Of a stretch of DNA of 42,696 nt, positions 1-42,696 are shown one piece after another (position 1 is the first letter of the stretch; each line of letters starts with the position of its first letter). The notes beneath the pieces were generated by a model that had not been told where the DNA came from, made no database searches, and saw nothing but the letters and a program-made list of their open reading frames with translations. Origin of the DNA: a virus; the IMG/VR virus record IMGVR_UViG_3300032278_000024, positions 1 through 42,696 of that record; one strand, 5' to 3'. The translations under genes were made by a program, and so were the position numbers.

Positions 1-185
1 TGAAATATATAATATACAAACAGCATCCCCGATGCCATAAACACTACATTCCTACAGAAGTTTGCTACCCTAGTCTTCGAGCTGTTGAAGAACACTAGCA
101 CCGAGTAGAAGAAGATGAATATAATCATCAATACTAGGTTCAGCTCACCATTAAAATAGTCTAATACACTAAACGTCTCTTCCAT
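1..185 (-). CDS. Small two-pass membrane protein, 3' end cut by window edge
   Basis: An open frame starts at the ATG whose first base is 185 and runs off the left edge after 61 codons without a stop. The visible protein has two hydrophobic stretches, about residues 17-33 (LVLMIIFIFFYSVLVFF) and 47-61 (VVFMASGMLFVYYIF), joined by a short basic loop. It starts three bases after the stop of the spanin-like gene and follows endolysin and holin-like genes, so it probably belongs to the lysis or late membrane cassette. No strong Shine-Dalgarno sequence is visible, which suggests coupling to the upstream gene. The function is unknown; a second holin or antiholin is one possibility. Confidence 0.55.
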   Translation of the reverse strand, partial: MEETFSVLDYFNGELNLVLMIIFIFFYSVLVFFNSSKTRVANFCRNVVFMASGMLFVYYIF

Positions 186-188
186 AAT

Positions 189-527
189 TTATTTTCTAGG
201 ATGTGTGCCCTGAGTACGATAATCAATATCATGTACCTGCTCTTTTGTTTCTATCTGACAGGCTATTTGCTTATATTTTATCAGTGCTTCTTCGCACTCG
301 GATTGTAAGAGGAGTTGTAAAGTTTCCTCATAGTTGTCATTGGTATCATCCATCTCATGATCAATTACAGAATATAGCTTCTCAGCCCGATCCACAATCA
401 CTCGCTCAACATGATCCGTAAACCCAAGTACAGCATATGCTAGATAAATAATAACTATGACCAGCACCCACATAACCTTTGAGACTGGTACAGCTAAGAC
501 AGGCTCATCATTTATTTTTTCAGCCAT
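189..527 (-). CDS. Single-pass membrane protein of the lysis cassette, possible i-spanin
   Basis: The 112-residue protein has one N-terminal membrane segment at about residues 18-36 (MWVLVIVIIYLAYAVLGF), followed by a charged, mostly helical region rich in Glu and Gln. This N-in, C-out layout with a helical periplasmic domain is that of Rz-type inner-membrane spanins, which fuse inner and outer membranes at the end of lysis in Gram-negative hosts. Its start overlaps the stop of the preceding 36-residue gene by 8 bases (ATGGCTGA). I do not see an embedded lipoprotein (Rz1-like) frame, so the spanin assignment rests on context and topology, not on a recognised motif. Confidence 0.5.
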   Translation of the reverse strand: MAEKINDEPVLAVPVSKVMWVLVIVIIYLAYAVLGFTDHVERVIVDRAEKLYSVIDHEMDDTNDNYEETLQLLLQSECEEALIKYKQIACQIETKEQVHDIDYRTQGTHPRK

Positions 528-630
528 TTAGAAATCCCCTAGCTAAGTAGAAGCCAACTAGCACACATACAATCGTACTAGCTGTCTCTGGTGTAACATA
601 CTCAAATAGTCTTGTTAGATTGTCCAACAT
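520..630 (-). CDS. 36-residue single-pass membrane peptide in the lysis cassette
   Basis: An open frame extends upstream to 723, but the upstream part lies inside the holin-like gene and reads like a shadow. The ATG at 630 gives MLDNLTRLFEYV followed by a hydrophobic segment (STIVCVLVGFYLARGFL). The short product overlaps the holin-like gene by 29 bases upstream and the spanin-like gene by 8 bases downstream, a packing typical of phage lysis cassettes. It could be a small holin or antiholin subunit. Support is its hydrophobic character and position only. Confidence 0.45.
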   Translation of the reverse strand: MLDNLTRLFEYVTPETASTIVCVLVGFYLARGFLNG

Positions 631-868
631 CCTCAGTCTTCTTATCGTTGGCACTCTCAATAGTCTCACTCTCCTGACTGAAGAAGTACCCTGATGTCTT
701 GCCAAAGTTAAGCAACAGTCCACCTACTAGCACACTCAGTGCGTTAGTCATCTCAGGGTTCAATGCCCTATCAGGATTGAAGATGAGATTAATAATGAAT
801 GCTATCAGCGACAACTCACCTATGGCTATGACTGTCCTTGTCGCCCACCTTAGTGTAGGTAATTGCAT
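602..868 (-). CDS. Holin-like two-pass membrane protein
   Basis: The 88-residue protein has two hydrophobic helices, about residues 13-31 (VIAIGELSLIAFIINLIF) and 41-62 (NALSVLVGGLLLNFGKTSGYFF), then a charged hydrophilic tail of about 26 residues. Size, two membrane segments and a polar C-terminus fit class II holins, which open the inner membrane so that the muralytic enzyme reaches its substrate or is activated. It starts 2 bases after the endolysin stop, with AGGT shortly before the ATG. No family motif is recognised, so the call rests on topology and neighbourhood. Confidence 0.6.
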   Translation of the reverse strand: MQLPTLRWATRTVIAIGELSLIAFIINLIFNPDRALNPEMTNALSVLVGGLLLNFGKTSGYFFSQESETIESANDKKTEDVGQSNKTI

Positions 869-870
869 AG

Positions 871-1305
871 CTACCTGTAAAATATATGTGAATCAATGGT
901 TAGAGTTTTATGCCGTTCTAGACTCCAACGTGGTGTTATATAGTCTGCATGATACCACAGGCTACCATCCGTTATATCAGGTATCCACCTGTTAGCTATG
1001 AGTAGCCAACTTGCTATCTCAGCAGCCTTCAGGTAAGCACGTCCATTGCGAGGACGGTCATCAATACCATCACAGTACCAACTAAACTGGCACCCATCAC
1101 GTATAGGCCGGCCTCCCCTGTGCATACCCTGATAGATAACATCGCAGACAGTATTTGGGAAACGCTTGGACTTAACTCTGTTAAGAGCTGTTTGCCCGAC
1201 TGCGATCTGTCCTGCGGTACTTTCATTCCGAGCCTCGTGATAGATATTAAGAGCCATGCACTCCACCTGCGTGCTGTCCGCCCCATACTGGACGGCACTC
1301 CTCAC
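871..1305 (-). CDS. Endolysin, SleB/CwlJ-type cell wall hydrolase
   Basis: The protein matches the Hydrolase_2 (SleB/CwlJ) cell-wall hydrolase family: NIYHEARNE with the family's key Glu, then GQIAVGQTALNRV, the segment FPNTVCDVIYQ and QFSWYCDG. It would cleave host peptidoglycan at the end of infection. The first available standard start is a GTG at 1305, giving 144 residues, but that codon has no ribosome-binding site. The same frame stays open upstream to 1374 and encodes a strongly hydrophobic segment of 23 codons (ISILVKVLVIVPAIILSC at its core), which looks like a signal or signal-anchor sequence yet contains no ATG, GTG or TTG. The true N-terminus is therefore uncertain. Holin-like genes follow directly. 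Confidence 0.88.
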   Translation of the reverse strand: MRSAVQYGADSTQVECMALNIYHEARNESTAGQIAVGQTALNRVKSKRFPNTVCDVIYQGMHRGGRPIRDGCQFSWYCDGIDDRPRNGRAYLKAAEIASWLLIANRWIPDITDGSLWYHADYITPRWSLERHKTLTIDSHIFYR

Positions 1306-1397
1306 TGCTAAGCAGGAGAGTATAATTGCTGGTACTATAACAAGTACCTTTACGAGAATACTTATGTTGCCTACTTAGCATTAATTTAATATTACCC

Positions 1398-1634
1398 CTA
1401 GCTTGCCTTAGGTTCCTTCTTAGCCTCTTTCTCGTCTACTACCTTAAGGTCAGGCTTAGCTTTCTCGGCTTCTTCCTTCACAAAAGTATCAACTTCGACC
1501 CGAGCTTCCCTGTATCCCATCAGCATATTTATCTGGACGATGGCAGCGTTACTCTCTTGCTGTCTCTTAGCATTAGCCTGTTGAAGTTCAGCTATCTGCT
1601 TATCACACTGTTCCAGCGTTAGTTTCAATTCCAT
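1398..1634 (-). CDS. Small coiled-coil protein after the tail fiber gene
   Basis: The ATG at 1634 (MELKLTLEQ) is chosen over one at 1655 because AAGGAG lies seven bases before it. The 78-residue product is almost wholly helical: a heptad-like stretch (LEQCDKQIAELQQANAKRQQ), then a Lys/Glu/Ala-rich tail ending KKEPKAS. It lies between the last fiber gene and the endolysin. Short coiled-coil proteins at this place in other phages can be fiber-assembly factors or minor virion parts, but no family is recognised here. Confidence 0.7.
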   Translation of the reverse strand: MELKLTLEQCDKQIAELQQANAKRQQESNAAIVQINMLMGYREARVEVDTFVKEEAEKAKPDLKVVDEKEAKKEPKAS

Positions 1635-1647
1635 TTTGTTCTCCTTG

Positions 1648-4029
1648 TTAAGCATTTGCTTCTAGTGCAGTTACCTTTGCACTAAGTTCTTGAACCGCCT
1701 TGATTAGAGGTAATACAAAATCACTATAACCAAGCATTTGTTGACCATTCTCATCCTCACTCCATCCAGTAAAATAATCACTTGCTCCAGCTGCAGCTAC
1801 AGCATCTTTAACTTCCTGAGCAATCATCCCATGCCTCTTCTTAACAGTATCCATGTCTGCATACGTTCGCTTCACCAACTCACCATCATCATCAAGCTCA
1901 TCCTCGAAATCTCCCCACTCTTCAGGGTACGCTTCTGCTGGCTTGAACCTAAAGGTAGTGGTTCGTAGGGCATCAATAAAACTCAACCCTAAGTCACAGT
2001 CCTGTATGTCTGTCTTCTTTCGTATGTCTGAAGACTGGCTCCAAGTTCCAGAACTAGTAAAATCAAGAGTTGCAACATTACTAGATCTACCAATGACACA
2101 TCTGTCTGTAGCAGCGGTTATACTTTTACCAAGTGCTACACCATAATTGCCACTAGCATCAGCATATGAGCCAATGCAGATATTATAGTAGCCTCCATAT
2201 ATCGAGCGTCCTGAGTCCTTTCCGAGTACTACATTTACATAACCAGATGAAAGAAATGGTAAGTTTTGCGTCCCTATCACTACATTATTATCACCACTTA
2301 CTGTTCCATTATTGCCTGTTGTTGCAGCAGCTAAAGCATTCGTCCCTATAGCTACATTATTGTTAGCATCATTCAGCGTAGCATGAAGAGCCTCGTAACC
2401 TATTGCAACATTCCCAGTACTACCAGATTCATACCCAGACAGAGCCCTTGTACCTAGTCTTATAGTCTCTTCAGGGCCCATGGTGATAGGACCACTAGGG
2501 ATTCTAATTTCTCCATCTCCCATCACTATTAGAAGGTCGGCACTATTGTTGTGATTGGTAACCTTAAAACTTTGATTGCTTGTACTATTACCTGCTTGCA
2601 CCCACAATCCATAACCACCAGTAGTGTGGTTATTATGAATAACAGCCCCCCACGAAGTAGTAGTATTTTTCACCTCTAAACCATAATTTACATAGTTCTG
2701 TTCAATGTACATCCCTGTACCACCAGTAGAATTGAACAGTTCAAATGCTCTACCTGAACCTGTATGAGCAATGTGTATTGCAGGTTGAGTTCCAGCCTCT
2801 TTTACAACCAGCCTCCCTTCTGTTGGTGTAGAATCGTTTATGCCGACATTGCCAGTATTTGTGATTACCATCCTCTCATCCCATGTGATATTAGTACCTA
2901 CAGAAGCTGAACCCACCGTGTGGAAAATGTGTTTTCCAGCGTACTGTTGATATAGGGTGGCTTCGTCCTCATATACTCGTACCCAATTTCCTGATGTATT
3001 GAGGTATGCATTCTGAAGTATAAGCAACATTTTACTTGCCCCAACAGCGGTATCACATGCTAAGAACCCAGTGTTCCCCAAAGTAAGACTCCTTTTATCG
3101 GCATGAGTTGCTAAAGGGGATGCTCCGATGCCGACATTACCAGAGGAATTAATTGTCATCCTAGTATCAGTATGACCTATTGATGGGCTTGTTTTAAAAT
3201 GCAAACTACCGACAGAATTTCCTGCTGTCCTTTCAAATGTTATTGCACCTCCTGCCTTATCATCAGCATCTTGATCAGTAGAAATCCTAAATCCAATACC
3301 TAATTCTTCGTTATCATCATTTGCAGGATTACTGATAAATAATGCATATTTATCTTGATCACAATCATCCTGTGCATCTGAAGTAGTCCTGACTGATACG
3401 TTGGCATAAGGGGAAGTATCCCCGATGCCGACTTTGCCATCGGCTGAAATAGTTATTCTTTCGGAATTATTTGAAATTATATCAAAACGAGTATTTGAAA
3501 TCGTTCCTACATTTGCAGCAGTATCGTATGATTGCATCCCAACAATATGATTATTTGTAGAATCTTTTATTCGTAATTGTGGAGATGATGCACCAACGAT
3601 TTCAAGAATAGAACTGGGAGAAGCAGTCCCGATGCCGACTTTACCATCCGAATGAATTACCATCCTTTGAGTTAACGTAGAACCAGATTCGTTAGTAGAT
3701 GGCCTTGACCAGAATGTAATATTCCCGGGTTCATCGTAATAATATGCCTGCCCAGAATTTGATTGATTATTGAATTTAATTGCTGCTGAAATGGTAGTAC
3801 CGTGAGTTTTAGCATCATACTCTATCGACTTATAATTATTAGCAGATGCTGGGCTATTCATCCGTATATCACCCTGATACACATGAAGCAACTGTTTGGG
3901 ATCTGTTGTCCCTATGCCGACTCTATCGTTAGCTGTATCTATTGAAAGAGTAGGTGAGTCCACCTCCAAATCAGCAAGTAACCCTATAATCCCGGAGCGT
4001 GCTCCGCTAGTTCCGATTATTCCTGACAT
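1648..4029 (-). CDS. Tail fiber/spike with C-terminal S74 intramolecular chaperone
   Basis: The 793-residue protein begins MSGIIGTSGARSGIIG, a start often seen in environmental phage fibers. It carries repeated beta-type units with the signature VGIGT-S/D-P (around residues 49-55, 130-136 and 295-302) and Gly/Asn-rich repeats near NNVAIGTNAL. The C-terminal 127 residues form a peptidase S74 intramolecular chaperone: SDIRKK supplies the Ser667-Lys672 dyad, followed by GMIAQEV and a terminal helix (LIKAVQEL). S74 domains help fold trimeric beta-helical fibers and then cut themselves off just before the Ser. It is the last and largest fiber gene and is likely the receptor-binding part. GGAG lies six bases before the ATG. 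Confidence 0.93.
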   Translation of the reverse strand: MSGIIGTSGARSGIIGLLADLEVDSPTLSIDTANDRVGIGTTDPKQLLHVYQGDIRMNSPASANNYKSIEYDAKTHGTTISAAIKFNNQSNSGQAYYYDEPGNITFWSRPSTNESGSTLTQRMVIHSDGKVGIGTASPSSILEIVGASSPQLRIKDSTNNHIVGMQSYDTAANVGTISNTRFDIISNNSERITISADGKVGIGDTSPYANVSVRTTSDAQDDCDQDKYALFISNPANDDNEELGIGFRISTDQDADDKAGGAITFERTAGNSVGSLHFKTSPSIGHTDTRMTINSSGNVGIGASPLATHADKRSLTLGNTGFLACDTAVGASKMLLILQNAYLNTSGNWVRVYEDEATLYQQYAGKHIFHTVGSASVGTNITWDERMVITNTGNVGINDSTPTEGRLVVKEAGTQPAIHIAHTGSGRAFELFNSTGGTGMYIEQNYVNYGLEVKNTTTSWGAVIHNNHTTGGYGLWVQAGNSTSNQSFKVTNHNNSADLLIVMGDGEIRIPSGPITMGPEETIRLGTRALSGYESGSTGNVAIGYEALHATLNDANNNVAIGTNALAAATTGNNGTVSGDNNVVIGTQNLPFLSSGYVNVVLGKDSGRSIYGGYYNICIGSYADASGNYGVALGKSITAATDRCVIGRSSNVATLDFTSSGTWSQSSDIRKKTDIQDCDLGLSFIDALRTTTFRFKPAEAYPEEWGDFEDELDDDGELVKRTYADMDTVKKRHGMIAQEVKDAVAAAGASDYFTGWSEDENGQQMLGYSDFVLPLIKAVQELSAKVTALEANA

Positions 4030-4031
4030 AA

Positions 4032-4388
4032 TTAACTCCAGTCTTGATCAATATATGACACCCATATGTCTATGTCCGCAGTATTCCCGGCTATAAAACT
4101 AAGCAATTTCACACCACTTATGAAAAAAACATCATTCCAGACAAATGTTTCCTTAGCAGCCAGAGAATGCCCATTTAGCAAAAAATGCAAATTAGTGTCG
4201 TTAGTATCATCCCGTGTATACATCGCAATGGTCTCATCATTAGCCGCACTGGTGTTTGTAATAATGACGCTTTTAACGATATATATGTGGTTGGCCACTC
4301 CAGTTATCAAGTTAGCCCATCCGTCTGTAACTGCTCTAGCCTGTCCAACCTTTGCTACCTCAGTCCCACTTCCGCTTGGTATAGCCAT
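4032..4388 (-). CDS. Small tail-region protein, unknown
   Basis: The 118-residue protein begins MAIPSGSGTEV and has a mixed beta-rich sequence with no membrane segment (VKSVIITNTSAAN, WNDVFFISGVKLL). It lies between two fiber genes, with 2 bases to the next gene and 1 to the previous one, so it is probably a virion or fiber-associated protein. Its first four residues (MAIP) are shared with the adjacent fiber gene. No known domain is recognised. Confidence 0.75.
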   Translation of the reverse strand: MAIPSGSGTEVAKVGQARAVTDGWANLITGVANHIYIVKSVIITNTSAANDETIAMYTRDDTNDTNLHFLLNGHSLAAKETFVWNDVFFISGVKLLSFIAGNTADIDIWVSYIDQDWS

Positions 4389-4389
4389 A

Positions 4390-5652
4390 TTAGTATCCTA
4401 AAACTAAAGATTGATGAAAGGAACTCTGCATGAAAGCACCCTTCTGTTTAATTTTACCTGTTGTGCTAGTTTCTATATCTCCAGAGGCTGTTAGCTTAAC
4501 AAGGCTAAGCAGTCCAGTTTGTGGATTATAAGTAAGTTGGTTAGCATCACTCAGCCCGACTCCAGCACCCGCTGCTACACTAGAGAACACCGGGTACATT
4601 GTAGCATTAGTGTTACTATCTGTGATAGTGAAGGTAGTGGATGCTATGGTTCCTGTGTTAGTTAAGTCTGCACCAGAGAAGTCAACATTCCCTGTACCAT
4701 GAGGGTTCAGAATTATATCCTTGTCATTATCCGGTGTACTCAGAGTCAGAGTAGAGTTGGTAGTAGCTGCTAGAGTATTCGCTTGTGTGGTAAAGGACGC
4801 CCAAGCAGAACCGGAGTAGAAGTACAGAGTGTTGTCATCAGTGTTCAGGTAGATGTCTCCAGCGGTGAGTGCGTTACTGTCATTATCCGCAGTAGGATGT
4901 GTTGGATTAGGTGATCCGGTTGCCTTAGCACCCAGGTACTTGTCATCAAAGTTATCAAAAGCCGTCTCCGCCTTATCTGCCCAGTACTTAGCAGAGTACT
5001 CACCAGAGATAACTACGTTTGCCATAGTCCCACCACCACCAATAGCCCACTCTTTAGCAGTACCTCCAGTAGCTGTTGTACCCTGTGCATACTCTTTGGC
5101 ACTATACTCACTAGAGTTGCCAACTGTAGCAGCGAGCACTGTAGCCCATTCTTTAGCAGACCCGACTAAGGGAGCGTTACTGTCTGTTAGATACGAGTAT
5201 GCCTTAGCACTGTACTCGGAGTCCGTTACAACACCAGTGATCTTAGTAGCCCAGTCTCTGGCATACAAGGACTCGTTAAAATCTAAGGCCCTTTGGATAG
5301 AACCAATGCCACTGTAGGTAACGTTCTTTGGTGAACTAGTACCATCAGGAAATATAATGAAAGCCCGATCATAATCTATATAGAATTTGCTAGAGGCCAT
5401 TGAGCCTATGGCTGCTACTTCAGTATAGCCAGACACTGTTGGAGCAGCGTTACTACCCTCAAAGTTTGCTGTAGCAGGACGCTCTGCAAGGTAACCTATT
5501 TCATATGCAGTACCACCCTCAGCTGTTATCCCATACAAGATAACAGACTCGTTAGTTATGCTGTTAAGCTGCCACGTAGCGTTGTCGATGTCCAGACGTT
5601 GGTCGTATAAAGACCCTGGAACAGCGGGAACTTGTGGACTAGGAATCGCCAT
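4390..5652 (-). CDS. Tail fiber protein with SAKEWA-type repeats
   Basis: The 420-residue protein has a compact N-terminal region (about 1-130), a middle with repeated SAKEWA/EYSAK-type units (EYSAKAYSY, SAKEWATVL, EYSAKEYA, TAKEWAI, EYSAKYWADKA; about 145-235), and a beta-rich C-terminal region with NTDDNTLYFYSGSAWASF. These repeats are common in phage tail fibers, where they form triple-stranded shafts. It most likely connects the tail hub to the large S74 fiber encoded downstream. There is no chaperone domain of its own. GAGAT precedes the start ATG. Confidence 0.85.
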   Translation of the reverse strand: MAIPSPQVPAVPGSLYDQRLDIDNATWQLNSITNESVILYGITAEGGTAYEIGYLAERPATANFEGSNAAPTVSGYTEVAAIGSMASSKFYIDYDRAFIIFPDGTSSPKNVTYSGIGSIQRALDFNESLYARDWATKITGVVTDSEYSAKAYSYLTDSNAPLVGSAKEWATVLAATVGNSSEYSAKEYAQGTTATGGTAKEWAIGGGGTMANVVISGEYSAKYWADKAETAFDNFDDKYLGAKATGSPNPTHPTADNDSNALTAGDIYLNTDDNTLYFYSGSAWASFTTQANTLAATTNSTLTLSTPDNDKDIILNPHGTGNVDFSGADLTNTGTIASTTFTITDSNTNATMYPVFSSVAAGAGVGLSDANQLTYNPQTGLLSLVKLTASGDIETSTTGKIKQKGAFMQSSFHQSLVLGY

Positions 5653-5660
5653 AATCTATC

Positions 5661-6089
5661 TCAGTCTAGTGTGAACTTAAGTTCTCCAATAGCAAACTTA
5701 GGCTGTGGATCTCCTAGGTTCACATTCTTAAAGTTGGTCAGGGTGCCATGCAGAAGTAAGTTACTACTATTACTTACATGGTCGTACAGTCCAAACCCTT
5801 TAATCCTACCCCAATCGCCTGATGGTATTCCAAAAGATTTAACAGCAGCATTAGACACTACATTACTAGCTCGTGTCCAGTGGCTTGAACCTCTGCCTAT
5901 AGCTATCCTAGCGTAGCCCACACTCCCAACTACTTCTACACCGCCTCCACCAGCATCGTTTATAGCTGTAGTAAATAACGCGATGTAGAAGGTGCTAGGT
6001 AGTGCAGATATTGCAGAATTGTAGTTACCATCAGCATCAAACAAAATATCTATAACCTTGATCTCAAGGTAGTCACTCATTGCACTCAT
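5661..6089 (-). CDS. Tail-fiber-associated virion protein
   Basis: The 142-residue protein begins MSAMSDYLEIKVIDILF and contains FYIALFTTA, YARIAI and GDWGRIKGFGLYD, then LLLHGTL and a final FTLD. This pattern belongs to a widespread small phage protein found next to tail fibers and annotated as a tail or structural protein. The first ATG is preferred because AAAGGAGA lies seven bases upstream; a second ATG lies three codons in. It follows the giant internal protein and precedes the first fiber, suggesting a baseplate or fiber-attachment role. Confidence 0.75.
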   Translation of the reverse strand: MSAMSDYLEIKVIDILFDADGNYNSAISALPSTFYIALFTTAINDAGGGGVEVVGSVGYARIAIGRGSSHWTRASNVVSNAAVKSFGIPSGDWGRIKGFGLYDHVSNSSNLLLHGTLTNFKNVNLGDPQPKFAIGELKFTLD

Positions 6090-6091
6090 TG

Positions 6092-9000
6092 TTAGTCTCC
6101 TTTCTGTTTTCTGTAGTTTCTTCGTAGCTCATCAAAGATAGCTAAGGTCTGATCCCCAACGTTCTTATCCGTAACTACATGGGTTCTAATAAACTTACTA
6201 AAGGTGTTCATAATATTAGGTATGCCACCAGGAGTTTCAACATGAACATTATACAACTCCCTCCACTTATAGTAAATGTACTGAGCTTTGTCAGCAGGAG
6301 TAATACCTTCACCCCTTGTGGCTTTCATCCAAGCACTCAATGGGCCAATAGCTACGTGTGCATCAGGGTATGGTCCTTCTGGGCCTTTAGTACCCATCAA
6401 CTCATCAAACTTAACCCACTCCAGAATAGTCTCTCGGAATCGCTTTACCTCGTTCAAAGCAGACTTAGCATAGGAAGTGCCATGTGGAGTAGGCCACATA
6501 CCATCATGCAATTTTTCCTTGGCCCACTTGTTAAACTGCTCCTCATTATTCAACAGGACAGATGGTGCGTACTTCCCACCCCTCTTCGAGGCTGCTGAGA
6601 ACTTTCCATACATTTCTCTAAACAATGGGCGTACCTTGGTCATAACGTGCTTATCATAGTTTTCCCATTTAACGTCACGCTGTCGCCTCCCCCTGTGGTA
6701 TTCTGCGAGATAGGGTGTTGTACCTTCCATGTACCTGTTGAATATAGGTATATCTTCACTAATTACTCCTATGACATCCCACTCTGGTTTGGCCCTGTTA
6801 CCCATCAGCTTAAGCAGACCAGTCATCGTATCCTTCATCGTACTGCGAGGGAGGTATGTATCAAATGCGGCCTCGCCCCGTTCTGGGCTACCCAGTATAC
6901 TATCACCAGGTACAACACTGGTTATATGCTGGGCTAGTGGGGAGGTAGGTTCTCCAGGTTGAGTGGAGTACGGTTCTACAATCTCTCCACCTGGATAAGT
7001 TTCCTGACCCTTCCATATCTCACTCCTTCCCAAGAGCTTAGTGTTTTGTGCATAGATTGAGATTATATCCACAGCAGCTGGCATATAGCCTTGCAACTCT
7101 GCTGGTGTAGATGCCACTATACCACTGTAAAGTGCATGTATTCTATCATTGTCCCACAGCACCGGACCATCTGGAAACTTATCTGGGTTAGCTAGACTGT
7201 ACCAATAGTCCCCAATACCTATGGTCAGTAACTTAGCTGCAGAAGCTATCGGATTCATCCCATCTTTGATAGGGAACCCGTAGTGGATAGTATGAAAGTC
7301 GTTACCATGCCGTTCTTTCTTTGACAGGCCCGGAACGAAGATCATGCTTTTATAGATACGATCCTCCATAGTGCGATCCATGTCAGCACCTGGAGCTGCA
7401 AACTCATTCCATCCTCGTACAGCTGCACTCCATAGCATGAGTTGAGGTATCATTTTGATAACCATCTTTGGGTTATCAATCGCCATCTTCGCAATGCTGT
7501 CAGTAGCCTGTACTCCAGCATTAAGAAAGGCCATGTATTTTCGTGGCCCCTGCATCCATTTCCCTGTTCTACCGTAGTTAAGTCGCTCATTAACGGCAGC
7601 TGCTGCTGCCTCTGGACTCATACCAGTAGCCTTAAGCATCTGGTATTCAGTCAATCTAGCACCCATCTCAAGGGAACTGGACAGACGTTGATACTGGTGG
7701 AATGCCTGCTTGACTTCCTTTAGAGGTTGGTAGTTCTTCCTACCACTACTCTTCAGGCCCTGTTTGACGATCTGATTCACCAAAGCATCATCAATGCTCT
7801 CAGTTGCTAGTGTAATAACAGCTAGGCCACTCTGTACTGCCTCGTCAAACACACCACCCGGTATCTTACGGTATGCATCAACTACATTCTTATGGAATGG
7901 GTCAACTCCAGCCTTCTTATCACCTTTAGCATACTCTATTCCTCTTTTATATAGGTCGAACCACGTACCAATCTTCATTCCTTTACTATGAAACTCAGGA
8001 TGCGCCATAGCAATATGCATAGCATCTGGTATAATCATACTAACTGCCCAAGTTGGATCACTGCTTATTAGAGCACGCTTTACAGCCGCACCCGACAATG
8101 CCTGAAGTACCGCGTTAGTCAGGGGTCTTTTGCCAGTGTCAGCTAAGTTAGTAAGCAATCCACTCTCTACCAATCTAGAGGTCTCTTTGTCAATCCAAAG
8201 GCCCCGAGGTTTACCATCCTGTAAATACTGGTACTTAACATGAGTTTCTATATGTCCAGGCACTGGGTCCCAGTCTCCTACAAATACACGTTGTTCAGGG
8301 TTTTTCCATGCTACTCTAGCAGCCTCTACAAGTATCCTGTTCTTGGCTACAGCAGCATTAGTCTTAGCTAGGTGACTATGCAGAAGCCTCCGTATGTCAA
8401 ACTCTACATCATCCCCTACATCCTTAGCGAGATAGTCCAGTACACCCTTTACAGATATTCGATTGCTGTCGCTACCTAACTTAGAGATAGCCTCCATAGT
8501 CCGTCTGGTAGTATAAGTAGGACTGTACGGAAAGTCTTTAATTTCACCATACACCTTGGGTGTAATCAGATCGTTGTTATAGGCATACTGTAGAGAGCGG
8601 TTGAATACATGATAGATAGCATCACTGGCGTCTGTTAGATCCTTTGGAGTCCACTTTGAGTCGGGACTAGATGCCTTCCGTACAATTGCCCTACCAGCAG
8701 CCTCTACCTCAGCATTACTCATAGGAGTATCTACCTTACGACCACGTTGTCCAGCCATTCTGATAGTATGCGCTCGCATAGTTACCGATCGCACATATTT
8801 ATTTACCTCTGCTAGAAAGTCAGGTGACCACTCAGATATTTTTGTTTCTTGGTCCAACTTTAACCAGTCGTATGCTGTCTTACTGGATGCACCATAGTGA
8901 TTGTGATAAGCGTCAGCAAGAGTATTCCACCCCTTCTTTCTCCACTTGTATGCTATATTCCCACCAGCATCTACAAGACCTTCATACAGATAGTCCCAAC

Positions 9001-11053
9001 CTTTACCTGCTTCGTATGCAAGCTGCTTGATAAACCCTCGTTGCTCTTCCAACATTTTAAGCCTACCCTTTCGCATAGTCTCATCATGCCAGTCGGTAAG
9101 CTTACGGTAAGAGTAGTTTTCTATCTCTTCCTCAGTAAGATGCTCACGCATTAGCTTGCCCCAGCCTGTCTCCTTTCGATGCACTTCTTCTATGGGTTTA
9201 CGTTTGGCATACAATTCTGCATACTTTGTACCTAATGTATCCTTGTATGCATACAGTGCATGGACTGGAACTCGCTGACCTCTTTTCAACTTAGCTTCTA
9301 CCGCCTCTTTATGCACCTCTCGTATGATCATTGCCTCACCTGTAAGCTCGGCAACAGCTGGATCTGCTTCCTTTGAAAACAGGCGAACAGCTTCTTCCTG
9401 GCTTAGTTTCCACAGCGGTAAGTCTCTAGTCTTAGTCTCAGTCTCACCCTTCTTGCTATCCTTTTTCTTCTTTGTGTACGTCTCAACAGCCACCTTCTGC
9501 CGTAGCATTCGTTTGTCGTTTATATCAATAATCTCTTTAGGCTTTAGCTGTCTAACAGGTTCTTGTACTCCCTCAAGATATTTACTTCCCTGTATTGATG
9601 CAGCAGGATCGTAGTCAAACCCATGCCTCTTCCTATAATCCTGCAACCATTGCTCGTTAATCCTTAGTCTAGCTTGTATATCACCGTGAGACATCGGTAT
9701 GTACCACTGGCGATCTTGCTGAGTTAGACTTTTAGCAGCTAGATGAGACTGGAACATTTGTTCTGCTAGCTGATGAGGTTCAGCTCCTTCCATCTTGTCA
9801 AGGCCGTACTGCTTCTCTATGGAGCGGATGAACAGATCCCAAGGACTCGTATCATAGTTACGTTGTGGACTAAAATCTATCTTGGCTTGGTTATATGGAG
9901 TGTCATGTTGCCATGCCTGAAAGTGCGTAATGGGCTTGTGCTCTTTATAGTACGACTCTATATCATACTTCTTGTTAGCTTCTTTACGGGCTGCTATCCA
10001 ATTCTTAATCTGCTTGTACGCCATCCTAACGCTAGATGGATTAGGATTGTCTTTAGTCATCTTAATCATGCCACCAGACATAAGCGCAAACATAATACCC
10101 ATGGCAGCCTGTTCAGCCTCATCACCACCCATTGCAGCAGTCACACCAGTACCTATAGCACCTGCTGTACTGATCTTCCAGAATGGATGTACTGGCAGAG
10201 CATTCAATGCTCCAAATGTTAGCGCACCTGCTGCGTTAAAGCCCATATCTAACTTAAAAACTTCCCAACCCTGTGGCTCACGCTTCTCCATAGTAGCGTT
10301 AGCGTACTCATTGGCTACACTCACTTCGCTACCTACCGTAAAGATCGTACCAGTTCTAAGTAGTATATCAGCTGCTCTACCAAAGCTGTTACCATACTTA
10401 ACTAATGCAGACAATCCCACATATGGTGCTATGACAGGCATAGCAGCAGCAGTACCTGCAGTTACACCAAGGGCAGCTATCATACCAGGAGCAGCATGGC
10501 CAAGGTGATACCACATTCGGTCAAAAAACTGAGCTTCTCGATCATTACCATCATAGGCATCCATGGACTTAGCAACATTCAACATAGCCTGTATGAAGTC
10601 AGGTACATTCTCACCTGGCATATCAGGTGACATTCCAGCTATGTCCCTAGCAAGTAGTAGTGTCCCCGCACTCAACTCTGCCCCTCCCCTAATAAACCCA
10701 CGGCCAAAGTTATCCAAAGGTTCATGGAAAAGTTCACGCAGTATGTGCTGAACACTCTGCATTGCACTGTTAGCCTTGGTGTACTCATAAAACTCCCAAG
10801 TGTCCTCTTCGGCTGCATCCCAAGCATTAGCTAACCAGTTCCCTGAATTGTCTGCATCAGGTACTATTACTGGTGGTGTAGGCTTTATTTTAGTTACATG
10901 AGGGGGACGGTAATCATTAAGTCCAGGGTCGTAAGGAACTGGCTCTGGACCAGTCATAAGACCCTCTTCAAAATGCTCTCTTCGACTAGCAGGAGTCTCA
11001 GTATCCCAAGCGTCCGCTAGCTCTTCCCCAGTTGTCAGTTGTTGGTCGGCCAT
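6092..11053 (-). CDS. Giant internal virion (ejection) protein with LPD38-like region
   Basis: At 1653 residues this is the largest gene in the window. It begins with a polar leader, has Ala/Gly-rich hydrophobic segments at about 190-220 and 270-340 (PGMIAALGVTAGTAAAM, GAIGTGVTAAMGG), then long helical regions. Around residues 1165-1260 it has a stretch like the polyvalent LPD38 domain of large phage internal proteins (NERLNYGRTGKW, YMAFLNAGVQATDS). It is the third of three internal proteins, the place of T7 gp16-type proteins that are ejected to form a channel across the cell envelope. No clear lytic transglycosylase motif is seen. It overlaps the preceding gene by 19 bases. Confidence 0.85.
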   Translation of the reverse strand: MADQQLTTGEELADAWDTETPASRREHFEEGLMTGPEPVPYDPGLNDYRPPHVTKIKPTPPVIVPDADNSGNWLANAWDAAEEDTWEFYEYTKANSAMQSVQHILRELFHEPLDNFGRGFIRGGAELSAGTLLLARDIAGMSPDMPGENVPDFIQAMLNVAKSMDAYDGNDREAQFFDRMWYHLGHAAPGMIAALGVTAGTAAAMPVIAPYVGLSALVKYGNSFGRAADILLRTGTIFTVGSEVSVANEYANATMEKREPQGWEVFKLDMGFNAAGALTFGALNALPVHPFWKISTAGAIGTGVTAAMGGDEAEQAAMGIMFALMSGGMIKMTKDNPNPSSVRMAYKQIKNWIAARKEANKKYDIESYYKEHKPITHFQAWQHDTPYNQAKIDFSPQRNYDTSPWDLFIRSIEKQYGLDKMEGAEPHQLAEQMFQSHLAAKSLTQQDRQWYIPMSHGDIQARLRINEQWLQDYRKRHGFDYDPAASIQGSKYLEGVQEPVRQLKPKEIIDINDKRMLRQKVAVETYTKKKKDSKKGETETKTRDLPLWKLSQEEAVRLFSKEADPAVAELTGEAMIIREVHKEAVEAKLKRGQRVPVHALYAYKDTLGTKYAELYAKRKPIEEVHRKETGWGKLMREHLTEEEIENYSYRKLTDWHDETMRKGRLKMLEEQRGFIKQLAYEAGKGWDYLYEGLVDAGGNIAYKWRKKGWNTLADAYHNHYGASSKTAYDWLKLDQETKISEWSPDFLAEVNKYVRSVTMRAHTIRMAGQRGRKVDTPMSNAEVEAAGRAIVRKASSPDSKWTPKDLTDASDAIYHVFNRSLQYAYNNDLITPKVYGEIKDFPYSPTYTTRRTMEAISKLGSDSNRISVKGVLDYLAKDVGDDVEFDIRRLLHSHLAKTNAAVAKNRILVEAARVAWKNPEQRVFVGDWDPVPGHIETHVKYQYLQDGKPRGLWIDKETSRLVESGLLTNLADTGKRPLTNAVLQALSGAAVKRALISSDPTWAVSMIIPDAMHIAMAHPEFHSKGMKIGTWFDLYKRGIEYAKGDKKAGVDPFHKNVVDAYRKIPGGVFDEAVQSGLAVITLATESIDDALVNQIVKQGLKSSGRKNYQPLKEVKQAFHQYQRLSSSLEMGARLTEYQMLKATGMSPEAAAAAVNERLNYGRTGKWMQGPRKYMAFLNAGVQATDSIAKMAIDNPKMVIKMIPQLMLWSAAVRGWNEFAAPGADMDRTMEDRIYKSMIFVPGLSKKERHGNDFHTIHYGFPIKDGMNPIASAAKLLTIGIGDYWYSLANPDKFPDGPVLWDNDRIHALYSGIVASTPAELQGYMPAAVDIISIYAQNTKLLGRSEIWKGQETYPGGEIVEPYSTQPGEPTSPLAQHITSVVPGDSILGSPERGEAAFDTYLPRSTMKDTMTGLLKLMGNRAKPEWDVIGVISEDIPIFNRYMEGTTPYLAEYHRGRRQRDVKWENYDKHVMTKVRPLFREMYGKFSAASKRGGKYAPSVLLNNEEQFNKWAKEKLHDGMWPTPHGTSYAKSALNEVKRFRETILEWVKFDELMGTKGPEGPYPDAHVAIGPLSAWMKATRGEGITPADKAQYIYYKWRELYNVHVETPGGIPNIMNTFSKFIRTHVVTDKNVGDQTLAIFDELRRNYRKQKGD

Positions 11054-14000
11054 TCACCACCACCAAGATTATTCATTAATTTCTTAAGCACAGCCAATCT
11101 GGCCATCCAGTAGTTATGATCCTTAAACTCGTAGTCACTACGTCGTAAATGCTTATCAAGCAGAGTCTTATCTATGAACTTGTAAGGATGATGATCATCC
11201 CATTGAGTGCTTGCAGTAGCCTCACTATCCGTAATGTATTCCATAGCTTTTTCTACAAAACCCGGCCCTGACTTTAGCATCCTAAAGCTCGGAACCAAGC
11301 CCTTACGCCCATCCAACTCTCTCTGCATCTCAGATTCAAATAAGTTCTCAATCTGTTGTCCTGAGCCAGTAGGCCAGGACTGTGTAAGTAGGTTTTGTAG
11401 TGCGTACCCTGCAAGCATAGTACCCCGGAAAGACCCCACTCCTGGCGTATCAAACTTGCCTTCATGGTTCCGCTCGCTAGCAGTAGTCATCCGCATTATG
11501 TAGTCAATCACCTTCAATTGTTTCTGCTTATTTGTCTCATCACCTCCATGCATATTTTGGAACTTAGCCCAGTCTGGGGAATCAAGGAAGGGAGCACTCT
11601 CAAAGTGCTCAAAATACCGTCTACGTTGCACATCCAACGTACCCTTTATGAGTGATGGCCCCTGCTCCCGTATACCTATAGTATGATCTGCAAAGACGTT
11701 TGTGATGTCTTTATCTATATTAAGCATATTTGTGAGCTTTTTCCAATTAGCGGCATCGACACTAAAGCTACCATCTTTATTTTGTACATACTTTACCTTT
11801 GCAGCCTGCGCGTGAGCATACGTGTATATGTCATCAAAGCTCGGTATTTTCTTGTTCTTTATTGTATCGCGAAACAACTCTTTGATTAAACCAGCAGTTG
11901 CTATTTTGTATTGTCTCTCACCTTTAGCATTTTTCTCATACCATTTGTTAGAACCTAAGATACCCTGATCTATACCTAGGCGTGTCAGCCAGTTATCAAA
12001 GAGCTGATACTCAGTATGGAGAGCCCTAAGATCCTGAACTTCAGCTGGTTTTAATACACGCTTACCTCCATCAGTTACTATTCTTGGCACGTTGTTCGTA
12101 GTATCCCAGCCCGTTACCTCTGCATCCAACCTTAAGCCACCCTGAGTCTCAGGAAAGTCTTTCAAGAAGGGAGTCCATACTTTGTTTATCAGGAACTCTC
12201 GGTTAGCCTTTTCAAGTTCCTTAGTCTTTTCTTTAGCAGTCTTTGTAGAATCAGCAGCCCGCTTATTCGCCATGTCAATGAGAGTGGTAGTAAGCGTCTC
12301 ATCTTTGGATGCAGCATTAACTATGGCCCAATCAGAATGCCTAGTGTTGTTTGCTTTGGGCCAATACGGCATACTTTGCAGTAACCGTACTCGATACTTC
12401 CTATCACGTTCCCACAATATCTGTGCATCTTTCTTGTCTTGAGCACGTTTCCCTTGGGCCGCAAGCATATCATAGTATGCAGTTTTTATAGAAGCATCCG
12501 CATACTCAAATGTAGTAACACTCAAAGGTTCTCCCTTCTGCAAAGCCGCAGATAAGGTTGCATTATGCTTTGTAGTCAGTGTTCCTTCTGCATTTGTTAT
12601 CCTGTCTTTCACAGACGCTAAGGGCATCAGTCTGAGCTCTTCAGCTTGATCTGCAGGTAGCAGTCCGCTTGCAATAGCACGGCTAACAAGGTTATTCCTA
12701 ACAACAGTCTCCGTTATAAGAGCTGCCATATCTTTCTGATTGTTTGGAGTTAGCTTACCCAACTCGCCATACAATTTAAGGCTATCCATTGGATGACTAG
12801 GGTCACCGCTAATATAACGGTGTATCCTAACCATAGCTTGCTTCTCTTCATCATCTGCTTGGTTCATGTCAAACTTCCTACCCAACTCCAGATAGGTAAC
12901 TAACTGACTTCCACCTACATATAGTTTATGCCCACCTACATTCACTTGGTATCTGGGCTCTGAGAAGGCAGTTATAAGTGTTTTAACATAGCCTTTATAC
13001 TCATCATTAGGGGTCTTAGCTAGTAGCCCATAAAACTCGTTCAGTTTGTCTGGATCTACTGTACCTGTGGTGGAAAGATCTTGCAGTAAGGTAGTAAGTC
13101 TGGCGAGGTTAGTACCTTGAATCTTGTCTTGGATCACTTGCTTCCAGAACTCTTCTGGTTGACCAAGGTATGTGTCAAACCACTTAGTCATCTGTTCTTC
13201 TCTCTCGGCCCCCTCTGGCTCAAGAATACCAAGCGCACCTAAAGTCTCTGCGTCTGCATGAACTAACTTGAGCATAGCACTCATCTTTAAAGCACTCTGT
13301 ACTTGTACATTTTTACCAATACCAGGAGTAAGTAGTCTTTTGTCACCACTATGATCTTTTAGCGGGTACTTCGTTATCTCTTCTACGAGATCTCTACCAC
13401 CAAACCAATCAAATTCTCGATCCTTCTTCTCCTCAAACTTATTTAGCACCTGTAGGGCATACTGTTTGGTCTTGTCATTGCTCATGAGAGCATAGACATC
13501 TGCCTCAGCAGGTTCTATGTTGGACCCAACTGCACCCGTAACTCTTCTGAATGCTTGCTCAAGCTGGCCATCCTTTAGTGCAGTAATAGCTACCTTTAGT
13601 ACGTCTGCATCCACATTCAGTGCAATAGGAGTATCGAGTGATTCTGCTAGATGAGGAAACTCTTTTGCTAAACTTTCTTGTAAGGTTCTAAGGTTATTCT
13701 GGTTCTTCCAACGGTCGCTAGCCCACTTGCCAGCAAATTTCTTAAAGTCCGCCCTAGTTATCCCTGCCTCCTCGAGCCTTTGTGTAGCATCTTCGTATGC
13801 ATTACGAGCCTCAGTGCCAGGCGCTGGTACCTTAGTCTCCATTATATCGTTAATGTTAAGGGTACCTTTCACAATGAAGGCTTTAATAGTTTCCACACCC
13901 GGCACCTTCCGCTCCTCCTTAAACTCAGTCAGTGTGTTCAACTCTGAAATACTCTCTGCAGCCCCACTTTCTTCTGCGGTCAGTCCCAATGGCTTACCAA

Positions 14001-14472
14001 TCTTCACAAACGCAGCCTTCTTTGCACTTTCTCTAGAATTCTCTTGCAGCTTCCCTAGCTTAGTATGCACATCATCCCGAACATCATCACTTGCTGAAGC
14101 TAGCAGAGCGGGAGCGAAGAAATCCCACTGAGGAATCTTTTCTTCTTTAAAGACTCGGTATCCCCTTGAGTCTCGTGTAGTGCTATCTGTGAAGAGGCGG
14201 TATAACTGAGTGTCGCGTGCTCGTTGTGTTTCCGCCTTCGAAGTCGCTGCATTGACGGTTCGATCAGCAGCTGCCCGCTGTCTAGCTAGTATATCCTCTT
14301 GGCTCTTCCTACGTTGCTCGTCTTGGAACTCCCTATCTTGCCGCTTCCACTCGTCTTGCTTGTCAAGAGTCATTCTGGCTTGTACAAACCTAGCCAAAGT
14401 GTCAGCACTCTTGGACAGGGATTCGCCTAGCCTTTTATACGGATCGTTTTTTACTCTTACTACTGTAGCCAT
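11035..14472 (-). CDS. Large internal virion protein, coiled-coil N-terminus
   Basis: The 1145-residue protein has a highly charged helical N-terminal region (DKQDEWKRQDREFQDEQRRK at about 37-56) and long helical stretches throughout, with no membrane segment or catalytic motif. Size and place between a 355-residue Ala-rich protein and the 1653-residue protein match the middle internal protein of podoviruses (T7 gp15 type), part of the DNA-ejection apparatus. The ATG overlaps the preceding stop by one base (TAATG). Sequence identity to T7 gp15 is not visible; the call is by order, size and composition. Confidence 0.8.
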   Translation of the reverse strand: MATVVRVKNDPYKRLGESLSKSADTLARFVQARMTLDKQDEWKRQDREFQDEQRRKSQEDILARQRAAADRTVNAATSKAETQRARDTQLYRLFTDSTTRDSRGYRVFKEEKIPQWDFFAPALLASASDDVRDDVHTKLGKLQENSRESAKKAAFVKIGKPLGLTAEESGAAESISELNTLTEFKEERKVPGVETIKAFIVKGTLNINDIMETKVPAPGTEARNAYEDATQRLEEAGITRADFKKFAGKWASDRWKNQNNLRTLQESLAKEFPHLAESLDTPIALNVDADVLKVAITALKDGQLEQAFRRVTGAVGSNIEPAEADVYALMSNDKTKQYALQVLNKFEEKKDREFDWFGGRDLVEEITKYPLKDHSGDKRLLTPGIGKNVQVQSALKMSAMLKLVHADAETLGALGILEPEGAEREEQMTKWFDTYLGQPEEFWKQVIQDKIQGTNLARLTTLLQDLSTTGTVDPDKLNEFYGLLAKTPNDEYKGYVKTLITAFSEPRYQVNVGGHKLYVGGSQLVTYLELGRKFDMNQADDEEKQAMVRIHRYISGDPSHPMDSLKLYGELGKLTPNNQKDMAALITETVVRNNLVSRAIASGLLPADQAEELRLMPLASVKDRITNAEGTLTTKHNATLSAALQKGEPLSVTTFEYADASIKTAYYDMLAAQGKRAQDKKDAQILWERDRKYRVRLLQSMPYWPKANNTRHSDWAIVNAASKDETLTTTLIDMANKRAADSTKTAKEKTKELEKANREFLINKVWTPFLKDFPETQGGLRLDAEVTGWDTTNNVPRIVTDGGKRVLKPAEVQDLRALHTEYQLFDNWLTRLGIDQGILGSNKWYEKNAKGERQYKIATAGLIKELFRDTIKNKKIPSFDDIYTYAHAQAAKVKYVQNKDGSFSVDAANWKKLTNMLNIDKDITNVFADHTIGIREQGPSLIKGTLDVQRRRYFEHFESAPFLDSPDWAKFQNMHGGDETNKQKQLKVIDYIMRMTTASERNHEGKFDTPGVGSFRGTMLAGYALQNLLTQSWPTGSGQQIENLFESEMQRELDGRKGLVPSFRMLKSGPGFVEKAMEYITDSEATASTQWDDHHPYKFIDKTLLDKHLRRSDYEFKDHNYWMARLAVLKKLMNNLGGGEWPTNN

Positions 14473-15539
14473 TATGAGGTCTTGTCTGTCGCTTTACTAA
14501 GCATATTTAGTCCCACTAAATTAGAACCACCTTCAATAAGTGAAGGTAGCAATCCAGCACTGCCAGGATCTTGCTTTATTATGTTCTCCATAGTTGGGGC
14601 TGTACCCATTGCACCCAAAGATGTGAGCCCTTGTACTTGAGCATCAGTATAATTTTTGTCCTTCATAAGTATAGACTGATTAATGATCTGAAGCTCCCGT
14701 AGTGTAAGATCACCAGCTTTGTACGCAGCATCTACTTCTGCCATAGCGTTCTTGATGCTATTCTGGTCTATTGCTACAGAGCCATCCATAAGGTTCTTCC
14801 AGTTTTGCATATCCAGATCACCTGCTTTTGCGAACGCATTATGCTCCAGAGTCCCTGCCTTTGCAGCAGCATCTACATCAATCGTCATACCAGACGCTGC
14901 TAACCTACCTGATGCTTCAAGCCCTTTGAGCTTCAGCTCATCAGCTTTCAGTCTTGAGTCAAACTCATACTGTGCTGTGGCATTGGCTACAGCTTGGCCA
15001 AACTTTTCAAAGTCCGCACCAGTAGCCTCGTTATATGCACTGGTAGCTTTAGCACCACCTCCGGATGTAGCTCGTCCACTTTTAGTAAGGTCTTGGGTCA
15101 ATCCTCTTTGTGCTGCCACCATAGCCCGGTCCCTTCTGGCACCATAGTCCGCTGTACCTCCCACCTCCTGCAATCCTGAGATTTGGGACTGCAACCCACC
15201 TAAAGCCTCTGTAGTCTTTAGCTTATCCAAGCCTGCTAGAGATACCCCGCTCTCATCAACACCTCCGTATCCACCCTGATCTTTAGTAACCACCCCAGGT
15301 GCCACCATTCCTGGGGCGGTATAACTAGGCATATCAGCTTTGTCGATACCAGTAGTACTTATATCAGATTTTTTCATACCAGACAACATAGTACCCAAGT
15401 CAGTACCAGCTTTCTTCAAAAAGTCTTGCTGTACATCGCTAGTAGTTGATGCCTGGGTCTGAGTTGTGGTGGGATCTTTAGCACCAAATCCCTTCATCCA
15501 TTTGTCTACGTTAGTTATATCTGATAAGTTAAATGCCAT
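14472..15539 (-). CDS. Internal virion protein, Ala/Gly-rich
   Basis: The 355-residue protein begins MAFNLSDITNVDKWMKGFG and is rich in Ala, Gly, Ser and Thr, with a long central helical region (residues about 150-300, including DSRLKADELKLKGLEASGRL). It is the smallest of three consecutive internal proteins after the tail nozzle gene, the position of the gp14-type ejection protein of T7-like viruses. GGTGA lies before the start. No enzymatic motif is seen. Confidence 0.75.
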   Translation of the reverse strand: MAFNLSDITNVDKWMKGFGAKDPTTTQTQASTTSDVQQDFLKKAGTDLGTMLSGMKKSDISTTGIDKADMPSYTAPGMVAPGVVTKDQGGYGGVDESGVSLAGLDKLKTTEALGGLQSQISGLQEVGGTADYGARRDRAMVAAQRGLTQDLTKSGRATSGGGAKATSAYNEATGADFEKFGQAVANATAQYEFDSRLKADELKLKGLEASGRLAASGMTIDVDAAAKAGTLEHNAFAKAGDLDMQNWKNLMDGSVAIDQNSIKNAMAEVDAAYKAGDLTLRELQIINQSILMKDKNYTDAQVQGLTSLGAMGTAPTMENIIKQDPGSAGLLPSLIEGGSNLVGLNMLSKATDKTS

Positions 15540-15542
15540 ACG

Positions 15543-18077
15543 TCACCATGTGAATTCGGGTATAAAAGATAGCCCAGCCCAACCTAGCTGGAAGTTCGAT
15601 ACATTCCCCCGTAACCTAAACCGCAGTTGTTTTGCAGTAAAGTTCATGTGGACTCGCTCTGCCTCTATATCATCTCTAGGCACAGTCTGCTTGACACGCT
15701 TGTAGCTTTTGCCAATGTCATTACTGTAGTGTACATTGATAGCATCTCCAGCACAGTACAAGTCAAGGAAGTCTACTCTGATAAATGAGTCTGGCAAGTA
15801 AAAGTCCTTAGTCTCTAGCTCCCAGTATATACGAACACCATTGTCAGTGTCCTTAACGTGATTCTGATCAAACACGTACTTGTCACCATCTACCACAAGG
15901 GTCTCGTAGAATGTGATGTAGAAGGATTTGCCAGTTGCAAGAAGAAGCCTATGTGTTTTGTCAGCTGTAAAGAATGCGGTAGACCACGGTTGTGTGTAGT
16001 CGGTCCAACGTTGAGTTAACTGTGCCCACGTTAAGGTGGTGTAAGCCGGTGTGCAAGTACCATTGATGAACCAATTACTAAATGTTCGACTAGACCAAGC
16101 CTTATAGGTTTCATAGTATCGGAATGCCTTACGACAACCTACATTAATGCCTTCTGGGTAGAATACAGTAAACTCCTTCAGCTCATCATCGAAGGTAGCA
16201 AATACTTGATGCTTGTTTGAGATAGTGAAGGTACGTCCTGACTCAAAGAGTACTTCTCGTATAGGATCTGCTATGGCCTCTAGTTCACGGCCACCGTTGT
16301 ACTTGTATATATTACGATTACCCACAAAGTAATGGAATCCTGGCCGGGGGACTACAGCATTAGTGGCTATTAGACCCTCCGTGTGGATGGTAGAGGCAAA
16401 CCGGATAGACAAAGATGGGCTACCAATCCAGTCACCACGATAGATAATGTCACCCTTGTAAACTATAATAAACTCTGCCATAGGTTGGACAGCTACTATA
16501 CCAGTGTTACCATCCACGAGATCAACCACTTCACCGCCTTCATCAGCATAGAAGTTCTCGTACTTATATAGTTTAGATAATCTTAAGCGGTTCACAAAGG
16601 GAGTAGCAGTACCCTCAATAGTATTACCAAAGATTAATTTGCCACTAAAGTGTGAAACAGTCTTGGCGACAAAGACACCACCAACAAGCGCAGTGCTACC
16701 ATTATTAAACGGAGTTTGCGTTATCTTAGTAAGCACAAAGTCACGAACTGTAATACCACCAGTCCCAGCAAACACTACCTTTGGAGGATCAACACCGTTA
16801 GTAAATACTGTGACACCACTTTTGGTAGCACCAGTAAGAGTATCGGAGCCCCAGTCAGGTACAAACACTGAGTCAGTAGTTACGGCACCATCCACAACAC
16901 CGTTAAGGGTAGGTGCTCTGACAAAGCCTGCTCCCACCACCGCTCTACCAATAAGCACACCATGAGCAACGTAAGTGATGCCCGACTTGACTCCAGCAAA
17001 TTCGTCATTGAGTGGTACAGGCCGGCAAACTACACCACTAATAGTAGTGTCACTCGATGTATCTGTATGATCATAGCTATGTAGTACCTGACTAGTATGC
17101 TGGGAAGCTGGAGCAAAGAGTTCTAATTTAGGACTACCGCTAGAAGTAAGCCCAGTGCTATCAAAGCTAGTTACTATGTTCGAATGTGTGGTAGAATCCA
17201 GAGTCTTTACAGCACACTCAACTGGCCCAGTACCCTGTATTGTACTATGTGGAATGGTTAGAGTGTCTCCCACTGCATAACCAGTTCCAGCAGTGGTTAT
17301 AGTTACTGAGGTAACGTTGTTACCTGAAACCACCACGGTGGCTACTGCACCAGATCCAGTTCCACCTGTTAGAGAGACACTGGTGTATCCTTCATTGTTA
17401 GCATGATCATTCTGATCTGTAATTGTGTCAACTGTGGCTACACCACCTATTCTAGTTGTGGCAGTTACAGCTTGGTCTACATTAAATTGTGCCTCTACAT
17501 TACCAGACATACGTGCTACATCGCCCACATTAAAGTGCTCAGCATCAGCTTGCAGTAACTTGTATGTGGTATGTGATGCATCTGGCGTATCTACACTAAC
17601 TGACACAACATCCTTTGGGTCTTGCGTCTTGCACATAACGCCAACATAATCTCCGGCACGAAGCGTCTCTGCCACAGCCTTGCTTATAGTAACTGATTTT
17701 GCTTGGAAGGCTGCCTCAGCTCGTACTGTATCATACTGGTCCCCAGAACCCGCACTTGTTCGATTAATAGCGTATACCCACTGCCCTGATCTACGCTCAT
17801 AGATTGTATCAGTAGTGAATAACACCATATCCGTAGTGCCGTTACTGTACTGTATGTTTTGGATGTGCTGTGGTGTACCACGGACAGAGCCCATGAACTG
17901 TGCATAGCCTTTATCAGTCTCTAGCTTACCTTTGCGTATACTGACATTATGGCAGTCTATCAAAGCATTGTCTGGAAGAGTATCGCTACGTAGATCCCTA
18001 CGGATACCTCCAGTAAACTCTGGAAAATGCTTGTACTGGAACTGCCCAGAAGCTCGTTGTTCCGGTTGTTCAGCCAT
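15543..18077 (-). CDS. Tail nozzle / tail tubular protein B-like
   Basis: The ATG at 18077 (MAEQPEQRASG) is chosen because AGGAGG lies nine bases upstream; a TTG at 18104 would put that site inside the gene. The 844-residue beta-rich protein starts with FTGGIRRDLRSDTLPDNAL, typical of podovirus nozzle proteins (NxLPDNA-like). Around residues 610-650 it has HYFVGNRNIYKYNGG and ELEAIADPIREVLF, a segment seen in tail-nozzle and stabilisation proteins. Residues about 225-290 look inserted, with GYTSVSLTGGTGSGA and GTGYAVGDTLTI, a beta repeat common in phage fibers. It forms the distal tail tube below the adaptor. The ATG overlaps the previous stop by one base. Confidence 0.87.
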   Translation of the reverse strand: MAEQPEQRASGQFQYKHFPEFTGGIRRDLRSDTLPDNALIDCHNVSIRKGKLETDKGYAQFMGSVRGTPQHIQNIQYSNGTTDMVLFTTDTIYERRSGQWVYAINRTSAGSGDQYDTVRAEAAFQAKSVTISKAVAETLRAGDYVGVMCKTQDPKDVVSVSVDTPDASHTTYKLLQADAEHFNVGDVARMSGNVEAQFNVDQAVTATTRIGGVATVDTITDQNDHANNEGYTSVSLTGGTGSGAVATVVVSGNNVTSVTITTAGTGYAVGDTLTIPHSTIQGTGPVECAVKTLDSTTHSNIVTSFDSTGLTSSGSPKLELFAPASQHTSQVLHSYDHTDTSSDTTISGVVCRPVPLNDEFAGVKSGITYVAHGVLIGRAVVGAGFVRAPTLNGVVDGAVTTDSVFVPDWGSDTLTGATKSGVTVFTNGVDPPKVVFAGTGGITVRDFVLTKITQTPFNNGSTALVGGVFVAKTVSHFSGKLIFGNTIEGTATPFVNRLRLSKLYKYENFYADEGGEVVDLVDGNTGIVAVQPMAEFIIVYKGDIIYRGDWIGSPSLSIRFASTIHTEGLIATNAVVPRPGFHYFVGNRNIYKYNGGRELEAIADPIREVLFESGRTFTISNKHQVFATFDDELKEFTVFYPEGINVGCRKAFRYYETYKAWSSRTFSNWFINGTCTPAYTTLTWAQLTQRWTDYTQPWSTAFFTADKTHRLLLATGKSFYITFYETLVVDGDKYVFDQNHVKDTDNGVRIYWELETKDFYLPDSFIRVDFLDLYCAGDAINVHYSNDIGKSYKRVKQTVPRDDIEAERVHMNFTAKQLRFRLRGNVSNFQLGWAGLSFIPEFTW

Positions 18078-18361
18078 TAAACCTGACCTCCTATGTAATA
18101 CCAAGCGCTACTTTGGTATACCTCTAGTCTACCAGTTGTAGTATTATAAATCATTCTACCATTAATTGCAGAGAGTGCATCCCGCTCCGTAGTAGTGTAA
18201 TGTGGTATGCTAAAAGATTCTATGTAATTCTCTAAGTCTTTGAGTCGCTCATCGTAGCGATCTGTGATACGTACCATCTCATAGTATAACTCATCACTTG
18301 AGTACGCACTCCGGTTAGGTAGTGTTCTGGCTTTGTTTACGTCAAGATTTTGTACGGTCAT
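18077..18361 (-). CDS. Small virion protein with fiber-like C-terminal motif
   Basis: The 94-residue protein has a helical N-terminal part (YYEMVRITDRYDERLKDLEN) and a C-terminal YTTTERDALSAINGRMIYN followed by TGRLEVYQSSAWYYIGG. The latter pattern is common at the ends of phage fiber and head-fiber modules. It overlaps the S74 fiber gene by 20 bases upstream and the nozzle gene by one base downstream. It probably accompanies that fiber on the virion; exact function is unknown. Confidence 0.75.
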   Translation of the reverse strand: MTVQNLDVNKARTLPNRSAYSSDELYYEMVRITDRYDERLKDLENYIESFSIPHYTTTERDALSAINGRMIYNTTTGRLEVYQSSAWYYIGGQV

Positions 18362-19970
18362 CTAACTCTTGAACTGCTTTAATAAGTGTGAATACTAAGT
18401 ATTGGATGTCTAAGTTTCGTAAATCCCTACCATCATTTTGTGGTACGTACCCAACAGCTTGTGGTAAAATATCTTCAAGCTCTTGCGCTATTATCCCAAA
18501 GGTATCCCTAGTGAGATCCTTCTTCCAGTTAAACTTACGCACCTTCATGAGAGCAATCTTAGTTAGAGAAGATTCAGTATAGTCTTCAATGTTCGTCTTT
18601 AACCGCTCATCAGAAAAGCTAGGATAGATGCCAAAGTTGGTCACCCATGCTTCCCCAGTAGAGGGGTCATTCCCACCAGGGTTTGTGCCTAAGCTATTCT
18701 GGAACCAAAGGTAGTCAGATGGGGAACCTGTATTGTTAGATGTATGATTTATTGATATTATATTAGAGGCTATGTAACTAGTATTAGCGGTATTAAAATT
18801 TGACTGGGTACCATACCCACTAACACTGTTTACTGCACCAATATTAAGGCAAGAAGCTGCTCCACCTCCAGCACCGGTACCACCATCCGCAACAGCAACA
18901 TCAGTACCACCAGAACGGTAGACTGTAGAATCAATAGCGACAGTAAGTGTCTTAACTCCACCATCAGCAGTGTTGCTACCAGATGTGTCGATCCCTGTCC
19001 CACCTGCTATTTTAAGTACTTGGCTAGCTGCGTTAATAGCCATATTATCTCCACTATCACCTTTCAGATCAAGGTCGTTAAGAGCATCCTGGTCATCAAC
19101 GTATTGCTTGATACTTGCCTGTGTGGCTAGGTGAGCGGTGGAGTCTGAGTCCATATCATCTTCATTCAACACCAACCCGTTACCAGTTATAGAGGCAGCA
19201 GCCAAAACTCCGTATATAGTAAGTTCATCAGTCGCCTGGTCACTACCTAACTGAGTGTTACCATTGATTGTAAGATTACCTAGAGCAGTTATGTGACTTA
19301 AAGTTGTAATGTTACCATCAACACCAAGGTTACCCTCTATGTCACAATTACCATCTGTGCCAGGTATACTCTTACTTGGACCTACAGCGAGTCTAGTTGT
19401 TATAACCTTCGTGCATCTTTCCCTGCTACCAATATCCATGTTGTCCAACTTTCCTGTACCGCTATCAGCTATCTCAAGGTTGGCATGGTTAGAGATGATA
19501 GGATTGTCAAGGGTCTTGCTTACAAGAGTTTGCGTATGGTCCAGAGTTACTACAGTATGCCTAGAATTACCAAAGTCAGCAGCAGCAGAGCCTTGAAAGT
19601 GTAGCTCAGTTGTTTTGTTAGCTGCACCACTACTATCTTTACCAGTTACTCCCAGCCAAAGTTCACCGAATGTAATATTGCTACCCAAAGGGGGAGGAGA
19701 GCCACCCGCATTAAGAATACCTAGACCAGTTGTAGGAGTGTAATCTAGATTGAGTTCTTTGAGTGTAACTCTACGATGGAACCCTGTATCTTCATTCGCA
19801 GCCATACCAGCTAGTGTACCAGCACTAGGTTCCCCAGTGCCACCAACCATGTGGTCTCTGTTCATCCGCTCGCGGATAGCTTCCTTAGTCTCTCTAATAC
19901 GAAGAGCACCCTCTAATACATCATCTGTGTTTGCTGGGCTAGTTTCTAGCCACGGAACGCTATTAGCCAT
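18342..19970 (-). CDS. Second fiber with C-terminal S74 chaperone, between adaptor and nozzle genes
   Basis: The 542-residue protein starts MANSVPWLETSPANTDDVLEGALRIRETKEAI, a segment seen at the N-terminus of several phage fibers. It continues with beta-rich shaft repeats (NLTINGNTQLGS, ITGNGLVLNED, GGTGAGG) and ends in a short S74 intramolecular chaperone of about 90 residues: SDERLK gives the Ser453-Lys458 dyad, followed by FGIIAQELEDILP and LIKAVQEL. It is the second S74 fiber in the genome. Its place between adaptor and nozzle suggests a head, collar or upper-tail appendage, though gene order does not prove location. AGGT lies shortly before the ATG. Confidence 0.9.
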   Translation of the reverse strand: MANSVPWLETSPANTDDVLEGALRIRETKEAIRERMNRDHMVGGTGEPSAGTLAGMAANEDTGFHRRVTLKELNLDYTPTTGLGILNAGGSPPPLGSNITFGELWLGVTGKDSSGAANKTTELHFQGSAAADFGNSRHTVVTLDHTQTLVSKTLDNPIISNHANLEIADSGTGKLDNMDIGSRERCTKVITTRLAVGPSKSIPGTDGNCDIEGNLGVDGNITTLSHITALGNLTINGNTQLGSDQATDELTIYGVLAAASITGNGLVLNEDDMDSDSTAHLATQASIKQYVDDQDALNDLDLKGDSGDNMAINAASQVLKIAGGTGIDTSGSNTADGGVKTLTVAIDSTVYRSGGTDVAVADGGTGAGGGAASCLNIGAVNSVSGYGTQSNFNTANTSYIASNIISINHTSNNTGSPSDYLWFQNSLGTNPGGNDPSTGEAWVTNFGIYPSFSDERLKTNIEDYTESSLTKIALMKVRKFNWKKDLTRDTFGIIAQELEDILPQAVGYVPQNDGRDLRNLDIQYLVFTLIKAVQELDDRTKS

Positions 19971-19972
19971 AG

Positions 19973-20662
19973 TTACCTAACTGATTTAATGAATGGTTGC
20001 TTCCAGTAGTCTGACATTGGAGCATATGCCATGCTGTCTATCTTCATATAAAGGTCTGGCTTCATGTTCTGAGCATCTATAGCTTCCTTGACCATAGATT
20101 TAAATATAGCCCAGTACGCACCAGCTCGATCTGGACTGTTGAGATGATACAATGCCCAGCAGATAGTGAGAGCTATAATGAGGTCATCCTTCTTTACTAG
20201 CTCGCTCTTCTCATCGTCTGAGAACAGGTCAGCTGGCCATTTGGAGTGCCTAAACTTAGCAGAGTACGCATCATCTGGAGGTGGGTATAACTCTACTGTT
20301 TCACCCCATAACGAGTATGTGTCGGGTCTTCCCGTAGTGTTACCGTAAAGAGGGTAGTAGTGATCCTTCCACTGCTTATGGTCTACCGCCTGCAAGTGGT
20401 AGAGATCACCACTATCCAAAATGTTAATACCATGTAGTTCCCGAGTGCCTGTAGGCAAGGAGACAGAACCATCGACAAATGCATCACCAGTGTACGTGAT
20501 GTCAACCGCTGTGGTAGTGATGGACTCTTCAAAATCAAAGAATCTAGCTACCCGTAGCTGACAAGTGTTAACGAGTGGAGTCAGATGTACATCCAAATCC
20601 TCCCTATTACCAAGTGCCAACCGTACTTGGTCTTTCATTTGGCTTAAAGTTAAGTCTCCCAT
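19973..20662 (-). CDS. Head-to-tail adaptor protein (tail tubular A-like)
   Basis: The 229-residue protein begins MGDLTLSQMKDQVRLALGNRED and holds VNTCQLRVARFFDFEE, FRHSKWPADLFSDDE and DLIIALTICWALYHL. This layout, a helical start, a beta middle and a helical C-terminal half with a conserved Trp in an ALTICWALYHL-like helix, is typical of podovirus adaptors that dock under the portal. It lies between the decoration protein and a fiber gene, with the nozzle gene close downstream. No strong ribosome-binding site is visible before the ATG. Confidence 0.8.
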   Translation of the reverse strand: MGDLTLSQMKDQVRLALGNREDLDVHLTPLVNTCQLRVARFFDFEESITTTAVDITYTGDAFVDGSVSLPTGTRELHGINILDSGDLYHLQAVDHKQWKDHYYPLYGNTTGRPDTYSLWGETVELYPPPDDAYSAKFRHSKWPADLFSDDEKSELVKKDDLIIALTICWALYHLNSPDRAGAYWAIFKSMVKEAIDAQNMKPDLYMKIDSMAYAPMSDYWKQPFIKSVR

Positions 20663-20666
20663 AGAA

Positions 20667-21140
20667 CTACGCTGGACAGGTTAAGATTACTGTTTTAGCA
20701 CTAGCATTCGAAGCTACAGCTGCGTTGTTTAACGTAACAGCAGTTTGAATTGACAGCGCACCATCAGTAGAAAACTTACAAGGGCAACCATTTGAACCAG
20801 AAGCGATAGCCTGAGATACAGTGGCTGGTCCCTTAACCTGAACCCAACAAAACTGCCCATCAGCAGGTGCGCTAACCAGCATTCCCGCAGGTATCGGTGT
20901 AGCGTCACAAGTAGATACATCAGCTGTGACCTTAGTCCGGTCAGCAGCCAAGTAACCTACTATAACACCATCCGCAGCAGCCACGCCAGTGGACCCAGCA
21001 GTGTACTCTAGATAGCGGTACACCTTCACACCATGATAGCGTGTAGATCCAATTACTTCCTTAGCAGTAGTATCGACCTGTGTTACCGCTGCTGCCCATA
21101 CGACTTTTTGCCCTTTGTCGTCAAAGGTTGATTCGGCCAT
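20667..21140 (-). CDS. Capsid decoration / head-stabilising protein
   Basis: The 157-residue protein is rich in Ala, Val, Thr and Gly, with a predicted all-beta fold (YHGVKVYRYLEYTAGSTG, GVIVGYLAADRTKVTADV, FCWVQVKGPATV). It resembles DUF2190-type capsid decoration proteins in composition, length and its place directly after the major capsid gene. GGAG lies five bases before the ATG. Decoration is inferred from context and fold-like pattern, not a diagnostic motif. Confidence 0.7.
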   Translation of the reverse strand: MAESTFDDKGQKVVWAAAVTQVDTTAKEVIGSTRYHGVKVYRYLEYTAGSTGVAAADGVIVGYLAADRTKVTADVSTCDATPIPAGMLVSAPADGQFCWVQVKGPATVSQAIASGSNGCPCKFSTDGALSIQTAVTLNNAAVASNASAKTVILTCPA

Positions 21141-21151
21141 AATAGCTCCTT

Positions 21152-22174
21152 CTAATAAATGTCAAAGATTACACCACTAGAACGACGCATAGTGGTGATC
21201 ATGTTACAAGCAGTAACAATCTGGGCTGCTCGCTTCAACTGATTAGGAACTGGCTTCCACTCTGTCATATCAAAGAACATACCTGGATCATAGAACATAG
21301 TAACATGGTCACAGTCTATGAAGTACATACGACTACCATTGCTGGATGTCGGGCACGTATCTGTGGACAGGATGGGTAGACCCTCGAACGTGAGTGTCTG
21401 GAAGCTCATATCACCGACCTTCTGAGTAATGATACGCAGTTTGTCGTCAATAGAAGCATTGTACAGCCGATAGGTTGCTTTGTCCGTCAGAATAATGTCA
21501 GGACGAGCGTTCCCGAGTGACTTAGATGTAGAGTCAATCATGTCACGCATAGCAACAATACCACGGTCAGGGCCGGAGGCATGAGCAGTCCCGAAACCTT
21601 GAGAGCTACCACTTCCACCATAACCAGCATAGTATCCGTAGAACTTATTCTTCCACCACGTATATGTGGCAGAGTTTATTTGTCCCACAGTACCAGCACC
21701 GTCATCAGCAATTAGATGCTGTAAGCCTTCCATTTGCTTGCCATTGGAATCAATATCAGCAAAAAGTTTAGACTCAAGCTCTTTTACTAAGGTGTCCTTA
21801 GTAACTTGCATCTTGTGTTTTAGCAGGTTGATGAGCTGCATTTTGCCACGGTTCTTCTGCTCCTCAATTTGAGTGCGAGTAACCGAAGCTACGAGATATT
21901 TCCAATCCCACTGAGCCGAACTGATCGGATCGAGATCGTTAATATTCACAGCATCCTGCTCGTTAATCCAGGCCAGTGTATCGTTCTCGGCATTACTTAC
22001 CGGGGTTTCGATATACTTACCACCTACGAACGGCTGGATCTTACCCTTACTCCGTAGGTAGTTGTAGAACACAATCTCTTCAAAGATTTGATCTACTACC
22101 GTTTTCTTCATATGTCTCCAGGTAGCCACGGCCATGCTATCTAGGACTTCACTAAATGTACGCACTGATGCCAT
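21152..22174 (-). CDS. Major capsid protein
   Basis: The 340-residue protein starts MASVRTFSEVLDSMAVATW and has a long N-terminal helix, the segment KYIETPVSNAENDTLAWINE, a central LLKHKMQVTKDTLVKELESKL helix, and a C-terminal half with PDIILTDKATYRLY and MYFIDCDHVTMFYDPGMFF. These fit HK97-fold capsid subunits of the type common in podoviruses (E-loop, spine helix, A domain). It directly follows the scaffold gene, and AGGAG lies seven bases upstream of the ATG. It would build the icosahedral head. Confidence 0.92.
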   Translation of the reverse strand: MASVRTFSEVLDSMAVATWRHMKKTVVDQIFEEIVFYNYLRSKGKIQPFVGGKYIETPVSNAENDTLAWINEQDAVNINDLDPISSAQWDWKYLVASVTRTQIEEQKNRGKMQLINLLKHKMQVTKDTLVKELESKLFADIDSNGKQMEGLQHLIADDGAGTVGQINSATYTWWKNKFYGYYAGYGGSGSSQGFGTAHASGPDRGIVAMRDMIDSTSKSLGNARPDIILTDKATYRLYNASIDDKLRIITQKVGDMSFQTLTFEGLPILSTDTCPTSSNGSRMYFIDCDHVTMFYDPGMFFDMTEWKPVPNQLKRAAQIVTACNMITTMRRSSGVIFDIY

Positions 22175-22177
22175 ATG

Positions 22178-22882
22178 TTACTCCTGTATTGGCGGTGAAT
22201 GCGAAAATGTGTCCTCAGTATTAAATAGCTTGTTTAGTCCCTCATTAGTGACTTCTTCTTGGAAAGCACGTTCTGCTGCTTGATCAAAGTCGAGGTCACC
22301 TCCTCCGGAACTAGGTTCTCCTATCAGCCTGGAAGTGGGCAATAGACCACCTGCTAACGGTGCAGGTGGTTTGGAGTTCGTCTTGAACTCATTAACCATA
22401 TCGGGATTATCTGCCTTAGCGAGTTTATACGCATCTTCGATACTGAGTTTGAACCCAGCACTGTTGCGTGTCTCTACAAGGTCAGCAGCTTTATTTGCAA
22501 AATGCTCGAAGTCAGGATACCGATCTCGTAGCTGTGAGATCTCTGACTGTACTTGAGTGTCCACGTTAAGCTGTTGTTGGTTTTGCATACCCTGTTGAAG
22601 AGGCGTCATAGCATCACGTAGTGTGTTGTTAAGCGCAGCATTAAACCTGTTCTCCATATGACCTAAGAGTTGTGCATTTGACATACTCTCTATATCCTCT
22701 TCTGATACCACAGGCATCTCAGCCTTTGGTTCGTAGGCTGGTTCGGATGTGGCCTCCTCAAGTCTAGTAGTAAGTGCTTTAAGTTGTTCATCCTGTGTAG
22801 CCATCCTAGCACTAGCAGCCTCTACAAAGTTTACCAGTGCTTGCAAATCAACCTGTTGACCTTGCTCTTCTTGCTCTGCCAT
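22178..22882 (-). CDS. Capsid scaffold protein
   Basis: The 234-residue protein is acidic, Gln-rich and mostly helical, with a coiled-coil N-terminal third (AASARMATQDEQLKALTTRL) and a flexible Pro/Gly C-terminal tail. This composition, and the place between portal and major capsid genes, are typical of scaffolding proteins that direct procapsid assembly and then leave. AGGAG lies six bases before the ATG. Its start overlaps the end of a 73-residue upstream gene by 35 bases. Confidence 0.83.
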   Translation of the reverse strand: MAEQEEQGQQVDLQALVNFVEAASARMATQDEQLKALTTRLEEATSEPAYEPKAEMPVVSEEDIESMSNAQLLGHMENRFNAALNNTLRDAMTPLQQGMQNQQQLNVDTQVQSEISQLRDRYPDFEHFANKAADLVETRNSAGFKLSIEDAYKLAKADNPDMVNEFKTNSKPPAPLAGGLLPTSRLIGEPSSGGGDLDFDQAAERAFQEEVTNEGLNKLFNTEDTFSHSPPIQE

Positions 22883-23069
22883 CTTTGACTCCTATCGTTT
22901 GAGTTTGTTGTCCATGATAACGCCACTGATGTAACGCTTTCTTCATCTTATCACGGATAGTTTCCAGCATACCCATCGGTATGCAACCTGCGTCACCTTC
23001 TACGGTGACATCAATACCATAGCCTTCGGGCTTGGTACTATAGTTTACTATGATTTTGCATTCAGCCAT
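22848..23069 (-). CDS. Small unknown protein before scaffold gene
   Basis: The ATG at 23069 (MAECKIIVNYS) overlaps the preceding stop in an ATGGCTGA arrangement; a GTG nine bases earlier is possible but less likely. The 73-residue product has a beta-type start (KIIVNYSTKPEGYGIDVTV), a helix (PMGMLETIRDKMKKALHQW) and a basic C-terminus (GRARRARSTG). No family is recognised. It is translationally packed with the zinc-ribbon gene upstream and the scaffold gene downstream. Confidence 0.7.
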   Translation of the reverse strand: MAECKIIVNYSTKPEGYGIDVTVEGDAGCIPMGMLETIRDKMKKALHQWRYHGQQTQTIGVKDGRARRARSTG

Positions 23070-23349
23070 AATACTCACTCGTCAGTTCGACTGGGTTAGG
23101 GTTTCTATCGTTTGCATATTTGATCGCATCTAGTAGCTTACGCTTGGACGTACAATGGACGCCCTCCCGGTTACCAGGTTCGATCTGATAATTGCCCTCA
23201 TAGAAGAGGACAGGCTTTCCGAGTTTAAACCATACTATCGTGGTTGGACCTTCGCAGATATTACACTTGACGTCGAGTCTATCTTCGTAGGTCACAGTAT
23301 CCTCGAAAACTGTGTCACAGGCTTCACACCTGAAATCGTAGCTAGGCAC
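23062..23349 (-). CDS. FmdB-type zinc-ribbon protein
   Basis: The 95-residue protein begins MPSYDFRCEACDTVFED and has a second Cys pair in KCNICEG, so C8, C11, C29 and C32 form a CxxC-x17-CxxC ribbon. The MPxYxFxCxxC start is the hallmark of the FmdB family of small regulatory zinc ribbons, which phages often carry in the packaging/head block. Its role there is unknown; the C-terminal half (REGVHCTSKRKLLDAIKYA) may contact nucleic acid. It overlaps both neighbours by 8 bases. Confidence 0.82.
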   Translation of the reverse strand: MPSYDFRCEACDTVFEDTVTYEDRLDVKCNICEGPTTIVWFKLGKPVLFYEGNYQIEPGNREGVHCTSKRKLLDAIKYANDRNPNPVELTSEYYG

Positions 23350-23623
23350 CTCTTAGTCTCTTTGTTGCTGTTGAAGTATATTGCTTTGATTGTTGCACAC
23401 TATGCTCTCGTGTCTTTCTAGCCTTGCGTTCCCTATACAACTTAGGATAGTACTTTTTGAGATACCGTAGTGCACCACTCTCTTCCTCAAACGTGCCAGG
23501 ACCGAAATGATCAGATGGTGCTTTAGGTACTGTAGCTTTACTTGGGTCCACTGATAGGCTTTGATGCCTACGAAGGAACTCAGCTACTCTGTCGCTACGC
23601 TTACGCTTTTTTTGGTCTGCCAC
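23342..23623 (-). CDS. Small basic protein, unknown
   Basis: The 93-residue protein is strongly basic, with Lys/Arg clusters at both ends (DQKKRKRSDR and RERKARKTREHS) and a helical middle (SGALRYLKKYYPKLYRE). It overlaps its neighbours by 8 and 23 bases. Together with the next two upstream genes it forms a group of short, basic, probably nucleic-acid-binding proteins between portal and scaffold. No family is recognised. Confidence 0.7.
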   Translation of the reverse strand: MADQKKRKRSDRVAEFLRRHQSLSVDPSKATVPKAPSDHFGPGTFEEESGALRYLKKYYPKLYRERKARKTREHSVQQSKQYTSTATKRLRGA

Positions 23624-23924
23624 GTTGCTTTGGTGCTGATTTAGTTTCTATAGGTTCAGGCTTCTGGGCAACTGGAGGTTCGGCAACCGAGGGCTGCTTC
23701 AAAACTGCAAGGGGTTCTCTCACAAAGCACCATCCGTTTGTCTGATACTTTGGGAAGACAGTATCCGAGGCAGCACCTGACTTATAGTGCGCCCAAGAAT
23801 CGTACTTTTGACCTTGGGGATCATCTGGTAGCCCATGGGTGGTTGCAAACTTAGCATACCACGCTGGGAAACCCTTCTTGTCCTCATCGGTCCAGGTGTT
23901 TATTTTAACTCTATGTCTACTCAT
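23601..23924 (-). CDS. Small protein with C-terminal AT-hook-like motif
   Basis: The 107-residue protein has an aromatic-rich N-terminal part (WTDEDKKGFPAWYAKF) followed by a Pro/Lys-rich tail that ends KQRGRPKKA. RGRPKK is the core of the AT-hook, a minor-groove DNA-binding motif. It may bind DNA during packaging or in the virion, but no phage family is recognised. It overlaps the previous gene by 4 bases (ATGA-type) and the next by 23. Confidence 0.7.
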   Translation of the reverse strand: MSRHRVKINTWTDEDKKGFPAWYAKFATTHGLPDDPQGQKYDSWAHYKSGAASDTVFPKYQTNGWCFVREPLAVLKQPSVAEPPVAQKPEPIETKSAPKQRGRPKKA

Positions 23925-24139
23925 TTTGGTCCTTTCAAGTAAGGTGCCTTCTTAGATACTTGCTGCCCCTGCAAAGACTGCTTCGGTCTAGTCTGTACTT
24001 CCTTAACAGGTGTTTCACTCTTAGTGAGCTTTCTACCCTTCTTGAGCTGTGGGTGCGTACCCTTCTTAACTTGTGTCGTTTGAGATGCTCTCTTACCTAA
24101 TTTGCTAAATAAAGCAAACAAGCGTACTAATCCACTCAT
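23921..24139 (-). CDS. Small very basic protein, unknown
   Basis: The 72-residue protein begins with a short hydrophobic stretch (SGLVRLFALFSKLG) and continues as a disordered Lys/Gln-rich tail (KKGTHPQLKKGRKL, KQSLQGQQVSKKAPYLKGPK). The high positive charge suggests DNA or RNA contact. It shares ATGA-type overlaps with both neighbours, which supports coupled translation. No known domain is seen. Confidence 0.65.
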   Translation of the reverse strand: MSGLVRLFALFSKLGKRASQTTQVKKGTHPQLKKGRKLTKSETPVKEVQTRPKQSLQGQQVSKKAPYLKGPK

Positions 24140-24282
24140 AAGTCAACCTTTACTTTGTATGGACCCTTCATCTTAGCCATGTCCCTGAGCCAGTATACTG
24201 CAGCTGAGTCATAGTGTGTAGGATCGTTGTGAGGATCACCGTTGTAGTTAGGCTTCTTCTTCTGCTTACTTTCGTACTTCAT
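24136..24282 (-). CDS. 48-residue protein after the portal gene
   Basis: This short frame starts at the ATG at 24282 (MKYESKQKKKPNYNGDPHND) and ends VKVDL with a TGA that overlaps the next ATG (ATGA). GGTGG lies just upstream, overlapping the end of the portal gene. It fills the only gap in this otherwise gapless operon, and its downstream ATGA overlap supports it being translated. The sequence is basic at the N-terminus, then PTHYDSAAVYWLRDMAKMK. Function is unknown. Confidence 0.6.
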   Translation of the reverse strand: MKYESKQKKKPNYNGDPHNDPTHYDSAAVYWLRDMAKMKGPYKVKVDL

Positions 24283-24289
24283 AGTCCAC

Positions 24290-25954
24290 CTATGCTGCCT
24301 TTTGAATCTGTTGTCCTAGTTGGGATACAGACATTGGGTTCTGTTGAGTTCCCGGTGCTCCTGGTGCCTGCTCCTGTAACATATCATCGAATTGTACTCC
24401 TACTTGGTTGTCAAGTAGATACTTAGTTAGTTTGACATTATCTACCAGTGGGTTTTGGGCTAGAATCTGGTATGTACGGATGGAACGTTCCTCCCGAACC
24501 TTGCGAGTCTCTGCTACGGAAGAGTCTGGATCTACTTTGATAAAGAACCTGTAGCCTGCTAACTCTCGTCCTACGAACTTAACCCACACAGGTAGCTGGT
24601 CTGGACCTACCACCTGAATAACCTGCTCTTCACTCCAGTGTCTGTATATTACTTCGTGCATAAGACGTACCATGCTGGTGTGTGCATCCGCTATAACGTC
24701 TCTACGTTCGTCCTCACGTATGCTAGCAGCCTCACGGATAGCTTGGACTTCGGTGGCTGTACGGTCTGCTGAACCTTCACCAAATGAACCTGCTTCGTTC
24801 CTACTAAGCCCCATGATTTCACGAATATCGGTCATTATCCTATCTTCAGCCTTGAGTAGACTGTCGGGTATTGGTGCTACCTCAATATTCTTGATCCCGT
24901 TCATGTTAAGCACTCTAACCAACCCAGGTCCACTCTCATCCAGTAGTTTTGCAGCCTCTTCCTCGTTGATTGCACCCTTCTCTACTATGAACTTAACGAT
25001 ACTAAGACGGCGATGTTGCATCATCTGAGTCTTGATCTCATTAATCTCACGCTGGAAAGGCTCTAGTATCTTAATGTCCGGTACTCCCCAGAAGCACTCG
25101 TTATCCGGGTTGAAGACCATAGGGAAGTACGGCACCCCATTATCCATCTGGAGTTCGTCATCCTCATAGTAGAGGATCTTGTCCGTTAGACTAGGACAAA
25201 TGACGAAGACCTTCCCTGTTCGCTTATCCCGCACTTCCCACAGGTCAACTATGTTACGAGGATTAGTTGTGATAACCTCGTAAAGACCCATAGTGTCTTT
25301 GTTACGAACCGCTTGATCTGCAATATCCTTGGTATTACTGAAGCGAGTGTCTGCCACTACATCATCTGTGAATCTCGTGATCTTCTCGGCTGTAAAGTAT
25401 GCACTATCAAACCGATCTGTGCCGAACGGCACCACGAAGTTACCCGTATCCACAGTACGATACCAGGGCATATTGTCCATCACGTTCTCGCCCCACTCTA
25501 CTTTGTCACCTCCTTTTGTAGTGGGTGCGTCTGTCCCCATAGGTTCGGGTGTGGGAGTGTACTGAGCACCAAAGCCAAACTTACCTATGCCAGTTCCGTG
25601 GAAGAAAGCATTCTGAACCTGACGCTTACTCTCGTGCTTGACGCCCATATGAGTCATCATTTGGTTACTCACTCGTTCCATAACCTTAGCTACTGCGGCA
25701 GCCTCTGGACCAGGCTTCTTCGGTGTTATGCTGATACCTGGATTCCTGAAGTATATCCTCGGGGTAAGCATCCGAAGCATCATAAACACAATATTCTTAG
25801 GAAGCACATTACGAGTATCGTAGTCACCACGATAGTATGCTTGCCACAGCTTCCAGTCGTCCTCGTTAGCCCACTGCTTGCGGTAGGTTTCACCAGCTTT
25901 TATCTGGTCTTCCCACCACGCTACTTCGGGTTTGGTGCCTTTGTAACCTTCCAT
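24290..25954 (-). CDS. Portal protein
   Basis: The 554-residue protein has the usual portal layout: a helical N-terminus (WWEDQIKAGETYRKQW), LPKNIVFMMLRMLTPRIYF, a central wing region, then the stem-region helices FQREINEIKTQMMQHRRL. These are followed by IREIMGLSRNEAGSFGEG and ADRTATEVQAIREAASIRED, which resemble the crown-side helices of podovirus portals. It forms the dodecameric DNA channel at one capsid vertex and works with the terminase encoded two genes upstream. The start overlaps the PurD-like gene by 34 bases. Confidence 0.9.
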   Translation of the reverse strand: MEGYKGTKPEVAWWEDQIKAGETYRKQWANEDDWKLWQAYYRGDYDTRNVLPKNIVFMMLRMLTPRIYFRNPGISITPKKPGPEAAAVAKVMERVSNQMMTHMGVKHESKRQVQNAFFHGTGIGKFGFGAQYTPTPEPMGTDAPTTKGGDKVEWGENVMDNMPWYRTVDTGNFVVPFGTDRFDSAYFTAEKITRFTDDVVADTRFSNTKDIADQAVRNKDTMGLYEVITTNPRNIVDLWEVRDKRTGKVFVICPSLTDKILYYEDDELQMDNGVPYFPMVFNPDNECFWGVPDIKILEPFQREINEIKTQMMQHRRLSIVKFIVEKGAINEEEAAKLLDESGPGLVRVLNMNGIKNIEVAPIPDSLLKAEDRIMTDIREIMGLSRNEAGSFGEGSADRTATEVQAIREAASIREDERRDVIADAHTSMVRLMHEVIYRHWSEEQVIQVVGPDQLPVWVKFVGRELAGYRFFIKVDPDSSVAETRKVREERSIRTYQILAQNPLVDNVKLTKYLLDNQVGVQFDDMLQEQAPGAPGTQQNPMSVSQLGQQIQKAA

Positions 25955-26973
25955 TTATCTAATATGCTATCTAGCTCTGTGTATTTGGTTTTGGAATACT
26001 TGGTAACAAGATCTGCTCGGTAGCAGATGTTCTCGATGTTAAGATTGGCAACAGTTCTGCTTGCTCTGGCAAAGGCGTCTTTAACTTGCTCCCCTCTTGC
26101 AGTGACTTTAAGGATAGGGCCGAACTTCTGAGAACAATAATGGACTCCTCGCTTGATGAGGACATTACTAAGTCCGCAATGCTTAAGGTTGGCATCCACC
26201 AATCCATATATTCTGTAGTCTGTGGTAGTAGGCCATCCAATGTGTTGTAGTCTAATTGCGACATAGTATCCTGGTATCAGATTGAGATCGGAGCGAGTGC
26301 CACCTGCGAGTTCAAGCAGAATATCCATAGGCGGTTCCTGTACGCCTTCCAGCATTGCTTCAGTATTATCAAACGAGAACCCTGCATAGATATCTGTGAT
26401 ACTTGTGCCATCAAAGTCTAATCTTACCGGACCTCGGTAAGAGTTCTTTTCAAATAGTGGCTTTAGCTTACGGAATCCCTCGAATATGGTTGGAGGTACG
26501 TCCTCCAACGTCTTGCATACTGTGACCATTGCACCCAAACTGGGCCCGACTGTATCCGAGATAAGTTCCTTGTGGTACTTGATAAGGAGGAATGGAGTAC
26601 ACCACTTGCGCCCATTCCACCACGCTTCCACACTATACTCGGATTTAGTATCACTGATGCTAATTTCAGTAAGCTCCAGTAGGCTCCTACGATTACCACG
26701 ACTCCTGTTAGCAAGGGTAAACAAACGACTAAGGCCAAGAGTCCTAGTGGGCGCGTCCTCGAACCTGACTTCTTTATACCCGAATATAGGGTCATCTGCT
26801 AATACGAGATCACTACGGTTAACGTAAGGTTTCCAAGCACTAACTCTTTCATACAGTCCATCCCCAGTATCTGAATAGTCGTTATGTATAAATACTCTGA
26901 CTTCGTGACCTTCCTGGGACAGTCGAGTCGCCAGTGCTAGGCCGATGCCAGTACTCAAAAAGAGTACTTTCAT
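25921..26973 (-). CDS. Degenerate PurD (GAR synthetase)/ATP-grasp-like protein in the packaging block
   Basis: The 350-residue protein follows the PurD fold over much of its length. MKVLFLSTGIGLALATRLS is like the N-domain start of phosphoribosylamine-glycine ligase. SVEAWWNG (114-121), PFLLIKYHKELISDTVGPSL (127-146) and GAM match the second half of the ATP-grasp domain. KVTARG (289-294) to CYRAD (317-321) match the C-domain. The enzyme is usually about 420-430 residues; here the segment with the ATP-binding KADGLAAGKG-type loop is missing, and the metal-binding EFNxRFGDPE region reads DIYAGFSFDNTE. Catalysis is therefore doubtful. It sits between large terminase and portal with a good GAGGGAG site, so a role in packaging, nucleotide sensing or DNA modification is possible. 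The PurD relation is my reading by eye. Confidence 0.7.
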   Translation of the reverse strand: MKVLFLSTGIGLALATRLSQEGHEVRVFIHNDYSDTGDGLYERVSAWKPYVNRSDLVLADDPIFGYKEVRFEDAPTRTLGLSRLFTLANRSRGNRRSLLELTEISISDTKSEYSVEAWWNGRKWCTPFLLIKYHKELISDTVGPSLGAMVTVCKTLEDVPPTIFEGFRKLKPLFEKNSYRGPVRLDFDGTSITDIYAGFSFDNTEAMLEGVQEPPMDILLELAGGTRSDLNLIPGYYVAIRLQHIGWPTTTDYRIYGLVDANLKHCGLSNVLIKRGVHYCSQKFGPILKVTARGEQVKDAFARASRTVANLNIENICYRADLVTKYSKTKYTELDSILDKWKVTKAPNPK

Positions 26974-26987
26974 GCTCCCTCGGGGAA

Positions 26988-28577
26988 CTAGGACAATAAG
27001 TTATGTGCTATCGGATACCTGGGTTGCCTGTGCTTGGCTAGTATTGCACCGAATGTAAAGTCTGCTTCAGGATTGATTACCACAGGTATGTCAACATCGT
27101 ATGCTAACTGTGTTGCTTGCCGCAGCAGTACTTCGTTAGCCAAGGCTGTAGCTATAACGGAGTCATCATGACACCCGTCCCGTGCTTCAAGCCTGGTGTT
27201 AACATCACTTGTGTTCTTCTCGATAAAGCTAGACAACTCACCACGGAGGTACGTAGAAACTACGGTTAGACCAGATGCCAGAGCCCGTCGCAGGTTTCCT
27301 ATGATTAGCGGCTTGGAACGCCTAGTAGTCTGCGTACCTCTGTCGTAAGTCGTTTGGCTAAATCTATCATCACGGTAGATACAGTTGATTGGATACTCTT
27401 CAATAAGCTGGTATAAGGTGAGTATGCCGTGATTGTTAGTTTCGATATTGATGAGTGCTTGGTTATAGAGTCCTCCAATCCAACTAAGAACTCTTGCGAA
27501 CTCGTCTGGGGAAATGTTATTATTAACGTACTCCCCGACTTGTCTAAAATCCTCAAGCGAAAAGATTTCAACGACAGAGCTATCACCTCCAACTCCTCCA
27601 CCGACATCAACTCCAATACCGTAGTGGTTGTGGGGCCGAGGGTGCTCTGTATCATAGCAGAGGTACTGACTTTCGGGATGCTCTTGCCACCTGTCACCAA
27701 TGTCTTCGTAGCTGACTCTATGAAAGAAACTTTGCCCACGGGTCTGAAAGCACTCTTCTAAGGTTAGCGGATACTCTTGACGAAAGAGGCCGAGATCGCC
27801 ATCCATCTCATCAATCTTACGTCTACGCCAAGACATCTGCCCTGGAGTGAGCCCATAATCTGTGAGTACCTGCTCTTCTTCATACTCTCGATCTAGGTTA
27901 TATGTCTCTTCTTGGGACCACTCATCTTGGTACTCTGGGAAGTTCTTCCAAGACAGGAAGTGTAGACTATACTCGTTACGAGGATTGAGAGCTGCAATGG
28001 CTCTCCTGTGATACCAGGTTTCTGCACCATTTCCTGTAGACTCAAATACGATCATCGAGTTTTCTTGAGGTACTGACTGTAGTAGGGCAGCAGTTAGCGA
28101 TTTTGGGTCAGGCCAGAAAGCTACTTCCGAGCAAAGTAGTCTGTTAATCGTACCCGAACGGCCCGCAGTTTTAGTACCAGCTGTCTCCACGTAGAAAGTG
28201 GAGTTTGTTGCGACAAAGCGGATTTCTCTTTTGGTGCTTGTTTCGGTTTCGATCTTGCCACTTTGGAAGTGGTTGAGGAAGAAGTGGACCCTTTGGAAGA
28301 GTCTTTCCGTACTGTCTGAGTCATGAGCAATTACTACACAGCGGAGATTCTCGTATGCTAAGCAGTCCAGAAAGAAGCACGCTAGGAATAGCGAGGAGAT
28401 CCCTTCTTGTCTAGGCTTAGGTATAATATCACGCCCCGTCAGTTCACCGAGAATCTCTTGCTGTGCATGGTTAAGGTTAAATGGTACTGTGATCCCTGCT
28501 TTATTACTAATCTTGAGGAACTTCTCTATAGCTGTCTTGTGGGAAGCCCCGTAGTTATCTGTTAGCCACTTAGACAT
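26988..28577 (-). CDS. terL: Large terminase subunit (packaging ATPase and nuclease)
   Basis: The protein has the terminase order of motifs: a Walker A-like loop KPRQEGISS (about residues 54-62), Walker B with catalytic Glu in LLCSEVAFW, and the coupling motif FESTGNG. The RNase H-type nuclease follows, with GVDVGGGVGGDSS, INIETNNHG and HDDSVIATALA supplying the acidic triad. It pumps DNA through the portal and cuts concatemers. The ATG at 28577 (MSKWLTDNYG) is used; a TTG at 28592 with GGAAGAAG upstream is an alternative that would add five residues. A short frame just upstream overlaps the ATG by 8 bases. Confidence 0.95.
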   Translation of the reverse strand: MSKWLTDNYGASHKTAIEKFLKISNKAGITVPFNLNHAQQEILGELTGRDIIPKPRQEGISSLFLACFFLDCLAYENLRCVVIAHDSDSTERLFQRVHFFLNHFQSGKIETETSTKREIRFVATNSTFYVETAGTKTAGRSGTINRLLCSEVAFWPDPKSLTAALLQSVPQENSMIVFESTGNGAETWYHRRAIAALNPRNEYSLHFLSWKNFPEYQDEWSQEETYNLDREYEEEQVLTDYGLTPGQMSWRRRKIDEMDGDLGLFRQEYPLTLEECFQTRGQSFFHRVSYEDIGDRWQEHPESQYLCYDTEHPRPHNHYGIGVDVGGGVGGDSSVVEIFSLEDFRQVGEYVNNNISPDEFARVLSWIGGLYNQALINIETNNHGILTLYQLIEEYPINCIYRDDRFSQTTYDRGTQTTRRSKPLIIGNLRRALASGLTVVSTYLRGELSSFIEKNTSDVNTRLEARDGCHDDSVIATALANEVLLRQATQLAYDVDIPVVINPEADFTFGAILAKHRQPRYPIAHNLLS

Positions 28578-28686
28578 AGTGGGAGAGCCCAATCAACACT
28601 TCTTCCGCACCATAACCTTCATCGGGTTCGACCCCTCCGGTATGTGATATAAAAAAAGCTCGTCCGTTGTTCAAGAAATCTCCCAC
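28570..28686 (-). CDS. Possible 38-residue protein between the two terminase genes
   Basis: This frame fills the only gap between the 109-residue gene and large terminase. It starts with GTG at 28686 (GDFLNNGRAFFISHTGGVEP) and ends GLSHYV at 28570, overlapping the terL ATG by 8 bases, as many neighbours do. The composition looks protein-like, but there is no clear ribosome-binding site. It could instead be an untranslated spacer. Confidence 0.35.
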   Translation of the reverse strand: MGDFLNNGRAFFISHTGGVEPDEGYGAEEVLIGLSHYV

Positions 28687-28690
28687 TAAG

Positions 28691-29020
28691 TTAAGCCCAT
28701 TTTGTAGGTCTATCTCTCACTAATTCATCCAAATGGTATCCTTCAGGAACAGAATCTTTACTAGTATCTGTCCAAGATTTATATAACTCCTTTAACCTCT
28801 TAGTACTAAAGGTTTTATACGTCTCCCTATCTCTACTAATTCTATCCCGAGTCATTTGCATATAGTTCTCTGCCTCTGCCCCCTTCAACTTAAGTCTACC
28901 TAGATCTTTAATTGTATCCTGAACCTCCCACTGAGAGTAAGCATCCATCAACTTTGTATAAGCCTCCTTCCACTCAGGGCTCATAGTATATCTGCGATCT
29001 TTTGGTACCTCTTGTCCCAT
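28691..29020 (-). CDS. Unknown 109-residue protein between terminase subunits
   Basis: The charged, mostly helical protein begins MGQEVPKDRRYTMSPEWKEA and continues YMQMTRDRISRDRETYKTF. It starts one base after the small terminase stop. Its place between terS and terL suggests a packaging accessory role, but no domain is recognised. It is rich in Lys, Arg and Glu and has no membrane segment. Confidence 0.7.
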   Translation of the reverse strand: MGQEVPKDRRYTMSPEWKEAYTKLMDAYSQWEVQDTIKDLGRLKLKGAEAENYMQMTRDRISRDRETYKTFSTKRLKELYKSWTDTSKDSVPEGYHLDELVRDRPTKWA

Positions 29021-29021
29021 A

Positions 29022-29498
29022 CTAGTTATTCAGTTGTACATTCTCTGCTTGGATCAGTATCTGCCTTACTTCAGCCTCTGCTGACCCAGTACGTTCTCTG
29101 TGTTCCCAACCGGCACCCTTGAACCACATACCAGCGGCTCGCAAGCGTAGGTCAGGATTGCCATCGTCACGCAATGCATCTTTCAAAGCCGATACAGCAC
29201 TTGGAGCCAACTCCATGAAGTCAGTATAGTACCGCTCCATAGCAGAGACAATGACATCCCTAGCAGCCTCACTCTGTAGTACATTTACTACAGTCTGTCC
29301 TGCGCAACCTAGACGCTTTGCAATATCCTTATTTTTGAAGCCCGCCAAATGTAGGCTTACAATCTCAAGGTGCTTAGGCCGCAGCTTTGATATAGAAGCT
29401 GGAACCAGAGCAGACTGCTTTTGCTCTAGTAGCAACCCGTCCAGAGTCCCGTTAGGAAATCTTAGCTCGGAGCTGCTTGTACTTTGCAAGGATGGCAT
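29022..29498 (-). CDS. terS: Small terminase subunit
   Basis: The 158-residue protein holds a helix-turn-helix: PKHLEIVSLHLAGFKNKDI then AKRLGCAGQTVVNVLQ (about residues 41-75), the DNA-recognition fold of many small terminases. A helical oligomerisation region follows (SAVSALKDALRDDGNPDLRL) and a terminal amphipathic helix. It would bind the packaging site and load large terminase. It is the second gene of the leftward operon. The start ATG at 29498 lies inside a 28-codon frame that begins with an ATGA overlap, so coupled re-initiation is possible. Confidence 0.82.
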   Translation of the reverse strand: MPSLQSTSSSELRFPNGTLDGLLLEQKQSALVPASISKLRPKHLEIVSLHLAGFKNKDIAKRLGCAGQTVVNVLQSEAARDVIVSAMERYYTDFMELAPSAVSALKDALRDDGNPDLRLRAAGMWFKGAGWEHRERTGSAEAEVRQILIQAENVQLNN

Positions 29499-29538
29499 TA
29501 GAGACTTTGCCTGTTATGATGTTTTTATATGTGGTCAT
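29452..29538 (-). CDS. Possible 28-residue peptide overlapping the terS start
   Basis: The ATG at 29538 overlaps the upstream stop as ATGA and has GAGAGG eight bases before it, a better site than terS itself has. The frame encodes MTTYKNIITGKVSNAILAKY and ends RAKIS at 29452, covering the first 16 codons of terS in another frame. It may be a real basic peptide or a device that couples ribosome flow into terS. Confidence 0.4.
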   Translation of the reverse strand: MTTYKNIITGKVSNAILAKYKQLRAKIS

Positions 29539-29753
29539 TTTTGCATCCTCTCGTAGATGTGGAAATTATGCATTGTGCCATATAAGCTAGAATAGTCTTG
29601 AGCAAGGTCACCGTTCTCACCACGCTGGCATTCCTCAACATACTCTATCTGTCTCTCAATCTCTTCGTTCTCGATATCCTCTTCAGTAGGATACTCGGCT
29701 TCTCGCCTTGTTTGATACATACGCTCTGTTTCCCAGGCTTTCATATCGCTCAT
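29535..29753 (-). CDS. First gene of the leftward operon, small acidic protein
   Basis: The 72-residue protein is rich in Glu (PTEEDIENEEIERQIEYVEE) and mostly helical. AAGGAGG lies just before the ATG at 29753, and a predicted leftward promoter ends about 20 bases upstream. It opens the structural operon and precedes terS. It may be a regulator or packaging accessory; no family is recognised. Confidence 0.7.
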   Translation of the reverse strand: MSDMKAWETERMYQTRREAEYPTEEDIENEEIERQIEYVEECQRGENGDLAQDYSSLYGTMHNFHIYERMQK

Positions 29754-29773
29754 GGTCCTCCTTCATTTGTATA

Positions 29774-29801
29774 ACTATACCATAACACATCCCTCCGTCA
29801 A
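29774..29801 (-). promoter_or_regulatory. Sigma70-like promoter for the leftward structural operon
   Basis: Read on the minus strand, TTGACG (29801-29796) and TATAGT (29779-29774) are separated by 16 bases. Transcription would start near 29767, giving a leader of only about 14 bases before the AAGGAGG and ATG of the first gene. A second -35 option, TTGACT, lies four bases further upstream. This is the only strong leftward promoter I find. Confidence 0.6.
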
Positions 29802-29950
29802 GTCAATAGGGCGCGTGATATAGTCCGCCCCTACTACACCTGAATCACCGCCACCTAGAAGCTTGACTCTCACGCCATCGAAAAGTACCCAACTAGGCTG
29901 GTTGTAAGAGTGGACCGAAAATAAAGGCGCGGGCCGAAGGGGGGGATCAG

Positions 29951-30033
29951 CTTAGCACGTGCTAACTTTTCAGCTTAGTACAAAGCAAGCCATTGACTTA
30001 GTACAGGCTAAGGAAAGCAGCAAGTAGACTAAG
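29951..30033. repeat. Iteron-like CTTAG motifs and 14-bp palindrome
   Basis: CTTAGCAC starts at 29951, and CTTAGTAC at 29974 and 29997: exact 23-bp steps, about two helical turns. The first copy lies in a perfect 14-bp palindrome, TTAGCACGTGCTAA (29952-29965). Inverted copies CTAAG occur at 30008 and 30029. Five copies of this pentamer in either orientation within 83 bases is far more than the roughly 0.2 expected at equal base frequencies. Such phased repeats are typical of initiator or repressor binding sites. Confidence 0.5.
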
Positions 30034-30078
30034 CACAGCAAATAAAATGCAGCCACCTAACTTATGTGCATTTTTTAC

Positions 30079-30106
30079 TTGTGTTATGTGGTCAATTTGC
30101 TACAAT
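30079..30106 (+). promoter_or_regulatory. Possible rightward promoter with extended -10
   Basis: TTGTGT (30079-30084) and TACAAT (30101-30106) are separated by 16 bases, with TGC directly before the -10 box. The -10 is good and extended; the -35 is weak. A transcript from here would carry an untranslated leader of about 470 bases before the first early gene, beginning with an 8-bp inverted repeat. This is a candidate only. Confidence 0.35.
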
Positions 30107-30431
30107 TTACCATACTCAAATGAGGTTCAAGCATCCGGTGCAGCCGTGACAAGTAGCCAAACTTGAGTATACTTAGTTAAGCGTGTTTCAAAGGAGGTAC
30201 ATAACTGATTAAACTATCCGAGATGGATGCTGGTATGTGTGGTGCGTAAAGCATAAATCCAGACTATAAGCCAGCATAGCATGATCTTTGAATAGACTGA
30301 GGGTCCACATAGCAGGCGAGCTGCCATAACTCTAGCAATAGACGAGCGGCCATGACCTAGCGCAGACGGTAGCGCAGTTAAATGCATAGTGGTCAAGGTT
30401 CGGTAGTAGATACTGGACAAATTGTTATAAA

Positions 30432-30537
30432 GTTATAACGTTCCCGCTGAATCAAGGGGGCGGTGTGTGAGTGTATGAAAAAAAAATTATACATAAAACC
30501 ATACACCCCCTGGGCAAATCGACGGGAACAATATAAC
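30432..30537. repeat. Large nested inverted repeat with A/T-rich loop
   Basis: The outer arms, GTTATAACGTTCCCG (30432-30446) and CGGGAACAATATAAC (30523-30537), pair over 13 of 15 positions. Inside, GTGTATG (30471-30477) pairs perfectly with CATACAC (30500-30506), and GGGGG (30456-30460) can pair with CCCCC (30506-30510). The loop of 22 bases is nearly all A and T. A separate 7-bp palindrome (GTTATAA/TTATAAC) at 30424-30439 touches the left arm, and AACAATAT repeats in tandem at 30528-30546. It could be an origin hairpin, an operator cluster or a leader RNA structure. Confidence 0.55.
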
Positions 30538-30585
30538 AATATAACAATGGCTTAATGTCCTAGTAGGCTAGCCAGGAAGGAAAGT

Positions 30586-30843
30586 ATGTCTTGGAATTGC
30601 TTTAGAAATCACGATACCGTGCTAGTCAGACAAGGCTCAGGAACTGAGCTTCACTTCAATCACAGGATTGATGAGTACCTTTGTGTAACCTGTGAAGTCA
30701 CCTTTGGGAAAGCTCTTGATTATAGTCAAGACCTAGGTGATAGAATGTATGACATTAAAGAAGGCGTCTTCTTGGAGCCTGAACCGTGGGAGGACGCAGA
30801 CGCTTTCGCTACACCAGAAGACAGCTGGATTTACGAAGAATAA
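30586..30843 (+). CDS. First rightward early protein, unknown
   Basis: The 85-residue acidic protein begins MSWNCFRNHDTVLVRQGSG and ends EPEPWEDADAFATPEDSWIY plus EE. It has three Cys (C5, C33, C36), the last two as CVTC, which could bind metal. GGAAGGAAA lies just upstream. It is flanked by near-identical CTAsTAGGCTAG elements at 30560-30571 and 30851-30862. As the first early gene it may act in host takeover, but nothing identifies its function. Confidence 0.7.
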   Translation: MSWNCFRNHDTVLVRQGSGTELHFNHRIDEYLCVTCEVTFGKALDYSQDLGDRMYDIKEGVFLEPEPWEDADAFATPEDSWIYEE

Positions 30844-30888
30844 CATTAATCTACTAGGCTAGTCTGCTAGGGCATTAAGTCAAGCCAC

Positions 30889-30934
30889 GTCTGTCTCCCA
30901 TTGGGAGGCTACCCTGCATGGTAGGGTGCTAGAC
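30889..30934 (+). promoter_or_regulatory. Three-stem leader structure before the second early gene
   Basis: GTCT (30889-30892) and AGAC (30931-30934) can close a junction holding two hairpins: CTCCC/GGGAG (30895-30907) and ACCCT/AGGGT (30911-30927). It lies in the 115-base gap before the gene at 30960, whose AGGATATGAT site follows. It is not followed by a T run, so it is more likely an RNA leader or processing site than a terminator. Confidence 0.45.
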
Positions 30935-30959
30935 ATAACATTCCTTAAAAGGATATGAT

Positions 30960-31475
30960 ATGAAAACTAGCAAACTAACGTGTGGTAGTGCGGAAAAGAT
31001 GGTGACATTGAGTGATGTCACGCATCCTTATCGGTTGACAGGTGACGACCTGTGTGAGAGCACAGGTAGTGTAACAGCCTTGGACCTTGATCCTGGTAAT
31101 TCAAAGGATTGTGAGTCCGTAGTCAAGGAAATGGCCTCGATGTTCAGCCAGAACACCCATGGTATCTCAGGCTATTATAAGATAGCATGGGAACTTGCTA
31201 AGGTCATGCAAGGTAGTAGGGGCCAATTCCTTCGGGACCAGCGCAAGCTGAACGAGAATGTCAGTGATGCTGACATCGATAAGGCATTCCAAGGGTCTAG
31301 TCTCAAGGTTTGTGGGATGCTGGACTCTGACCCGGTAATCGGTCAGACTCCGCTAGGCAAGGTGACGTCTGCGATTTCCAAGCTATCAGACTCGGAAAAG
31401 CTCAAAGCTATCGCGGACCTGCAAGCCCAGCTAGGGCTTGATAATACACTATCAGTACCCGAAACAGGTAAGTAA
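30960..31475 (+). CDS. Early protein, unknown, with C-terminal LSDSEK motif
   Basis: The 171-residue protein has an N-terminal half with three Cys (TCGSAEKMVTLSDVTHPYRL, DLCESTG) and a helical C-terminal half. Near its end ISKLSDSEKLKAIADLQAQL matches a motif shared with four other early proteins of this phage. AAAGGATATGAT precedes the ATG. No domain is recognised. Confidence 0.72.
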   Translation: MKTSKLTCGSAEKMVTLSDVTHPYRLTGDDLCESTGSVTALDLDPGNSKDCESVVKEMASMFSQNTHGISGYYKIAWELAKVMQGSRGQFLRDQRKLNENVSDADIDKAFQGSSLKVCGMLDSDPVIGQTPLGKVTSAISKLSDSEKLKAIADLQAQLGLDNTLSVPETGK

Positions 31476-31528
31476 TTAACCCATCCTCGTCTAGCATCCT
31501 ATCATGCAGGGACTTCCAACGGAGACAT

Positions 31529-31828
31529 ATGACACAGACGCTAGATGAATATACTACGCAGGTTATATACTCAGACCTACCGGGTCTAGGGTATAACGTG
31601 GAGTTGCTTGAGAAAAAGCAACATGAACTCAAAGGGTTCCTGAAACAGTTTTGTAAGGGCTGTGAAGGCACAGCCAAACCCCGCTCTATCGAGCCAAAGA
31701 ATGGTAAGATGCGAACTCTTACCAAGCAGGAAAGGCTGGACTTCTACAGAAACAGTCTGGAACAACAAATAGAACTCTTGCCATCGGAGGATAAGGCAAG
31801 AATCTTGCAGGCTCTGCTTGCTAAATAA
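31529..31828 (+). CDS. Early protein, unknown, ending in LPSEDK motif
   Basis: The 99-residue helical protein contains a CKGC pair (residues about 42-45) and a central basic region (IEPKNGKMRTLTKQERLDFY). It ends LLPSEDKARILQALLAK, a clear copy of the shared early-protein C-terminal motif. GGAG lies five bases before the ATG. A single CxxC in a small protein could be half of a metal site. No family is recognised. Confidence 0.72.
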   Translation: MTQTLDEYTTQVIYSDLPGLGYNVELLEKKQHELKGFLKQFCKGCEGTAKPRSIEPKNGKMRTLTKQERLDFYRNSLEQQIELLPSEDKARILQALLAK

Positions 31829-31896
31829 AATCACTAGCCTCCCAGTAGGGGACAGACGTAGCGGTGCTTCTGGTTGCATGGCCAGAAAGATGTCTT

Positions 31897-32280
31897 ATGA
31901 TAGTAGCAAATAAGGTCCACCAAGTCTGTGTAGATCAAGAGACTGCAGTACGGTTTCAGCAAGTATCTGAGACCGTGGACAAGTGGGAGTATTCATGTAA
32001 GTTTGTACGTGTCTTCATGGAGCAGTATCTCGCTGCTTTGCAAGAGCAGAGTGATACAAAGCAGAAAACCTCCCTGGCTGTGCAGAGCTTTGAACTCTGT
32101 ATCAAGAAGATACAGGAGAATTCCACATATGGGCTCACTGAGCTTATAAATGCTGTAGCTGAAGCTGATAGAGACAAGGTGCTGGAACGCCTTGCCCCGA
32201 CCCTTGGTTACAGAGAACAGTCCTTTTACAACAGTATGATTGCTGCCATTATACATGGCACAACACCAAGCCAGTCCTAA
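31897..32280 (+). CDS. Early helical protein, unknown
   Basis: The ATG at 31897 (MIVANKVHQVCVDQE) is preferred to one at 31864, because the earlier one lies upstream of a hairpin and a CAGAAAGA motif that recurs before other early genes. The 127-residue product is helical and charged (VSETVDKWEYSCKFVRVFME, LAALQEQSDTKQKTSLAVQ). A weak relative of the shared motif is seen in AEADRDKVLERLAPTL. No domain is recognised. Confidence 0.65.
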   Translation: MIVANKVHQVCVDQETAVRFQQVSETVDKWEYSCKFVRVFMEQYLAALQEQSDTKQKTSLAVQSFELCIKKIQENSTYGLTELINAVAEADRDKVLERLAPTLGYREQSFYNSMIAAIIHGTTPSQS

Positions 32281-32294
32281 TCAATTCTTAACTA

Positions 32295-32358
32295 ACCAAC
32301 GGCCATGCTATCAGGAGCACCGCACCGCCTACGGTGGGCATTGGACAGAAAGGACACT
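32295..32358 (+). promoter_or_regulatory. Hairpin leader with CAGAAAGGACAC translation signal
   Basis: CACCG (32324-32328) pairs with CGGTG (32333-32337) and is followed by CAGAAAGGACACTATG. An almost identical arrangement precedes the gene at 32706: TGCCCACC/GGCGGTAGGCA, then CAGAAAGGACACCATG. A third version (TTCTGG/CCAGAA, then CAGAAAGATGTCTTATG) precedes 31897. The AAAGGA core is the probable ribosome-binding site; the hairpins may tune translation or RNA stability. Confidence 0.5.
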
Positions 32359-32664
32359 ATGTCTAGCAAACTAGATGAGTTTATAAAGTCTTACAATACC
32401 ATGACCGCTCAGTACGCTAAACAGCGAGTCTTACATGATGAGTTGCTTAGAAGCACCTTAGTTCAAATGCTACATGATGGGGTAGCTGGAGAGACTAGGC
32501 TACGGGGACTCATATGCGGAAGATGCCTCCGTATAATCCCAGTATGTGCAATCCAAGACTATCTAGCGTCTTGGAGCACATGGTCACTAATGCAAGGGGG
32601 TGGAAAGCACCCAAGGTTTAGAGAGATCTTGGAGTGCGAGTATCACAAAGATATAAAACTATAA
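32359..32664 (+). CDS. Early protein with Cys-rich centre, unknown
   Basis: The ATG at 32359 (MSSKLDEFIKSYNTM) directly follows AGAAAGGACACT; an upstream ATG at 32305 would cover the hairpin leader and is rejected. The 101-residue product has ICGRCLRIIPVC (CxxCx6C) and a later Cys in LECEYH, a possible zinc site. The N-terminal half is helical. No family is recognised. Confidence 0.7.
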   Translation: MSSKLDEFIKSYNTMTAQYAKQRVLHDELLRSTLVQMLHDGVAGETRLRGLICGRCLRIIPVCAIQDYLASWSTWSLMQGGGKHPRFREILECEYHKDIKL

Positions 32665-32705
32665 CAGCTCAGTGCCCACCTTAGGCGGTAGGCAGAAAGG
32701 ACACC

Positions 32706-33224
32706 ATGAGGAAAGTAACAGAAACCGTGGTAAGTGCCTGGGCCAAAGGTAATACCAAAATCTGTGGTAACACACAGACTGATGGTAATACTATTTGGTT
32801 ACATAATAATGCGATTTGTCGCAAGACAGATAACAGGTACAAAGCTGTGATGTTGTCACTAGCTGGTTGGGGAACACCAACCACACGTGAACGTCTGAAT
32901 GGTATTCTGGACTGGCTCAATATTCCTTGTAGGTACTATCAAGAGAACTTTGAGCAGATGCTGTTTATACTTTGCAAAAAGCATCAGCAGAATGCTACTT
33001 ACTATGGGCTAAGTGAGAAAGCTGGCACTATAGAGCACAGGCACAGAGTACCTATAGAAGCGGATGATTGGTTTTTGTTTGTGAAGGATGACGAAGCTAA
33101 CCGTCATGTTTATAGCGAGTGGTTCTCCACAAGTGATGATGGTATAACAACTGCCCTGATAGATGAGCCTTACTACACAAAGAGAGGTGGTAAGACACAG
33201 GTCACTACACAGGGTGTATCCTAA
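32706..33224 (+). CDS. Conserved-looking phage early protein, unknown
   Basis: The 172-residue protein begins MRKVTETVVSAWAKGNTKIC and holds GNTIWLHNNAICRK, AGWGTPTTRERLNGIL and DWFLFVKDDEA. The Trp-Gly-x-Pro-Thr-Thr-Arg-x-Arg-Leu-Asn stretch resembles a small protein family seen in many phages near early genes, whose function is not known to me. The ATG follows AGAAAGGACACC. No membrane segment is seen. Confidence 0.75.
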   Translation: MRKVTETVVSAWAKGNTKICGNTQTDGNTIWLHNNAICRKTDNRYKAVMLSLAGWGTPTTRERLNGILDWLNIPCRYYQENFEQMLFILCKKHQQNATYYGLSEKAGTIEHRHRVPIEADDWFLFVKDDEANRHVYSEWFSTSDDGITTALIDEPYYTKRGGKTQVTTQGVS

Positions 33225-33308
33225 TAAAATTAATTTTGCCTATCGCCAACTTTGGCATACCGATTGCATGACTATTACCAGGTACACAATTTTTACCCTA
33301 CATAGATC

Positions 33309-33572
33309 ATGCTACCTAAAAGAGAGCCCAGTCTGTACTACTGCATCAACCTATACCTCGAGAGACAGCTCCAGTACGCACCTCTCAAAGATCGCATAGC
33401 AGACTTAGCATACCAAATCCATGCCACACACACTGGCAAACTAGACTTGTTTGACAAATACTACAGACCAACACTCGACCCTGAGTTCACAAGGGAAGAA
33501 GCTGTTGAGCTAGTTAAGAACTTTCTAAAGAAGGGATCATGCCGACCCACGCAAGAACTTACCCGTACCTAG
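33309..33572 (+). CDS. Small early protein, unknown
   Basis: The 87-residue protein starts MLPKREPSLYYCINLYLERQ and is mostly helical. A late segment, EFTREEAVELVKNFLKKG, faintly recalls the shared C-terminal motif of other early proteins. It overlaps the next gene by 34 bases. The 84-base gap before it has no clear ribosome-binding site; a weak promoter-like pair (TTGGCA/TATTAC) is visible there but not convincing. Confidence 0.65.
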   Translation: MLPKREPSLYYCINLYLERQLQYAPLKDRIADLAYQIHATHTGKLDLFDKYYRPTLDPEFTREEAVELVKNFLKKGSCRPTQELTRT

Positions 33573-33997
33573 CAGACGCTAGAGAAACTAAGGAACGTCT
33601 ACGTAAGCTAGGCTACGCAGATGGAGTCCACCCATATCAGATAATCAAGACTGACATGGATGGCTTTATGTCACGCTTATGCTGTGAGTTAATCAACATA
33701 GCAAACAAGCGTCATGACCTACCGTATTGGCACCCCAAGATAGAGATCACCCTCAAGGACCGTGAAGGATTGAGGCAAGCCTGTGAAGACTATATACAGG
33801 AATACCTTAATGATGCTATACCTTGGTATCATAGTGATGAAGGTAAAGCTAGAGCAGAGCATCATGCTAAGATGATGAAGCGAGGCTTGGAGAACAGAGA
33901 AAAGCCTACCGTGGAAGAGACAAAGGATATAACAGACGGGCTATCAGATAGTGATAAAGCTAAATTGTTAGAACACTTACTGAAAGGAACCAAATGA
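33539..33997 (+). CDS. Early protein, unknown, ending in LSDSDK motif
   Basis: The 152-residue protein starts MPTHARTYPYLADARETKER and has a central region with MSRLCCELINIANKRHDLPY and ITLKDREGLRQACEDYIQEY. It ends GLSDSDKAKLLEHLLKGTK, one of the best copies of the early-protein C-terminal motif. GAAGGGA precedes the ATG. It overlaps the following gene by 4 bases (ATGATGG). No domain is recognised. Confidence 0.75.
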   Translation: MPTHARTYPYLADARETKERLRKLGYADGVHPYQIIKTDMDGFMSRLCCELINIANKRHDLPYWHPKIEITLKDREGLRQACEDYIQEYLNDAIPWYHSDEGKARAEHHAKMMKRGLENREKPTVEETKDITDGLSDSDKAKLLEHLLKGTK

Positions 33998-34278
33998 TGG
34001 ATCTACACTTAGAGCCTCCGGATGAGCCTGAAGGTCCAGAGGTCAATGATGACACTATAGGTGATCTCATTGAGGCTAAGATGGCTTGGCTCAAGGCAAA
34101 TGATCGGATTGAAATAGAACTTGTAGAGCTGCTTGAGCGGTTCTACAAGGACGTACTGTGTAACTATGAAGAGTTTCACAATGATTATATTGAATTTGTC
34201 GAAACTCCACGCAACAGGGAACAGGACAGAGACATGGCAGAGTGGGCCGATGAGCTAGAAAGGTCAAGATGTACCTAA
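33994..34278 (+). CDS. Small acidic early protein, unknown
   Basis: The 94-residue protein begins MMDLHLEPPDEPEGPEVNDD and is strongly acidic and helical (IEIELVELLERFYKDVL). It overlaps the preceding gene by 4 bases, so translation is probably coupled, and is preceded by AAAGGAACC. No family is recognised. Confidence 0.7.
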   Translation: MMDLHLEPPDEPEGPEVNDDTIGDLIEAKMAWLKANDRIEIELVELLERFYKDVLCNYEEFHNDYIEFVETPRNREQDRDMAEWADELERSRCT

Positions 34279-34433
34279 TGTACGGCACACTCATTGCAAT
34301 CTATTTTATATACAAAAAACTATTGACACCAGATAAGGATATGCTAAAATGGACGCATCAGAGAGAAAGAGGGAACGAGACAGAAACAGGGAAGATCGTA
34401 AAGGTGCGACTTCCCAACTCGAAAGGGCTATAG
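34269..34433 (+). CDS. Possible small membrane peptide
   Basis: This 54-residue frame starts inside the end of the previous gene (MYLMYGTLIAIYFIYKKLL) and then becomes basic (KWTHQRERGNETETGK). It has one short hydrophobic helix and fills the 70-base gap before the next gene, but overlaps that gene by 85 bases in another frame. Support is the fit to the gap and the clean hydrophobic start only. Confidence 0.35.
   Translation: MYLMYGTLIAIYFIYKKLLTPDKDMLKWTHQRERGNETETGKIVKVRLPNSKGL
34323..34350 (+). promoter_or_regulatory. Near-consensus sigma70 promoter overlapping a start codon
   Basis: TTGACA (34323-34328) and TAAAAT (34345-34350) are separated by 16 bases, with TGC directly before the -10 box. 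Transcription would begin near 34357, just past the ATG at 34349, so the product would be translated from a later start or the promoter would serve the gene at 35020 and the replication genes beyond. Confidence 0.5.
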
Positions 34434-35011
34434 ACAACGTGAGTACTAGCGTATACCACATAAGAGTCTCCCACTCAACAGTGGTCGGAGCATACGATGC
34501 AATAGAGGCTTTTGGTTCCAGTACCACAGGTAAAAGCCCAGCTAGTGTGCTCACTACCGTTCTCACTGAAGCTATTGCTACTCTCCGTAGGGACGGTCAT
34601 GTACCTGAGCGTACCACTGCGGAGGTAGCAGAGCGGATGACAGGAATGCGAGGCAACTTAGGCATGGACGTTACACTACCTTCCATGACTCTCCAGCCTG
34701 CCACAGAAACACCTCCCCAAGACATATCACAAGCCATAGAAGAAGCACTCGCTAAGGTGCCACAAGCACCACAGCAAACAACGTCTTCTAGTCTAGCCAC
34801 AGCAGTATCCATAGATACACAAGATATAGAGGCCAGCTCTGATGAAGAGCAGATCCTCTCCCGTCTTGATGATCCCTTAGTACAAGAGGTCATTAAGCTA
34901 GGAACAGCAGAAGCCAAGTCTGCTCTCCTAGATGCGTACACCCAGCTTCGTAAGGAGCAGTGGGGTACTTCCGTTGCTCGTGCTTTGTACGAGTTTAATC
35001 TCAGCCAATAG
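34349..35011 (+). CDS. Early protein with charged N-terminus, unknown
   Basis: The 220-residue protein begins MDASERKRERDRNREDRKGA, a highly charged stretch, and has a Ser/Thr/Pro/Gln-rich middle (LPSMTLQPATETPPQDIS) and a helical C-terminal part (KLGTAEAKSALLDAYTQLRK). The ATG has AAGGAT nine bases upstream but lies within the -10 region of a near-consensus promoter. No family is recognised. Confidence 0.7.
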   Translation: MDASERKRERDRNREDRKGATSQLERAIDNVSTSVYHIRVSHSTVVGAYDAIEAFGSSTTGKSPASVLTTVLTEAIATLRRDGHVPERTTAEVAERMTGMRGNLGMDVTLPSMTLQPATETPPQDISQAIEEALAKVPQAPQQTTSSSLATAVSIDTQDIEASSDEEQILSRLDDPLVQEVIKLGTAEAKSALLDAYTQLRKEQWGTSVARALYEFNLSQ

Positions 35012-35019
35012 GAGTATAT

Positions 35020-35370
35020 ATGGCTAATGAAAACATGACGTTCTCTGCTATTCCAGCAGGGGACACTGAACCTGTGTCAGTAGAGTGCGGGTTCGATTTT
35101 GGTGATGACATTCAGCAAGCTGCTGAACTACACGGTGAAGATAATGTGATGTACTTCTTCAAGCGTGGAGCTAAGTCATACCTCGGTATGCGTGGTAGAG
35201 CGCAGATTGTAGGTGGTAAGTCCGCTGACGAAGTGCGTGAGGCAGTAGGTAATGCTGATCTGTCCAAGCGTGGCCGTGAGAAGATGTCACCACTAGAGAA
35301 GCTCTTGAAGCAAGCAGACAAACTCCCTCCGGATGACAGAGCTGCTCTTATCAAGTCTCTCAAGGGCTAA
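35020..35370 (+). CDS. Early protein, unknown, ending in LPPDDR motif
   Basis: The 116-residue protein starts MANENMTFSAIPAGDTEPVS and has a compact alpha/beta-looking core (DNVMYFFKRGAKSYLGMRG). It ends with ADKLPPDDRAALIKSLKG, a copy of the shared early C-terminal motif. AGGAGTATAT precedes the ATG. It could be a small DNA- or RNA-binding protein judging from the basic core, but this is a guess. Confidence 0.72.
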   Translation: MANENMTFSAIPAGDTEPVSVECGFDFGDDIQQAAELHGEDNVMYFFKRGAKSYLGMRGRAQIVGGKSADEVREAVGNADLSKRGREKMSPLEKLLKQADKLPPDDRAALIKSLKG

Positions 35371-35378
35371 CATACCAC

Positions 35379-35401
35379 GAGGCGGCCCTGTGTGTCGCCT
35401 C
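35379..35401 (+). promoter_or_regulatory. Intergenic hairpin before the nuclease gene
   Basis: GAGGCG (35379-35384) and CGCCTC (35396-35401) form a 6-bp G/C-rich stem with an 11-base loop, between the stop at 35370 and the ATG at 35419. No T run follows, so it is not a classical terminator. It resembles the other hairpin leaders of the early arm. Confidence 0.5.
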
Positions 35402-35418
35402 ACTTCCCATACAAAGCT

Positions 35419-36453
35419 ATGTTATTACGCAATGAAACAGAGTTAGTGCTGGATAACAGTACTATCAGTTCGTTTCGTGATTGCCGTAGAAGGGCTTTGT
35501 ATCGTTACGTCAAAGACTGGGCTACAGACGGGCCTGAGCCAGCAAGCCTTACATTCGGTAGAGGGTGGCATAGTGCTCTTGATGCGTTGTATAAGTTATA
35601 CTATACGACCAGACAAGAGACTGCTACCATGTCTAAAGTCGAATGGAATAAGGTTCGTGCTAGTGATGGCTTTCTGGAAGTCTTGATTGACGTAGCGTAT
35701 AAGGCATTTCTAAAGGACTGGACTGAAGCAGGTTATCCTGCTGAACCAACCTTTGAGGATCTTGAAAGTGATCCCAAGCGCACTCCGATACGTGCTAAGA
35801 ATATGCTTATACAGTACTATATGGATATGTCTACAATCTTGGATAGCTGGGAGCTAGTCGAGAGTGAGGCACCATTCATAGTACCGTTGGACGACAAGTC
35901 TACGAAGTACTGGTACGGTGGTAGGATGGACAAGATAATCGCAAGCGATGAGGGGTTATGGCTAGTAGAGCATAAAACTTCCTCCTTGTACTCCAAGACC
36001 GCTGGTTTCCAGTCTGCTTTTGTAGACTCGTTTTCACCTAACTCTCAGATAGAAGGGTATATGTTTGCCCTACATTGGTTACAGAGTCAAGGTGAGATTA
36101 AAGACCCACGGCCCATAGTAGGTGTCTATGTTGATGCTGCTCTGGTCCACAAGACTCAGTTCTACTTCAAACGTATCCCAATCTATTATGATGAACGGCT
36201 AGTACAGCAGTGGCATCATGAGGTTACTAAGTACGTTGCTGAGTTTGACAAAGCTATGGAGACTAACCACTGGCTACGCAACACAGACTCATGCCAAGGT
36301 AAGTACGGTAAGTGTGCTTATGTGGATCTGTGTCGTATGTATCCTGATCATGAAGAGTTGTTGAACGAGAATGGGATACTCGATGGTAACGCACCTCCAG
36401 GCTTTGTCGAGCGGGCATGGACACCTTACGTTGAGGTGCCTGATGCCAGTTGA
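35419..36453 (+). CDS. PD-(D/E)XK exonuclease, Cas4/RecB-like, with predicted iron-sulfur cluster
   Basis: The 344-residue protein has an N-terminal Cys in SSFRDCRRRALYRY, GRGWHSALDALYKLYY, then the nuclease core GGRMDKIIASDEGLWLVEHK (Asp, then Glu-x-Lys) and QIEGYMFALHWL (motif with the conserved Gln and Tyr). The C-terminal CQGKYGKCAYVDLC adds three Cys, so four Cys can hold a 4Fe-4S cluster as in Cas4 and AddB. It probably makes single-stranded DNA for the recombinase encoded next. The ATG at 35419 is preferred; a GTG at 35392 lies in a hairpin loop. It overlaps the next gene by 11 bases. Confidence 0.87.
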   Translation: MLLRNETELVLDNSTISSFRDCRRRALYRYVKDWATDGPEPASLTFGRGWHSALDALYKLYYTTRQETATMSKVEWNKVRASDGFLEVLIDVAYKAFLKDWTEAGYPAEPTFEDLESDPKRTPIRAKNMLIQYYMDMSTILDSWELVESEAPFIVPLDDKSTKYWYGGRMDKIIASDEGLWLVEHKTSSLYSKTAGFQSAFVDSFSPNSQIEGYMFALHWLQSQGEIKDPRPIVGVYVDAALVHKTQFYFKRIPIYYDERLVQQWHHEVTKYVAEFDKAMETNHWLRNTDSCQGKYGKCAYVDLCRMYPDHEELLNENGILDGNAPPGFVERAWTPYVEVPDAS

Positions 36454-37261
36454 ACTGAATAGTGCAGGGGCATACAAACGTGAGCATCCCAGCTTTCTTA
36501 TGATAGGACCAGCAGGTAGTGGCAAGACTATGCAACTACGCACGATCCCTGGTAAGAAGCTGGTGTTTGCGTTTGAGCAGAACAGCATCAACTCACTAGC
36601 TGGAGATCCTAGCATTAGCTATAAGCTCTACCTACCTGATGATGTTGAGATAGCTACACGCTCGCTGTCTACAAAAGCTAACCAGAGTGGCAGAGTAGCT
36701 CCAGAAGAAGGCACTGCACCTACTGCATACGAGAACTTCCGCCAGGACTTCAATGAAATCATTAAGTCCGAACAGATTCTCGGCTTTGACGTAGTAGCCA
36801 TAGACAGCCTAACCTCTATGAGCAAGGCCATTATGGATAGGATTCTCTACATCAACAACCGTATGGGTTGCCAGCCTCAGCAAGATGACTGGTCTGCCCA
36901 GATAGTAAATGTAGAGAACGTGGTACGGAAGCTGGCTGCGTTACCTATCATCCTGTATTGTACTGCTCATGATGAGCTAAAGCGGGATGAACTTAGTGGC
37001 AGGCAGATCATGGACTTAGTACTCACAGGTCAGCTGAAGACTCGTGTACCGATGCTCTTTAGTGACATATATAAGTGTATGTCCAAGAGTACTGAGGAAG
37101 AGGACAGGTTTATCTTGATGACTCGTCCGGATGAGCAGAACCTACGTATACGCAGATCATTTGAGGATGTCTCGTACTACGTGGATGCTACCATCAAGGA
37201 CGGGGGTGAACCTACCAAGTACGGGCTAGGCTCTGTCCTAGCTAAACTCAAACTTCCATAA
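36443..37261 (+). CDS. Sak4-like RecA-fold ATPase (phage recombination)
   Basis: The ATG at 36443 (MPVELNSAGAYKREHP) follows GAGG by eight bases; the longer frame from 36371 lies inside the nuclease gene. The 272-residue protein has Walker A GPAGSGKT (about residues 22-29), an Asp-rich Walker B in FDVVAIDSLTSM, and a later ILYCTAHDELK. This is the AAA_24/Sak4 pattern of phage single-strand annealing or recombination ATPases. With the nuclease upstream and an SSB-like protein downstream, it forms a recombination module. Confidence 0.85.
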   Translation: MPVELNSAGAYKREHPSFLMIGPAGSGKTMQLRTIPGKKLVFAFEQNSINSLAGDPSISYKLYLPDDVEIATRSLSTKANQSGRVAPEEGTAPTAYENFRQDFNEIIKSEQILGFDVVAIDSLTSMSKAIMDRILYINNRMGCQPQQDDWSAQIVNVENVVRKLAALPIILYCTAHDELKRDELSGRQIMDLVLTGQLKTRVPMLFSDIYKCMSKSTEEEDRFILMTRPDEQNLRIRRSFEDVSYYVDATIKDGGEPTKYGLGSVLAKLKLP

Positions 37262-37272
37262 AGGAGATCTAT

Positions 37273-37755
37273 ATGGAATCTGTAGACCTTAGTACAATCC
37301 TGCTTGCCGACATAGGTGAAGTAGCAGAACGTGCAGCAGCACCTGCTGGATTCTATGACGTCAAGGTTATCAAAGCAGACATTAAGGCATCCAAGAAGGG
37401 TGCTCCAATGATTGCTGTGTCCTACCAAATCATCGGTAGTAGCAATGAATTCAGTCTGGTAAACGACTGGATTATGTTTCCTACTTCGGATATGGAACCT
37501 GAGATGGCAAAGCGCAGACTGCTTGATCTCAAGCGATGGTGCATTACCTTCAGTGTTCCTGCTGATAGTACCAACGTTGCTGTCCACATGGCAATAGGTA
37601 AGGAAGCTAGTTGCTCTATTGTAGTAGAGCAGGATGAAAACGGTATCAACCGCAACAGAATACGCTACCCGCAATTTTCAGCGGATGCAGAACTTGTTGC
37701 ACCCTCTGATGCTGATCCTGATCCTTTCGCTGACATGGAGAAAAAGAAGAAGTAG
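37273..37755 (+). CDS. SSB-like protein, DUF669 type
   Basis: The 160-residue protein has an OB-like core: GFYDVKVIKADIKASKKGA then PMIAVSYQIIG, WIMFPTSDMEPEMAKRRL and KEASCSIVVEQDENG. The segment fits phage DUF669 proteins, which lie next to Sak4-type ATPases and are thought to bind single-stranded DNA. The C-terminus is acidic then basic (DADPDPFADMEKKKK), unlike the plain acidic tail of bacterial SSB. AAAGGAGA precedes the ATG. A highly structured non-coding segment follows. Confidence 0.78.
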   Translation: MESVDLSTILLADIGEVAERAAAPAGFYDVKVIKADIKASKKGAPMIAVSYQIIGSSNEFSLVNDWIMFPTSDMEPEMAKRRLLDLKRWCITFSVPADSTNVAVHMAIGKEASCSIVVEQDENGINRNRIRYPQFSADAELVAPSDADPDPFADMEKKKK

Positions 37756-37892
37756 TTGGGTGTGAGATACTTCTTCAGCGCCCAGTAGGAGGTGGCGCAA
37801 TTAATAACCTCCTACCGGGAGTAGATGCGCCCTCCTGCCAAGCCTGAGCTTCTCTAGAGCTTGGCGAACTGTCAGCGGTCTACTCCCACCAA
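37756..37892 (+). ncRNA. Highly structured intergenic RNA with possible pseudoknot
   Basis: Three stems are visible: GTAGGAGGT/ACCTCCTAC (37785-37793 with 37807-37815), GGGAGTAGA/TCTACTCCC (37817-37825 with 37879-37887), and GCCAAGC/GCTTGGC (37837-37843 with 37859-37865), the last nested inside the second. The first hairpin's loop holds GGCGCA (37794-37799), which can pair with TGCGCC (37826-37831) as a pseudoknot, or with GCGCC (37778-37782) upstream as a rival. Outer TTGGGTG/CACCAA arms could close the whole. It contains no usable ATG, and the next gene begins at 37918. Regulatory RNA or processing signal; class unknown. Confidence 0.6.
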
Positions 37893-37917
37893 CCACACAC
37901 TAACTAACGAGGATACA

Positions 37918-38094
37918 ATGACAAAGAAGTCACTTGATGTTGATCTTGATGCGTTACCTCTGGTAACCGAAACTTCTAAACCCACGCTAGAACAACAGCA
38001 AACCAAGCACCTCAGAGAAATCTCTTACGAACTACACCTCATCAGTGGTACGCTAGACAGACTTGTGTCTGCTGTGCGCGACCTAGAAAGATAA
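37918..38094 (+). CDS. 58-residue helical protein, unknown
   Basis: The ATG at 37918 (MTKKSLDVDLDALPLVTE) has GAGG six bases upstream; the longer frame from 37861 lies in the structured RNA and is rejected. The product has a polar N-terminal half and a C-terminal amphipathic helix (REISYELHLISGTLDRLVSA). It is the first gene after the RNA element, which may control it. No family is recognised. Confidence 0.65.
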   Translation: MTKKSLDVDLDALPLVTETSKPTLEQQQTKHLREISYELHLISGTLDRLVSAVRDLER

Positions 38095-38096
38095 GT

Positions 38097-38306
38097 ATGA
38101 ACAGAGTAACACTAGAAGTAGTGCCTCCTCCCGAAGAGCAAGAGGACACAGACGAAGAGTGGGGTGACCTACCTCCACCTGAGGAAGATGAAGAGTACGA
38201 TGATGAGCCTCCAGGCTCCTTTGACCTTTCGGATGATGAAGAAGCATTAGCAAGTGCTGGACATGGTATGGATGAGTCCTACGGTGATGGAGCTGAACGC
38301 TTATGA
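38097..38306 (+). CDS. Hyperacidic protein, possible DNA mimic
   Basis: By my count 26 of 69 residues are Asp or Glu and only two are Arg, with no Lys. Two PPPEE-type units occur (VVPPPEEQEDTDEEW and LPPPEEDEEYDDEPPG). Such charge density is seen in phage DNA-mimic proteins that block restriction or nucleoid proteins, and also in SSB-like tails. No family match is evident. Its stop overlaps the next ATG (ATGA). Confidence 0.7.
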   Translation: MNRVTLEVVPPPEEQEDTDEEWGDLPPPEEDEEYDDEPPGSFDLSDDEEALASAGHGMDESYGDGAERL

Positions 38307-38566
38307 GCCCAGAAGCACTGATACTAGGCAAGGATATTAAGAAGATGGACTCCTATGAACTACAGCACTACTTTATGATGGTAATTAAACTGTGGATTAG
38401 AAAAGATATACCTAAGTTAATGGATAACCTACTTGATCGTGACGAGCTACTAACGGAAGAGATTCGTCGTATGATAGCTCGTATAACTATGTCTGGTAGT
38501 ATACTGGAAGAGATAATTGGAGAACTGTCCACTCGTGATGATGAACCCTCTGAATTAGTAAACTAA
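38303..38566 (+). CDS. Small helical protein, unknown
   Basis: The 87-residue protein starts MSPEALILGKDIKKMDSYEL and appears fully helical (HYFMMVIKLWIRKDIPKLMD, RRMIARITMSGSILEEIIGE). It overlaps the hyperacidic gene by 4 bases, so the two are probably made together. No domain is recognised; a partner or carrier for the acidic protein is conceivable but unproven. Confidence 0.68.
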   Translation: MSPEALILGKDIKKMDSYELQHYFMMVIKLWIRKDIPKLMDNLLDRDELLTEEIRRMIARITMSGSILEEIIGELSTRDDEPSELVN

Positions 38567-38567
38567 C

Positions 38568-38849
38568 ATGGATAAGAAAAAGTCAGTTAAGTGCTCAGTG
38601 CAGTACACTGAAGACACAAATGATAATGGGATAGAGCAACCTAAGGTAGTGGTACAATGCTCCAATTGTGGGCATAGTGAAGAAAGCTGGGGACATGGGC
38701 CTCGTAGTGTATCTAGATCCTGCTGGATGCTGTCCCAAAACTGCCCCCAAGGTCGCACTGATCACTTCTACAAAATACCAGAAGAAGACGATAGTGCTGC
38801 TCTAGCTAGCTACCATGGTGATGGACTCAGTGACGAGCTACCATTCTGA
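38568..38849 (+). CDS. Zinc-ribbon protein with SSB-like C-terminal tip
   Basis: The 93-residue protein holds VQCSNCGHSEESWGHG, SRSCWMLSQNCPQG and a short acidic tail ending DGLSDELPF. CxxC plus two later Cys gives a four-Cys zinc site. The last residues resemble the DDDIPF-type tip of bacterial SSB, which docks repair and replication enzymes. It lies directly upstream of the polymerase gene block. It likely works at the replication fork; the partner is unknown. Its stop overlaps the next ATG (TGATG). Confidence 0.75.
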   Translation: MDKKKSVKCSVQYTEDTNDNGIEQPKVVVQCSNCGHSEESWGHGPRSVSRSCWMLSQNCPQGRTDHFYKIPEEDDSAALASYHGDGLSDELPF

Positions 38850-39100
38850 TGCGTCTAACACACCTCAGTAAACACCTGCTTGAGCTTAGTGACTCTGAGT
38901 TGCAAGCTATGCTCAGCACCAATGATCAGGACAAGGCGGAGTACGTCAATGTCTACGAGCGCAAGGAACGCAAGCGTACCAAGCGTACTGTAAGCAAGAC
39001 TAGACTCAACGACTACTCCTCCATCCTAAAAGCTATGGAGTCTATGTCCGATGAGGACAAAACCAAGTTCCTAACACACTTACGAGAGAATATATCATGA
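38849..39100 (+). CDS. Small basic-centre protein, unknown, ending in MSDEDK motif
   Basis: The 83-residue protein has LLELSDSELQAMLS near its start, a basic centre (ERKERKRTKRTVSKTRL) and ends MESMSDEDKTKFLTHLRENIS-like, the fifth copy of the shared early-protein C-terminal motif. Its stop overlaps the polymerase ATG (ATGA). The basic centre suggests nucleic-acid contact. It may be a polymerase accessory protein, judged by position only. Confidence 0.7.
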   Translation: MRLTHLSKHLLELSDSELQAMLSTNDQDKAEYVNVYERKERKRTKRTVSKTRLNDYSSILKAMESMSDEDKTKFLTHLRENIS

Positions 39101-41547
39101 CTTGGGGTAATCCTAAAGCAAAGCTAATCCTAATAGTAGATCGCCCAGCTAGCAGAGCATACACAGACGGTAGTATTATATCAGGACGAGGTGGGCAGAA
39201 CCTCCACCTCATCTTGTCTCACGCTGGACTATCATCCCAAGACGTCTACATACTATGTGTCAATCCAAGGGATGCACCTGAGAATACCATAATGAATACA
39301 AAGGGAGTGCTTACGGAGACTGGCTTGCAGTTACAGGCCAACCTCCGTAGTACTCTAGTCAAGCTGGAGCCTATGATGGTGGTCCCTATGGGCCGTGTGA
39401 GCTGTACCCTCTTGCTAGAAGATCACAGGCTGGACAAACTCCGAGGCTCATGCTTTCAGTACAATGGGTTCAAGGTGATACCTACTAGGAACCCATTCAC
39501 CTCTGGGTTCAATCCACCTGACCGTTACATTATCTCCGCTGACATACAGAAAGCTAAGGCTAATTGTGATCCCTCCCCCTACATCCCTCCTGACCTCAAC
39601 ATAATAGTAGATCCAGCATACTCAGTAGCCGAACGCTACCTTCAGGATGCCGAGCTAGTCAGTTGTGACATAGAGGTCGCAGGTGGGCAAGTATTCTGTA
39701 TAGGATTCTCCAAGGATGCTGACTCAGCGCTCGTCATCAACCTAGACAACCGCCCTATGTCAGACCGCATAGCTATGTGGAAACTCTGTGCTATGTTTCT
39801 TGATGATCCTACCAAGACAGTAGTGGGCCAGAACTTTATCTACGATATGAATATGCTCTGGCGACTCGACAAGCTACGAGTCTCCGCCAAAATACATGAC
39901 ACTATGATAGCACACCACATCATGTATCCTGAATTCGAGAAGTCCTTACAATTTCTGACCTCCATGTACACAACCATACCATACTACAAGGATGAGGGTG
40001 GGTTCTGGAAGAAAGGCATAGGTGACCGCAGGAGCTTCCTTTACTATAATGGCAAGGATTGTATAGCTACGTACAGGGTCTGGGAAAAACTGAAGGATAA
40101 GATCCTCAGTGAGAAGTTCATCTCCCAGTACCAAGAGACTATTGATATGTACGAACCACTCATCTACCTGATGTACCGAGGGATAGATGTGGATATGACT
40201 GAGTTGGAAGTAGTCAAGCAGAAGCTCAAGGATGAGATAGCATCTATCGACTCTTCCTTGCAGGGTGTAGTCCAGCAAGAGTCTAACCACGAGTGCATGG
40301 AGATCAACTACAACTCTCCCAAGCAGTGCATTGAGTACTACTACGGGGTAATGGGACTACCTCCCTATCGGAAAGCTGGCAAGCCTACTGTAGATGACAA
40401 AGCTCTCGCTCAGCTTGCTAAAGCTACCTCCGCTCGCAAGGGTTTATACTCTGCCCAGCTTATCCAACAGCTCAGGCACCGCAACAAACTCTTTAGCACA
40501 TACCTAGATATAGAGTTCGACAAAGATCAACGCTTCAGGTCGGAGTACCGTCCCAGAGGCACACGTACTGGCAGGCTATCCTCCGGTAAGACTTTCTGGG
40601 GCAGTGGTATGAACGCTCAGAACGTACCGCCCGAGATGAAAGCCTTTCTGGTCGCGGACCCTGGACACCTCCTGCTGGAGATGGACAAACGACAATCTGA
40701 GTGGGTAATCACAGCTTACCTAGCTAACGACTCCGAGATGATAGCTATCATCAATACTGGAGTTGACCCACACTCCGCTACTGCACACATGGTAACAGGC
40801 ATCCCACTTGAAGCCATTGCATCAGAGAACAAAGCTATAGGTCACACTACCAACCCCGAAGAGATCGAGCGGATACGAGATGACCTAGTAGTAGACTCCC
40901 TATCCGCACCGTTTAATCTAATAGCCGAGGGACACTTTGTACCACGTACCCTCAGTGTCCGCCAGATGGGCAAGAAGTGTAACCACGCTTTGAACTACAT
41001 GATGGGGGCACGGCAGTTTAGCTTAGAGACTGGGATGGCAGAGCCAGAGTGTGTAGAGGCTCGGAATAAGTACCTTGCAGGGTACAGCAAGTTGCCTGAC
41101 TGGTGGGCTGGTGTACGTAAGACACTACATAATGATCGGGGACTCCGTAACATCTGCAACCAGTACCGTGGTTTCATTGGTGTTGTCGATGATGCTTTGC
41201 TCAAGGATGCCGTAGCGCACCTGCCCCAATCAGTCTCTGCATGGATGGTAAACATGGCAATGAATGAGATTTATCGTAGCACTCAACACGAGGTTGCTGC
41301 GGGAGAGATGCTAGCCAACGTACATGATAGTATCCTTTTCCAGTACCCTTATGAAAAGATAGATCAGTTAGCTCGCTTTTGTACCATAGTGAAGCATTCT
41401 ATGGAACCTGAACTAACGGCACCCTCTGGTCTCCACTTCCGAGTAGAGACTGACATTAAGATAGGATTTAGTTGGGGACATATGGTCGAAACAACATTTC
41501 AAGACGTAGGAGATGCAGCATGGAAGTTGCGAGAGGCAAAAGGATAG
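39097..41547 (+). CDS. Family A DNA polymerase with N-terminal uracil-glycosylase-like domain
   Basis: The 816-residue protein has three parts. Residues about 5-150 resemble family 4 uracil-DNA glycosylases (GRGGQNLHLILSHAGL, DVYILCVNPRDAPEN, EPMMVVPMG), but the GExPG and HPS catalytic motifs read DRPAS and RNPFT. The 3'-5' exonuclease follows with D191/E193, N246-D250 and Y317-D321. The polymerase has motif A D530-Q533-E535, motif B R622-K626-Y634 and motif C H743-D744. In motif B, His630 lies where E. coli Pol I has Phe762, and motif C reads HDS rather than HDE. It replicates the phage genome. The ATG overlaps the previous stop (ATGA). Confidence 0.93.
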   Translation: MTWGNPKAKLILIVDRPASRAYTDGSIISGRGGQNLHLILSHAGLSSQDVYILCVNPRDAPENTIMNTKGVLTETGLQLQANLRSTLVKLEPMMVVPMGRVSCTLLLEDHRLDKLRGSCFQYNGFKVIPTRNPFTSGFNPPDRYIISADIQKAKANCDPSPYIPPDLNIIVDPAYSVAERYLQDAELVSCDIEVAGGQVFCIGFSKDADSALVINLDNRPMSDRIAMWKLCAMFLDDPTKTVVGQNFIYDMNMLWRLDKLRVSAKIHDTMIAHHIMYPEFEKSLQFLTSMYTTIPYYKDEGGFWKKGIGDRRSFLYYNGKDCIATYRVWEKLKDKILSEKFISQYQETIDMYEPLIYLMYRGIDVDMTELEVVKQKLKDEIASIDSSLQGVVQQESNHECMEINYNSPKQCIEYYYGVMGLPPYRKAGKPTVDDKALAQLAKATSARKGLYSAQLIQQLRHRNKLFSTYLDIEFDKDQRFRSEYRPRGTRTGRLSSGKTFWGSGMNAQNVPPEMKAFLVADPGHLLLEMDKRQSEWVITAYLANDSEMIAIINTGVDPHSATAHMVTGIPLEAIASENKAIGHTTNPEEIERIRDDLVVDSLSAPFNLIAEGHFVPRTLSVRQMGKKCNHALNYMMGARQFSLETGMAEPECVEARNKYLAGYSKLPDWWAGVRKTLHNDRGLRNICNQYRGFIGVVDDALLKDAVAHLPQSVSAWMVNMAMNEIYRSTQHEVAAGEMLANVHDSILFQYPYEKIDQLARFCTIVKHSMEPELTAPSGLHFRVETDIKIGFSWGHMVETTFQDVGDAAWKLREAKG

Positions 41548-41717
41548 GATGGTTGACTATACTAGAGTATAGCCATACAGATATTTACAGTCGCAAGTTT
41601 TGGAAGTGCGATTGTAGATGTGGGTCGCAGACTATAGTGCGTGAGTCCGATCTCAAGCGTGGTCACACTCGAAGCTGTGGCTGCATGAGAGGCTGGAATA
41701 ATGCCAAGAAAAGTTAA
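41520..41717 (+). CDS. Stand-alone zinc-binding module, like the N-terminal part of HNH/AP2 homing endonucleases
   Basis: The ATG at 41520 (MEVARGKRIGWLTILEY) has AGGAG seven bases upstream; a longer TTG frame lies in the polymerase gene and is rejected. The 65-residue product has KCDCRCGS, then LKRGHTRSCGCMRG. GKRxGxLTxLE and the LKxGxTxSCGC ending are typical of the zinc module that precedes HNH or AP2 domains in phage homing endonucleases, but neither domain follows. It overlaps polymerase by 28 bases and the next gene by 17. It could be a remnant or a small DNA-binding protein. Confidence 0.75.
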   Translation: MEVARGKRIGWLTILEYSHTDIYSRKFWKCDCRCGSQTIVRESDLKRGHTRSCGCMRGWNNAKKS

Positions 41718-42696
41718 AGGCAACTGGATCTCCGCATACCTACAGTACACAGAAGAAACAGAGAGTCCAAAGTCTTATCACACATGGACAGCTATAAGTA
41801 TAATAGCTGGTGTACTCGGTCGTAAGGTACACTTCACTCTGGGTTCGCAAAAGATATACCCTAACTTCTACATTCTGTTAGTAGGACAGAGTGGTAAGTT
41901 GAGAAAGGGTGTAGCTATGGGTATGGGGGAGGATCTGTTTAGGCAGACTGGACTGGATATAGCTGCCGAGGCTATCACTAGGGAGGCTCTGCTCATACGG
42001 ATGGGGAAAGCTAAGAAGAACTTCCTCTATCCAGACAGTTCTCAAGGGACTCACAGTAGCCTGACCCTGTTCTCCAAAGAGCTTACCACACTTACCGGAG
42101 TACGTCAGGTCAAGTTCCTAGCTGACCTCACTGACTGGTTCGACTGTCATGATATATGGGTAAACGATACCAAGAACAAAGGCATAGATATAATTGAGGG
42201 TATGTTCCTCAATATACTTGCTGCCACCGCACCTGACTGGATACCTCAGATACTGCCATTGGAGGCAGTAGGCGGTGGCTTCACCTCCCGATGTATCTTT
42301 GTAGTAGAGTCCCAAAAGTACAGGAGCATCGCTATGCCTCCACCACCGGATGCTAAGACCCGCCTAGCACTCATCGAGGATCTTAAAGATATGCGTGGCA
42401 TCACGGGAGAGTATCAGTTCACCCCCGAAGGACTCGTTGCATTTAAAGCATGGTATGATAGGACCGAAGCAGAGGCTAAGACAGGCAAGTACGCAGTGCC
42501 CGACCCTCGCTTAGCATCATACTGTGAACGCAGGGCAGTCCACTTGCTCAAGCTAAGCATCATCTTACAAGCTGCCCAGGATGCTAACAGAATGGTAGGG
42601 CAAGAGACTTTTGAGCTAGCTATCGAGACACTAGAAGACATCGAACCCAGGATGTCAGAGGTATTCGGTGGCGTAGGTATGAGCGAACTGGCGCAA
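41701..42696 (+). CDS. DUF3987-like primase/helicase ATPase, 3' end cut by window edge
   Basis: An ATG at 41701 (MPRKVKGNWISAYLQYTEE) opens a frame that is still open at the window end (332 codons). The start ESPKSYHTWTAISIIAGVLG and the P-loop region FYILLVGQSGKLRKGVAM, followed by SKELTTL and FLADLTDWFD, fit the DUF3987 type of phage helicase or primase-associated ATPases. The P-loop is atypical (GQSGKLRKG instead of GxxGxGKS/T), a form seen in this group. It most likely unwinds or primes DNA for the polymerase just upstream. Confidence 0.8.
   Translation, partial: MPRKVKGNWISAYLQYTEETESPKSYHTWTAISIIAGVLGRKVHFTLGSQKIYPNFYILLVGQSGKLRKGVAMGMGEDLFRQTGLDIAAEAITREALLIRMGKAKKNFLYPDSSQGTHSSLTLFSKELTTLTGVRQVKFLADLTDWFDCHDIWVNDTKNKGIDIIEGMFLNILAATAPDWIPQILPLEAVGGGFTSRCIFVVESQKYRSIAMPPPPDAKTRLALIEDLKDMRGITGEYQFTPEGLVAFKAWYDRTEAEAKTGKYAVPDPRLASYCERRAVHLLKLSIILQAAQDANRMVGQETFELAIETLEDIEPRMSEVFGGVGMSELAQ

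Follow-up and report, generated by a model that had tools for sequence, protein, structure and literature searches.

A predicted PurD-fold protein lacking the ATP-grasp lid is encoded between the terminase and portal genes of environmental phages

What is a relative of the purine enzyme PurD (phosphoribosylamine-glycine ligase, GARS) doing between the terminase and portal genes of a phage, and could it still act as an enzyme? The question is raised by an open reading frame on the minus strand of the window, by which we mean the whole 42,696-nucleotide stretch of viral DNA analysed here. This frame (25921–26973) begins with ATG and runs uncut for 350 residues in the window's ORF listing. It sits between the gene for the large terminase subunit, terL (26988–28592, minus strand; phrog_2, 9.8e-28), and the portal gene (24290–25954, minus strand; phrog_156, 3.3e-15), as an earlier note on this DNA had placed it. 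A further conserved ORF upstream of terL (29022–29498, minus strand), recognized by synteny, is a probable small terminase gene by position only. The 3' end of the PurD-like gene overlaps the portal start by 34 nt (25921–25954, minus strand), and overlaps of 34–67 nt are found in all relatives examined. Small basic ORFs lie just after the portal gene (23342–24139, minus strand). Elsewhere in the window, two tail-fibre-like proteins are encoded on the minus strand, at 18342–19970, with matches to several tail-fibre PHROGs, and at 1648–4029; an S74-type intramolecular chaperone is apparent by eye at the C-terminus of both. On the plus strand, a small cysteine-rich ORF (41472–41717) overlaps the DNA polymerase gene at that gene's end, and it resembles the zinc-ribbon portion of homing endonucleases.

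Single-sequence tools miss the PurD resemblance because the Pfam GARS_C match stays below threshold (18.6 bits against a cut-off of 34.8) and the phmmer match is faint (E=0.13). Among PHROG profiles there is no significant family for this protein or for the full-length relatives described below. Profiles of the clade to which it belongs, termed lid-less here, are more informative. A 13-sequence clade profile searched against the PDB with hmmsearch recovered Aquifex aeolicus PurD (A. aeolicus, 2yw2) at E=1.1e-6 over residues 119–325, with four more PurDs below it. A profile of full-length phage PurD-like proteins matches 2yw2 at 2.9e-11 and every lid-less sequence scanned at E 7e-8 to 2e-11, and hhalign joins the lid-less and full-length phage groups via residues 1–82 (prob 97.4, E=1.2e-11). 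The AF2 model of the window protein, built from a 54-row alignment that includes full-length PurD-like homologues, has a pLDDT of 86.8 and a pTM of 0.86. The structural match to PurD anticipated earlier was recovered from it, the best 15 Foldseek matches in the PDB all being PurD/GARS (E 2.2e-17 to 2e-14, TM 0.68–0.71); a BFVD search gave weak ATP-grasp matches only. The fold match depends in part on the homology, because full-length PurD-like rows were in the alignment and the lid-less clade alone gave a model with a pLDDT of 42.9. Since a good model needed the full-length homologues, the profile matches serve as independent support. Taken from profiles and model, the window protein has the PurD superfamily fold. 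It is distant from the enzyme, with ~15% identity to cellular PurD and 13.9 bits in the TIGR00877 equivalog model (cut-off 288), in which the full-length phage relatives score 77–112 and Salmonella PurD 627.

Like PurD/GARS (2yw2, 1gso, 2xcl; GARS_N/A/C, TIGR00877), the window protein has an N-domain, a B-lobe and a C-domain of the same fold and in the same order, and the motifs GPxxGxM and YRxD are common to both. The N-terminal Rossmann-like domain (residues 1–107; 26653–26973, minus strand) was delimited by hhalign to the full-length phage family and by pattern scan, and carries a phage-family signature, G[LI]xxR[VI]xxWx6[AS]D[LI][VI]xx[DT]D. An earlier reading that the N-domain begins like PurD holds for the fold and fails for the motifs: GREH, PGNAGT and GPEAPL, the substrate (phosphoribosylamine-binding) motifs of PurD, were found by alignment neither in the lid-less clade nor in the full-length phage relatives. 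The next segment is missing. Alignments to Salmonella PurD and to full-length phage relatives place the deletion point at 26635–26652 (minus strand), where ~69 residues, PurD 125–193, are absent; this is the ATP-grasp A-lobe, or lid, which holds the Lys/Gly ATP-binding loops, whose loss had been suspected. The deletion covers most of the ATP-binding stretch of PurD, which we take from UniProt to be 135–196. The remaining ATP-grasp B-lobe (residues 113–225; 26299–26637, minus strand), with WWNGRKW and GPxLGxM, is placed by the PDB profile match and alignments. The C-terminal GARS_C-like domain (residues 236–326, ending in YRAD; 25996–26268, minus strand) is placed by the PDB profile match and by Pfam GARS_C (E=0.0024, below cut-off). 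The stretches from SVEAWWNG to VGPSLGAM and from KVTARG to CYRAD, singled out earlier, are indeed present and align with PurD. The former metal site (residues 193–205, TDIYAGFSFDNTE; 26359–26397, minus strand) occupies the place of PurD EFNCRFGDPE, and its alteration is confirmed: in alignment with Salmonella PurD it reads D-I-Y-A-G-F-S-F-D-N. Two PurD residues there, Glu286 and Asn288, are the metal (Mg) ligands, with numbering and role as in UniProt. The first is Asp in the window protein, and the second is Tyr in the window and His or Arg in its lid-less relatives. The window protein therefore differs from PurD/GARS in lacking residues 125–193, the Mg ligands and the three substrate motifs, and in being encoded in the packaging block.

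Fifteen other IMG/VR contigs carry the lid-less gene in intact form, at 55–81% identity. A DNA-pattern scan for DDPxFGY, run separately, returned those 15 contigs and no others, and a portal-based scan returned 17, namely the same 15 and two whose sequence ends at the portal gene or just upstream of it. The order terL, PurD-like gene, portal holds in all lid-less relatives found. The gene is under strong purifying selection, with dN/dS of 0.06–0.09 compared with 0.05–0.06 for terL and 0.04 for the capsid gene. WNGRKWCTP and ADDPxFGY are closely conserved stretches in the clade, and the B-lobe remnants GPxLGxM and the His of DHKR persist in the alignment. A profile search with the lid-less form found none in bacterial genome contigs. 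Scanning all reading frames of the window and of the loci of its relatives with the full-length profile turned up no A-lobe, and neither of the two longest records contains a further member of the family. In six relatives (L004, L005, L007, L010, L011 and L013), one or two K/R-rich basic ORFs of 70–200 aa lie between terL and the PurD-like gene. The ORFs in this gap were considered as a separate source of the missing lobe and rejected, being K/R-rich basic proteins and not an A-lobe.

A larger phage family surrounds this clade. A Manatee Spring metagenome phage (MW202796) encodes a 443-aa PurD-like protein at 42140–43471 (L016:8001–9332). Over its first 64 residues this protein matches that of the window, and it passes Pfam GARS_A (31.7 bits, cut-off 27); the gene is unannotated in the GenBank record. 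Searching IMG/VR with this protein gave 49 more loci, and a DNA-pattern scan with the N-domain signature matched at least 120 stretches. After duplicates were removed and the earlier loci added, at least 100 ORFs of at least 330 aa fell into nine clusters, all of whose representatives are PurD-like. The family thus spans more than 100 IMG/VR contigs and several prophages (the MW202796 gene; L016, L022–L070, L081–L193; Paraburkholderia prophages L195/L196). In INPHARED, MW202796 was the sole family member seen; Acinetobacter and Salmonella "phage" purD matches there are genuine purD beside purH, on contigs deposited as phage or prophage. Bacterial genome contigs yielded eight full-length-family loci, including two Paraburkholderia isolates. 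Each of these two genomes has a genuine purD of the host as well, whose product shares ~29% identity with the prophage protein and is intact in GREH, PGNGGT, KADGLAAGKG and EFNCRMGDP.

The full-length members share with the window protein the N-domain signature, the B-lobe, the C-domain, a place in the late virion block and the lack of substrate motifs. They differ in retaining the A-lobe, with the ATP Lys (KPxGDxxDK) and LQEFxxGxE, as well as Glu286, while Asn288 is replaced by Thr and RFGDPE mostly by RPGWP. They pass the GARS_A cut-off, and one passes that of GARS_C too. Their position also differs: they follow a very large virion protein (about 1000–1700 aa) and precede a lysozyme or glucosaminidase, in a block that also includes a head-closure gene and, in many cases, one for a GNAT acetyltransferase. 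In one Paraburkholderia prophage, the part of the virion block upstream of the full-length member encodes an Asp/Asn beta-hydroxylase (L195:534–1576; PF05118, 1.9e-15) together with a GNAT acetyltransferase, which suggests protein modification in virion assembly. Because the full-length cousins occupy another place in the late operon, adjacency to terL and portal is not a family rule. By position, both groups are late, virion-associated genes, in different places of the block. In a tree, the lid-less, full-length and cellular groups separate, and the tree does not resolve which full-length lineage lost the lid. As far as sequence comparison goes, the window gene belongs to a divergent lid-less clade of the larger phage PurD-like family. 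That family, read from its sequences, is not one of purine enzymes, because the substrate motifs are lost, the genes lie in a late virion or lysis position, and a genuine host purD coexists in the two Paraburkholderia genomes.

We give about even odds (roughly 0.5) to the reading that the lid-less product is a non-catalytic binding protein of PurD fold, expressed as a late gene in step with the portal, that takes part in virion assembly or packaging. One lineage of a phage-specific PurD-like ATP-grasp family would have lost the A-lobe, the metal ligands and the phosphoribosylamine-binding motifs. With these gone from sequence and model, no ATP-dependent ligation would be expected, and the clade is very probably catalytically dead. 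Because the part that grips ATP is lost, the protein is probably a recycled, non-catalytic fold. Strong purifying selection would have retained it as a putative binding protein of the late operon, and the overlap of the two reading frames probably links its translation to that of the portal. It would most likely serve assembly or packaging through binding and not catalysis; the candidate partners are a component of the portal, terminase or capsid, or else a small molecule bound in the former cleft between B-lobe and N-domain. The earlier proposal that a purine-enzyme fold was recruited is supported by the late, packaging-block location and by retention in every relative; its packaging part is drawn only from position and the portal overlap, and where a gene lies says little about what it does. 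The same proposal had named DNA modification, which, like other ATP-driven chemistry, is weakened by the loss of the ATP-binding lobe and metal ligands.

It is unlikely that the lid-less protein is still an enzyme, with a lid supplied in trans by host PurD, a phage protein or a homo-oligomer, or with new chemistry at the cleft between B-lobe and N-domain. The strength of purifying selection would suit an enzyme, some B-lobe residues are kept (GPxLGxM and the His of DHKR), and WNGRKWCTP and ADDPxFGY could form a new active site; however, both the Lys/Gly loops and the metal ligands are lost, and neither the window nor the relatives hold a gene for the lobe. Rather more doubtful is a role against the host, in which the protein would bind one of its enzymes (PurD or another purine enzyme, for example) as an inhibitor or decoy and so redirect nucleotide pools in infection. 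Such an interaction is plausible for a dead paralogue, and two hosts of the full-length cousins retain their own purD, but expression with late virion genes fits an early metabolic takeover poorly, and the protein has only ~15% identity with cellular PurD. Equally doubtful is a sensor that would gate packaging or the assembly of the portal in response to a small ligand, be it a nucleotide, a sugar phosphate or an amino acid. The Rossmann-like N-domain is kept together with its family-specific acidic motif, yet the standard ATP-grasp nucleotide pocket requires the missing lobe, and nucleotide sensing through that usual pocket, as suggested earlier, is unlikely with the lobe and ligands gone. 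A purD that was split by a frameshift, the earlier note's alternative, can be set aside, and so can an artefact of assembly. Only the absent segment would speak for either, whereas no reading frame of the window or of the relatives' loci encodes the missing lobe, and the 15 other contigs carry the lid-less gene uninterrupted with dN/dS <0.1.

Phage ATP-grasp proteins with proposed protein-modifying roles have been described before, in the R2K-clade peptide ligases (PMC4431377, PMC7824862). By their description, these belong to another ATP-grasp clade and are active ligases, not lid-less. Closer in name are viral genes annotated as phosphoribosylamine-glycine ligase. They were reported as auxiliary metabolic genes in virome surveys (PMC11360552, PMC11097641), and a global ocean survey found that viral copies outnumber cellular ones (PMC11360552). 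These "purD/GART" genes were read as purine synthesis (PMC11360552, PMC11097641, PMC12043954), which is where our account of the phage family differs. Annotation pipelines could call full-length members purD because these pass the GARS_A cut-off though the substrate motifs are absent. Some of the reported viral purD/GART genes may belong to the phage PurD-like family.

A broader scenario falls somewhat short of an even chance. Phages may have captured a PurD-type ATP-grasp family for a virion-related function, one lineage dropping the entire ATP lobe to become a non-catalytic assembly factor co-translated with the portal. Some of the "viral purD" signal in viromes would then reflect virion biology and not purine metabolism. 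Since Paraburkholderia prophages carry full-length members beside genuine host purD, bench work is possible. In the lid-less clade, a fold known from purine synthesis has become a conserved product of the late genes of environmental phages, and nature has cleanly deleted its ATP-grasp lid. The wider family is a large group of phage proteins that routine annotation can take for enzymes of purine synthesis, and it offers a testable reinterpretation of counts of virus-encoded purD/GART.
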